Origin: a virus
Direction: 5' to 3' (one strand)
IMG/VR virus record: IMGVR_UViG_3300042335_000790
Location: 1 to 48,911 of that record
DNA length: 48,911 nt
Within the stretch, counting starts at the first letter, position 1. Every line of letters begins with the position of its first letter. The notes under the pieces are model-generated. The model was not told the DNA's origin and made no database searches. It saw nothing but the letters and a program-made list of their open reading frames with translations. Shown here piece by piece: positions 1 to 48,911 of this stretch. The position numbers were made by a program, and so were the translations under genes.

Positions 1-1530
1 TGAACCTTGGTCGCCTTGATGGCCTTGGTCGCCTTGATGGCCTTGGTCGCCTTGATGTCCTTGGTCGCCTTGATGTCCTTGGTCGCCTTGATGGCCTTGG
101 TCGCCTTGATGGCCTTGGTCGCCTTGATGTCCTTGGTCGCCTTGATGTCCTTGGTCGCCTTGATGTCCTTGGTCGCCTTGATGGCCTTGGTCGCCTTGAT
201 GGCCTTGGTCGCCTTGATGGCCTTGGTCGCCCTGATATCCTGTTCCTTGGTCTCCCTGTGGACCCTCCGATCCTTGTGGGCCTAATTGGCCTTCAATCCC
301 AGGAATGCCTTGATGCCCTTGTTCACCCTTATATCCTTGGTCACCTTGTGATCCTTGATCACCTTGTGAGCCTTGATCACCCTGTGAACCTTGGTCTCCA
401 CTTGAACCTTGTTCGCCTTGTGAACCTTGTTCGCCTTGTGGACCTTGCTCGCCTTGTGAACCTTGAGCTCCGTCTGGTGGTCCTTGGGGACCTATATCGC
501 CTTGGTCACCTTGATGTCCTTGGTCACCTTGATGGCCTTGATCTCCCTGATAGCCTTGATCTCCCTGATAGCCTTGATCTCCCTGATGGCCTTGATCGCC
601 TTGGTCACCTTGTGAGCCTTGGTCACCTTGTGAGCCTTGGTCACCTTGTGAGCCTTGGTCACCTTGTGAACCTTGGTCACCTTGCGAACCTTGAGCTCCG
701 TCTGGTGGTCCTTGGGGACCTATATCACCTTGATGTCCTTGGTCACCCTGTGAACCTTGGTCACCCTGTGAACCTTGGTCACCCTGTGAACCTTGGTCAC
801 CCTGTGAACCTTGGTCACCCTGTGAACCTTGGTCACCTTGTGAACCTTGGTCACCTTGTGAACCTTGGTCACCTTGTGAACCTTGGTCACCTTGTGAACC
901 TTGGTCACCTTGTGAACCTTGGTCACCTTGTGAACCTTGGTCACCCTGATGTCCTTGGTCACCCTGATGTCCTTGATCGCCCTGATGTCCTTGATCGCCC
1001 TGATGTCCTTGGTCGCCCTGATGTCCTTGATCGCCCTGATGTCCTTGGTCACCTTGATGTCCTTGATCGCCCTGATATCCTTGATCGCCCTGATATCCTT
1101 GATCGCCCTGATATCCTTGGTCACCCTGATGTCCTTGATCGCCCTGATGTCCTTGATCGCCCTGATGTCCTTGATCGCCCTGATATCCTTGATCGCCCTG
1201 ATATCCTTGGTCACCTTGATATCCTTGATCGCCCTGATATCCTTGGTCACCTTGATGTCCTTGGTCGCCTTGATGGCCTGCTCCCTGATATCCTTGGTCA
1301 CCTTGATGTCCTTGGTCACCTTGATGTCCTTGGTCACCTTGATGTCCTTGGTCACCTTGATGTCCTTGGTCACCCTGTGAACCTTGGTCACCCTGTGAAC
1401 CTTGGTCACCCTGTGAACCTTGGTCGCCCTGATGTCCTTGGTCGCCCTGATGTCCTTGGTCGCCCTGATGTCCTTGGTCGCCCTGATGTCCTTGATGGCC
1501 CTGATGGCCCTGATGTCCTTGAGGGGCTGG
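1..1530. repeat. 9/18-bp tandem repeat array encoding collagen triplets
   Basis: Units of nine bases (one Gly-X-Gln triplet) pair into 18-base units and then into longer blocks in which the X residue is constant: a run of Ser units, then His, then Tyr, then Ser again. One longer segment containing the GPPDGAQ interruption is present twice about 225 bases apart. This indicates growth by slippage and segmental duplication. Because every unit is a multiple of three without stops, long spurious frames exist on both strands. Confidence 0.9.
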
Positions 1531-1575
1531 GGGTAATAATTCAATTATTTCGGTTACCGTAACGCAGTTAGCCAT
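1..1575 (-). CDS. collagen-like repeat protein, partial (C-terminus outside window)
   Basis: Read on the minus strand, the frame opens with [19 protein letters not shown] and then continues as Gly-X-Gln triplets to the window edge: 525 codons, no stop. X is mostly Asp alternating with His, Ser or Tyr ([18 protein letters not shown]), and the third position is almost always Gln. This is a collagen-like triple-helix repeat, a common building block of phage tail fibres and surface fibrils. Proline is rare, so stability would have to come from Gln and charged side chains (inference). The triplet register breaks at two copies of a GPPDGAQ segment (near 470-490 and 695-715) and at two short GA/GT units. 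An AAGGA ribosome site precedes the ATG. It lies 17 bases downstream of the LamG protein and is probably cotranscribed with it. The other frames through the repeat are also open but have no collagen pattern. Confidence 0.9.
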
Positions 1576-1592
1576 ATGATTCCTTATCTAGT

Positions 1593-6625
<5,033 letters not shown>

Positions 6626-6629
<4 letters not shown>

Positions 6630-7834
6630 TTTTCAACTACGAATCTGAATTTGAAAGGAAATTTTCTGTCAAGGAATTGCTTGTCCACATCCCTTAGGGG
6701 CGAATAAGAAACAATTTCTACAAATTCGGCTGAACACCTGACCTGCTTTATGTTGCTGATTCTCAGGTGGTCTAAAGCCTCCTTGACGTCCAGTATCGAT
6801 CTTCCTTTCAAGGAAAAAGGCCTGTTCTCAAGAAATTCAAATTCTCTGTACAATCGTCCGCATTCGCACCTCTGATATGTATCTGTAATTCGGCAAAAAT
6901 CTCCATTCCAGTATCTGACAAATGGGCTGGGAAGATTGAAATAATCGGTGGAAACTAATTTTTCCTCCACATCCTCGCACCACGACAAGTTGTCCATGAG
7001 ATGGTAGTTTCTGTGTCTGCAGGTGAAGAAAGAAGCCCCACCATCCCAGCAGCGCATGTGATCGCAGATGTCATCTACATGACCTTCAAAAAGGAAGGCG
7101 GCATCTTCCGACATTATTTTTTCATTGCTATTACTTAGAAGATGACAAACTTTTGATTTGAATTTTTGCTCTCTAATGTAATGACACATTGAATTTATTG
7201 AAGGACCAGGAGAAAATATCACGTCAATTTCATTTTTTAATACGTGATCAAAAAATCCATTGAAAAATTCCTTTTTTTGATCTTGGAACATTTTGAAATT
7301 CACATAATGGGTTGTTGCCTTTCTTTTAATTCCATGGTGTTCCATGAAGTTATCTGAATCAGACCTGACAGTTATGGCTTTGTCTTTTTCATATCTTGAT
7401 GTGTTGAAAAAATACAAAACATTGGGATTTTCTTTTATTTCAAACTCATCCATTATGAGATCGTAATGGTTGGTGGCCTCTATAAAATAAAGAAGAGGAT
7501 CCCATCTGAGGTACGAGAATGGAAGGCCAGTTGTACTTCCACTTGTCGCCATGGACTGGGATTCGCTCAATACGGAATTAACGTACCACGATGATTTGTC
7601 TGTAAGGTCTGACTTAGACTTGATCTCAGAAAAATTCTTGTAGATGGGACTGTTCTGCATTGCCCATAGTTGTATGTTTTTTCTGAGTATTGAAGTTACT
7701 TCTCTGACGATCTCTTCGTCCTCATAGAGAAGTCCTAAGCAAAATGGCTTGTATTCGTGTATAACCTGTTTGTTCGGGACGTCCGAAGACCTCCACTTTA
7801 GCACAAAATTCTTCAGGTCCTGTGTATTCCGCAT
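6626..7834 (-). CDS. PaaK/CapK-like adenylate-forming enzyme
   Basis: A 402-residue protein with the hallmarks of the ANL superfamily branch that holds phenylacetate-CoA ligase and the capsule enzyme CapK. The Ser/Thr/Gly-rich ATP loop TSGSTTGLPF is at residues 97-106. A YWNGD element near 308 and CECGR at 323-327 match the conserved ligase core (usually Y-x-T-G-D followed by a CxCG turn). Such enzymes activate a carboxylate as an acyl-adenylate. The substrate cannot be read from sequence. It lies between a GT2 glycosyltransferase (22-base overlap upstream) and the LamG fibre gene (4-base overlap downstream), so it probably takes part in decorating a surface glycan or the fibre itself. At about 400 residues it is slightly short for PaaK, like CapK-type proteins. 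Confidence 0.75.
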
Positions 7835-8496
7835 CCTTCTCTTATGTAGAAATTAAGCGTCACCTTTTTGGTGTGGGCCCATTCCACATAATCCCATCTG
7901 GAAACCAGGTCCCAGTCATTGCATTTGGTGACTTTTCTCCAACCGCCATACTTGTTGATTAGGTGCCTCTTGTGAAGTATTTCACTGGTGTCTATGTGGC
8001 CTGGTTTTGGAGCATGGGGGTGCATTCTTATTCCGACTATGTTCATTTCGCTGTCGTACAATCTTGTTCCCGTATACGCCATGTCGGCGTCGTTTTCCCT
8101 AAGAGCTTTGTACAGAGATTCAAGATGATCTGGCTCAAACCAATTGTCGTCGTCCAGATATGCTATAAGATTATGACTACTGTTCATTATCGCAAAGTTT
8201 CTCGGACCCCATCCCGCCGCTCCGCAGTTGACCGGAAGGTTATGAAAATTAAACCTCTTGTCTTCTATTTCCACTTCCTTGCAATACTTTATAGTCTCCG
8301 TACATGAGTAACACTCCTTGCACGTGTTTTTGTCAAATGCGTGGCGACAACCATCCTTGACTACCATACACTCAAAATTTTCATAGGTTTGATTTCTGAG
8401 TGATTCTACGGCTCTTTCCACCCATTTTATTTTGGAGTGATATGTCGGAAGACAAACCAGTATTTTCTCGTTAGACACTCCTTGTCCTATTTTCAT
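7813..8496 (-). CDS. family 2 glycosyltransferase
   Basis: A 227-residue GT-A fold enzyme. The N-terminal strand ILVCLPTYHS starts the nucleotide-sugar domain and the metal-binding acidic motif AYLDDDNW is at residues 113-119, followed by PDHLESLYKAL, all typical of GT2. Between them is a Cys-rich insertion (five Cys at residues 50-72) that may bind metal; this is unusual for a short GT2. AGGAGG lies just upstream of the ATG. It is the first gene of the minus-strand surface block, so transcription of the adenylating enzyme, LamG and collagen genes probably starts upstream of it. Confidence 0.85.
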   Translation of the reverse strand: MKIGQGVSNEKILVCLPTYHSKIKWVERAVESLRNQTYENFECMVVKDGCRHAFDKNTCKECYSCTETIKYCKEVEIEDKRFNFHNLPVNCGAAGWGPRNFAIMNSSHNLIAYLDDDNWFEPDHLESLYKALRENDADMAYTGTRLYDSEMNIVGIRMHPHAPKPGHIDTSEILHKRHLINKYGGWRKVTKCNDWDLVSRWDYVEWAHTKKVTLNFYIREGCGIHRT

Positions 8497-8607
8497 CTGC
8501 CTCCTTGCGGGTCGCCGTGCGGCGGAACGCGCATTATTATTTATTCACCGAATCGGATAGGAACAAAGTTCCGGGAAAAAAATAAAACCAAAATCATATA
8601 TAAATGA
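8497..8607. promoter_or_regulatory. divergent intergenic region with TATATAAATG element
   Basis: The gap between the divergent GT2 and protease genes is AT-rich near the protease and contains ATATATAAATG directly before its start, resembling the T4-type late promoter core (TATAAATA). A small GGAAC-AAA-GTTCC hairpin lies mid-gap. No sigma70-type pair is clear. The promoter reading is tentative. Confidence 0.3.
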
Positions 8608-9372
8608 ATGCGAGCGACATTGATGGCTCTATTTTCAATGTTGATTTTCACATCCTCTTATGCCGGGACAATAGACCCTTCTACCCCGGATGAAAAGTAC
8701 AGGATTTACGGAGAAGAGCACGGATGCGTTGTGAGATTGAAGGGCAGATGCTTTTGCAAGAAAGAAAAGGGCAAAGAGCATGATTTTGTGGCTTCTGCGG
8801 TTGTTATCAAGCCGCACTGGGTAATAACGGCGGCTCACGTTGTCAAAGAGACAAAAAATGTTGTCGTTAACGTCGGCAAAAAGAACTACGAAATAAAGAA
8901 AATCATAGTGAAAGATGGGTACGACGAAGATATCATAGGCCTAAATGACATAGCCGTCGCGTATTCGGAAGAAGATTTCGGATTGGACTTTTATCCCGAA
9001 CTTTACAGCGAAAAGGATGAAGTCGGCAAGGTTGCGAGTATTTGCGGATATGGTTTGACGGGTACCTTTTCCAGCGGTGCCGTTAGGTCCGATGACAACA
9101 AAAGGGCAGGATCTAACATCGTGGACAGAATAGACAGGAACTGTCTTGTCTGCACTAATATGGGCGGAAAGAAAACTAAATTGGAATTTCTGATAGCCAG
9201 CGGAGATTCGGGCGGAGGTCTGTTTATTGACCAGAAGCTTGCGGGAATAAATTCATTCGTCATGTCTGATGATGAAGGCCCCAACTCCGACTATGGTGAC
9301 GAATGCGCTCACACAAGGATATCTCAGTATTTAGATTGGATTCTGGAACAGACCGGCTCAGCAGAAAGATAG
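8608..9372 (+). CDS. secreted trypsin-like serine protease
   Basis: A 254-residue S1-family (chymotrypsin fold) protease. A signal peptide (MRATLMALFSMLIFTSSYAG, hydrophobic core, cleavage after SYA or AG) is followed by the complete catalytic triad in normal order: His77 in ITAAHV, Asp114 in LNDIAV and Ser201 in SGDSGGG. The mature part has seven Cys, enough for disulfides, which fits an oxidising compartment. It would act in the periplasm or outside the cell after Sec export. No Shine-Dalgarno lies before this ATG. An ATG four bases upstream is out of frame, and an in-frame ATG at 8623 is preceded by a weak GCGAG, so the true start may be there with the signal peptide still intact. Its 3' end overlaps a convergent gene by 49 bases. 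Secreted proteases are rare in phages; the role is unknown. Confidence 0.85.
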   Translation: MRATLMALFSMLIFTSSYAGTIDPSTPDEKYRIYGEEHGCVVRLKGRCFCKKEKGKEHDFVASAVVIKPHWVITAAHVVKETKNVVVNVGKKNYEIKKIIVKDGYDEDIIGLNDIAVAYSEEDFGLDFYPELYSEKDEVGKVASICGYGLTGTFSSGAVRSDDNKRAGSNIVDRIDRNCLVCTNMGGKKTKLEFLIASGDSGGGLFIDQKLAGINSFVMSDDEGPNSDYGDECAHTRISQYLDWILEQTGSAER

Positions 9373-9752
9373 ATTGATTTGGGATTTGATCCAAGTACCA
9401 TTTTTAAATAAGGACAGGCCCAAACGAGCATTTTTTCAAATTTCAAACCCTCTCCAAATATCTCATAAATCCAACCATCCATAAATACTTTAAGCAATTC
9501 GGCCCGAGCATCACAACCACGATACCATTCGTATTCGGTCCTTAATTCAAAATCTCCAACAATGCCCTTGGCTTCGGAACCACGAAGCAGTATTTCATCC
9601 ACACCAGAAACATCCGGAGGCAAATTCATCCTTGTGATCGGAGATGGAGATAGATCGTAAGTCCATCCATTATAATTTACATAAAGACGAGAGTCTTTTC
9701 TTGTTATTTTTGTGTACTCTGGCCTTGATTTATCTGGATTGAATATACTCAA
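9324..9752 (-). CDS. hypothetical protein, 142 aa
   Basis: Not recognised. A mixed alpha/beta-looking soluble protein with no signal peptide or membrane segment. It appears to start with TTG inside the stop region of the epimerase gene (TTGA overlap), with a purine-rich GAAGAG upstream. The first in-frame ATG is 41 codons later. Position directly after the epimerase in the same direction suggests cotranscription and possibly a link to sugar metabolism, but nothing in the sequence proves this. Its 3' end is antisense to the end of the protease gene. Confidence 0.55.
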   Translation of the reverse strand: MSIFNPDKSRPEYTKITRKDSRLYVNYNGWTYDLSPSPITRMNLPPDVSGVDEILLRGSEAKGIVGDFELRTEYEWYRGCDARAELLKVFMDGWIYEIFGEGLKFEKMLVWACPYLKMVLGSNPKSIYLSAEPVCSRIQSKY

Positions 9753-10648
9753 GACAAACTCTTCAAATAATCATCCAGATTCACCTTGGGTTCCCACCCC
9801 AAAATCCTTCTGGATTTGGATATGTCGGCGAGGGTTTCTCTCATTTCGCCGGGTCTTTGTGGTATGAATTCAATGTTGTCGGACATGGTTTTGGCTATTT
9901 CCAAAACCGAGTTATTCTTTCCAGTTCCGACATTGAAGACGGTGCCGAAATACTCATCGTCAATATCCTTTGTGGACGCCAACACATTTGCCTCCACAAC
10001 ATCGGAAACATTCGTGAAATCACGACGCTGCAGTCCGTCTCCCACAACTGTCAGTGGTTGTCCATTTGCCCTTTGTCTCTTGAAAATGCCGATGACGGGA
10101 GCGTATTGTCCCTTGGTTGGTTCTCCATTTCCGTAAATGTTGAAGTATCTGAAAATGATAGTTTTCAGACCAAACAAGGAAGTGTACATTGAGCACAATT
10201 TTTCCCCCGAAACCTTGGATACGGAATAGGGATTGAGAGGATCGTCCGGCTGAGATTCTTTATTGGGAACAGGGTTGTTTCCGTAAGCGGAAGAGGTCGA
10301 TGAATACATCAATCTTTTTATGCCGTTGATTCTGCTGCATTGGAGGATGTTCGCCGTACCGAGAGAATTTGTCCTAACGGCCTTAACTGGATTCTCTATG
10401 GTCGGTCCAATTCTAGATTCTGCCGCCAAATGAAAGACATAGTCCACTCCTTTGAACAAAGGCGAAATTGAATTCATTTCTGCTATGTCAATTTTATGAT
10501 TTGAGCAGGACGGATTCCAGTTGAATGTGTCCGTGGAGTTGGAGGATTCGTCGTCAATGCAAATCACTTCATGCCCCGTAAGCAACAATCTGTCTATAAG
10601 ATTTGACCCTATGAAACCCGCCCCGCCCGTAACCAGACTCTTTGTCAT
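9749..10648 (-). CDS. NAD-dependent nucleotide-sugar epimerase/dehydratase (extended SDR)
   Basis: A 299-residue extended short-chain dehydrogenase of the GalE/RmlB/WbpP group. The Rossmann motif TGGAGFIGSN is at residues 7-16, an acidic residue ends the second strand (IDDE), the HLAAES segment is at 73-78, and the catalytic Tyr141-x3-Lys145 (YSVSK) follows a Ser/Thr-rich SSTSSAYG strand. The PYSVSK and RYFNIYG elements favour a UDP-sugar 4-epimerase. The exact sugar (UDP-Glc, UDP-GlcNAc or UDP-GlcA) cannot be told. It would supply the glycosyltransferases in the window with an activated sugar. It is a complete domain, slightly shorter than cellular GalE (about 338 residues). Confidence 0.85.
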   Translation of the reverse strand: MTKSLVTGGAGFIGSNLIDRLLLTGHEVICIDDESSNSTDTFNWNPSCSNHKIDIAEMNSISPLFKGVDYVFHLAAESRIGPTIENPVKAVRTNSLGTANILQCSRINGIKRLMYSSTSSAYGNNPVPNKESQPDDPLNPYSVSKVSGEKLCSMYTSLFGLKTIIFRYFNIYGNGEPTKGQYAPVIGIFKRQRANGQPLTVVGDGLQRRDFTNVSDVVEANVLASTKDIDDEYFGTVFNVGTGKNNSVLEIAKTMSDNIEFIPQRPGEMRETLADISKSRRILGWEPKVNLDDYLKSLS

Positions 10649-10649
10649 G

Positions 10650-11354
10650 TTAAATTCTTTCGTTTGAAAATTCCTGAGTGAAAAATTGCTCCACGAATGG
10701 AGTTATCGCAGACCTGTAATATATCTTGTCGAAATCAAATGGAATGTCGTCTCCGTAAATTTTTTTGACCCAAGGAGAAAGAAGCAGGTAGAAATATGAT
10801 ATTTCTCCGTTCGCACTCCACCTCTCAAGATTTTTTTTGTTCGCCGAGAAGGAATCGTAGTCCAATAAATTTTTGGATTCCATGAAAAATCGTGTATTTT
10901 TGAGTTCAGTTATGACCTTTGATTCTTTGGTTGAAACTCCGATCTGATCAGATGTGAGAGCCTTGTTCAATTTCTTTCGGTACATTTTCTGCCATATTTT
11001 CCATCTCTTCCATGCCTTTTCGCCGACCAAGCAGTGGGGTTCTATCAACGCATGAATGTCTCCCTCTTTTATTGATTTCAATATTTGAATTTGCGACCGC
11101 ACATATGTTCTGAGGTCCTTGTCTTCCAGAACTCCCTTCATTTCCCGGGCGAGTTTGTAGCAATATTTGAAAAGAGTTGATTTTCTAGGGTCGGTGTTTT
11201 TCTTGAGTTTCGCGAAAGATTCCTTTGGAATCTCTCTCCGACATTCTTCCTCCCAGATTATGGCGATCTTGAAGGCTTTCGCCTCCATATCGTTCATCTT
11301 GTATTTGATGATCGGTTCAAGTTCGCTCATTTTCCCGTATTGCAAAATGCTCAT
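10650..11354 (-). CDS. hypothetical protein, about 234 aa
   Basis: Not recognised. A basic, mostly helical protein rich in Lys, Trp and Tyr with several predicted long helices, no signal peptide. The frame extends upstream to a TTG at 11417. ATG starts at 11354 (MSILQYGKMS) or 11330 (MSELEPIIKYKMND, preceded by GGGAAA) are more likely, and the region beyond looks like leader sequence. It ends one base before the epimerase start region and is probably cotranscribed with it. Confidence 0.6.
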   Translation of the reverse strand: MSILQYGKMSELEPIIKYKMNDMEAKAFKIAIIWEEECRREIPKESFAKLKKNTDPRKSTLFKYCYKLAREMKGVLEDKDLRTYVRSQIQILKSIKEGDIHALIEPHCLVGEKAWKRWKIWQKMYRKKLNKALTSDQIGVSTKESKVITELKNTRFFMESKNLLDYDSFSANKKNLERWSANGEISYFYLLLSPWVKKIYGDDIPFDFDKIYYRSAITPFVEQFFTQEFSNERI

Positions 11355-11439
11355 GTGTAGGTATGATCTGTTTCCGGAAACTTGAACTAATATAACCTGA
11401 AACCTGAAAACGAACAACTGTAGAACATTTGCGGTGAGA

Positions 11440-11833
11440 TGCTGCTTGATTTTTCGGGGGGACCCGAACCATGCCAGTTAGAAACTCCTGGTAGTCGTCC
11501 TAAGCGTTGTGTCGAGAGGCACATGAGGTAAACCAATAACAAAGGGCTGTATCAGTCTCGCGAAAGACTTTTTGGCTAGGCGAAAGCCGTGCGTTTTTCC
11601 CGTGAAACCCGACAGTAGTTTGATCTGTCAAGGGGCCTGGGTCACGGTCCATAATGGACAAAAAATCAATAAAGTCGTATAAGCGGATATGAAGGACGGG
11701 AAGTAGGCGGTCAAGCAGAAAAGACGGAATGTCCGAACTGAGGACTGAACTCGTCTGAGATTTTCGGTTATCTAGAGTATATTCTAGATAACTATAATCT
11801 TAAGATTAGTAGGGTCCAAAGGGAAGGACCCCC
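11440..11833 (+). ncRNA. candidate large structured RNA
   Basis: About 440 bases between genes hold no credible protein frame but many nested perfect hairpins: GTGTC-GAGA-GGCAC (11510-11523, GNRA loop), GTCT-CGCGAA-AGAC near 11566, GGC-GAAA-GCC near 11579, GACAG/CTGTC inside a longer CCGTGA-AA-CCC / GGG-TCACGG arm (11600-11648), GTCCA-TAA-TGGAC (11647-11659), an AGACG/CGTCT arm enclosing GTCC/GGAC (11722-11757), a 10-bp GTTATCTAGA hairpin (11767-11792), the palindrome AATCTTAAGATT, and GGGTCC/GGACCC at the end (11812-11831). Several loops are GNRA. This is the pattern of an ornate phage non-coding RNA. I could not match it to RNase P, tmRNA, group I or group II introns, and strand is inferred from the direction of the next genes. 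Confidence 0.45.
11767..11792. other. 10-bp perfect hairpin
   Basis: GTTATCTAGA and its exact complement enclose a six-base loop (GTATAT). There is no U-run after it, so it is not a standard terminator. It lies near the 3' end of the structured stretch and may be part of that RNA or a protein-binding palindrome ahead of the polymerase operon. Confidence 0.6.
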
Positions 11834-11860
11834 TTCTATAAACACATAATTGGATAATGC

Positions 11861-12064
11861 ATGAACACAGATCATTTGGTCCCAAAAAGTCCTAGTAAAA
11901 GCAATAAAGATGGTAGAACTACCGACAAGAAACTCAAACGGTATCTCAGGAGGATATCCGATAGAAAAGGAATATCTTACAAGGAGGCAATTTTAAAGTT
12001 TTATGGGGTTGAATCATTGAAAAAACTAGATGAACGACTGGTTCATTCTCTTTTCAAAGATTGA
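11861..12064 (+). CDS. small basic hypothetical protein, 67 aa
   Basis: Not recognised. Highly Lys/Arg-rich (about a third of residues), probably helical, so nucleic-acid binding is possible. It sits between the structured RNA stretch and the DNA polymerase gene, 38 bases from the latter. The upstream region has only a weak GGAT ribosome site, so it could be a chance frame. Confidence 0.4.
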   Translation: MNTDHLVPKSPSKSNKDGRTTDKKLKRYLRRISDRKGISYKEAILKFYGVESLKKLDERLVHSLFKD

Positions 12065-12102
12065 GATGGATTGTTCTAGAAAAACATGTAGAATGATTTT
12101 CA

Positions 12103-13413
12103 ATGACCGATTTTGTTGAATTCCTGCCGCGTCTCAAGGGCAAGGACGTATACTTCAGCCTGAACAAGGAAAATCCGGACTGGAACGAGTCGGTTGGCGT
12201 TGAGCTTTCCTTTCGTCACGGCGGAGAGTCGCTGACGTTGTCCTTGGATGACGTGGATCAGTCTTCTTACCTCGCCTCTTCTCTTCATCATGTTCTGGAC
12301 GGCGGAAACGCGCTGATCTCTTGGTGCGCCAAGGATGTTTTTTCTTTTTTGAAGGGCCGCACCGGAATCGGATTGGAGCTGAAAGGGAAAATTTATGATC
12401 TTTCCGTCATATCTTCGTATCTCGGAATGGAGGCGGACAAGCCAAAGACGTTCAGGGAGGCTGTTGCTCTCCTGAAGTCCTGTTTGTCCGATCCCGGCTG
12501 GGAGCAATTCAAGTCTTTTTATTTCGGAGTATATGAACCACTTTTTTCTGAGGTTCTTCCCGAAATAGAGACGTGCTGTCTCGTGGACAACAAGAGAAGG
12601 AGTTGCGTCTACGCCACCTACGTGATTGAAGGTCAGGTGAACGGAAGACTCAGGACCGTCAAGACAGGGCGGAATTCTTACAATCCTCATTCAATGGGTC
12701 CTGACGACAAGCGTGATATCAGGCCACAGGACTACGACGACGTTTTTTTGTATTTTGACTACCGAAACATGGAGGTCAACGTCCTTCAATGGCTGTCGGG
12801 AGACGGGGATTTGGCAAGAGTGCTGGAGTCCGGTTCTGATCCATACAAGGAGATATGGCGGATCATCACCCGGCAGGAGCCCACAGAAGGCCACAGAAAG
12901 ATATGTAAGGACATATTCCTGCCCGTGGTATTCGGTCAAGGCAAATCTTCCTTGGCGGCCAAATTGAAAATTTCGGAAGAAATTGCTTCCAGACTCATAC
13001 ATAGCCTTGGTAAGACATTTCCCGTTGCCTTTGACTGGGTCAACTCCCAGTCAACCAATGGCAACAACACGGCGACTGACGCCTTCGGCCGCAAAAGGAC
13101 TTTTGACGGCCGGGAGCAGTACAAAGTTAAAAACTTTTGTATCCAGTCCCCAGCGAGCATGATCTGTTTGAGAAAACTTGTGCGTCTTCACGAGGCTCTG
13201 GCCTCTAGGGCGAGCATATGTTTTCACGTACATGATGGATATTACGTCCTTTGCAAGAAAAGCGAAATCAATTCAATTGCGGAACTCGGAATCAGAACTC
13301 TCGAGGAGGACGATTCCATGTTTCCGGGTCTCGCAATGCGTGTCTCCTGCAGGGCGGGAGACAGGTTGGATGACATGCGTTCTATAACACTAACAAAAAG
13401 GGTTTCAATATGA
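12103..13413 (+). CDS. polA: compact family A DNA polymerase with degenerate exonuclease domain
   Basis: A 436-residue PolA-type polymerase. Motif A is YFDYRNMEVNVLQWLSGD with metal-binding Asp219. Motif B is R265-KIC-K269 followed by FLPVVFG. Motif C is HVHD with Asp378. Before motif A, ATYVIEGQVNGRLRT matches the template-binding TGRLS region. Residues about 10-115 resemble the 3'-5' exonuclease fold (CAKDVFSFL like the ExoII NxKxD region, IYDLSVISSYLG like ExoIII), but the ExoI acidic pair is missing, so proofreading activity looks lost. The E. coli Phe762 position is Leu273. At 436 residues it is far shorter than Pol I, with thumb and fingers trimmed. It overlaps the next gene by four bases (ATGA). 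It is the likely replicative polymerase of this phage, replacing the family B enzyme of T4. Confidence 0.8.
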   Translation: MTDFVEFLPRLKGKDVYFSLNKENPDWNESVGVELSFRHGGESLTLSLDDVDQSSYLASSLHHVLDGGNALISWCAKDVFSFLKGRTGIGLELKGKIYDLSVISSYLGMEADKPKTFREAVALLKSCLSDPGWEQFKSFYFGVYEPLFSEVLPEIETCCLVDNKRRSCVYATYVIEGQVNGRLRTVKTGRNSYNPHSMGPDDKRDIRPQDYDDVFLYFDYRNMEVNVLQWLSGDGDLARVLESGSDPYKEIWRIITRQEPTEGHRKICKDIFLPVVFGQGKSSLAAKLKISEEIASRLIHSLGKTFPVAFDWVNSQSTNGNNTATDAFGRKRTFDGREQYKVKNFCIQSPASMICLRKLVRLHEALASRASICFHVHDGYYVLCKKSEINSIAELGIRTLEEDDSMFPGLAMRVSCRAGDRLDDMRSITLTKRVSI

Positions 13414-13964
13414 AGATACACGATTCTTTCCCCGTGACAGAGGAGGAGTACCTCCTTCTAGACAGCAAGTTCGGCGAACTTTGCGAGTATCAGGCTTGGC
13501 AACTCATAAAGAAGAACACGAGAAACAACCACACCGACAATCAAGAGGACATAGCCCAGGACATGCGGATAGCTTTGTTGCGGGCGGCGTCCTACTACAA
13601 GCGGCAGTGCTACATAGAAGCCTGCATTGATTTGTGCAAGAAGCATGCGAAAGACCCAGTCATAAAGTCTGTTGTGAAGCAACTCGCCAACCTGTGGAAG
13701 AACAAGACCAGACACGGAGCCAATAAGCAGAAATTTGGACCTCACCAAGAAAAGATGCTTGACAAGATCGTGAGGGTTCTGCTTCCCATCAAGGAACGGC
13801 CCGACAAGAAGGCCTCGCTCAGGATAGACACCAAGTTCACGACTTATTGCAAGGCCATAACATGGAATGCGCAGAAGTCGCTCGGCAAGAGGATAACGAG
13901 GGAGAAGGGCATACGGACCGGAATGGTTTCTTTGTCCGAATATGATTATCTGGGCGGTAATTGA
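13410..13964 (+). CDS. putative phage sigma factor (gp55-like)
   Basis: A 184-residue protein with a sigma region 2-like layout. QAWQLIKKN...DNQEDIAQDMRIALLRAASYY (residues 30-65) resembles regions 2.1-2.2 of ECF-type and T4 gp55 sigma factors. A helical basic insert follows, then FTTYCKAITWNAQKSLGKRITREKG (about 145-170), like 2.3-2.4. There is no region 4. T4 gp55 has the same small size and directs RNA polymerase to late promoters. Coupling to the polymerase gene through an ATGA overlap fits the replication-transcription link of T4-like phages. The assignment rests on pattern similarity and could be wrong. Confidence 0.5.
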   Translation: MKIHDSFPVTEEEYLLLDSKFGELCEYQAWQLIKKNTRNNHTDNQEDIAQDMRIALLRAASYYKRQCYIEACIDLCKKHAKDPVIKSVVKQLANLWKNKTRHGANKQKFGPHQEKMLDKIVRVLLPIKERPDKKASLRIDTKFTTYCKAITWNAQKSLGKRITREKGIRTGMVSLSEYDYLGGN

Positions 13965-14000
13965 TATATAACTGATGGCTTTTGACCAAGGAGGTCAACC

Positions 14001-14393
14001 ATGCAGAGACGGATTTTTTTGGTGGTCGGCGGAGTTTTGGCCGCCGAGTGCATTGCCGGTGAACCGACGAAGGCCATTGCTTTGGATATTAATTCCTACG
14101 AGAGCGCAGTTAGATTTGCCAAGGATTCTGGCGGCCGGGCATATGTGCTCTTCGTCGGAAGCCGGTGCGATTGGTGCGAACGTCAGAAAGAGATTATGGA
14201 GGATAGTAGGGTCATAGACGCATTGAAGCCTTTCTTTGTCGCTTATGTGAATGTTTCGGAGAACAAGGATGTTTCAAGGTTTCATAAGGTGAGGGTGGTT
14301 CCCACGCATATGATTTTGGATCAGGAGGGCGAGGTCGTGAAAAGATTTCAAGGTTATCAGGACGCGAAAGAATTTTTGGAGTGGATCGGCTAA
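14001..14393 (+). CDS. exported thioredoxin-fold protein with CxxC
   Basis: A 130-residue protein. A short signal peptide (RRIFLVVGGVLAAECIAG) precedes a thioredoxin-like domain with the redox pair Cys56-Asp-Trp-Cys59 and a cis-proline at Pro101 (VVPTH). The AYVLFVGSRCDWCE arrangement is close to the DsbD C-terminal/thioredoxin_7 group. It is probably a periplasmic thiol-disulfide protein. A strong AAGGAGGT site lies ten bases before the ATG. The gene stands alone between the sigma-like gene and a convergent HNH gene. A Cys in the signal region (AAEC) is not a good lipobox. Confidence 0.75.
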   Translation: MQRRIFLVVGGVLAAECIAGEPTKAIALDINSYESAVRFAKDSGGRAYVLFVGSRCDWCERQKEIMEDSRVIDALKPFFVAYVNVSENKDVSRFHKVRVVPTHMILDQEGEVVKRFQGYQDAKEFLEWIG

Positions 14394-14692
14394 TCCCAGT
14401 GTTCGTTTCCGTTTTCGTCAAAGTAATGCAGAATCCATCCGGAAGTTGAATAGTATTTTCTGTCAACCTTGATTTTGCCGCTGTGTATTTTTCTATGGCA
14501 ACTTGAGCAAGCCACGACCGTGTTGAGTTCAACGTACTCGCCGCCTTGTTCTCCGGGGACGATCCGATGCACGTCCAGAGTGCAGTATTCATCCGTGCCG
14601 CAGAATTTGCACCTCTTGTCGGTCTTCTTCTTGTTTGCCTTGTTGATCAACTTTTTCTTTCTCGGCATCCAATAAACTAGCGTTGTCTTCAT
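14390..14692 (-). CDS. HNH endonuclease
   Basis: About 100 residues, with the treble-clef HNH motif CKFCG ... LDVHRIVPGEQGG ... LNTVVACSSCHRKIH. The paired CxxC motifs hold zinc and the VHR and CHRKIH histidines would be catalytic. It is the standalone type seen as phage homing endonucleases or packaging-associated nickases. The start could be ATG at 14692, 14668 (MPRKKK) or 14725; no ribosome site is decisive. It overlaps the thioredoxin-fold gene by four bases on the opposite strand and is divergent from GMP reductase, so it looks like an insertion between two plus-strand genes. Confidence 0.8.
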   Translation of the reverse strand: MKTTLVYWMPRKKKLINKANKKKTDKRCKFCGTDEYCTLDVHRIVPGEQGGEYVELNTVVACSSCHRKIHSGKIKVDRKYYSTSGWILHYFDENGNEHWD

Positions 14693-14728
14693 AATAAGAA
14701 TATTGTATATTGAACCGGGAGCCATAAC

Positions 14729-15763
14729 ATGAGAATTGAAAACGACATAAAACTTGACTATTCCGACGTGCTCATATGTCCCAAGCGATCCGAGTCGCCA
14801 AGTCGCAGGAATGTGGTTCTAGAGCGAAGGTTCAAATTTTTGAATTCGCGTGCGGAGTGGGAGGGGGTTCCCATTGTCGCGGCCAATATGGCGAACGTGG
14901 GCACATTTGGAATGGCCAAGGCCCTCGCGGGATTCAATATGCCGGCTTGTCTTCACAAGCATTATGAAATTGATCGTTTGGTTAAATTTTTTTCCGAAAA
15001 CACTGCCTTTTATGCGATGGGCATCAAGGATGAAGATTTGACAAAGTTTCATGAATTTGTCAGATCGTTCGGACGTAATCCGGATATGATATGTCTTGAT
15101 GTGGCAAACGGATACACGAGGCATTTCGTGGATCACTGCAAGAAAATCAGAGACAAATGTCCCGGATCAATATTGATGGCCGGGAATGTCTGTACCCCCG
15201 AGATGGTCCAAGAACTTCTTCTTGCTGGCGGCGTGGATATTGTGAAGATAGGCATAGGTCCGGGATCGGCGTGTACGACAAGAGTTGTCACGGGCGTAGG
15301 ATTCCCGCAATTTTCTAGCACGATAGAGTGTTCGGATGCCGCCCACGGTCTCAAGGGTCATATAGTAGCCGACGGTGGCTGCACGACTCCTGGAGACGTC
15401 GCCAAGGCCTTCGGTGCGGGGGCTGATTTTGTTATGCTCGGAGGCATGTTTGCCGGTCACGATGAATGTGAGGCGGATTGGGAGTATGATTCTGCCGGAG
15501 AAAAAACATTCATGCGGTTCTACGGAATGAGCAGCAGGGAAGCCATGGAGAAATTCAATGGGGGCGTTGCCGGATACCGGGCTGCCGAAGGCAGGTCTGC
15601 CAAGGTTCCGTATCGCGGACCTGTGGAGTCTACGGTTCAAGAAATACTCGGAGGTCTGAGGAGTGCCTGTACTTACGTGGGTACTGAAAGCCTCAAGGAC
15701 TTCAGCAAGTGCTGCAAATTCGTCAGGGTCAACAACACTCACAACAGAATATTTGAGAACTGA
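14729..15763 (+). CDS. guaC: GMP reductase
   Basis: A 344-residue TIM-barrel enzyme of the IMPDH/GMP reductase family, full length compared with E. coli GuaC (347). It reduces GMP to IMP and ammonia with NADPH. The catalytic loop GIGPGSACTTR (Cys182) and the phosphate-binding IVADGGCTTPGDVAKAFGAGADFVMLG region are intact, and the N-terminal LDYSDVLICPKRS opening is characteristic of GuaC. No CBS domains are present, which separates it from IMPDH. In a phage it would rebalance purine pools from host RNA/DNA breakdown, in line with ThyX and dNMP kinase elsewhere in the window. It stands just upstream of the replicative helicase. Confidence 0.9.
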   Translation: MRIENDIKLDYSDVLICPKRSESPSRRNVVLERRFKFLNSRAEWEGVPIVAANMANVGTFGMAKALAGFNMPACLHKHYEIDRLVKFFSENTAFYAMGIKDEDLTKFHEFVRSFGRNPDMICLDVANGYTRHFVDHCKKIRDKCPGSILMAGNVCTPEMVQELLLAGGVDIVKIGIGPGSACTTRVVTGVGFPQFSSTIECSDAAHGLKGHIVADGGCTTPGDVAKAFGAGADFVMLGGMFAGHDECEADWEYDSAGEKTFMRFYGMSSREAMEKFNGGVAGYRAAEGRSAKVPYRGPVESTVQEILGGLRSACTYVGTESLKDFSKCCKFVRVNNTHNRIFEN

Positions 15764-15790
15764 TCGCCGCTCCCTCAATTAGGATCGTAC

Positions 15791-17398
15791 ATGGAAGAAA
15801 TTGAAATTGAAGAGGGCGATCTTACTCCCGAAGAGCGGTCTGAACTGGACAGGCTCACCAAGGAGGCCGAGTCCTCCGAGAAGTACAAGTGGGATGAGGA
15901 GTTCCAGCGCACCATAGTTGGACTTCTGCTGAATGACAGGTGGTTTGCGACCCAGTGCAGGGACCTCATCCTGCCTTCTTATTTTCTTGATGAGCGACAC
16001 CAGATCGTGTGCAAGGTTCTGTTTGACCACATGGAGTCCTACAACACGATCCCGACCCGCGTGCAGGTGATGCAGGGCGTTAAGGACAGGGTGTCCCACA
16101 AGAGCGACAATGTAATTTTGGAGTACGTGGCCGAGGCCGAACTGATATATAAGAAATTTGTGCCGGGCCTCGACAGTCGAGAGTATTTTCTGGACAAGAT
16201 CGTCAACTTCGCAAAGTTGATGGGACTCAAGACCGCGTTTGATCAGTCGCTCGGCCTCATAAAGCGCGATCCCGAGAGCGAGTCGACCTGGACCAAGATA
16301 CAAGACATCCTGAAGACGGCCTTGCTAGTTGATCGCAATTTTGAGGAGGGGTTGAATTACTTTGACACCTTTGAAGAGCGGTATGCGAGGATGCAGCAGG
16401 AGGAGCAGGCGAGGGAGAGGTTCACCAGTGGATTTGAGGCCATAGACGACGCTCTCCTCGGGGGAGGATGCCACAGGGGCGAGATATATTCATGGATAGG
16501 ACTCAGTGGCAGCGGCAAGTCGCTTGCTCTCGTGGGGGCCGCCCTCAAGAACGTGACTCAACTCGGAAAGAAGGTTCTTTATATATCCTTGGAGATGGGT
16601 GAGGATTCCATAGCCGAGAGATTTGACGCTCAGATCGCGGGTGTGGACATCAATAAACTTCAGGAGATGAAGGATAGGGTCAAGGCGGCATTTGATGATT
16701 TTACCCATGACAAAGACGACCGCAGGATGCTCGTCATCAAGCAGTTCCCTGCGGGAAGCATGACTGTGGCCACCCTCAAAGCCTACATGCAGCAACTTCA
16801 GATGATGGGCTTCACGCCCGACTTGCTCGTCATAGACTACATCGGTGAAATGAAAGATTATCCGGGCATCCCCACGTACGAGTCCAGATATAGGATTGTG
16901 CGAGATTTAAGAGGCTTGGCGACCGAAGACAATATCTGCATATTCACGGCCATGCAGCCCAACAAGGACGCGAGAGAGGCGCAGAAGAAGGACGGCTTGG
17001 GTGACGGCGTCATAGACGACACAAATCTCGCCGACTCCTACGGCCAGATCAGGCCCTTGGACGGGTGTTGGAGCATCAACCAGATGCAGGCCGAGAAGGA
17101 GGCCGGCATCGCGAGAATATTCGTGATCAAGCACCGTCACGGAAAGAGCAGGTTTACCTGTTGGGCGAGGTTCAACAAAGAAACCCTGCAGATGAAGCAG
17201 ATCAGCGAGTTGGAATACAACAAAATATGGCGTGAATACTCTTTCAAGAAGACCGACAGGGCTGCCGACGTAGACGCCCAAGCGGACATGCTCGCTGCCA
17301 AATTGAAGAAGAGCAAGAAAAAATTCAGCGATGACATGGGATACGACGATCCCGATTCGCCCGACGTACAACCAACCTTGGAGAATAATGATGAATGA
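15791..17398 (+). CDS. replicative DNA helicase, DnaB/gp41 type
   Basis: A 535-residue RecA-fold hexameric helicase. An N-terminal DnaB-like helical domain (residues about 35-180, FQRTIVGLLLNDRWF...LPSYFLDERHQ) precedes the motor. Walker A is GLSGSGKS (237-244) and Walker B is LLVIDYIGEM. The segment KVLYISLEMGEDSIAERFDAQIAGV is the conserved H1a/H2 region of DnaB and T4 gp41. It unwinds the replication fork. The C-terminus is charged and disordered. The stop overlaps the uvsY-like start, so recombination mediator and helicase are made together. AGGA lies eight bases before the ATG. Confidence 0.9.
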   Translation: MEEIEIEEGDLTPEERSELDRLTKEAESSEKYKWDEEFQRTIVGLLLNDRWFATQCRDLILPSYFLDERHQIVCKVLFDHMESYNTIPTRVQVMQGVKDRVSHKSDNVILEYVAEAELIYKKFVPGLDSREYFLDKIVNFAKLMGLKTAFDQSLGLIKRDPESESTWTKIQDILKTALLVDRNFEEGLNYFDTFEERYARMQQEEQARERFTSGFEAIDDALLGGGCHRGEIYSWIGLSGSGKSLALVGAALKNVTQLGKKVLYISLEMGEDSIAERFDAQIAGVDINKLQEMKDRVKAAFDDFTHDKDDRRMLVIKQFPAGSMTVATLKAYMQQLQMMGFTPDLLVIDYIGEMKDYPGIPTYESRYRIVRDLRGLATEDNICIFTAMQPNKDAREAQKKDGLGDGVIDDTNLADSYGQIRPLDGCWSINQMQAEKEAGIARIFVIKHRHGKSRFTCWARFNKETLQMKQISELEYNKIWREYSFKKTDRAADVDAQADMLAAKLKKSKKKFSDDMGYDDPDSPDVQPTLENNDE

Positions 17399-17915
17399 AT
17401 TGAACAAACTGATTCCTCAGTCCGACATTGACGCGATGAACCCCCACGCCCAGACCACCATCAAGATCGGTGGTCAGGAGGTGGTGTTGGACAACTCGAG
17501 ACTGGCCTTCAACGAGGTCAGCCTCAATAATTTCATGGAGAATCTCGCACTTTGGTACGACTACTTCAGCCAGAAACTCGCCGAGGCCGAGGCCATACTC
17601 TCCTACAAGGAGTACGAGTACGACGTTCTCTTCTCGGCTGCGTACGAGAGGAGCAAGGAAGGAGGCTGCACCGACAAGCTCGCCGAGGCCAACGCCAAGA
17701 AGGAGCCCAACGTGTGCGATGCAAAGAAGGAGATCATTGGTGCCAAGCACAAGGTCACCCTGCTCAAGCAGCACCTGAAGTCATGGGACAAGGCCCACGA
17801 GAACGCGATGAGCCGGGGGCACATGATCAGGAAAGAGATGGACAAGCTCAACACGGACATAGTGTTCAAGAGCAGGGACGATCAGGTTTCCGGCATAGTC
17901 GGCCGGCACGGCTGA
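17388..17915 (+). CDS. uvsY: UvsY-like recombination mediator
   Basis: A 175-residue helical protein whose layout follows T4 UvsY: an NFMENLALWYDYFSQKLAEAEA helix pair like the T4 LYSKWLNKHSSIKKEM region, a charged middle (residues about 70-110), then LKQHLKSWDKAHENAMSRGHMIRKEMD, matching the T4 C-terminal helix with its SRG element. UvsY loads UvsX on gp32-coated ssDNA. The resemblance is in order and motif, not high identity. Position between the gp41-type helicase and a repair glycosylase, with uvsX and an SSB nearby, supports it. Start is ATGATG at 17388/17391, overlapping the helicase stop. It ends in a TGATG overlap with the next gene. Confidence 0.6.
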   Translation: MMNELNKLIPQSDIDAMNPHAQTTIKIGGQEVVLDNSRLAFNEVSLNNFMENLALWYDYFSQKLAEAEAILSYKEYEYDVLFSAAYERSKEGGCTDKLAEANAKKEPNVCDAKKEIIGAKHKVTLLKQHLKSWDKAHENAMSRGHMIRKEMDKLNTDIVFKSRDDQVSGIVGRHG

Positions 17916-18499
17916 TGAACTACTTAGTAGACCCCCAGAACATAACGAAGTTTGACTGCGACGAGCAGGAACTTCAGTTGTTGATTCTTTTCTGGATATG
18001 TGCGGCGGGCAAGAAGGCGACCACTGCGGCCGCGAACCTTTGTCGAATTCTTGAGCGTGGCCGTTCCTTGTTCGGGGTTGAAGAACCGTTTGAGATCATA
18101 AGCAGATTCGGTCCGGACTTGGCGGAGACCATGAGGACCCACGGCATCGGATGCTACAACAACAAAAGTAGGTCCATGCTGGACCTCGTAGACAAGGGGC
18201 TTGATCTTTCCTCCTGTTCTGTGGCTGATCTGGAGCACGTCGTCGGCATCGGTCCAAAGACGGCCAGGTGCTTCGTCATGCACAGCAGGAGGAACGTGAG
18301 GCACGCCGGTCTGGACACGCACGTCTTGAAGTACATGAGAGAAAGGGGCCTTGAGGTACCCAAGTCAACACCCACGGGACGTAAGTATCTGGAGATAGAG
18401 AAAAAATTCATTGAGATGGCGGATTCGTCCGGGAAAACTATTGCTGAATTTGACCTAGAGATATGGAGGAGATACAGCTCAAAATCAAGGAGTGAATAG
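17915..18499 (+). CDS. HhH-GPD DNA glycosylase
   Basis: A 194-residue all-helical protein of the endonuclease III/MutY/OGG superfamily. The helix-hairpin-helix is LEHVVGIGPKTARCFV (106-121) with Lys115 at the position of the Endo III Lys120 nucleophile. The conserved catalytic Asp is Asp134 in LDTHVLK. Both residues suggest a bifunctional glycosylase/AP lyase. No C-terminal 4Fe-4S cysteine cluster is present. It would excise damaged or modified bases; the substrate is unknown. The start is fixed by the TGATG overlap with the uvsY-like gene; the frame continues upstream without meaning. Confidence 0.8.
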   Translation: MNYLVDPQNITKFDCDEQELQLLILFWICAAGKKATTAAANLCRILERGRSLFGVEEPFEIISRFGPDLAETMRTHGIGCYNNKSRSMLDLVDKGLDLSSCSVADLEHVVGIGPKTARCFVMHSRRNVRHAGLDTHVLKYMRERGLEVPKSTPTGRKYLEIEKKFIEMADSSGKTIAEFDLEIWRRYSSKSRSE

Positions 18500-18526
18500 T
18501 ATCTCATCCGGTCACTAGATTATTTT

Positions 18527-19147
18527 ATGTTGGAAGAGATCGCCGACAACATACGGCAGAAACTTAAAAACCAGCACGTTCCTCCAAGGATACTCTTGGA
18601 CAGGTTCAGGCTGATAGACGAAAACTCGCGCAGGAGCGGACAATATCTTGATCCGAACTACCTGCCGTTTTATTACCATCTATCCAAATTCGTCCATCCC
18701 AAAGAAATCCTGCACGTCGGCTTGGACCTCGGACTTCCGAGTTGCTGTTTCCTTCTCGGATCAAAGTCCGTCACGGGGGTTCTTGGTTTTCAAAGAAAAT
18801 CTAAATTTTTCTATTCTCCGAGGATCGCCGTCTCCAACATGAGGGACGTTAAGGGGAAGAGATTGAACGTGGGATTCCATTACGGATCAATTTTAGACGA
18901 CGACATGCAGAAAAAAATGTCCGGAGGCGTGGACCTCGTTCTTATAACGGAAAGGTGCTCGCACGATCAAATTTCCGAGACTCTTGAAGTTTGTTGGGAA
19001 AGAACGAGACTGGACGGGTTCTTGGTGGTAGATCACATATCGGGCAAGGACGGCTTCGGAGACGTGTGTAGAAACTTTTGCAAATCAAAAAACGCACCCT
19101 TTATAGATTTGGCCACTAGATACGGCACTATGATCATACGAAAGTGA
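18527..19147 (+). CDS. putative class I methyltransferase-fold protein
   Basis: A 206-residue protein with a Rossmann-like core: KEILHVGLDLGLPSCCFLLG (residues 59-78) resembles the SAM-binding motif I strand-loop-helix, VDLVLITERCSHDQISETLEVCWERTRLDGFLVVDHI resembles motifs IV-VI of small class I methyltransferases. The glycine loop is not canonical (G-L-D-L-G-L-P-S), so SAM binding is uncertain. No ribosome site is visible before the ATG. The substrate is unknown. Confidence 0.45.
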   Translation: MLEEIADNIRQKLKNQHVPPRILLDRFRLIDENSRRSGQYLDPNYLPFYYHLSKFVHPKEILHVGLDLGLPSCCFLLGSKSVTGVLGFQRKSKFFYSPRIAVSNMRDVKGKRLNVGFHYGSILDDDMQKKMSGGVDLVLITERCSHDQISETLEVCWERTRLDGFLVVDHISGKDGFGDVCRNFCKSKNAPFIDLATRYGTMIIRK

Positions 19148-19259
19148 GGGGGCGAACGAGTTCCATCACATGATCACTCCTAATGTGGTGACGAAACAGG
19201 TTGAAGCCGCTCTCAATGCTTGATGTCAAGAAAGATCAATCCTCTTACTATTTTATTTC

Positions 19260-19973
19260 ATGGGATATGAAATAGTGTTTCATTACAAGGAGGCTTCTTC
19301 TCCCGGTGTCTACGGGGACGAATTGAAGACCAAGAATTGCAAGATAGGGAAGGTCACCGAGGACGTGGGTTTGGAGGTTCTCGCGGCCAAGATCATGAGC
19401 CAGTTGGCCAGAAGGAATATACTTATCACCGACGTTGAAATATATGAATTCGCCAAGAAGAAGTTGAACTACAGGGAGACTTCCGACGGCATAGTTCTGA
19501 AAAACAAAAAATTCAGTTTTGACTCGGGCACGGTCCTCACGACCGATGAATTTTCCGAGGACGAAGATTTCAAGCCGATTCCGTCTCCATCCAGGGACTT
19601 GGCCGACCAATCGTGCCCGGTGACGAGGACTCAATCGCCGCGACCGCACAAGAGGGCCATTCGTCACGAGTTGTTTGAACCCGAGCCGCTCGCCCTCCAC
19701 AAGGCCCAGCAGAAGGGGCTCAAGTTCACGGTCGGCAAGAAATATCCCATTTATTCCGAATCGTCCATGGGCACCTCGGTGATCTACAAGACCACTGACG
19801 ACAAGGGGCGGGACGTGGACGTCAGTTCCGAATATTTCATGGCTATGGGGGCCGGACTCCTGCAGCAGGACGATGGCCCGAAGTACGTGGGGGCGGAGAA
19901 TCAGAAGGAAGAGATAAATCTTTGGCGGAACTACGAACAGACCGACATGCCCGATATAAGAGGAAGGAATTAA
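19260..19973 (+). CDS. hypothetical protein, 237 aa
   Basis: Not recognised. The N-terminal 75 residues look folded (alternating strand/helix). The middle (residues 100-150) is Pro/Ser/Arg-rich and likely disordered, and a short C-terminal domain follows. It is the first of two genes between the methyltransferase-like gene and the SSB promoter, ending two bases before the next ATG, so the pair is coupled. Replication-block location suggests a DNA-related accessory role, but no motif shows it. Confidence 0.65.
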   Translation: MGYEIVFHYKEASSPGVYGDELKTKNCKIGKVTEDVGLEVLAAKIMSQLARRNILITDVEIYEFAKKKLNYRETSDGIVLKNKKFSFDSGTVLTTDEFSEDEDFKPIPSPSRDLADQSCPVTRTQSPRPHKRAIRHELFEPEPLALHKAQQKGLKFTVGKKYPIYSESSMGTSVIYKTTDDKGRDVDVSSEYFMAMGAGLLQQDDGPKYVGAENQKEEINLWRNYEQTDMPDIRGRN

Positions 19974-19974
19974 A

Positions 19975-20400
19975 ATGGCTACAAAAAGACAGCAGGAGAG
20001 AAAGAAGAAGGCAAGGGAGCAGAAGGCCAAGGCGAGGGTTGAGGCTAGGAGGCACAAGTTGGCCTTGGTGAGGAAGGACGAGCGCAGATCGGTCGTTTTG
20101 AATCACAAGTTCAGAGACAAGATCAAGCCGATCGTCAATGATCCGGAGGCCAAGAAGAGACTTGAGGAGGCTGAGAATCGCCGTAATATAAAGAAGCTTG
20201 AAAACAACGCCGAGATATTAAAAGCTCTTGAAGAGGAGTACATGAGGGAAATGGAGCGGAAAAAGACCCTGAATCAGAACCTAGAGGCTGAAGGACATCT
20301 GACACTGGAAGACAAACTCGGGGCCTTGGAGGGTAAGGCGAGGGCCTCCATGGAAGGCGAGGAGCGGGAGACCGGCCGCATTGATCTGACCCAAAGTTGA
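19975..20400 (+). CDS. highly charged coiled-coil protein, 141 aa
   Basis: Not recognised. The first 40 residues are extremely basic (MATKRQQERKKKAREQKAKA), and the rest is alternating Lys/Glu helix with coiled-coil heptads up to about residue 100, then an acidic tail. The composition suggests nucleic-acid binding by the N-terminus. It is the last gene before the sigma70-like promoter of the SSB gene. Confidence 0.7.
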   Translation: MATKRQQERKKKAREQKAKARVEARRHKLALVRKDERRSVVLNHKFRDKIKPIVNDPEAKKRLEEAENRRNIKKLENNAEILKALEEEYMREMERKKTLNQNLEAEGHLTLEDKLGALEGKARASMEGEERETGRIDLTQS

Positions 20401-20429
20401 TTTGTTCTAAAAAAATCTGCTAAAGCCTA

Positions 20430-20458
20430 TTGACTTCTTATACGATATAACCTATAAC
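20430..20458 (+). promoter_or_regulatory. sigma70-like promoter of the SSB gene
   Basis: TTGACT, a 17-base spacer and TATAAC, 64 bases before the SSB start codon. It is close to consensus at both elements, so it is probably read by host RNA polymerase early in infection. A TTGTTCTAAAAAAA element lies 22 bases upstream. Confidence 0.7.
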
Positions 20459-20521
20459 ATGAACATGCGACGCAGATGCGACGCTTGAACTTGAGATAAC
20501 CTTTAACAACGGAGAACTAAC

Positions 20522-21451
20522 ATGGGACTTGATCTTGGCTCGCTTCAGAATGACTATAAGACGCTCAAATCCACAGAGGGATCGGGCGGTTCCTTCCTTG
20601 AGAATTTTGTCAGAATGCCCGAGGGCAAGGGAAGCGTCGTGATGCGTCTTCTTCCCCCCGCTCCCAAGGGCTCCTTCGGCCGCGACGACAACCCCTTCTA
20701 CCTCGTCACCGCCCTTCACAGGGTGAACGGCAAGAGCCTCCACGACATCCGCGACTATGTGGGTGGCAAGTGGGTCGGCAAGAACCCGATCGTGGAGTAC
20801 ATGAGGCTCCTTTGGAAGGAGAGCGAGCAGTCCGCTCCCGCCGAGGCCGAGCAGAAGCGGAACCTCTACAGGCAGATCAAGCCGATTGAGAGGTATTACT
20901 ACAACGTGATCGTCCGCGAGGAGAGGTCCGAGGACGGCACCGTCAAGAAGAACGTTGGTCCCAAGATTCTTTCAGTCGGCAAGACCGTCCATGAGATCAT
21001 TCTTCGTGGCATTCTTGGCGACAAGGAGATGAACCAGCCCCAGTTGGGCGACGTTACGGAATTCAAGACAGGTTACGACTTCAAGCTCGTGAAAACGATC
21101 CGCAAGTCGGGAGAGCAGAGTTTCCCCAATTACGAGGGTTCGCACTTCCTCGAGCAGTCGCCCGCCGGTGATCCCGACGAGTGCAAGCGCTGGATGACGA
21201 GCCTCCACGACCTCAAGGCCCTCAGGGTCCTTAAGACCTACGAGGAACTTGAGCACGAGTTGCTTGTCCATCTGGGACTCAAGCAGGACGCGGGCGGTTT
21301 TGATCCGTCTAAGTACTCGTCCAAGCCCGCCGTTGCTGAACAGGCTCCCGCCAAGCCCGCAGTGGCCGCCGTCAAGGTTGAGTCCGATGATTCGGACGAC
21401 GACGAGATCGCCGACAAAGATTTTCTGGAAGAGTTGAGAAAGCTCGGTTGA
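20522..21451 (+). CDS. 32: gp32-like single-stranded DNA-binding protein
   Basis: A 309-residue protein, the size of T4 gp32 (301). The core has the look of phage SSBs (VVMRLLPPAPKG, PFYLVTALHRV, IERYYYNVIVREE). The last 25 residues form the typical acidic tail (SDDSDDDEIADKDFLEEL) used to bind partner replication proteins, preceded by an Ala/Pro linker. The Zn-binding Cys/His set of T4 gp32 is not evident. It has its own promoter upstream and a strong terminator downstream, as expected for a protein needed in large amounts, and sits next to uvsX. Confidence 0.8.
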   Translation: MGLDLGSLQNDYKTLKSTEGSGGSFLENFVRMPEGKGSVVMRLLPPAPKGSFGRDDNPFYLVTALHRVNGKSLHDIRDYVGGKWVGKNPIVEYMRLLWKESEQSAPAEAEQKRNLYRQIKPIERYYYNVIVREERSEDGTVKKNVGPKILSVGKTVHEIILRGILGDKEMNQPQLGDVTEFKTGYDFKLVKTIRKSGEQSFPNYEGSHFLEQSPAGDPDECKRWMTSLHDLKALRVLKTYEELEHELLVHLGLKQDAGGFDPSKYSSKPAVAEQAPAKPAVAAVKVESDDSDDDEIADKDFLEELRKLG

Positions 21452-21463
21452 TTTGATAAGAGC

Positions 21464-21499
21464 GACCTCTCCCGGGGCAATCGGGCCCCGGGAGAGGTC
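21464..21499 (+). terminator. 15-bp perfect GC-rich hairpin terminator
   Basis: GACCTCTCCCGGGGC and its exact complement enclose a six-base loop (AATCGG), followed by a T/A-rich TAATTTAAT. It lies 12 bases after the SSB stop. It would end or attenuate SSB transcription before uvsX. The U-run is imperfect, so it may also act as an mRNA 3' stabiliser. Confidence 0.85.
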
Positions 21500-21536
21500 T
21501 AATTTAATCGTCGCACATCAAAAAAAGGAACAAATA

Positions 21537-22730
21537 ATGGCCAAGGCGAAATCAAAGAATGAGGATTCGGTCCTGGATGAAATCCTCAATTCCACCGGAG
21601 GCGAGACACTCCGCCATGCCGGTCAAGTACCGTATTATGTGGACACCGGCAATCTAGCGATCAACTTCGCCTGTAGCGGAAAGTTTATGAAGGGCGGATT
21701 CCCCGGCGGCAGGATCATAGAGGCCTTTGGCCCCGAGGCGTCCGGAAAGTCGCTTCTTGGTTATTGTTTCCTGGGAGCGATACAAAAGCAGGGTGGAATC
21801 GCCGTGCTCCTTGATTGCGAGAGGTCAAGCGGCAGCGATTTCGCGGAGCGGTGTGGTCACGTTGATCCCGACAAGCTACTTGTTTTTGACCCCGTGACGC
21901 TCCAGCAGGTGGAGAAGAAGATTCTTGCCGTCGTCAAGGCGATCCGGGCCAAGTTCCCCAAGAAGCCCATCGGGATCGTCTGGGACAGCATCGGCGTCAA
22001 CCCGACCGACAGGGAATGGAGCGAGGTGGAACTCCCTGAGAATGCCACCAAGGCCCAGATTGACGCCGTGGGTAATGAGCGCCCCGGCGAGAGGGCCAAG
22101 TTCGCCAATAAGATTCTCCGCAGCCTCAATCCTTTTCTCAACGACAACGACGCCACCCTGTATGTGATCAATCAGGTTAGGAAGAAGATCGGCGTAATTT
22201 ACGGCAACGACGAGACCACCAGCGGTGGCGGCGAGGCCCTTAAGTTCTACGCCTCGCTCAGGTTCAGGACAGGAGCTCCCAAGGCCTTCCAAGACAAGAA
22301 CACCAAGCTCTCCCTCGGGGTCAACATGACCATCGTCAATAAGAAAAACAGGCACTTCACGCCCGGCGTGAAGATTGAGAATGTGCCTCTTTTCTTTGAA
22401 TCGGGCATTAATCCGCTCGGGGGTCTTATGGATGCCCTTTTGATGGCCAAGAGGGTGGAGCCCGCCAAGGGGGCCGGAAAATACACGGTGCTTTCCCCGT
22501 GGAACGGGGGCGACGAAGAAGCGGTTTTCCAGCAGTCCAAGTCCTCTCCTTTTGACGCGGACATTCTCATGAAATATCCGCTTCTGGTGGACGCCGAAAG
22601 TTCCGACGAGGTGAAGGAATACATCAAGGAGTGGTCGGACGCCATAGCACTGACCACCAGCGACAGCGTCGAGCAGATCGCGACCGAACAGGACGTCGGT
22701 CACCTCCTCGGGAGCAAGGGAGATGATTAA
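21537..22730 (+). CDS. uvsX: UvsX/RecA-family recombinase
   Basis: A 397-residue strand-exchange ATPase. Walker A is GPEASGKS (residues 65-72), Walker B is IGIVWDSIGV, and the L2-like region with ATLYVINQVRKKIGVIYGNDETTSGGGEALKFYASLRFR is the conserved RecA-core C-terminal part. It pairs homologous DNA and starts recombination-dependent replication with the SSB and UvsY-like protein. The start is the ATG after AAAAAAAGGAAC; the open frame extends back through the terminator hairpin without meaning. The C-terminal residues 330-397 are charged. It overlaps the next small gene by eight bases. Confidence 0.92.
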   Translation: MAKAKSKNEDSVLDEILNSTGGETLRHAGQVPYYVDTGNLAINFACSGKFMKGGFPGGRIIEAFGPEASGKSLLGYCFLGAIQKQGGIAVLLDCERSSGSDFAERCGHVDPDKLLVFDPVTLQQVEKKILAVVKAIRAKFPKKPIGIVWDSIGVNPTDREWSEVELPENATKAQIDAVGNERPGERAKFANKILRSLNPFLNDNDATLYVINQVRKKIGVIYGNDETTSGGGEALKFYASLRFRTGAPKAFQDKNTKLSLGVNMTIVNKKNRHFTPGVKIENVPLFFESGINPLGGLMDALLMAKRVEPAKGAGKYTVLSPWNGGDEEAVFQQSKSSPFDADILMKYPLLVDAESSDEVKEYIKEWSDAIALTTSDSVEQIATEQDVGHLLGSKGDD

Positions 22731-22938
22731 GATCAAGATTGATTTGAGCGACGACCAGGTTGATCAGATAGTGTTGGAAGAGATCAGAAGGCACTCCGAA
22801 CTTCTGAAATCCAATATTGCTTCTCTCAAAAGAAAGAGAAGGCGCGAGAAGTACGAGCAGGAAGATTTGGACAGGTTCATTGAAGTGCATGCCGCGATGA
22901 AGGTTATCATCGGCTACTACGGCAGCCACATCAGTTGA
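22723..22938 (+). CDS. small helical protein, 71 aa
   Basis: Not recognised. The N-terminal strand MIKIKIDLSDDQVDQIV and two charged helices with KRKRRREKYEQED. It overlaps the end of uvsX by eight bases and has GGGAG just upstream, so it is translationally coupled and possibly works with recombination. It overlaps a convergent gene by eight bases at its end. Confidence 0.65.
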   Translation: MIKIKIDLSDDQVDQIVLEEIRRHSELLKSNIASLKRKRRREKYEQEDLDRFIEVHAAMKVIIGYYGSHIS

Positions 22939-23167
22939 TCTTCTTGGCTTCTAAAATTTTGAACTCAACCCTGCGACCTTTGTAGTTCTTGTCGCAGAGG
23001 GCCGGAACGAGTTTGGCAAGGTCAAGGACCTCGGTTTTATTTATGTCGGCCTTGACCACGAACATTTTCGCGCTGAACGCCCGGCAGTATTCCTTCAACT
23101 GTTTGTGATTGCTCACGAGCGTGAAGAATCTTTTTTTGTCGCTCGTCTCCAGCAGCAGACATTTCAT
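22931..23167 (-). CDS. small hypothetical protein, 78 aa
   Basis: Not recognised. A compact alpha/beta protein (MKCLLLETSDKKRFFTLVSN, then KMFVVKADINKTEVLDLAKL). A good AGGAG site lies nine bases before the ATG, and codon use is like the neighbours, so it is probably real. It is on the opposite strand to both neighbours. Confidence 0.65.
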   Translation of the reverse strand: MKCLLLETSDKKRFFTLVSNHKQLKEYCRAFSAKMFVVKADINKTEVLDLAKLVPALCDKNYKGRRVEFKILEAKKIN

Positions 23168-23313
23168 TTGTTTTCTCCTATTTTGTTGATCATATCATTT
23201 TTTGATGTGATCGTCAAGGAATTTTTCCAAATTACATTCATGTTTTTGGATTTTGGACAAAGCATCTCATTTATTGTCGTTGTCAAGGATAAATAAAGGT
23301 CAGAGGGAATGGC
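23168..23313. promoter_or_regulatory. AT-rich divergent intergenic region
   Basis: About 145 bases separate two divergent small genes. The sequence is AT-rich and contains GATAAATAAAG 21 bases before the plus-strand ATG, similar to a T4-type late promoter core (TATAAATA). No clear sigma70 pair is seen. Promoters for both directions presumably lie here. Confidence 0.35.
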
Positions 23314-23763
23314 ATGTCAAAATTTGATCGTAAGGTTGAAATCATGCGGAATATGGCCATTGATCTCGTGCCTTACAATTTTCCCATGGGCCCGGTTGAG
23401 CTTGAATACCACATTTCGCCGTTGAAAAAAACCGAGGTGGAGGTTGACGGCTACACGGTCGTTTTTCATCTGAACAGGGCTTCCTACAAGGACCATTATT
23501 TAGAGACTTTTCAAGTCTACAACAAATATGCACCCTTTCTGCCTTTTTGTCTCGTGACCAAACTCGCCAAAAAGGTACTGGGAGGACATTTTCTTTCGCT
23601 TGTGGAATTCTATCAGGATGACCACAAAATTTATTGCTGGAGCGTGTGTCTTGATGACCGCGGCAGGCCGATTTCTTCTCCCATAAAAGAACAATCCAAG
23701 CCTAGGGTGTTTGAAGGATTTGAATACATGTACATGACCCCGGAGCAACTAAATTTGTATTGA
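23314..23763 (+). CDS. hypothetical protein, 149 aa
   Basis: Not recognised. An aromatic-rich soluble protein (many Tyr, Phe) with alternating strands (EVEVDGYTVVFHLNRASYKDHYLETFQVY). It has a Cys-containing centre, no signal peptide and no membrane segment. It is first in a run of three small plus-strand genes. Confidence 0.65.
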   Translation: MSKFDRKVEIMRNMAIDLVPYNFPMGPVELEYHISPLKKTEVEVDGYTVVFHLNRASYKDHYLETFQVYNKYAPFLPFCLVTKLAKKVLGGHFLSLVEFYQDDHKIYCWSVCLDDRGRPISSPIKEQSKPRVFEGFEYMYMTPEQLNLY

Positions 23764-23803
23764 TTTGATTGGAATCTTTTCTTGATGATACGGAGGGCAA
23801 CCT

Positions 23804-24109
23804 ATGAAGATCGCGAGCAAGAGCAAGGTTCAACAAATTTTCATGGAGCATCTCATGAGGGATGGGGCCGTGGAACTGGCCCTTCCTAATGGAATGGTTC
23901 TTGAGGTGGGCGTCACTCAAGAAAACAGATACGGGGATCTGGAGATAATGCCGGACTACTGCTGGGTCATAGCATCCCAGAAGAACAGATCGGTCAGCAT
24001 AGATCGCTACAATCTCGGCCTTCGTTATTCCGGAGACAGGGAGATTGTTTGCGAGCACTCCACCATGTCTCCGGACGGAACGAACATAAAGATATTGGAC
24101 GTCATCTGA
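23804..24109 (+). CDS. hypothetical protein, 101 aa
   Basis: Not recognised. A helix (SKSKVQQIFMEHLMRDG) followed by a mostly beta domain. GGAGG lies 11 bases before the ATG. Codon use fits the neighbours. Nothing indicates function. Confidence 0.65.
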   Translation: MKIASKSKVQQIFMEHLMRDGAVELALPNGMVLEVGVTQENRYGDLEIMPDYCWVIASQKNRSVSIDRYNLGLRYSGDREIVCEHSTMSPDGTNIKILDVI

Positions 24110-24117
24110 AACTGATA

Positions 24118-24146
24118 TTGACCAGTCTCAATTTGTCTAATAAAAT
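24118..24146 (+). promoter_or_regulatory. sigma70-like promoter
   Basis: TTGACC, 17-base spacer, TAAAAT, in the gap before the 94-aa gene and 46 bases upstream of its first ATG. Both boxes are near consensus. With the terminator after that gene this makes it a one-gene transcription unit. Confidence 0.6.
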
Positions 24147-24191
24147 ATACCCAGTTCTACGGACTGTTGTTGTCCGTGATTTCGTTGATTC

Positions 24192-24476
24192 ATGGAGTTT
24201 TTTATGGCAAAGGCCGTTAAGTTGGGAAAGTCCGAAGCAGGTTTGATAAAGCAGTATTGTTCTCGTGTTTCCGACGAGGATTTGATGAATCTCGCTCAAC
24301 TCCTCCCACAGACCATCGCGTTTGACAGGTCCGTGGCGTGTGCCATCGTCCAGAAGGACAAGGAAGTTGACAGGTGGCTGTCGCAGGCGTCTGGTTCCGA
24401 GGATTTTTTCGCGAAGATTGACGGAATAGGCGAGCACGCCGTTGCCGAATTGGAAGTCAGGGCGAAGAAGAAATAG
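24192..24476 (+). CDS. small protein, 94 aa, possibly DNA-binding
   Basis: Not recognised as a family. A helical protein whose C-terminal segment ...FFAKIDGIGEHAVAELEVRAKKK contains an IDGIGEHAV element reminiscent of a helix-hairpin-helix (hxGhGxxxh) turn, ending in a basic tail. A second start is at 24204 (MAKAVKLGKSE). Flanked by its own promoter and a strong terminator, it is likely expressed at high level. Confidence 0.65.
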   Translation: MEFFMAKAVKLGKSEAGLIKQYCSRVSDEDLMNLAQLLPQTIAFDRSVACAIVQKDKEVDRWLSQASGSEDFFAKIDGIGEHAVAELEVRAKKK

Positions 24477-24493
24477 GTTCGGGGGGGAAGGGA

Positions 24494-24532
24494 GACCCGC
24501 CGCCGGTTTTTGCCGGCGGCGGGTCGTTTTTT
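24494..24532 (+). terminator. strong intrinsic terminator abutting the helicase ATG
   Basis: GACCCGCCGCCGG and its exact complement (13 bp) with a six-base loop, then G and six T. It is the most classical rho-independent terminator in the window. The T-run ends at the base before the start codon of the Hel308-like gene, leaving no space for a ribosome-binding site. Confidence 0.93.
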
Positions 24533-26554
24533 ATGTCAATAATACATCTGAAAGATCAGCCGGAACTCGTGTCCACGTCCTCTTTTGAGTACGGGCAGTA
24601 TCCGTTTGAGCAATTCAACCAGGTGCAGAGCAGGGTCTTTGAGGTCCATGGCAACAATTGCAATTGCGTGATCGCGGCTCCTACGGGCGTGGGCAAGACT
24701 ATATGTGCCGAGATGTTCATGGCCCACGAGGTCAAATCCAGAGGCGGAAAAGCCATATATCTCGCTCCGCTAAGGGCTTTGGCCAAGGAGAAGATTGACG
24801 ATTGGACGTCTGATAATTCAATCTTTGCTGGCTGCAAGATTTCCATCTGCACGGGCGACTACAGGCTCACCGAGGCCCGTCACAAGGAGATGGAAGAGGC
24901 CGACATCATCATCATGACATCGGAGATGCTCAACTCCAGATGCAGGAACATGCAGTCCGAGAAGAATGATTTTCTTAAGGATTGCGGAACCATCGTCGTG
25001 GACGAGTCCCATTTGCTGACTGTTCCCGGACGTGGAGATCACCTTGAGGTGGGGCTGATGAAGTTCTCTAGGATTGCACGCGACCCCCGGATCGTATTTC
25101 TTTCGGCGACGATGCCCAACGTGGATCAAATTGCAAGTTGGGTCGGATGCAGCATTGTCCGCAAGGACACTTATCTGATCACGTCCGACTACAGGCCGTG
25201 TCCTCTGGATATACATTACGAAGAATACGAGTCTTCCGGAACCTACGACATGACCGAGGAGTACAAGGTCTCCAAGGTCGTTGACCTCGTCAAAGAGTAC
25301 AAGGGGGACAAATTTCTGGTTTTCGTGCACGCCAAGGCCACCGGCGAGAGGGTGCGAAAGGCCTTGGAGGAAAGAAATGTCAAGTGCGAATTCCACAGCG
25401 CCGATTTGGAAAAGGAAAAAAGGCACGATGTGGAAAAAAGGTTCAAGCATGGCGATCTGAGAGTCTTGATCGCTACGAGCACGGTTGCTTGGGGGTGTAA
25501 TTTACCCGCTCGCCGAGTTGTAATAGCGGGCGTACACCGGGGCATGACGGAAGTAGAGACCTACGACATATTCCAGATGGCGGGCCGCGCGGGTCGGCCG
25601 GGTTTTGATCCGAGGGGCGACGTGCACATCCTCCTTCCGGAAGGCAATTCCGATCATCACATTGATCGTCTCTCGCGTCCAAAGAACATTGAATCTCAAT
25701 TGTTGAGCCACGCCGGCAGGATAGACGATCCGCACTATAAGACTTTGGCCTTTCACATCGTCAGCGAGATTCACCACGGCGAAATATCAACAAAGGACGA
25801 CGTACACCATTGGTATGAAAAATCTCTGGCTCACTTCCAATACAAGGATTTGGACGAAACCATCGTTGATAAGACCATAGATCTTCTCATGAGGGTCGGA
25901 GCCATAAAGGAATTGGATGGCAAGTACGAGGTGACCTCCGTCGGCAAGGTCTCCAGCATGCTCTACTACAGTCCCTTTGACGTTGCCGACCTCAGGAGGA
26001 ATTTTAAGTTTCTTTTCTCCAACAATCTTCAGGGCAATGACATGGCCTTGTCTCTCGCCCTTGGCAATGTTGATTCAATAAGAAACGGTTTTGTGACGAG
26101 GGCAGAGAAGGACGAGATGGAAGACTTTGCCGCACGCGTCCAGCGAGCCTACGGCGGCAATTATATGGAATCTTCTATCAAGGGCGCTTACGTCTACAAC
26201 TGTCTTTTGAATGGACTTAATTTGGGTCCATTCGCAGCCATGGCCAGGGGGCTTCAGTTGGATTACGAAAGGCTTTCCACGGTGTTGAACATGCTTGATT
26301 CCATGGCCGCCAAATGGAACAAGAGGGATTACTTCAGAGATGTTGAGTTGAGGGTCGCATACGGCGTGAGGCCCGAACTCGTGGAGTTGTGTCGGCTTCC
26401 TGGAATTGGCCGGGTCAGGGCAGAACGTTTGAATGCGGCTGGTTTCAAGAGACCAGGAGACCTTTTGAAGAATCCGGTCTTGGTGAAGAAAATACTCAAC
26501 ATGAAGGAAGAGAAGGTGTTGGAGATATTAAAATCCATCAGGAGCGTTTCTTAG
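24533..26554 (+). CDS. Hel308/Ski2-like superfamily 2 DNA helicase
   Basis: A 673-residue SF2 helicase. A Q-motif-like FNQVQSRVF precedes Walker A APTGVGKT (residues 49-56). Motif Ia is LAPLRALAKEK, motif II is DESH (157-160), motif III is FLSATMPN, and motif VI is QMAGRAGRPGFD, the order typical of Ski2/Hel308. After the RecA domains come winged-helix and ratchet-like regions, and the C-terminal helix-hairpin-helix LCRLPGIGRVRAERLNAAG matches the Hel308 domain V. Hel308 remodels stalled forks in archaea and eukaryotes (HELQ); phage versions are uncommon. No Shine-Dalgarno is possible because the upstream terminator touches the ATG; a GTG at 24569 is a conceivable alternative start. It overlaps the convergent Cys-rich gene by 17 bases. 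Confidence 0.85.
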   Translation: MSIIHLKDQPELVSTSSFEYGQYPFEQFNQVQSRVFEVHGNNCNCVIAAPTGVGKTICAEMFMAHEVKSRGGKAIYLAPLRALAKEKIDDWTSDNSIFAGCKISICTGDYRLTEARHKEMEEADIIIMTSEMLNSRCRNMQSEKNDFLKDCGTIVVDESHLLTVPGRGDHLEVGLMKFSRIARDPRIVFLSATMPNVDQIASWVGCSIVRKDTYLITSDYRPCPLDIHYEEYESSGTYDMTEEYKVSKVVDLVKEYKGDKFLVFVHAKATGERVRKALEERNVKCEFHSADLEKEKRHDVEKRFKHGDLRVLIATSTVAWGCNLPARRVVIAGVHRGMTEVETYDIFQMAGRAGRPGFDPRGDVHILLPEGNSDHHIDRLSRPKNIESQLLSHAGRIDDPHYKTLAFHIVSEIHHGEISTKDDVHHWYEKSLAHFQYKDLDETIVDKTIDLLMRVGAIKELDGKYEVTSVGKVSSMLYYSPFDVADLRRNFKFLFSNNLQGNDMALSLALGNVDSIRNGFVTRAEKDEMEDFAARVQRAYGGNYMESSIKGAYVYNCLLNGLNLGPFAAMARGLQLDYERLSTVLNMLDSMAAKWNKRDYFRDVELRVAYGVRPELVELCRLPGIGRVRAERLNAAGFKRPGDLLKNPVLVKKILNMKEEKVLEILKSIRSVS

Positions 26555-27314
26555 TTCTTTTTCCTCTCACTCTTTCGGCTGCGAATTTTACCTTCCTCAG
26601 TAGCGCCTCCTTATTCAGTGTTATGGTCTTTCTGTCTTTATTGCTTTTTTGAATCCATATGGCTGGGGCTTGATAATTGCAGTCTCTTTGTGTTTCGCAA
26701 CACTTGAAGTTTCCTAGTAGTGATATCACTTCTACTTCTATTAAATCTCCATCTTCTACATCCGTTGCGTCCATAGAGCCATTTAGAAGCGTCGTCACTT
26801 GGCACAATCCAATGGCATCTGGATCAATGCAATTCTGAAATATGCTCCCGTCAACAGGCAAGCCGGGATATGTGGCTTTTACTGTTCCTTTTCCGACCGA
26901 TTCTATGCCGCCCGAAGCCAAGTACAAGCAACACCCGTCTGTTGTCAAGTCAACTTTTACTTGTGCACATTCACAAGAGGATGAACTTGAAGAACTGCTG
27001 CTTGGGATTGACGGTATCAGGCCGCTTTCCGCGAACGTGAATCCGTTTGCCGAAAGAGTGTTCTTGGAGAAGGACGGTATTTCGAGGGGATATTTCTTTT
27101 TATTTTTCTTCTTTTTCTTGAATTTTAGTCCATTGAAGTTATAACCGTTGAACTCGCAGTCACAATTACATCCGCAATCAAAATACAAACTGATGCTTTC
27201 GCAGCAATTGTCCGGGGGACAAAGATTGCCGCAGCAGTCCACGAAACATTGTTGTTTGGGATTGGTGGCCTTGGCCGGTTGCCCTCTCTTGAACGGTCCG
27301 CAGCAGTTTCCCAT
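26538..27314 (-). CDS. Cys-rich protein with poly-Ser linker, 258 aa
   Basis: Not recognised. The N-terminal 55 residues carry twelve or more Cys in CC and CxC pairs (metal binding or disulfides possible). A Lys-rich KKKKKNKKK stretch follows near 70, then a nine-Ser run (about 105-115) with a CEC pair, and a C-terminal beta-rich domain. The Ser-run/Cys style is shared with the 1678-residue LamG protein, suggesting a virion-associated role (inference). Start directly follows the stop of the upstream gene. Confidence 0.65.
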   Translation of the reverse strand: MGNCCGPFKRGQPAKATNPKQQCFVDCCGNLCPPDNCCESISLYFDCGCNCDCEFNGYNFNGLKFKKKKKNKKKYPLEIPSFSKNTLSANGFTFAESGLIPSIPSSSSSSSSSCECAQVKVDLTTDGCCLYLASGGIESVGKGTVKATYPGLPVDGSIFQNCIDPDAIGLCQVTTLLNGSMDATDVEDGDLIEVEVISLLGNFKCCETQRDCNYQAPAIWIQKSNKDRKTITLNKEALLRKVKFAAERVRGKRTKKRS

Positions 27315-27566
27315 CTACCTCCCAAAGAACCCCTCGGGGTACTCTATTTTCACTATGCCGTCCTTGTCGGTTTTTTCTCCTGTATTCGGGTCTTCCACCC
27401 ACCATCTCACCTGTTGGACGGGTATTCCGAGTTCATCCATGTGGCAACTGTCGTCAGGGTCTACCGGCATATGGTGTTTCTGCCCGTCTACGAGTATTAC
27501 CACTCCGCAGGTCTGGCTGGACCTGTCATAAAGCAGACAATTTCCACACTTGGCTTCCTTGGACAT
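27315..27566 (-). CDS. small Cys-containing protein, 83 aa
   Basis: Not recognised by name. KCGNCLLYDRSSQTCGVV and a later DDSC give a four-Cys set that could hold a metal ion. The rest (VRWWVEDPNTGEKTDKDGIVKI) is strand-rich. It is the promoter-proximal gene of a two-gene minus-strand unit with the Cys-rich 258-aa gene, adjoining it without a gap. Confidence 0.65.
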   Translation of the reverse strand: MSKEAKCGNCLLYDRSSQTCGVVILVDGQKHHMPVDPDDSCHMDELGIPVQQVRWWVEDPNTGEKTDKDGIVKIEYPEGFFGR

Positions 27567-27586
27567 TTTTTCACTTGTATCTAGGA

Positions 27587-27614
27587 TTGAAAAATCAAAC
27601 TAAAGTAGTATAAT
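27587..27614 (+). promoter_or_regulatory. sigma70-like promoter of the dNMP kinase gene
   Basis: TTGAAA, 16-base spacer and a perfect TATAAT, 22 bases before the kinase ATG. This is the best -10 box seen in the window. Confidence 0.75.
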
Positions 27615-27636
27615 AACGATTCAAAAGGGTTAAAAA

Positions 27637-28236
27637 ATGAAACTTATAGGCTGTGCGGGTCAGGCGAGGAATGGCAAGGATGTCACGGCGGACCACCTCG
27701 CTCGCAAACTGGGGTGGAATAGGGGTGCTTTTGCCTCAAATGTAAAGCGCATATTCTGTGACGCATTCGGGGTGGATTATGAGTTTATAGAGCACTGGAA
27801 GACCGTTCCCAACGCCCCCGAAGACTTCCAGATGGCAGTGAGGAACGCCCTTCAATTTATAGGGGATGGATTCCGCCAGATCAAGGGCGAGGTGTGGATT
27901 GACATGCTTTTGCGGGATGAGCCTGATTCGCTAATAATATCGGACATCAGATATGTCAATGAATTGAGGGCGGTCAGAAAGAGGGGTGGCGTGAATGTAT
28001 TGATTTACCGGCCCGGCTTCATGAACGACGACCCGAATGATTCGGAAGCGGTCATGCGCAGGTTTGCGACTCATTTTTTGAAGATGGGACGCGAGGGGTC
28101 GGTGAGCTCCAGCGGGGACTACGGCCTTGTGGATTTCTTTATTGTGAACGACGGTTCCGTTGACGACCTTTTCGCGAAGATAGACGATCTGGTTGTCCCT
28201 CACCTGTCGCTATTGTCTCAGGCCACGCTCGTCTGA
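27637..28236 (+). CDS. deoxynucleoside monophosphate kinase
   Basis: A 199-residue P-loop kinase of the T4 gp1 type. The loop is GQARNGKD (residues 7-14, Asp in place of the usual Ser/Thr, as in T4 gp1), followed by VTADHLARKLG. A WIDMLLRDEPDSLIISDIRYVNEL segment holds the DxR nucleotide-binding element. It makes dNDPs from dNMPs using ATP, feeding replication. It has its own promoter. Its last 98 bases overlap a convergent gene. Confidence 0.85.
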   Translation: MKLIGCAGQARNGKDVTADHLARKLGWNRGAFASNVKRIFCDAFGVDYEFIEHWKTVPNAPEDFQMAVRNALQFIGDGFRQIKGEVWIDMLLRDEPDSLIISDIRYVNELRAVRKRGGVNVLIYRPGFMNDDPNDSEAVMRRFATHFLKMGREGSVSSSGDYGLVDFFIVNDGSVDDLFAKIDDLVVPHLSLLSQATLV

Positions 28237-29026
28237 TCATCTCTTCCTTGAGCCACGACTTGAAATCAAGTCCTTCGCTGGTCTGCACTAGGCTTCTGGT
28301 TCTTGCGTCCACGGCCTTGGGTTGCAATCTTGACTTGTCTGTCGGGATGAGGATCGGCTTGTTGTAGGTGGTGCTCGGTAATTGCTGCGGCCTGAACCCG
28401 CCCGACCCCTTTAGATCGGCCAGCCTAACTTCCGAACTTCTTCCTGTTTTATGATCGTAAAGGTTGAATTCTATTTCTTCGTCTGAATCTTCCACGCCTT
28501 CTTGGTCCAATATGTCTTCCAGGCCGCCTACGAGGTTTCTTCTTTTTGTTTCGTCAAAGCCGAACAACTCAATGTTGTCGTTCCTCACTGCTATCCAGCC
28601 TTCTTTTTTCATGACGTACAATCTTGGATCAATGTTTGATTGCGGTCTTGAATGACGATGGAGACTATAATTTCCTGACATAATTACATGAAGGGCTTCT
28701 TTGTCCATGCCGCAGTTTTTTTCTATTTCATTCCATATTTCAACGTCACTCTTGTATAGTGGCATTTTTGGATTGGATGGGTCCGCTTTCGTGAACAAAT
28801 TTTTCAATATGAGTTCCAACAACCATTGAGCTGATTCTGTGGGTTCGTCTTGCAATGAGGACAACGAATTGGCGCTGATTCCCAATTCCTTCGCATAGTT
28901 ATGGATTGCCTCCAAATGCTCGGAGCAGACGTGTTCAATCGCGATCATCTCGTGATTTTTGTCGCCCGTGTCCCCGTCGGCGAAATCCACCTGTCCGTCC
29001 TGTATCCAGTATTCTCCCCGTATCAA
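28139..29026 (-). CDS. hypothetical protein, 295 aa
   Basis: Not recognised. A helical N-terminus, a middle with IDPRLYVMKKEGWIAVRNDNIELFGFDE, an acidic stretch, and near the C-terminus LDFKSWLKEEM, one copy of the short F-x-x-W-L-x-E motif shared by several genes nearby. The last 33 codons are antisense to the kinase gene and are basic and low-complexity. It overlaps the next minus-strand gene by four bases, so the two are coupled. Confidence 0.65.
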   Translation of the reverse strand: MIRGEYWIQDGQVDFADGDTGDKNHEMIAIEHVCSEHLEAIHNYAKELGISANSLSSLQDEPTESAQWLLELILKNLFTKADPSNPKMPLYKSDVEIWNEIEKNCGMDKEALHVIMSGNYSLHRHSRPQSNIDPRLYVMKKEGWIAVRNDNIELFGFDETKRRNLVGGLEDILDQEGVEDSDEEIEFNLYDHKTGRSSEVRLADLKGSGGFRPQQLPSTTYNKPILIPTDKSRLQPKAVDARTRSLVQTSEGLDFKSWLKEEMIRRAWPETIATGEGQPDRLSSRKGRQRNRRSQ

Positions 29027-29409
29027 GCCATGCCTCCCGGCTGCGGCTGGAAGTCTTGAGACAATAGTTTATCTAAGTCTTCCACTGGAACTATGAAGTT
29101 TTTCTCCTCTTCTTCTTTTTCCACCCTCACCGTTTCCCCGTCCTTGTCCTTGTATATTCTTTTCTTTATGACGGGGTCGGTGATTTTTCTCACTATCGCG
29201 TGAGTTATCTTTCCTTCGTCGTTTCTCTTGAATTTGACGATTTTGTAGGAACTTACGTTGTTGGTCACTCCTCCCATGGAGAAGAAACTGGCTATCTGCG
29301 GCTCCTTCTCAAGTTCGCTGGGGTCCAATCCGAGTTCGTCTTGGAGCGCTGAAAGATAAGGGCTTTTTTCTTCTTCTTCTAAGAACTTTCTGAACGATTT
29401 TTCGGCCAT
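29023..29409 (-). CDS. hypothetical protein with N-terminal FRKFLEEE motif, 128 aa
   Basis: Not recognised. It begins MAEKSFRKFLEEEEKSPYL, close to the T4 capsid-targeting pattern (hydrophobic-x-x-aromatic-[LI]-x-E). The rest is acidic with a small beta domain (SSYKIVKFKRNDEGKITHAIVRK). An ATG seven codons upstream is possible, but MAEKSF puts the motif at the N-terminus as in its neighbours. The name and role are unknown; a prohead-packaged protein is one possibility. Confidence 0.6.
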   Translation of the reverse strand: MAEKSFRKFLEEEEKSPYLSALQDELGLDPSELEKEPQIASFFSMGGVTNNVSSYKIVKFKRNDEGKITHAIVRKITDPVIKKRIYKDKDGETVRVEKEEEEKNFIVPVEDLDKLLSQDFQPQPGGMA

Positions 29410-29441
29410 ACACGAGATATATAGCATCACGGAGGACGAAT

Positions 29442-29831
29442 ATGAGCAGCCCGGGATTCTCGGATTTTAGGGAGTTGATGGACAAGTGGGACAATACCTC
29501 GCGGCTATTCACGGAGAGTGATTTGTGTCTCTTCTTCCGCAAGGACGATACTCTATACGGAGCGACCGAGACAGGCAGAATAACCTACGCACGAATGAAG
29601 AACCCCGAATCCAAGGAGGACGAAAACTGGAGCAAGGAGGCGACTTTCTCGGCTTATGATCTGGAAAAGTCTGCTGACGGCAAGAACACGATGTCCGTGT
29701 TCGGCAAATCTGATCTCAAGAAGATTGAGGCCATTTCTCAAGAAGATGCCGAAAAGGAGCTGGAGAAAAAAGGCAAGAAAATGCCCGCCATATCGGAAGA
29801 AGATCAGGAGCGGACCTACGGGGAGGAATGA
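29442..29831 (+). CDS. acidic hypothetical protein, 129 aa
   Basis: Not recognised. Begins MSSPGFSDFRELMDKW, a weaker version of the F-[KR]-x-x-[LM] N-terminal motif. The C-terminal third is a Lys/Glu-rich helix (QEDAEKELEKKGKKM). GGAGG lies ten bases before the ATG. First gene of a plus-strand run in which each start overlaps the previous stop. Confidence 0.65.
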   Translation: MSSPGFSDFRELMDKWDNTSRLFTESDLCLFFRKDDTLYGATETGRITYARMKNPESKEDENWSKEATFSAYDLEKSADGKNTMSVFGKSDLKKIEAISQEDAEKELEKKGKKMPAISEEDQERTYGEE

Positions 29832-30019
29832 TGGACAAGTTCCGAACTATAGAGAGTTGGGCAAGCAACATCGGCTATGTCGTGGAAAGGGATGAAAAGA
29901 TTGGAAGGTATGTCTGGCACGAGGAGAATTCCACGGGCTTCAGTACATGCCACACCGTTTCCGAGGTCATAGAGGCGATACTGGATGAGATCAGGCGGGG
30001 ATACGAGGGGGAAAAATGA
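29828..30019 (+). CDS. small hypothetical protein, 63 aa
   Basis: Not recognised. A compact alpha/beta protein (GYVVERDEKIGRYVWHEENSTGFSTCHTVSEVIEAILDEI). Four-base overlaps at both ends show it is translated as part of the run that leads to the zinc-finger nuclease. Confidence 0.7.
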   Translation: MMDKFRTIESWASNIGYVVERDEKIGRYVWHEENSTGFSTCHTVSEVIEAILDEIRRGYEGEK

Positions 30020-30678
30020 CCCTTCAATTCGGCGATTCGGGGCACAAGTACGTCTGCTTCTGTTGTGGGGTCCAGTTCTCCGAGTACGACGAGTTTAAAT
30101 CTCATATCGTTGACAATCACCAAGAGGGCAGGGAATACGTGATTTGTCCTTTGTCTCACTGTCGTGCTCCGGTGAGGGACGTGAAGTTGCATCTCAAGGT
30201 CAAACACCCCGGGTTCGACCACAAAAATTTCATGGGTCAGGCTAGGGCCATAGTGTGGAACGATTTCTCCTCCAAGGGAGTAAAAAAGACCAGAAAGCCC
30301 AGGTTCAAGCAGGGCAAGTACGAGTCCACCAAAACCGGAAAGATCCTCGGATACAGATCGGGACTCGAGGAGAAACTTTACAAGATACTTGATCAACACG
30401 ACGAGGTGGTTTCCTTTTATTCCGAGCCCCTTCACATAGACTACATCCATCAAGGACAAGCCCATAAGTATATCCCTGATCTTTTTGTGGTTTTCATGGA
30501 CGGTCACAAGGAAATATGGGAGGTCAAGCCCACCAATCAGACTGATTTGGATATAAACAAGGACAAATGGAGGGCTGCCGAAGAGGCTTGCAAGGTAAGA
30601 GGCTGGAACTTCAGGGTTTTCACGGAACAGGGCATAGAGAAGCTTGGTCAGGAAGTACGCAGACAAAACATAGAATGA
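30016..30678 (+). CDS. zinc-finger fused PD-(D/E)xK (TnsA-like) endonuclease
   Basis: A 220-residue two-part protein. Residues 14-35 form a C2H2 finger (Cys14-x2-Cys17, His30-x4-His35). Residues 44-64 give a second possible finger (Cys44-x4-Cys49, His59-x4-His64). The C-terminal domain has YRSGLEEKLYKIL (113-125), a strand pair, then PDLF with Asp155 and EIWEVK with Glu169 and Lys171, the PD-(D/E)xK nuclease core as in TnsA and the T4 gp4-type head-completion nuclease family, closing with KWRAAEEACKVRGWNFRVFTEQGI. The nuclease part is well supported. Whether it acts in packaging, repair or host DNA breakdown is open. Confidence 0.75.
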   Translation: MTLQFGDSGHKYVCFCCGVQFSEYDEFKSHIVDNHQEGREYVICPLSHCRAPVRDVKLHLKVKHPGFDHKNFMGQARAIVWNDFSSKGVKKTRKPRFKQGKYESTKTGKILGYRSGLEEKLYKILDQHDEVVSFYSEPLHIDYIHQGQAHKYIPDLFVVFMDGHKEIWEVKPTNQTDLDINKDKWRAAEEACKVRGWNFRVFTEQGIEKLGQEVRRQNIE

Positions 30679-30689
30679 CGGGGGTTGTT

Positions 30690-31502
30690 ATGGAATTTAG
30701 GAACTGGTTGTTGGGAGAGGGCGTGCGCGAACTGGTCAAGGCCTATTCGGATTCGTTGAGGAACGTCCCCCAGAATTTTGATCATCATCCCGAGGGATCG
30801 GTGCTCAACCACGTCAAGTTGGTGAGGAAGTCGGTACTCTCGGCGGCCAAAGAACTCCAGAATCTCAAGGATGATTCTGTTCTGGGCGATGTCCTTCACG
30901 ATCTTGATTTCAATCTTGATGAGGAGGAAGTCAAGATTTTAAATCTTGCCGCTTGGCTTCATGACATAGGCAAGTCCACCGCTACGACCGTGGACGGAAC
31001 ACACTACAGTAAGGCCCAAGGTTTGGACGGCAAAGTTCAGGCGATAGGCCACGAGTCTCCCGAGCATTATGCTCCTCAAGTAGACAAGATGATTTCTTTG
31101 GCTCCTGATTCGCTCGTCAATTTCTATGAAACCCATAGGAATTTGGTCAATTTCCTTATTGAGCGACATATGGATTTTGCCCATGGAGGATTCGGCAAAA
31201 AAATTCTTTCTTCATATTTTGTAAATGGCAGAATCAAGAACGATCGCAACATGAAATTGTTATTGGTTTTGATGTGGGCGGACAAGATGGGGAGGGGCAA
31301 GGCTCCGGAACTCGCTGGAAATATCAATAAATTAAGAACAGCCGCAGAAAAAAGTCGCGAGATGGCTGCCAAAGCCGAAAGACAGTCAAGGCCGTTTTCC
31401 GGCGGCGAGACAGAGTTCAGGAACATGCTCCGCTCAAGAGGCTTGGATCAGGCCGCAATTGACGCCGCCGTGAGTTCAAAGTTCACACCGGTTCAAGATT
31501 GA
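30690..31502 (+). CDS. HD-domain phosphohydrolase with capsid-targeting-like N-terminus
   Basis: A 270-residue protein with an HD-domain signature: His41 in NHVKLV and the HD pair His91-Asp92 in AAWLHDIGKS, followed by a helical region and RHMDFAH. HD enzymes hydrolyse phosphate esters of nucleotides or RNA; the substrate is unknown. The start is ATG at 30690 with GGGGG upstream; an ATG at 30675 lacks a ribosome site. The first residues MEFRNWLLGEG match the F-[KR]-x-W-L-x-E motif. The C-terminus is Ala/Lys/Arg-rich. Confidence 0.75.
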   Translation: MEFRNWLLGEGVRELVKAYSDSLRNVPQNFDHHPEGSVLNHVKLVRKSVLSAAKELQNLKDDSVLGDVLHDLDFNLDEEEVKILNLAAWLHDIGKSTATTVDGTHYSKAQGLDGKVQAIGHESPEHYAPQVDKMISLAPDSLVNFYETHRNLVNFLIERHMDFAHGGFGKKILSSYFVNGRIKNDRNMKLLLVLMWADKMGRGKAPELAGNINKLRTAAEKSREMAAKAERQSRPFSGGETEFRNMLRSRGLDQAAIDAAVSSKFTPVQD

Positions 31503-31537
31503 CATTGAAAATGGGTTTTTGTAGACTCTCTGAAGTC

Positions 31538-32578
31538 ATGAAAACCGATCTTTATGTTTTTCAATGGATATCTGATCTCGGGGGAGCCGACACCCGACTC
31601 AAAGAACTTCTCATACTTCTCAAGGACGACTTCAATATAACCTGCATTCCGAACGACGAGTTCAGGCTTTCGGAGAAGCACAATACTGATTTCCTTGATT
31701 CGCTTGGCGTGAAGTACTGCATGCCAAAAGTTCTTCCCAAGAATCCCAAGGGTTTTGCTTACGCGAATTGCAACTTCAGGCTCTTTCAAGAGCGAGAAAG
31801 AATAAATTTCATAAATGACAAGGGCCTGAAATTCTTGTGGTCCAACGACATGATGTGGACCACTCCTGAAGAGATAGAGGCCATAAAAAAAGGAAAGGTT
31901 GATTGCTGTCTTTTTACATCAACCTTTCATCAAGGAATTTTGGGCGAAAAGATATTCGCCGCCAAGAAGGATCAGAAGGCCGCCATACTTGACAATTATT
32001 TTGATGCCTCCACGTGGGAGTACGCAGAAAGACCCGACAGGGAAACGATGGTGTGCGGGAAAGTCAGTCGGGATGATCAAATGAAATTTTCCGAAGACTT
32101 TCCCATGTTTTATCAAAGAGCCACCGCTGGCCTGCCCGTTTCCTACAGAATCATGGGTTGGAACAAGGAACTTTCCGAAAAGTACGACTGGTTCAAGTTT
32201 GGCGAGAATTGGGAATTCCTCTCCACGAACAAGGAGCCCACGAGGAGTTTTTATTCTTCGTTGGATGTTTTTCTCTATAACTGCAACCACAGGTTCATAG
32301 AAAACCAGAGCCGTGCTATTGTAGAGGCCCAACTGACAGGCCTTCCTGTGGTCGCCCCCAACAAATGGAATTTTCCGAATATGATTTGGGACCAGAGAAC
32401 TGGATTTTTATGGAACAACCTCTTGGAAATGAAGGAGGCCCTGTCTGACCTTGTTCACCCGGACTTCAGGAAGAAAATGGGGCGGATGGCAAGCGAATGC
32501 GCCAGACAGATATGGTGCGATTCTGAAGTCGCCAAGAGAAAGTGGAATTCGCTTTTGAATTATGTGGAGGGAAACTGA
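31538..32578 (+). CDS. glycosyltransferase, GT-B fold
   Basis: A 346-residue protein. The N-terminal part (MKTDLYVFQWISDLGGADTR) has the Gly-rich loop of GT-B enzymes. The C-terminal part has the family 4-like donor-site element AIVEAQLTGLPVVAPNKW, with the Glu that contacts the nucleotide sugar. It is the first of two coupled glycosyltransferase genes, with a TGATG overlap to the second. The frame extends upstream to ATG 31511 and TTG 31499, but the conserved start begins at MKTDLY. Confidence 0.75.
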   Translation: MKTDLYVFQWISDLGGADTRLKELLILLKDDFNITCIPNDEFRLSEKHNTDFLDSLGVKYCMPKVLPKNPKGFAYANCNFRLFQERERINFINDKGLKFLWSNDMMWTTPEEIEAIKKGKVDCCLFTSTFHQGILGEKIFAAKKDQKAAILDNYFDASTWEYAERPDRETMVCGKVSRDDQMKFSEDFPMFYQRATAGLPVSYRIMGWNKELSEKYDWFKFGENWEFLSTNKEPTRSFYSSLDVFLYNCNHRFIENQSRAIVEAQLTGLPVVAPNKWNFPNMIWDQRTGFLWNNLLEMKEALSDLVHPDFRKKMGRMASECARQIWCDSEVAKRKWNSLLNYVEGN

Positions 32579-33444
32579 TGAAGACACTAATCTGGTCGGT
32601 TGCTTGGGGCGAATACAGGTATATGCTTCAGACTCTGATGGATTCAATCCGTTCGTGCGGTTTGCAGCACGACATACTTACGTTCTCGGACGAGCCCCTG
32701 GCGAACGTGACTTCCTGCGAGGTTGACAAATCCATACAAATGGACTTCAAGCAGTATTGGAAGTTCCATTATCTGAATAAAATCCGCGAATTGGACTATG
32801 ATCTTTTTGTTTTCATAGACAGCGATCATTATTTTGTTAGAAAACCACCAAAGGAATTTCATGAAATAATAGGACCGGACCCTTGGCATTCGTTCCTTGA
32901 GTCGCCCATCAATTCCGAACTCACCAAGAGGCCCGATTGGTGGGGCGTCACCAACTCCAGTATGACCAAGATTTACAGGGACTTCGGCGTGACGCAAGAC
33001 ACGGTCTACAGCACGAACGGAGGGTTCTGGATGTGTCGCAAGGAATTCATGAAACAGGCGGCGAATGTCGGCTTCTTGTTCAGGGACTACCAAAAGGGCC
33101 TCGGGCTTGACCTGCCTGAGGAAGTTGCCATAGCCGTGATTTCCCACATGTTCAGTGCGGATTACTCCCAAAGATTTCACAAGAGATATATGGACATATG
33201 GGCCAGCGAGTGGACGGGAGTACTGCAGGACCGTCTTCCCGACGGATCACAATGGGAGTTTCAGGAATATATGACGGGAACAAAATCTCTTTTGAATCCG
33301 GCGATAGTACACGCGATGAGAAGCAAGAATGCTCTCGTCGGAGCGGGGAAGAGTACTTTTGAAAAGACCAAGTCAACTAGGAAGTTCATTTCGTGGGATA
33401 AAGTAAGGTCCGGAGCCCGCTGGAGTGTCTTTGATGAAGGCTGA
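32578..33444 (+). CDS. glycosyltransferase, GT-A fold
   Basis: A 288-residue protein. The opening MKTLIWSVAWGEYRYMLQTLMDSIR, followed by YDLFVFIDSDHYF with the metal-binding Asp81-Ser-Asp83, is typical of GT-A enzymes such as families 8 and 77. STNGGFWMCRKEF is the acceptor-side loop common in these. It is coupled to the preceding GT-B gene, so both probably build the same glycan. Overlaps thyX by 11 bases. Confidence 0.75.
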   Translation: MKTLIWSVAWGEYRYMLQTLMDSIRSCGLQHDILTFSDEPLANVTSCEVDKSIQMDFKQYWKFHYLNKIRELDYDLFVFIDSDHYFVRKPPKEFHEIIGPDPWHSFLESPINSELTKRPDWWGVTNSSMTKIYRDFGVTQDTVYSTNGGFWMCRKEFMKQAANVGFLFRDYQKGLGLDLPEEVAIAVISHMFSADYSQRFHKRYMDIWASEWTGVLQDRLPDGSQWEFQEYMTGTKSLLNPAIVHAMRSKNALVGAGKSTFEKTKSTRKFISWDKVRSGARWSVFDEG

Positions 33445-34078
33445 AATTCTAGGTCATTTTGGCGACGACCTTATGGTGGTCAACGCAGCCAGAGTTAGTT
33501 ACGGAAAGAACAAGGAGAATTTTGATGAGAAGGACGCAAAACTCATCAGGTTTCTCGTGGAGCACGGACACACCTCGCCTTTCCGTCATCCGCAATTGCA
33601 GTTCAGGATTGAGTGTCCCATATTTGTGGAGCGACAACTCTTCAAGCATCAGGTGGGCCTCACCGCAAACAGCATAAGCGGAAGATACGTTGATTTCTCG
33701 GACGAGTACTGGTTGCCCGACCAACTCAGGCTGCAGTCAAAGGACAGCAAGCAGGGAAGCAGTGGCGACCTTGATTCGGTCGCCAATGAAAATTTTAAGG
33801 ACCAGATGCAGATGCTACTCAAGCACGCCAAGTCCTTGTACGACCAGATGGAGGCTGCAGGCGTCGCCAAGGAGCAGTGCAGGATCATATTGCCGCTTTG
33901 TCTTGAGACTCAATTTGTTTGGACTGGTTCCTTGGCGGCCTTTATTCATTTGTGGAAACTTAGGTTGAAGCCCGACACCCAACAGGAAACTAGAGAATTG
34001 GCTCTAATGATGTTGGGCGCAGTTAAGTCGCTGCCGGGCTGCCCTTTCCTGCGTACGCTGGAGGCGTTCGGTCTTTGA
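33434..34078 (+). CDS. thyX: flavin-dependent thymidylate synthase
   Basis: A 214-residue ThyX enzyme, which makes dTMP from dUMP with FAD, NADPH and methylene-THF. Typical elements are VNAARVSYGK, HGHTSPFRHPQLQFRIECPIFVERQLFKHQ, SGRYVDF, and ETQFVWTGSLAAFIHLWKLRL. The ThyX signature (usually RHRxxSxNxxSxRY) reads KHQVGLTANSISGRY here, with Lys and Gln for the two Arg and one extra residue. The ATG has GGAG upstream. A GTG three codons earlier is less likely. Its stop overlaps the hldE TTG start. Confidence 0.9.
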   Translation: MKAEILGHFGDDLMVVNAARVSYGKNKENFDEKDAKLIRFLVEHGHTSPFRHPQLQFRIECPIFVERQLFKHQVGLTANSISGRYVDFSDEYWLPDQLRLQSKDSKQGSSGDLDSVANENFKDQMQMLLKHAKSLYDQMEAAGVAKEQCRIILPLCLETQFVWTGSLAAFIHLWKLRLKPDTQQETRELALMMLGAVKSLPGCPFLRTLEAFGL

Positions 34079-35433
34079 ACGAACTTTTGCAGCGGCTGTA
34101 CGACCACAAGCCCAGAGTCGCCGTTTACGGCGATGCGATGATTGATGAGTATTACGAGGTGGATTCCGACAAGTTGAGTCCGGAATTTCCCATCCCGGTA
34201 TTGCGGTCCTGTTTTTCCCAACCGCATGCCGTCGCTCTTGGAGGGGCCGCAAACGTTTGTGCACAATTTAGAAACTTTAATTTTGACGTAAGTTTGTTTG
34301 CTCTGACGAACGATAGGATCAAACGGATGGGTTCGGGCGTCAATATGGACGGATGTATCTTTTCAAGGTCGGTGCCGGTCAAAAGGAGATACTACAGCGG
34401 TGATTTCCCGCTCTGTCGCATTGACTCCGAGGTGCGTGATTACAACTACGAACAAGAGGTCTTGAAAGACCTGCAGCAAAAGATACTAGACAATCTTAGT
34501 TCCTCTGGCCCCTACGACGTGGTTGTTTTTTCAAACTATGAAAAAGGAATGTTTTCCGGGCTTGATAATTTTGCGTCTTTCGCGGGAGACGCGATAACGA
34601 TCGTTGATCCCAAGTCCGGTCCCCCCGAGCGATGGAGGGGTTGCACGATAATCAAACCCAATGCCAAGGAGGCCAAGGAGATAACCGGGCTTTCTGACTG
34701 GAAGGACCAATGCGCCCTTCTCATGAAGGCCACGGGATGTCAGGCTGTGGTTATCACGCGTGGCGGCGAAGACGTCGTGGGGAACGTGCAAGGTTTGTGG
34801 TTTGAATACAAGCCCGAGAGTCCCGTCCGAGCCAACTCCGTCGTGGGCGCGGGCGATTGTTTCGTTGCCTTTCTCGCCATGTGCATGTGCCATTCAATAG
34901 ACATCAGAAGGTCGGTGGAGATAGCGTTTGAGGCCTGTTCTCTTTATGTCCGCGAATCCCACAATAGGCCGATTTACCCTTATCAGATTGAGCCCACAAA
35001 ATTCGTGGATTCTAGGAATCTGATTAATCGCGATTTTAAACTGGCATTCACTAATGGCTTTTTTGATATTTTGCATCCCGGTCACGTGGAACTTCTCAAA
35101 CACGCCAAATCAAAGGCCGATTCGCTCGTTGTCGCCCTGAACACGGACGACAGTGCCATCAGGCAAAATAAATCCCACAGACTGGTGAATGGTTTGGACT
35201 ATCGCAAGTCCATGATTGCGGCCTTGGAGTGCGTTGACTTCGTTTTAGACTTCGGCGAGGACACCCCCTACGAATTGATTAAAAGAGTCAGGCCGGATGT
35301 CCTTGTCAAAGGCTCCGACTGGCCCAATCCTGTGGGATCGGACCTTGTGGGCGAGGTGTGTTCTTTCGGTTTGGTGGGAAATCATTCCACTACGGGTATA
35401 ATTGAAAAAATATGGTCAATTGCCCCTAGATAA
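34075..35433 (+). CDS. hldE: bifunctional heptose-7-phosphate kinase / heptose-1-phosphate adenylyltransferase
   Basis: A 452-residue HldE (RfaE) homologue, near the E. coli length (477). Domain 1 (1-310) is a PfkB/ribokinase-fold sugar kinase with VAVYGDAMIDEYY, ALGGAANVC and NSVVGAGDCFVAF (catalytic Asp). Domain 2 (about 320-452) is a nucleotidyltransferase with FTNGFFDILHPGHVELLKHAK and KGSDW. The pathway makes ADP-heptose, a Gram-negative LPS inner-core precursor and also a host innate-immune signal in animals. In a phage it may feed glycosylation of virion or DNA, or alter host LPS. The start is TTG in an overlap with the thyX stop, with GGAGG upstream; the conserved N-terminus excludes a later ATG. 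Confidence 0.88.
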   Translation: MNELLQRLYDHKPRVAVYGDAMIDEYYEVDSDKLSPEFPIPVLRSCFSQPHAVALGGAANVCAQFRNFNFDVSLFALTNDRIKRMGSGVNMDGCIFSRSVPVKRRYYSGDFPLCRIDSEVRDYNYEQEVLKDLQQKILDNLSSSGPYDVVVFSNYEKGMFSGLDNFASFAGDAITIVDPKSGPPERWRGCTIIKPNAKEAKEITGLSDWKDQCALLMKATGCQAVVITRGGEDVVGNVQGLWFEYKPESPVRANSVVGAGDCFVAFLAMCMCHSIDIRRSVEIAFEACSLYVRESHNRPIYPYQIEPTKFVDSRNLINRDFKLAFTNGFFDILHPGHVELLKHAKSKADSLVVALNTDDSAIRQNKSHRLVNGLDYRKSMIAALECVDFVLDFGEDTPYELIKRVRPDVLVKGSDWPNPVGSDLVGEVCSFGLVGNHSTTGIIEKIWSIAPR

Positions 35434-35436
35434 GGC

Positions 35437-35712
35437 ATGAATAAATTTAAAGACTGGCTTTGTATGAGGGAGCAGATGACACCCGCCAAACCGGGCCAGC
35501 TCCTTAAACCAACTAATTCTGCGGCCCTCAAAGACGATGGGGCCAAGATTGACACTATGATCAAAAAGACAATAGCGGCGAACATGAAGAAGCCCAAGCA
35601 GATGCAGAAGGCCGCTCTTGAGACGCTCGGCAAGCAGGTTGCGAGCAATCCAGGAACCACGCCCAAAGACCTAAAGAAGATAGCCGACGTGATTTCCGAC
35701 GAGGGAATGTGA
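35437..35712 (+). CDS. small basic protein with FKDWL N-terminal motif, 91 aa
   Basis: Not recognised. MNKFKDWLCMREQMT carries the recurrent F-[KR]-x-W-L motif at its N-terminus. The rest is a Lys/Ala-rich helical protein (KKTIAANMKKPKQMQKAALETLGK). It resembles small basic internal virion proteins in composition. It overlaps the next small gene by four bases. Confidence 0.65.
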   Translation: MNKFKDWLCMREQMTPAKPGQLLKPTNSAALKDDGAKIDTMIKKTIAANMKKPKQMQKAALETLGKQVASNPGTTPKDLKKIADVISDEGM

Positions 35713-35888
35713 CTTTTCGTGAATGGCTCTTGGAAGAAGGCGGCAAGGGTTCTGGACCCAAGTTAACCGCCACGGGCCTTAACGCCGGGGGAATGACCCA
35801 GCACGGGATGCGATACCGGATGTCGGCCAAGCCTGCCAAGCCAGCAAGGCCATTCGCTCCCATTTCTCCTTTTAAAAATCGCACCTGA
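35709..35888 (+). CDS. small basic protein with FREWLLEE N-terminal motif, 59 aa
   Basis: Begins with GTG in a four-base overlap with the previous stop: MTFREWLLEEGGKGSG. The body is Gly/Ala/Pro/Lys-rich, basic and without predicted fold. It carries the clearest copy of the F-R-x-W-L-x-E motif; L-x-E is also the T4 prohead protease recognition pattern. Because it is short and starts with GTG it is easy to miss. Confidence 0.6.
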   Translation: MTFREWLLEEGGKGSGPKLTATGLNAGGMTQHGMRYRMSAKPAKPARPFAPISPFKNRT

Positions 35889-35902
35889 ACTCTATTAGTT
35901 TG

Positions 35903-36370
35903 ATGGTTCATGCGATTCCAAACTCAATAGCGATAACTTGCAGCTGCGTCCCGTGTCACGACTGGATGTCGTTCGCTTCTTGGTATTCCATCAGGAAATG
36001 GCTTCCTGATTGCGATGTTTCTCTGGAAATGAACTTGGACAAACCCCTTTTTAAATGGGCCCCTCGCGTGGGAGTCCGTATATCAAGGAATGTCAAGGCA
36101 GAAGTGAAGATCAGACCCACCGTCATGATCTTGCGGGAATTCAATGGCTCTTGTGACCCAGTCTCTTCCAAGAGCAACAATCAGGCCTCGTTCATAGATT
36201 ATTCCGACGGCTGTGGTAATTTTGTTGTTGACAAATGGATAAATAATCAAGAGGTTCCTTTTTACCGTGCGATGAGAAGATTTAGAACTCACGACCTTAC
36301 CGTCAACGAGGTCGCTATATTAAATTTCTGGGAGCGATGTGGTTTCGTCTACAAGTCGGTTGGAGGATGA
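35903..36370 (+). CDS. hypothetical protein, 155 aa
   Basis: Not recognised. It has a Cys/Trp-rich N-terminus (CSCVPCHDWMSFASWYSIRKWLPDC), then a beta-rich part. No signal peptide. Ends within the start of the next gene (ATGA-type overlap). It lies between hldE and a zinc-ribbon gene with no clear functional hint. Confidence 0.6.
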   Translation: MVHAIPNSIAITCSCVPCHDWMSFASWYSIRKWLPDCDVSLEMNLDKPLFKWAPRVGVRISRNVKAEVKIRPTVMILREFNGSCDPVSSKSNNQASFIDYSDGCGNFVVDKWINNQEVPFYRAMRRFRTHDLTVNEVAILNFWERCGFVYKSVGG

Positions 36371-36624
36371 TGAGACGATTTTATTTCGATGAAGAGGGTC
36401 GTGGTGATGACGAGGAGGATGCGGAGGACATGGAGGGCATGGGTTTCATGCCTGAAGAATTTATAACCATGACCCCTATGTCCAATCCGGAGCATCATCT
36501 GCTGGATTGCGCCATTAAATTCTGCGAGAAGTCAATACTTTGGAGATTCATGGGAAACTCCTCCCGTCTCAAAATGCTGGAAGACGTATATGTTAGAATC
36601 AGAAACATGATGGAAGGTGCTTGA
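36367..36624 (+). CDS. acidic small protein, 85 aa
   Basis: Not recognised. An acidic N-terminal part (DEEGRGDDEEDAEDMEGM) and a helical C-terminal part with two Cys. The start is one of two adjacent ATGs next to GGAGG that overlap the preceding stop, so spacing to the ribosome site is short. Confidence 0.6.
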   Translation: MMRRFYFDEEGRGDDEEDAEDMEGMGFMPEEFITMTPMSNPEHHLLDCAIKFCEKSILWRFMGNSSRLKMLEDVYVRIRNMMEGA

Positions 36625-36625
36625 T

Positions 36626-36976
36626 ATGCCAAGATATGAAATGAAATGTGAAAAGTGCGAAGAAGTTTACGACGTTTGGTCAAACATGTCCGAAAAGACT
36701 GAAAACGTCGCCAATGCCGAATGTCCGTCCTGCGGCTCTCGAGAAAAAACGGAGATAATGGGTTGTCCTTCCGTAAAATTCGCCAACCCAGTCGGAACAG
36801 ACAGATGGAACAGCGAGAGCAAGGGACACGACTACAGGTTCAAACACAATATGGATAAGCCCGGAGGAACAAGGGATCAGCGTGCCGCTGCGGCGAAGGC
36901 GTCCAGAGTCGGGGCCGAACCGTACAGGAAGATAGACGACATATCAAGCGGCAAGCACTTCGGCGATGTCAAGTGA
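36626..36976 (+). CDS. FmdB-type zinc-ribbon protein
   Basis: A 116-residue protein whose first 40 residues form a FmdB-family zinc ribbon: PRYEMKCEKCEEVYD with Cys8-x2-Cys11 and ECPSCGS with Cys33-x2-Cys36. The C-terminus is charged and likely disordered. In bacteria FmdB-like proteins are putative regulators. It is directly upstream of the prkA promoter. Start fixed by spacing right after the previous stop. Confidence 0.8.
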   Translation: MPRYEMKCEKCEEVYDVWSNMSEKTENVANAECPSCGSREKTEIMGCPSVKFANPVGTDRWNSESKGHDYRFKHNMDKPGGTRDQRAAAAKASRVGAEPYRKIDDISSGKHFGDVK

Positions 36977-36982
36977 TCGGGA

Positions 36983-37010
36983 TTGATTAATTATTTATAC
37001 ACACTAGAAT
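36983..37010 (+). promoter_or_regulatory. sigma70-like promoter of the prkA-yeaH-spoVR operon
   Basis: TTGATT, 16-base spacer and TAGAAT, 31 bases before the prkA ATG. TTGTTCTGAAAA follows immediately (37014-37025), the same short element found ahead of the DNA polymerase and SSB genes, and overlaps the expected transcription start. Confidence 0.65.
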
Positions 37011-37041
37011 AAATTGTTCTGAAAACTGAAAGGAACAATAA

Positions 37042-39120
37042 ATGAGCGACAAGCTCCAGAAACTCTCCTCAAGGTTTGATAAAGAAAAATTCAAGAAGTT
37101 GAACGAGGAGATGTCGTTCTCCGAGTATGTTGATCTTCTGTATGAACGCCCGCGTCTCGCAAGGACGGCCTACCAGTATCTGTACGACATGATACTGAGC
37201 AAGGGCACCAGCAAGGTTGACAGGTACAGGAAGACCTACATCAAGTACAAGTTTTTTGAGGAGTCCGACACGCCGATATTCGGATTGGACGAGACTCTCC
37301 ATCAACTGGTTCAGTTCTTCAAGGGAGCAGCCGGAGGATACGGACCGGACCGCAGAGTTTTGCTCCTGCACGGACCTGTGGGGAGTTCCAAGTCAACGAT
37401 ACTGCGTTGCATCAAGAAGGGCTTGGAGAAGTACTCCCTCACCGAGGAAGGCGCTTGGTACACGTTCAAGTGGGTCAATCTGCCAACCGGCAAGGATGAC
37501 GGAATCTACACGCAGGCCGAGGACGAGTCGCCCATGCATGAGGACCCTCTTAAGTTGCTGCCGAGCGACATGAGGAAGGAGGTCATCGCGGACCTCAACA
37601 AGATTCTGGAGGAAGGCACTCCCGACAAGGAAAGGACTTCGTTGTACAGGATAACCATGGAAGGTGATCTGGATCCCCGTTCAAAGAAGTTCATGCAGGA
37701 ATTGCTCCTCAGAAACGATGGTGATTGGGGCAAGGTCGTGGAAAATCACATTCGCGTTGTTCGCAAGACCCACAGTGAGTCTGACCGATGTGGCATTGCG
37801 ACATTCCAGCCCAAGGATGAGAAGAACCAAGACAGCACCGAACTCACCGGCGATATCAACTGGGGAAAACTGCCCCATTTTGGTACGGACTCCGATCCAA
37901 GGGCCTTTAACTTTGACGGCGAGTTCTGCATAGGCAACAGGGGACTGGTTGAATTCATAGAGATGCTGAAGCTCGCCAAGGAGTTCCTCTACGACCTTCT
38001 CGGTGCGTCTCAGGAGAAGCAGATCAAGCCCAAAAAGTTTCCTCAGGTCGCCGTGGATACAGTCCTCATTGGGCATACGAATTCACCTGAATTCCTCAGG
38101 CTCAAGGGCGACCAGACCATGGAAGCTCTCAGGGACAGGACTGTGAAGATAGACGTGCCGTATCTCCTGAGGTGGAGCGAGGAACTCAAGGTCCTAGAGC
38201 ATCAGTACAACAATGAAAGGATAAAGCAACATATCGCCCCGCACACCCTGGAGATCGCCGCCCTCTGGTCGGTTCTCACGAGGCTGCAGGACGACAAGGA
38301 CGGAAAAATGACCCTCGTGGAGAAGGCCAAGCTCTACGACGGCAGAAGCCTTCCCGGCTGGACGGAGGACAGCGTCAAGGAACTAAGGGACAAGTATCCC
38401 GATGAGGGGATGATAGGCATCAGCTGCCGCTACACCCAAGACAAGATAAGCAATTGTCTCAGTTCGCACTATGACTACATAAATTTCTTCATGGTACTCA
38501 ATGAACTCAAGGCCGGGATAGACCACCAGTCGCTTCTCAACAATGAGGAGGACAAGGCGAAGTACGTGGCGTGCATAGACCTTGCCAAGAAGGAGCTTGA
38601 TGAAATCCTCAAGACCGAGGTTCAGAAGGCTCTTGTCGGTGACGAGCATGCCATAGAGAGGCTATGCGGCAATTACATAGACAATGTAATGGCCTACATC
38701 AACGGGACCAAGATCAGAAACCCATTCACCGAGCAGGATCAGGAGCCCGACGAGAGACTCATGCGCTCCATAGAGGAAAAGATAGACATTCCCGAGGTCG
38801 GAGCAGACGACTTCAGGAGGATGCTCGCGGGATTCATCGGACATCTGGCTCACGGCGGCAAGCAGTTCAAGTGGGACTCAAATCCCCAGTTGAAGAAGGC
38901 CCTTGAGGCGAAGTTGTTCGAGGACACCAAGGATCACATCAAGTTGTCGGCCCTTAATATCAAGGGAGCCACCGTCGTGGACAAGGAGGTTCAGGAGAAG
39001 ATTGATGCGGTGAAGCAGAGGCTCATAAAGAATTACGGATACAACGAGCAGAGCGCCACTGACGTGCTTGATTACTGCGGTTCTATATTCGCCCGAGGGG
39101 ATGTGGCTGAAGAGGACTGA
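37042..39120 (+). CDS. prkA: PrkA/YeaG-family serine protein kinase (AAA+)
   Basis: A 692-residue PrkA homologue (E. coli YeaG is 644). Residues about 1-400 form the AAA_PrkA domain: Walker A GPVGSSKST (111-119), then NRGLVEFIEMLK, a FLYDLLGASQEKQIKPKKF loop and VLIGHTNSPEF, all characteristic of the family, and LRDRTVKIDVPYLLRW. The C-terminal third, with VEKAKLYDGRSLPG, is the PrkA kinase-like part. In bacteria PrkA acts with YeaH during starvation and stationary phase. The gene starts a three-gene operon under its own promoter. Codon use is like the phage genes around it, so acquisition is not recent. Confidence 0.9.
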   Translation: MSDKLQKLSSRFDKEKFKKLNEEMSFSEYVDLLYERPRLARTAYQYLYDMILSKGTSKVDRYRKTYIKYKFFEESDTPIFGLDETLHQLVQFFKGAAGGYGPDRRVLLLHGPVGSSKSTILRCIKKGLEKYSLTEEGAWYTFKWVNLPTGKDDGIYTQAEDESPMHEDPLKLLPSDMRKEVIADLNKILEEGTPDKERTSLYRITMEGDLDPRSKKFMQELLLRNDGDWGKVVENHIRVVRKTHSESDRCGIATFQPKDEKNQDSTELTGDINWGKLPHFGTDSDPRAFNFDGEFCIGNRGLVEFIEMLKLAKEFLYDLLGASQEKQIKPKKFPQVAVDTVLIGHTNSPEFLRLKGDQTMEALRDRTVKIDVPYLLRWSEELKVLEHQYNNERIKQHIAPHTLEIAALWSVLTRLQDDKDGKMTLVEKAKLYDGRSLPGWTEDSVKELRDKYPDEGMIGISCRYTQDKISNCLSSHYDYINFFMVLNELKAGIDHQSLLNNEEDKAKYVACIDLAKKELDEILKTEVQKALVGDEHAIERLCGNYIDNVMAYINGTKIRNPFTEQDQEPDERLMRSIEEKIDIPEVGADDFRRMLAGFIGHLAHGGKQFKWDSNPQLKKALEAKLFEDTKDHIKLSALNIKGATVVDKEVQEKIDAVKQRLIKNYGYNEQSATDVLDYCGSIFARGDVAEED

Positions 39121-39128
39121 GGTGAATC

Positions 39129-40325
39129 ATGCCAAGACGGATCGATCAAGACCACAAGGACTTCCAGGACGTCTATGGCGGCATAAGGCGCAGGGAACTC
39201 AGGAAGTACATCAAGAACGGAAGCATCTTCAGGAACAGGGGCAAGAACGGCAAGGTAGTCGTGACGATCCCCAAGATAGACATCCCCCACATAGTCTACG
39301 GGGAGAACGACGAGGGGATCGGCAGGGGAAAGGGCGACAAGGGTGATGTAATAGGCCGAGATCCTCAAAAGGGGAATGGAAAAGGCAATAAGGCAGGTCA
39401 GGACGAGGGCGACGGCATAGAAATCGCCGTGGACATGGAGGACGTCCTCAAGTTCATGCAGGAGGAGTTGGAACTCCCTGAGATGAAGCCGAAGCCGGGC
39501 GACACCTACGAGCAGGTCATAAAGAAATACAACAACATATCGCTCGTGGGTCCCGAGAGCCTTCGTCACAACGCGAGGACGCTCAAGCAGGCCCTCAAGA
39601 GACAGTGCGCAGACGGATCAATAAACAAACTTCATCAGATACCCGGCTTCGCGAACCCGGTCAGACTCATCACCCCCATAAACAGCGACAAGAGGTATCG
39701 TCAGTTCAACGAGATAAAGATACCCTCGAGCAACGCCGTCATATTCTTCGCCCGAGACGGCTCCGCCAGCATGGATCAGTACAAGTGCGACGTGGTCAGT
39801 GACATGAGTTGGTGGATAGATGCATGGATCAGGAAGTTCTACGACAAGGTGGAAAGGGTCTACGTCTGGCACGACACCGTGGCCAAGGAGGTGGACGAGA
39901 AGAAGTTTTACAAGTACAGGTATGGGGGCGGCACAACCTGTTCCACGGCCCTCAAACTCATATCAAAGATGTTTGAGAACAGGTATGATCCTGTCAAATG
40001 GAACATATATCTCTTCTACTTCACCGACGGCGAGAACTGGGACGATGACAATTCTGTCTTCGCCAGAACCCTCAAGGAGGAATTCTCCGCCAAGACAGTA
40101 AACATGGTTGGGATAACGCAAATACTCTCGTGGAATTATGAAAACAGCCTGAAGCAGTACGTTGACCAGAACTGCAAGGCCCCAAACATACGGACCGCCC
40201 AGGTCGGAACCATGCCAAATCCTATGACGGATGAGGAGAGGGACAAGCAAATCAAGAACGCGATCATGGACTTGCTCGGCAAGGGAAGATCAAGGGAAAA
40301 CAACTACTGGCAGGTGATGGGATGA
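39129..40325 (+). CDS. yeaH: YeaH/YhbH family protein (DUF444) with VWA-like domain
   Basis: A 398-residue DUF444 protein (E. coli YeaH 427). The N-terminus MPRRIDQDHKDFQDVYGGIRRR, a Gly/Asp/Lys-rich linker (60-97) and the VWA/MIDAS-like domain with FFARDGSASMDQYK (Asp210, Ser212, Ser214) and YFTDGENWDDD are diagnostic. It is known as the partner of PrkA. Eight bases separate it from prkA, with GAGGTGA as ribosome site, and it overlaps spoVR by four (ATGA). Confidence 0.92.
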   Translation: MPRRIDQDHKDFQDVYGGIRRRELRKYIKNGSIFRNRGKNGKVVVTIPKIDIPHIVYGENDEGIGRGKGDKGDVIGRDPQKGNGKGNKAGQDEGDGIEIAVDMEDVLKFMQEELELPEMKPKPGDTYEQVIKKYNNISLVGPESLRHNARTLKQALKRQCADGSINKLHQIPGFANPVRLITPINSDKRYRQFNEIKIPSSNAVIFFARDGSASMDQYKCDVVSDMSWWIDAWIRKFYDKVERVYVWHDTVAKEVDEKKFYKYRYGGGTTCSTALKLISKMFENRYDPVKWNIYLFYFTDGENWDDDNSVFARTLKEEFSAKTVNMVGITQILSWNYENSLKQYVDQNCKAPNIRTAQVGTMPNPMTDEERDKQIKNAIMDLLGKGRSRENNYWQVMG

Positions 40326-43147
40326 ACCAGAACAAATTCATGCTCGGATCGCCCGTACTCATGGGCAACAATACTATCCCCGGCGTTCCGATGCCAGAGG
40401 AGTTGAAGAGGCTTCTGCCCGAGATATTCAGGAGGGTGAGCGAATTCGGCTGCGACTTTCCACCCACCGTAGTTGAGATGCTCACCTACGACGAGATCAG
40501 CGAAATCGCTGCGTATGGAGGATTCCCGGTTAGGTATCCGCACTGGAAATGGGGGATGGAGTACGAAGAACTTCAGCGCGGATATATGCACGGCATGCAT
40601 AGGATATACGAGATGGTGGTCAACACAGACCCCTGTTACCTCTATTGCCTAGATTCAAACACGCTCCTTGACAACGTGACGGTGGTGGCCCACGCCCTAG
40701 GCCACGCCGATTTCTTCAAGAACAATATTTACTTCGCTAAGACGAGCCAGAACATGATGAACGAACTGGCCAACCACGGCACGAGGATAAGGAAGTACAT
40801 GAGCCGTTGGGGCAAGGAAAGGGTCACGGAGTTCATAGACTATGTGCTCCGCATAGAGACCCTGATAGATCCCTCCAAGGCTTGGCAACCCAAGCGGTAC
40901 AAGGACAACATTCACCGGGACAGTAGGAAGTACCGCCATCCCAACCGTCTCAAGGTTGAGGATGGCCACGATTACATGGAGGAGTACGTCAACACTGACG
41001 AGTGGATCAAGAAGCAGCACGAGCAGATAGAAAAGATAGAGGCGGCCGAGTACCTTGATATGTTCGTTGGTTCCACCAAGGACATAATGGGCTTCATAAG
41101 GGACAACGCTCCGCTCAAGCCATGGGAGAGCGACATCGTCTCCATGCTCTACGAGGAAAGCATGTATTTCGCGCCGCAGAGGATGACTAAGACAATTAAT
41201 GAGGGCCATGCATGTGTAGGTCCCGAAACGCTTATAGCCACTGATGGCGGGCTTTTGACGGCACGAGAGTTGGTGGAGAATAAAATATCGTGCAATGTAT
41301 CAGACGGCGAAACCAATAGAAAAGTCAGCAACTGGTTTATTTTTAAGGACAGGGATACCGTAGAAATAGAAACCAAAAGAGGCTACAGGATATTGGGTTC
41401 CGACAACCATAGAATTATGGATTCCAATGGCCAGTGGGTTTATCTTAAAGACATCAGAAAAAAACACGAAGTAAAGATCGGCGTTTCTGATGTGTGGCCC
41501 CCAAAGATGGTCAGAATAAACTACAAAGAAGAAGAAAGGCTTACTACCTCCAAGATAAAGAAAATTCTTGGTTCAAGATATTGGAAGTACAACTACTACC
41601 GAATGGGAATGCAGACCGACGAGCAGGCGGGATCAAAAGTTGTTGAGTTGAGCAAGTTGTTTGATGAGCAGTTCTCAAGAATGGGACAAACCCAACTGAT
41701 TAGAAGAAAAAAAATTTCAATACCTTCATCGGTCACAGAAAGCCTCGCAAGTTTTCTTGGTTACATGATAGGAGACGGACACATTTCAGAATTGGGCAGG
41801 TCTCTAGGACTCACATCGGGAGACCTTGATCAAATTCAGGAATATGAACGCCTATTGAATTCTCTATTTGGATTGACTAGCAAGAGAAAATGGGACGGCA
41901 GTTCAAAAAATGGAAGGTGGAGAATTTCGTGCTCTTCAAAAAGTCTTCAGGAATTCTTGAAAAGCCTTGGTTTTTTGACCGGAAGGTGCGCAAGACAGAA
42001 GACAATACCCGAGTGCATTTTAAGGTCTCCAAAAAATGTGATGTCGGCATTCTTGCGTTCTTATTTTGACTGTGATGGCTATGCCGGCAAGGCAGGCGTC
42101 ATATTGTCAACCTCTAGCGAAAAGATGGGAGAACAAGTTCAGACTATTCTTTTAAATTACGGCATATTGTGTAGCAGAAAGAGAGCGAAGTCTTGCGACA
42201 AGACCAAGATTCATATATGGCATGTTAGAATGGGCAGTTCGCAAGCCAAAAAATTCATGGAGCAAATTGGTTTCGGATTGAAGAGAAAGCAAGACTCACT
42301 TTCAAAATATGTCAACGAAAGAAGATGGTTCGTAAAGGAAAAATGGTCCGACGAGGTTGTCTCAATCCGAAAAGGCAAGGAGACCGTATATGACATGACC
42401 GTGGACGAAACTCATCGCTATTCTGCCCACGGATTTATCAACCACAACAGCTGGGTTGACTACCACATAATAGCAAAACAGGGGCTGAGCGGACTCGGAC
42501 AGGAGCATGACAGTGCGGGCATCATAGAGTACGCCAAGCACAAGATGGGTGTTCTCGGGGGCAAGTACAGCATGAACCCATACAAGCTCGGATTTAATCT
42601 TCTTTGCGACATAGAGGAACGTTGGGACAAGGGCAGGTTCGGTCGCGAGTGGGAGGAGTGCTCGGATGCGAGCAAGAAGCAGGATTGGGATTTGAAGCTC
42701 GGGCTCGGCAGAGAAAAGGTCTTCGAGGTCAGGAAACTATACAACGACCTAACGCTGATTATGGAATTTTTTACCCCCGAGTTCTGCGAGAAGTACGAGT
42801 TCTTCGAGTGGAAGAAGTATCCAAATGGGGAATATAAGATAGAGAGCAAGGACCCGCACAAGATCAAGGCCAAGCTTGTCTCTAGGCACATGAACGGTGG
42901 TCTTCCCGAGATCAGGCTCATGGATCCGAATCACAGGGGCAAGGGCATAATGCTGCTCCAGCACAAGTGGACCGGACGCCCACTTCACGAGTCCTATGTG
43001 GGTCCAGTCCTTGAATCGTTGCGTCGTTTGTGGAAGAACGACGTTCATCTCGTCACTGGGGACAGGTCGGGTCGTGAGACGGTCTACAGGTGCCGTGGGG
43101 ATTCCTGCGAGGTGGATATGGTCCCGAGGGAGGAATACGGCTCCTGA
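40322..43147 (+). CDS. spoVR: SpoVR-family protein interrupted by an intein
   Basis: A 941-residue precursor. Residues 1-297 and 710-941 are SpoVR (E. coli YcgB 510; joined exteins 529): FGCDFPPTVVEMLTYDEISEIAAYGGFP, a HALGHADFF element, and NEGHA-SWVDYHI across the splice point. The C-terminus has EVRKLYNDLTLIMEFFTPEF. The central 412 residues are a LAGLIDADG intein, described separately. Function depends on splicing because the insertion breaks the conserved NEGxA...YH segment. In bacteria SpoVR/YcgB is linked with PrkA and YeaH in starvation and sporulation. Translational coupling with yeaH suggests equal amounts are made. Confidence 0.93.
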   Translation: MNQNKFMLGSPVLMGNNTIPGVPMPEELKRLLPEIFRRVSEFGCDFPPTVVEMLTYDEISEIAAYGGFPVRYPHWKWGMEYEELQRGYMHGMHRIYEMVVNTDPCYLYCLDSNTLLDNVTVVAHALGHADFFKNNIYFAKTSQNMMNELANHGTRIRKYMSRWGKERVTEFIDYVLRIETLIDPSKAWQPKRYKDNIHRDSRKYRHPNRLKVEDGHDYMEEYVNTDEWIKKQHEQIEKIEAAEYLDMFVGSTKDIMGFIRDNAPLKPWESDIVSMLYEESMYFAPQRMTKTINEGHACVGPETLIATDGGLLTARELVENKISCNVSDGETNRKVSNWFIFKDRDTVEIETKRGYRILGSDNHRIMDSNGQWVYLKDIRKKHEVKIGVSDVWPPKMVRINYKEEERLTTSKIKKILGSRYWKYNYYRMGMQTDEQAGSKVVELSKLFDEQFSRMGQTQLIRRKKISIPSSVTESLASFLGYMIGDGHISELGRSLGLTSGDLDQIQEYERLLNSLFGLTSKRKWDGSSKNGRWRISCSSKSLQEFLKSLGFLTGRCARQKTIPECILRSPKNVMSAFLRSYFDCDGYAGKAGVILSTSSEKMGEQVQTILLNYGILCSRKRAKSCDKTKIHIWHVRMGSSQAKKFMEQIGFGLKRKQDSLSKYVNERRWFVKEKWSDEVVSIRKGKETVYDMTVDETHRYSAHGFINHNSWVDYHIIAKQGLSGLGQEHDSAGIIEYAKHKMGVLGGKYSMNPYKLGFNLLCDIEERWDKGRFGREWEECSDASKKQDWDLKLGLGREKVFEVRKLYNDLTLIMEFFTPEFCEKYEFFEWKKYPNGEYKIESKDPHKIKAKLVSRHMNGGLPEIRLMDPNHRGKGIMLLQHKWTGRPLHESYVGPVLESLRRLWKNDVHLVTGDRSGRETVYRCRGDSCEVDMVPREEYGS
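41213..42448 (+). mobile_element. LAGLIDADG homing intein in SpoVR
   Basis: It starts with Cys298 (CVGPETLIATDGG, block A) and ends with Asn709 before Ser710 (GFINHN/S, block G with the penultimate His). Block B shows GYRILGSDNHRI with His363. Block F is ETVYDMTVDETHRYSAHGF. Two LAGLIDADG helices are present: SFLGYMIGDGHI (Asp485) and FLRSYFDCDGYAG (Asp584/Asp586), so the homing endonuclease looks intact. All splicing residues are present: Cys1, His in block B, His-Asn at the end and Ser+1. Its sequence is visibly more AT-rich than the flanking exteins, as expected for a later arrival. Confidence 0.95.
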
Positions 43148-43154
43148 AATTGCG

Positions 43155-43180
43155 AAAAACCCTTATTTTAAGGGCTTTTT
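43155..43180 (+). terminator. probable terminator after spoVR
   Basis: CCCTTA-TTT-TAAGGG hairpin with flanking A5 and T5 runs (one bulged C), just after the spoVR stop. The A/T symmetry would let it work in both directions. It separates the PrkA operon from the ClpP-like gene. Confidence 0.7.
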
Positions 43181-43250
43181 GGGTTGGTTTTTTGCCTGTC
43201 GGCGGGGCTAAATATGGTGTCATTTCCACTAGACTAATACGTGGTGCACC

Positions 43251-43937
43251 ATGAATTCAATCACGAAGAGAAGTGTATCAGTAGAACAGCTGATAAGCGA
43301 GATACACAACCACCACATCAACAATCTTAATCGTGAGATATACCTCCACGGGTACGTGGACGCCGAGGAGGAACCGGGCGTGGAGTACAGGATGGCCACG
43401 TCCTTCGTGAAGAACCTGCACATATTGGAGTGCCAGAACAGTCAGAACATACTTGTTCACATGCATACGATCGGCGGAAACTGGAGCGACGGCATGGCCA
43501 TATTCAACGCCATAAGGTTGTCTAAGGCTCCTATGACGATACTCGGATACGCCCAGGCGAGCAGCATGAGTGGCATAGTGTTTCAGGCAGCCGACAAGAG
43601 GGTTCTGATGCCGGACTGCGAGATGATGATTCACCACGGTTCCATATCTCTTGAGGACAACACCATGGCCGCCAAGAGTGCGATAGACCAGAACGAGAGG
43701 AACTGCAAGAGGATGCTTGAGGTTTTCGCTGAGCGGGCCGTCCATGGCAAGTATTTCAAGGACAGGAAGTTCAGTTTGAGGAAGGTCAACAACTTTATAG
43801 ACCAGAAGATAAAGCAGGTCGGCGACTGGTATCTCATGCCGGACGAGGCTGTGTACTATGGCTTGGCAGACGGGATTCTCGGCGAGAAGGGTTTTGAGAA
43901 CATGTCAAAAATCAGGGGTGGAAGGAAGAGTAAATGA
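43251..43937 (+). CDS. ClpP-like serine peptidase
   Basis: A 228-residue ClpP/crotonase-fold peptidase. IGGNWSDGMAIFNAIRLSKAPMTILGYAQASSMSG is the substrate-groove and oxyanion region with nucleophile Ser105, and MIHHGS holds His128. The catalytic Asp is not certain. It lacks a clear ClpX/ClpA hydrophobic-cleft signature and no Clp ATPase is in the window. It might serve as a prohead protease, as some ClpP-type phage proteases do, or join the stress module just upstream. It lies beyond the terminator, so it is probably a separate transcription unit. Confidence 0.8.
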   Translation: MNSITKRSVSVEQLISEIHNHHINNLNREIYLHGYVDAEEEPGVEYRMATSFVKNLHILECQNSQNILVHMHTIGGNWSDGMAIFNAIRLSKAPMTILGYAQASSMSGIVFQAADKRVLMPDCEMMIHHGSISLEDNTMAAKSAIDQNERNCKRMLEVFAERAVHGKYFKDRKFSLRKVNNFIDQKIKQVGDWYLMPDEAVYYGLADGILGEKGFENMSKIRGGRKSK

Positions 43938-44007
43938 TGTTGAATGTTCTCTTTTAATTTATTCGGTTTTTTGTTAAATTGAATCAAACAAACAGAAAGG
44001 TGTAGAA

Positions 44008-44223
44008 ATGAACGAGCATGAGTTGTTGCTTTCCGAGGAATTCGCCGCATTTTCCCAAGCGGTCGCCGCCGTCCACGAGGAGAAGAAGGTCTTGGAGGAG
44101 GATTTCAAGAAGCACTTTGAGGAATACAAATCTAGGAAGAAGGAACTTGAGTCCAAGGTGGCTCAGGCTAGTTCCAAGTGGGAAGAATGGAAATCGTCCC
44201 AAATCTCTAAGAAAGACAAGTGA
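44008..44223 (+). CDS. small coiled-coil protein, 71 aa
   Basis: Not recognised. Almost entirely one charged helix (EEKKVLEEDFKKHFEEYKSRKKELESK) with heptad spacing. GAAAGG lies nine bases before the ATG, and the stop is six bases from the methyltransferase gene start. A TGTTCT element (43945-43950) is upstream. Confidence 0.65.
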   Translation: MNEHELLLSEEFAAFSQAVAAVHEEKKVLEEDFKKHFEEYKSRKKELESKVAQASSKWEEWKSSQISKKDK

Positions 44224-44229
44224 CGACCG

Positions 44230-45798
44230 ATGAGGGCGATTGATCTTTATTCCGGCGTTGGAGGATGGTCTCTCGGTCTTTCCATGGCCGGAGTCTCTGT
44301 GGAATCATCCTATGAATGGTGGGGTAAGGCCAATCTCACAAATGAGAGGAACAACGGCCACAAGATCGTGATGGCCGACGTGAGGGGACTTCCTTTGTCT
44401 GGATTTCCTCAGGCGGACATTGTCGTCGGCAGCCCGCCCTGCACTCAGTTTTCTCTCGCCAACAGGGGAGGCAAGGGAAACATACTAGAAGGCCTCAAGG
44501 ACGTGGAGAAGTTTCTGGAGGTCGTGGAAGCCGTCGGGCCTAGGTTTTGGGCCATGGAGAACATTCCCCGCCTCGCCGCCATCATGAGAAGCGAACTCAA
44601 TCAGGGCGGCGTCCTGCACAGGTTCTGCGGTTTGAATCCGACCATACTTGTCTTGGATGCCAGTGAGTGGGGCGTACCCCAACGAAGGCAGCGGTGCATA
44701 ATAGGGAATTTTAATTCCGATCTGCTCCTAGCCTACAGGGATAAATCAATTTCTAGGACCTTAGGATGCGTTCTAAGGGCCCTTTCTTCGCCGTTGGCCC
44801 ACGACCCCGTTTACGGCACAGAAATCCCTCAGGAAGCCCTTGTTGACCACGAGAAAGAGTTGTCTCTCTCTTGGGAGGAGGAAAGGATCAACAGGGAGAC
44901 CAAGACCCACCATCCCGTCTACAACAATATGTCTTTTCCCGACCGTCTGGACAGGCCTTCTAGGACCGTCACGGCCACCTGCACGAGGGTGTCAAGGGAG
45001 AGCATAGTCGTTCCTGAGGGGGACGGCTTCAGGCGTCTTAGCCTACGCGAACGTGCGTGCCTTCAGTCTTTTCCTGTGGCCTATCAGTTCTACGGCGACA
45101 CTCACCCGCAGAAGCAGAAGATGATAGGCAACGCCATTCCGCCGCTTCTTTCCTATCACATAGCCCACGCCATGCTCGGGACCCTGACGGACGATCTTCC
45201 TTCTCCGTCCGAGTCAATCAAAAATTTTGTTCCGCCTTCCGCTCCCAAGGCCACCCGTCCCGACAAGCCCGGCTATTCATTCGCCATCGATAGAAAATTC
45301 AGGGCGGCTATACCGGGGTTGAGGTTCAAGAGCGGTGTCCGTTTTGAACTTTCCAATTCTTTTCCCGGTCCCGAATGGTCCATCAAATTCTTTTATGGAA
45401 ATTCCAAGAATATAAAAGAAATCATTCTGGGCTCTGGTCTATTGGGGGAGATCAAGAGCGTGGAAGGAACGGGAGTGTGTGTTTCCAAGGCCACCAACGC
45501 CCTTTTTGAAATTGGTGGAATTATGGATTCTTTGGACCCGGTTGGACTCCAAGGAGCATGGAGCCACACCCGTGAATACAAGCATCCTTATGAATTGGTG
45601 GACTCCTTGGGTCGTGCGGTGGAACTTTTCATGAGCGAGGACGAGGGAATCGCCGAATCGGTCGTTTCCGGAATCATGGCATCAAGGAACAATCCTCAGG
45701 GATGCAAGAAGGTAATAAGGCACGCCAAGGCCGTTTTCTCTGGGCTTTTGATTGGTTCAATTTTCAACGATACTATAAGTCAATTACCCACCCCCTAA
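44230..45798 (+). CDS. C5-cytosine DNA methyltransferase with C-terminal extension
   Basis: A 522-residue enzyme. All main m5C motifs are present: I (DLYSGVGGWSLGL), IV (GSPPCTQFS, nucleophile Cys71), VI (MENIPR), VIII (QRRQR), IX (RPSRTVTAT) and X (GNAIPP), in residues 1-330. The remaining 190 residues form an extra domain (FAIDRKFRAAIPGLRFKSGVRFELSN...) not typical of Dcm, with no known motif seen. No cognate restriction enzyme is next to it, so protection from host restriction or phage DNA marking is the likely use. The target sequence is unknown. Confidence 0.88.
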   Translation: MRAIDLYSGVGGWSLGLSMAGVSVESSYEWWGKANLTNERNNGHKIVMADVRGLPLSGFPQADIVVGSPPCTQFSLANRGGKGNILEGLKDVEKFLEVVEAVGPRFWAMENIPRLAAIMRSELNQGGVLHRFCGLNPTILVLDASEWGVPQRRQRCIIGNFNSDLLLAYRDKSISRTLGCVLRALSSPLAHDPVYGTEIPQEALVDHEKELSLSWEEERINRETKTHHPVYNNMSFPDRLDRPSRTVTATCTRVSRESIVVPEGDGFRRLSLRERACLQSFPVAYQFYGDTHPQKQKMIGNAIPPLLSYHIAHAMLGTLTDDLPSPSESIKNFVPPSAPKATRPDKPGYSFAIDRKFRAAIPGLRFKSGVRFELSNSFPGPEWSIKFFYGNSKNIKEIILGSGLLGEIKSVEGTGVCVSKATNALFEIGGIMDSLDPVGLQGAWSHTREYKHPYELVDSLGRAVELFMSEDEGIAESVVSGIMASRNNPQGCKKVIRHAKAVFSGLLIGSIFNDTISQLPTP

Positions 45799-45826
45799 AG
45801 GGACTGGGTTTCCTTGCCGGATTCAG

Positions 45827-47380
45827 ATGAAGACAATAAGCGGAAATCACACATCAATTCTTCAACTTGACGACTTTTCTTCCGTCGTCGCGTTCATGCT
45901 TCTGGAGCATTTGGATGAGGAGGCGAGGTCCGGCGAGTTGTTCGTCGTCGGACGCCACTCGAGGCGTAATCCCGAATCAATAAGACAGTTGTTTCCGGAC
46001 AAGAAGATCATTGCCTACCAATCAAAACAGATGATGGGGCTGGGCGACTGGAGAAATGTGAAGTTGACCATTGAAAATCTTCGTGGTTACGACGAAGTTT
46101 GGGACTGCGATCCGATCAATGCTCATTTCCTAGCCCAACGGGGCATTGTGGTTCACAATGTATTTCCTTTTGTTCACGCGTCTTGTCTTGAGAAGATAGA
46201 ATCAAAAGATCATCCGAGCATAGATGTCCTTTTCTATGGAGAAATGACCGACAGAAGAAGCGAGGCTATAGCAAGACTCCAGAAAAATTGCCCTAATCTT
46301 CGTATGGTTTGGGTCCGGGGCGATCCGGACTTGGACAGGTACATATCGGATTCCAAGGTCGTTCTGAACATACACGCTTTTGAGCCTTGGAACAGGCAGG
46401 AGCAGGCGAGAATTTTTTATCCTTTGATAAACGGGAAGACCGTCGTTTCGGAACCCAGTCAACACGAGCACTTTTCCGATCTGATCATCCGGTCTGATTT
46501 GGAGAGCATGCCTTCGGTCTTGAATTCCGTGTGTTCTTCTGACCTTTGGAGATCGTTCGGAAAATTGGCTTCGGTCAATTTCAAGAAAAAGAACGTGCGG
46601 GAGGCTCCGGCCGCGTCTCCTTTGAAGACTCCATGCAGTCCCGATTTGGGAGACAGAAATGTATTTATTTATTGGGTTGGATATGAATATAAACTCATAT
46701 CAATCTTGAGGAATCTAATTTATCTTCATTCAAATAACGGCGTAGGTTATAAAGTACACTTTATAAACGACAAAAATGTATCAAACTACACATCAACACC
46801 GCACTATTTTCACAAATTGAATCCGGCTCATCAGGCTGATTTTGTAAGGGTAAATGTGATTTGCGATTATGGTGGAATATGGCTTGATAGCGACGCCGTG
46901 GTGATGTCTTCTATTGATCCCCTATTTGATATGATTGATGAAAAAAATGGATTTTTTGTCGTTGAAAATAATTTGAACTTATGTAACGGCATATTCGGCA
47001 GTAAGAAAAATACCGAATGCATGAAGAGATGGCGATCGGAAATGATAAAAATTACAGATCGCAAGATGCAAAATCTCAATTGGACAGAAATAGACAACCA
47101 ATTATTGGATAGGATGTATTATACCGAACCCAAGTTGTATGACGACTACAATATAATGAAAGGATTGGACTCAATATATCCAGTTAATTGGGACAAGTGT
47201 GTTGATGAATTCATAAGATCACCATATTCAAATTACACAAAAATATTACGCGACTTCCAGCCTGTCATAATGCTGGTAAATAGTGTTTACAAGGAATTAG
47301 AGTCATTTGAAATCAATGATATATATGAAAAAACTCCTTTGGGTTACTTTTTGAAAAAGTCATACAAGAGCATTACATGA
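45827..47380 (+). CDS. two-domain glycosyltransferase (GT-B plus GT32-like)
   Basis: A 517-residue fusion. Residues about 1-260 resemble a GT-B enzyme (IDVLFYGEMTDRRSEAI, DRYISDSKVVLNIHAFEPWNRQEQARIFYPLINGKTVVSEPSQHEHF). Residues about 280-517 are a GT32/Gly_transf_sug domain with FIYWVGYEYK, then HQADFVRVNVICDYGGIWLDSDAVV, where the D-x-D holds the metal. Base composition changes sharply at about 46650: the first half looks like the neighbouring phage genes and the second is strongly AT-rich. This marks a recombination junction. No frameshift is seen at the joint. Confidence 0.8.
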   Translation: MKTISGNHTSILQLDDFSSVVAFMLLEHLDEEARSGELFVVGRHSRRNPESIRQLFPDKKIIAYQSKQMMGLGDWRNVKLTIENLRGYDEVWDCDPINAHFLAQRGIVVHNVFPFVHASCLEKIESKDHPSIDVLFYGEMTDRRSEAIARLQKNCPNLRMVWVRGDPDLDRYISDSKVVLNIHAFEPWNRQEQARIFYPLINGKTVVSEPSQHEHFSDLIIRSDLESMPSVLNSVCSSDLWRSFGKLASVNFKKKNVREAPAASPLKTPCSPDLGDRNVFIYWVGYEYKLISILRNLIYLHSNNGVGYKVHFINDKNVSNYTSTPHYFHKLNPAHQADFVRVNVICDYGGIWLDSDAVVMSSIDPLFDMIDEKNGFFVVENNLNLCNGIFGSKKNTECMKRWRSEMIKITDRKMQNLNWTEIDNQLLDRMYYTEPKLYDDYNIMKGLDSIYPVNWDKCVDEFIRSPYSNYTKILRDFQPVIMLVNSVYKELESFEINDIYEKTPLGYFLKKSYKSIT

Positions 47381-48096
47381 AGATACATCTTTACGCTGTT
47401 GCTTGGAATGAAGAGTTCATGATGCCGTTTTTTATGAGGCATTATGCAAAATTTTGTGAAAAAATAATTATTTACGACAACGAATCTACTGACGGGACTG
47501 CAGAAATAGTGGAAAAAATGGGCGGAGAAATACGAACGTGGTCTAGCAACAATAAACTTGATGATTCAATGTACTTGGAGATAAAAAACAATGCATATAA
47601 AAAATCCAGAGGGTCGGCGGATTGGGTGATTGTGTGCGACAGTGACGAATTTATATATCATCCAAATTTAGTGAATCTGCTTAGTGAGTACAAGTCTATG
47701 GGAATAAATTTCCCCAAGACGGAGGGCTATGAGATGATTCCGAATTGCTTCATAGAAAAGGATTGTGATTTGGTTGATAATTACAAATATGGATCAAGAT
47801 ATGTCAATCTTGATAAACGTGCTATATTCAATCCCAATCTGGAAATCAAATATGGTCCCGGATGTCATTCTTCAAACACTCCTGAATTGGCCGTCCAAAG
47901 CGAGAATGCCGACATCAAGATTTTGCATTACAAATACCTGAACCCGAATTACTTAATACTCAGACACAAATTGTTGGGCTCAAGACTGAGCGATAGTAAT
48001 ATTCAGCATAATTGGGGCGTGCAATACACGTGGAACGAAGAAATAATGAAAAAAAGATACAATGAAATATTGTCCATTAGGTCAAAAGTCATATGA
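47377..48096 (+). CDS. GT2-like glycosyltransferase (Glyco_tranf_2_4 type)
   Basis: A 239-residue GT-A enzyme: MKIHLYAVAWNEEFMMPFFMRHYAKFCEKIIIYDNESTDGT, and the metal-binding DSD in WVIVCDSDEFIYHP. It shares the AT-rich composition of the preceding domain, so both came in together. Overlaps the previous gene by four bases. Confidence 0.85.
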   Translation: MKIHLYAVAWNEEFMMPFFMRHYAKFCEKIIIYDNESTDGTAEIVEKMGGEIRTWSSNNKLDDSMYLEIKNNAYKKSRGSADWVIVCDSDEFIYHPNLVNLLSEYKSMGINFPKTEGYEMIPNCFIEKDCDLVDNYKYGSRYVNLDKRAIFNPNLEIKYGPGCHSSNTPELAVQSENADIKILHYKYLNPNYLILRHKLLGSRLSDSNIQHNWGVQYTWNEEIMKKRYNEILSIRSKVI

Positions 48097-48152
48097 ATCT
48101 CTGCGGTCTTGATGACATTGCAATTTATATTTTTTTTCATACAATTTAGATT

Positions 48153-48911
48153 ATGAATAAGGCTTTAATCACCGGAATTACTGGGCAGGACGGATCTTAT
48201 CTTGCTGAATTTCTTCTTGCCAAGGGATACGAAGTTCACGGCATCATCCGCAGATCAAGCATGTTCAATACTCTTCGCATTGACCATGAGTTTGATCATT
48301 TGCACCTTCACCATGGAGATGTGTGCGATGGGACTGCTATGGCCCGTATTGTTAGAAACGTACAGCCGGACGAAGTCTATAATCTCGCTGCTCAGAGTCA
48401 TGTCCGCGTTTCTTTTGAACAGCCTGCCTACACTGCTGATTCCACGGGTTTGGGAACTTTGCGCGTTCTGGACGCCATCAGAGACCACGCTCCTCAGGCG
48501 AGATTTTATCAGGCTTCTTCAAGTGAGATGTTTGGTGGATTGTTGCGGCCCGGCGACGCCTTTTTGTGTGAATCCTCGCCTTTCCGGCCTAGATCTCCGT
48601 ATGCATGTTCAAAGGTTTTTGCCCACAACATCACCGTCAATTATCGTGATTCGTACGGTCTCTTTGCCCGATGTGGAATTTTGTTCAACCACGAGAGCCC
48701 TAGGCGGGGCGAGACATTCGTCACCAGAAAAATAACCCGGGCTGTGGGCAGAATTAAACACGGCCTTCAGAAGAAACTTTATCTGGGCAATCTTGATGCG
48801 AAGCGAGATTGGGGATTTGCGGGTGATTATGTGGAAGCCATGTGGCTCATGCTTCAAAATCCCATCGGAGACCCTCCGGATTTGGTCGTGGCGACCGGCG
48901 AGGGCCACAGC
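48153..48911 (+). CDS. gmd: GDP-mannose 4,6-dehydratase, partial (3' end outside window)
   Basis: The first 253 codons of an extended-SDR enzyme. [16 protein letters not shown] is the GMD Rossmann signature, followed by [26 protein letters not shown], the catalytic YACSK, and [22 protein letters not shown], diagnostic for GMD. It makes GDP-4-keto-6-deoxymannose, precursor of GDP-fucose, -rhamnose or -perosamine. It ends the glycosyltransferase block, so a 6-deoxyhexose is probably among its products. Back to phage-like GC content. Start ATG has no strong ribosome site. Confidence 0.92.

Follow-up and report, generated by a model that had tools for sequence, protein, structure and literature searches.

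A phage locus at which PrkA, DUF444 (YeaH), and SpoVR genes follow one another raises the question of how three families that are mainly bacterial came to be carried together by a virus and what they would do during infection. The locus lies in a virus record of 48,911 bases, the whole of which is called the window here. The PrkA gene (37042 to 39120, plus strand) encodes 692 amino acids with an AAA+ domain (residues 24 to 419), a PrkA C-terminal domain (residues 426 to 678), and the Walker A motif GPVGSSKST. Both domains match Pfam above the cut-off (PF08298, AAA_PrkA, 6.4e-76; PF06798, 1.5e-77), with nearly complete profile coverage (1 to 355 of 358 and 1 to 255 of 255, respectively). The protein scores below the NCBIfam equivalog cut-off NF011999 (PRK15455.1), with 204.5 bits against 576, and on its sequence it is thus a member of the family and not an NF011999 equivalog. 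The DUF444 gene (39129 to 40325, plus strand) encodes 398 amino acids with a predicted von Willebrand A (vWA) domain at approximately residues 200 to 386, a MIDAS motif reading DGSAS, and a match to PF04285 (2.6e-61; 208.4 bits against a cut-off of 27). The SpoVR open reading frame (40322 to 43147, plus strand; 941 codons and a stop) matches PF04293 (SpoVR, 6.6e-94) and PF24755 (SpoVR_C, 7.3e-8), and its family membership is supported by both domains being above the cut-off and by its conserved H-x-x-G-H and NEG motifs. The gene order, the coordinates, the 8-base gap at 39121 to 39128, and the ATGA overlap at 40322 to 40325 were all confirmed as given by the sequence-only reading. The intact nucleotide- and metal-binding motifs that it described also extend to relatives, with GPVG..KST present in all 82 phage PrkA rows and, by a simple pattern, D-x-S-x-S in 79 of 80 phage DUF444 rows. 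Its description of all three genes as full length overlooked a 412-amino-acid in-frame intein that interrupts SpoVR. The N-extein (40322 to 41212, plus strand; residues 1 to 297) contains H124-A-L-G-H128 and N293-E294-G-H-A297, the intein with its LAGLIDADG domains occupies 41213 to 42448 on the same strand (residues 298 to 709), and the C-extein (42449 to 43147, plus strand) comprises residues 710 to 941 and the stop; the exteins together amount to 529 amino acids.

A single sigma70-like site, TTGATT-16-TAGAAT, lies upstream of the trio on the plus strand at 36983 to 37011 (also given as 36983-37010) and contains ACTAGAATA. The one promoter proposed earlier is therefore present as a site, but the match alone is weak because the scan of the region found 1 site against a mean of 8.0 in shuffles. 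A TTGATT...ACTAGA(A/T)TA-like sequence precedes PrkA in several near relatives, as judged by eye, and ACTAGANTA occurs in 3 copies in the window against 0.48 expected. One such element, ACTAGACTA at 43228-43236, precedes the gene for a ClpP-family peptidase downstream of the trio (43251 to 43937, plus strand; PF00574, 5e-19). A terminator-like hairpin with a T-rich tail follows SpoVR at 43160 to 43174 (plus strand), with 6 such sites in the region against 8.4 expected in shuffles. Just upstream, at 36617 to 36976 on the plus strand, a small FmdB-like Zn-ribbon protein is encoded (PF09723, E 1.9e-8, barely above the cut-off), and its homologues are near the trio in 61 of 80 phage loci found with SpoVR.

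The arrangement recurs in other viral contigs. In a scan seeded with PrkA, in which 80 of 134 relatives were kept for their nearness to the window, the trio is in order on one strand in 76 of the 80 loci, with the start of SpoVR alone at some contig ends, and the other four (L073, L074, L078, and L080) are cut off by a contig end directly behind their last visible gene. A scan seeded with SpoVR (172 relatives, 80 kept, many contigs being common to both sets) found the trio in 77 of 80 loci; two of the misses are contigs that start inside or just before DUF444, and the third, L234, is without PrkA in 4.7 kb upstream. DUF444 and SpoVR overlap or are at most 25 bases apart in 65 of 77 loci, and the gap between PrkA and DUF444 ranges from 6 to 2,513 bases across the phage loci. 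On the bacterial side, the best 80 of at least 585 PrkA relatives belong, according to their record titles, to Planctomycetota, Myxococcota, Bdellovibrionota, Chloroflexota, and others, and the closest among the matches listed is 56% identical. PrkA, DUF444, and both halves of SpoVR are in order on the same strand in 47 of the 80, of which 2 have an intein separating the SpoVR halves and 45 do not; one of the remaining loci is rearranged, and the others are cut or have no detectable neighbour within the flank.

Gene trees (quick LG+G4) separate phage from bacterial proteins by one branch in each family: 50 phage and 73 bacterial rows for PrkA (SH-aLRT, 99), 48 and 52 for DUF444 (SH-aLRT, 100), and 46 and 41 for the SpoVR exteins (SH-aLRT, 100). 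The PrkA tree was built from 127 of 166 extracted sequences after near-copies at 92% identity had been removed, and the other two used this kept set minus short rows, Thermus phages, and Enterobacter phage LAU1. The Thermus phages and LAU1 fall far outside in the PrkA tree; in LAU1, YeaG-YeaH stands at the very start of the record and is possibly flanking bacterial DNA. Selection of the tree rows favoured sequences close to the window, and the huge phages LR756504, LR745206, and LR756502 (PrkA approximately 26% identical) were left out, so that the monophyly of the phage proteins applies to the sampled clade. Within that clade, the phage-only grouping with conserved synteny that had been proposed as support for a phage-adapted system is found, with three supported branches and the trio order in nearly all loci. 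Since phage and bacterial rows part on one supported branch per gene and the synteny is shared, the trio was most likely acquired from bacteria once, long ago, and then kept as a unit in the sampled clade. Sequence comparisons also support purifying selection on the phage trio. L023 and L025 are the sole pair in which dS stays under 1 throughout the trio; their dN/dS is 0.008 for PrkA, 0.040 for DUF444, and 0.021 for SpoVR, and other pairs, which are near or beyond saturation, give finite values of 0.03 to 0.10 for the trio genes.

The boundaries of the window's intein (NEGHA / C...HN / SWVDYH), at what is called site B, were set by comparison with inteinless relatives. The intein starts with C, ends with HN, is in frame, is followed by S at position +1, and matches the splicing domain PF14890 (1.2e-10) and, in two stretches, the LAGLIDADG domain PF14528 (1.4e-21). 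The splicing domain, C1, the HN end, a +1 residue of the C/S/T set, the open frame, and natural inteinless homologues at the site are those of a class 1 intein. From its intact residues, the intein is inferred to splice out of SpoVR. Inteins at a second position, site A, have the form VxN / C...HN / T. Among the 76 phage loci with a complete SpoVR (exteins of at least 500 amino acids, near-identical contigs such as the window and L004 being counted apart), the intein is confined to site A in 6 and to site B in 10, both sites are occupied in 8, and none was detected in 52. The reading frames are open across the phage SpoVR inteins, and in the intein tree those of site A and those of site B fall into two distinct families. 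The inteins adjoin invariant SpoVR residues, namely N101 in one case and N293, E294, G295, and A297 in the other.

Several comparisons point to recent movement of these elements. Presence or absence changed at least 10 times at site A and at least 8 times at site B on the phage SpoVR tree. Between L025 and L027, two stretches of 13.6 and 7.2 kb are 99.96 and 99.99% identical, respectively, and a single, precisely bounded site A intein of 1,320 bp sets the two apart, a difference that cannot be polarised as gain or loss, and L023 and L025 (96.9 and 94.8% identical) differ by the site B intein. L025 and L049 are 62 to 86% identical through PrkA, DUF444, and the start of SpoVR and 97 to 100% identical across intein B, beyond which identity declines from 90 to 71% over approximately 0.9 kb; their dS is 0.04 in intein B versus 0.89 in the SpoVR exteins. 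At the sequence level, this pattern is the expected trace of homing with co-conversion and a strong sign that homing was recent, and together with PF14528 it marks the element as a homing endonuclease intein with a predicted nuclease. The identity of L025 and L049 is also raised (93 to 99%) beside the empty site A of L025, and so L025 may have lost a site A intein, or a longer tract may have been exchanged. The homing peak is absent from some pairs, such as L043 and L027, which are only approximately 65 to 81% identical across intein B and up to 95% identical in intein A. Site B is also occupied in bacterial SpoVR, in 3 of the best 80 of at least 585 loci (L097, L104 at a contig end, and L120) and in 4 of 195 genomes of one phylum, that of L120 included. 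Two bacterial site B rows group together beside phage rows in the intein tree with modest support, and either direction of exchange between phages and bacteria is therefore possible. When the bacterial L120 intein was searched for among viral contigs by exact short patterns, which reach close relatives only, no relative was found. The site B inteins of L054 (337 amino acids) and L097 (279 amino acids) are without the GDG motif by pattern, and the endonuclease may thus have been lost from both.

Structural comparisons bear on what the three proteins would do. The DUF444 model (pLDDT, 74) aligns with vWA domains at Z scores as high as 15.4 (164 residues; rmsd, 3.3), and DUF444 is predicted to have a vWA fold with a MIDAS. 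PrkA matches the PDB chain 9xip_A (E 3e-207), an entry named just "serine protein kinase". Sequence searches found no solved structure for DUF444 or for the SpoVR profile, and the 12 matches of the SpoVR open reading frame to solved structures all fall within the intein region or on its border (query residues 295 to 709). In SpoVR, H124, H128, N293, E294, G295, and A297 are invariant in 29 aligned inteinless sequences, and H124, H128, and E294 could be metal ligands. The H-x-x-G-H and NEGWAS motifs resemble HELAH and NEGFA of M1 peptidases, NEGFA being present in 2 of the 9 M1 proteins compared. The NEG motif starts 167 to 169 residues past the first histidine in 75 of 77 phage SpoVR rows, and the corresponding spacing from His to NE in M1 peptidases is approximately 20 residues. 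The second residue of H-x-x-G-H is A in 76 of the 78 phage rows and V in 52 of the 53 bacterial ones; the remaining rows do not match the pattern. Among the pattern-matched rows, the catalytic Glu of HExxH is never at this position, so SpoVR departs from the gluzincin signature, and ordinary peptidase chemistry is unlikely on its sequence. A single AF2 model of SpoVR (pLDDT, 78.2) gave M32 carboxypeptidases as its best VIA-align rows (Z 9.5, 8.9, and 8.6). The top match, 5giv (rmsd, 4.3; 186 of 530 residues), has a Z of 9.5, which is below the caution level of the program and of a size that can be common in helical models. ACE2 and DPP III scored Z of approximately 6, as did unrelated folds, and the best Foldseek E was 0.2. 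By hhalign, NEGxAS falls on the NExFA motif of M1 over 14 columns with P of 0.0056, against 0.011 for an unrelated control pair, and the comparison with M32 gave P of 0.38. The profile comparison is not significant, and neither it nor the sequence searches support a gluzincin reading of SpoVR. A gluzincin-like SpoVR with its catalytic Glu replaced is a tentative model-based reading, possible but one that we lean against.

The window is phage DNA. A stretch of 21,536 bases, window positions 27042-48577, matches the end of the viral contig G009 (150,762 bases) at 100% identity, although the match is not fully independent because both assemblies may share reads. On G009, a gene for a T4-like Gp23 capsid protein (E 6.7e-86) lies at 9.4-10.6 kb and the trio at approximately 142 kb. 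The trio and a strong Gp23 match are also together on G004 (319.9 kb), LR756511 (595 kb), G221 (511 kb), G223 (343 kb), and G224 (299 kb); G216 (459 kb) has PrkA and Gp23 together, and Gp23 is matched less strongly in G005 and G209. Compared with the G009 capsid protein, that of G004 is 72% identical and that of LR756511 is 81% identical. Of 13 module-bearing records searched, 5 yielded Gp23 and 3 a terminase family, and many of these records are probably fragments.

The reading that we favor, somewhat better than an even bet, is that this is a huge-phage operon, once acquired and kept as a unit, with an intein-invaded SpoVR gene, and that its products form a predicted machine overriding the host stress programme. 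A huge-phage lineage with a T4-like capsid protein most likely acquired the bacterial trio in a single event and retained it, and homing inteins have invaded the SpoVR gene, from whose product they must splice out to yield normal SpoVR. PrkA would form an ATP-driven AAA+ ring, DUF444 would act as its metal-dependent vWA adaptor, and SpoVR would be the subunit that handles clients, perhaps with a gluzincin-like metal site. The trio made during infection would then remodel or degrade particular proteins and so replace or override the host stress and stationary-phase programme. This machine is proposed on the basis of the predicted folds, the co-conserved bacterial triplet, and the yeaG and yeaH phenotypes. 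The bacterial PrkA, YeaH, and SpoVR proteins are described as a co-conserved triplet (PMC2375023), mutants of yeaG and of yeaH respond similarly to nitrogen starvation (PMC4664914), and one PrkA is reported to have negligible kinase and protease activity (PMC13001217); the kinase and protease biochemistry of PrkA is disputed even in bacteria. The suggestion of the sequence-only reading that the phage trio could hold or rescue a starving host, or redirect proteolysis, is plausible as a form of host-state control.

A bolder version, which we consider unlikely, makes the three-part machine a near-universal host-takeover device of huge phages, with a gluzincin fold and an altered active site in SpoVR, splicing as a switch, and a site B intein swapped between phages and bacteria. 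The switch is suggested because the putative metal-site motif of SpoVR is where the inteins are inserted. The DnaB protein of the window retrieved only 6 viral loci and did not serve for counting the module in relatives, for which the capsid protein was used instead. Since PrkA was matched in just 2 of 12 contigs selected by the capsid protein, with misses that include contigs of 323 and 251 kb, the trio may be less than universal in the clade and may have been lost from some relatives; these contigs are linear records and probably fragments.

Of the rival explanations, the one that fares best, although we would not expect it to be right, is that the trio serves phage assembly or virion maturation, as an AAA+ and vWA chaperone acting on phage proteins and not as a means of steering the host. 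The presence of the trio in nearly every sampled locus would suit such a role, as would the ClpP-family neighbour, whose homologues are near the trio in 38 of 80 SpoVR-seeded phage loci and for which 4 of 8 PHROG matches, including the best three, are head maturation proteases. However, the capsid gene is far from the module where both are placed (9.4 kb versus 142 kb in G009), and the bacterial homologues act in stress and sporulation.

Clearly less probable is a role in anti-defence or superinfection exclusion, in which the trio would clear host defence proteins or those of competing phages. In its favour, pairs of AAA+ and vWA proteins are versatile remodellers, and the sampled phages have retained the trio throughout. 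Against it, PADLOC has no match for PrkA or DUF444, and SpoVR is matched by its homing-endonuclease models alone, through the intein; as this library lists defence systems, the result speaks against a known defence system, which was rejected as an identity for the trio, and does not bear on an anti-defence role. The idea that the SpoVR intein is the selfish cause of persistence, with homing retaining a useless gene, draws on the repeated changes at two intein sites, but it is very improbable, as 52 of the 76 phage loci with a complete SpoVR have no detected intein and the trio persists regardless, and dN/dS is low in PrkA and DUF444 too. Misassembly of bacterial DNA into a phage contig, for which only the mainly bacterial distribution of the three families speaks, is scarcely credible, and contamination or chimerism of the kind that the sequence-only reading wished to see checked is ruled out by the 21,536-base identity to a 150.8-kb contig with a capsid gene (shared reads notwithstanding) and by the same arrangement on many other viral contigs, the closest bacterial PrkA among the matches listed being only 56% identical.

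The trio is widespread in bacteria and its biochemistry is poorly understood, and the phage lineage offers a compact, independent version for study. Retention of the three genes together over large divergence argues, on evolutionary grounds, for a joint function of the proteins as a single unit. With their SpoVR inteins, huge phages supply a natural system of recent homing, at a site also occupied in some bacteria, and if the SpoVR metal site is true, the function of an uncharacterised family becomes testable.

Carriage of PrkA, DUF444, and SpoVR by phages is not new, since it is seen in Thermus phages, in distant huge-phage copies, and, for PrkA and SpoVR, in RsoM2USA. In a phage collection, 16 of 50,697 records match PrkA, comprising 11 Thermus phages, 4 uncultured huge phages, and 1 Enterobacter phage. 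The Thermus phages phiYS40, phiLo, and MN1 have a full trio, as here, but their PrkA is approximately 30% identical to that of the window and on a separate branch, the order is DUF444-SpoVR-(x)-PrkA, and no intein was detected in SpoVR by pattern; their annotations read "serine kinase" or "serine protein kinase" for PrkA, name SpoVR, and give DUF444 as "conserved bacterial" or hypothetical. The uncultured huge phage LR756511.1 (595,163 bp), an unannotated record, has the same order and a PrkA 67% identical to the window's, and its SpoVR, unlike the window's, is without an intein. The three huge phages of 634 to 642 kb left out of the trees have all three families, with the PrkA-DUF444-SpoVR order in LR756504 and LR745206 and SpoVR located elsewhere in LR756502. 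In the Ralstonia jumbo phage RsoM2USA, PrkA (ORF30) and SpoVR (ORF28) are close together on one strand and have their best matches in Alcanivorax and Vibrio proteins, and a YeaH gene is unnamed in the text consulted (PMC8504454). The consulted main text of a huge-phage paper (PMC7162821) does not contain the terms PrkA, SpoVR, sporulation, intein, or kinase. Literature searches returned no paper combining "SpoVR" and "intein" and nothing pairing "jumbo phage" with "serine protein kinase PrkA"; those for DUF444 and von Willebrand led to clotting papers among the matches listed, and those for PrkA, cryo-EM, and AAA+ led to unrelated papers. With class 1 LAGLIDADG inteins, the SpoVR intein shares the initial C, the HN end, the +1 Ser, the splicing domain, and two LAGLIDADG stretches, the difference being that the host protein here is SpoVR. 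The bacterial PrkA/YeaG-DUF444/YeaH/YhbH-SpoVR/YcgB trio consists of the same families in the same order and strand in the 47 bacterial loci described above, whereas the sampled phage rows stand apart for all three genes, have A in place of the bacterial V in H-x-x-G-H, and frequently carry inteins. As far as was searched, this phage-specific lineage of the trio and its SpoVR inteins appear to be new.

The ACTAGANTA element is present in three copies on the (+) strand of the window (18514, 37003, and 43228), two of which lie directly upstream of PrkA and of the ClpP-family peptidase gene, and it is possibly a phage promoter element. At the window edge, a collagen-like ORF with a GHQGDQ repeat (1-1575, (-) strand) is incomplete and extends beyond the window. 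Among the relative phage loci, long regions with internal repeats lie 3' of SpoVR in L023 (18506-20567) and L025 (19719-20845). L058 carries an additional intein-like match (27%) at 17710-18495, close to the module and not within SpoVR.

The ORF at 12103-13413 ((+), 436 aa) matches DNA polymerase A over residues 206-421 only, with no match to the remaining profile within this ORF. The same phage stretch holds genes for IMP dehydrogenase/GMP reductase (14729-15763), ThyX (33425-34078), and a C5-cytosine methylase (44230-45798), all (+). The HldE-like fusion of a PfkB-type kinase and a cytidylyltransferase domain (34075-35433, (+)) hints at phage-encoded sugar-nucleotide synthesis of the ADP-heptose type.
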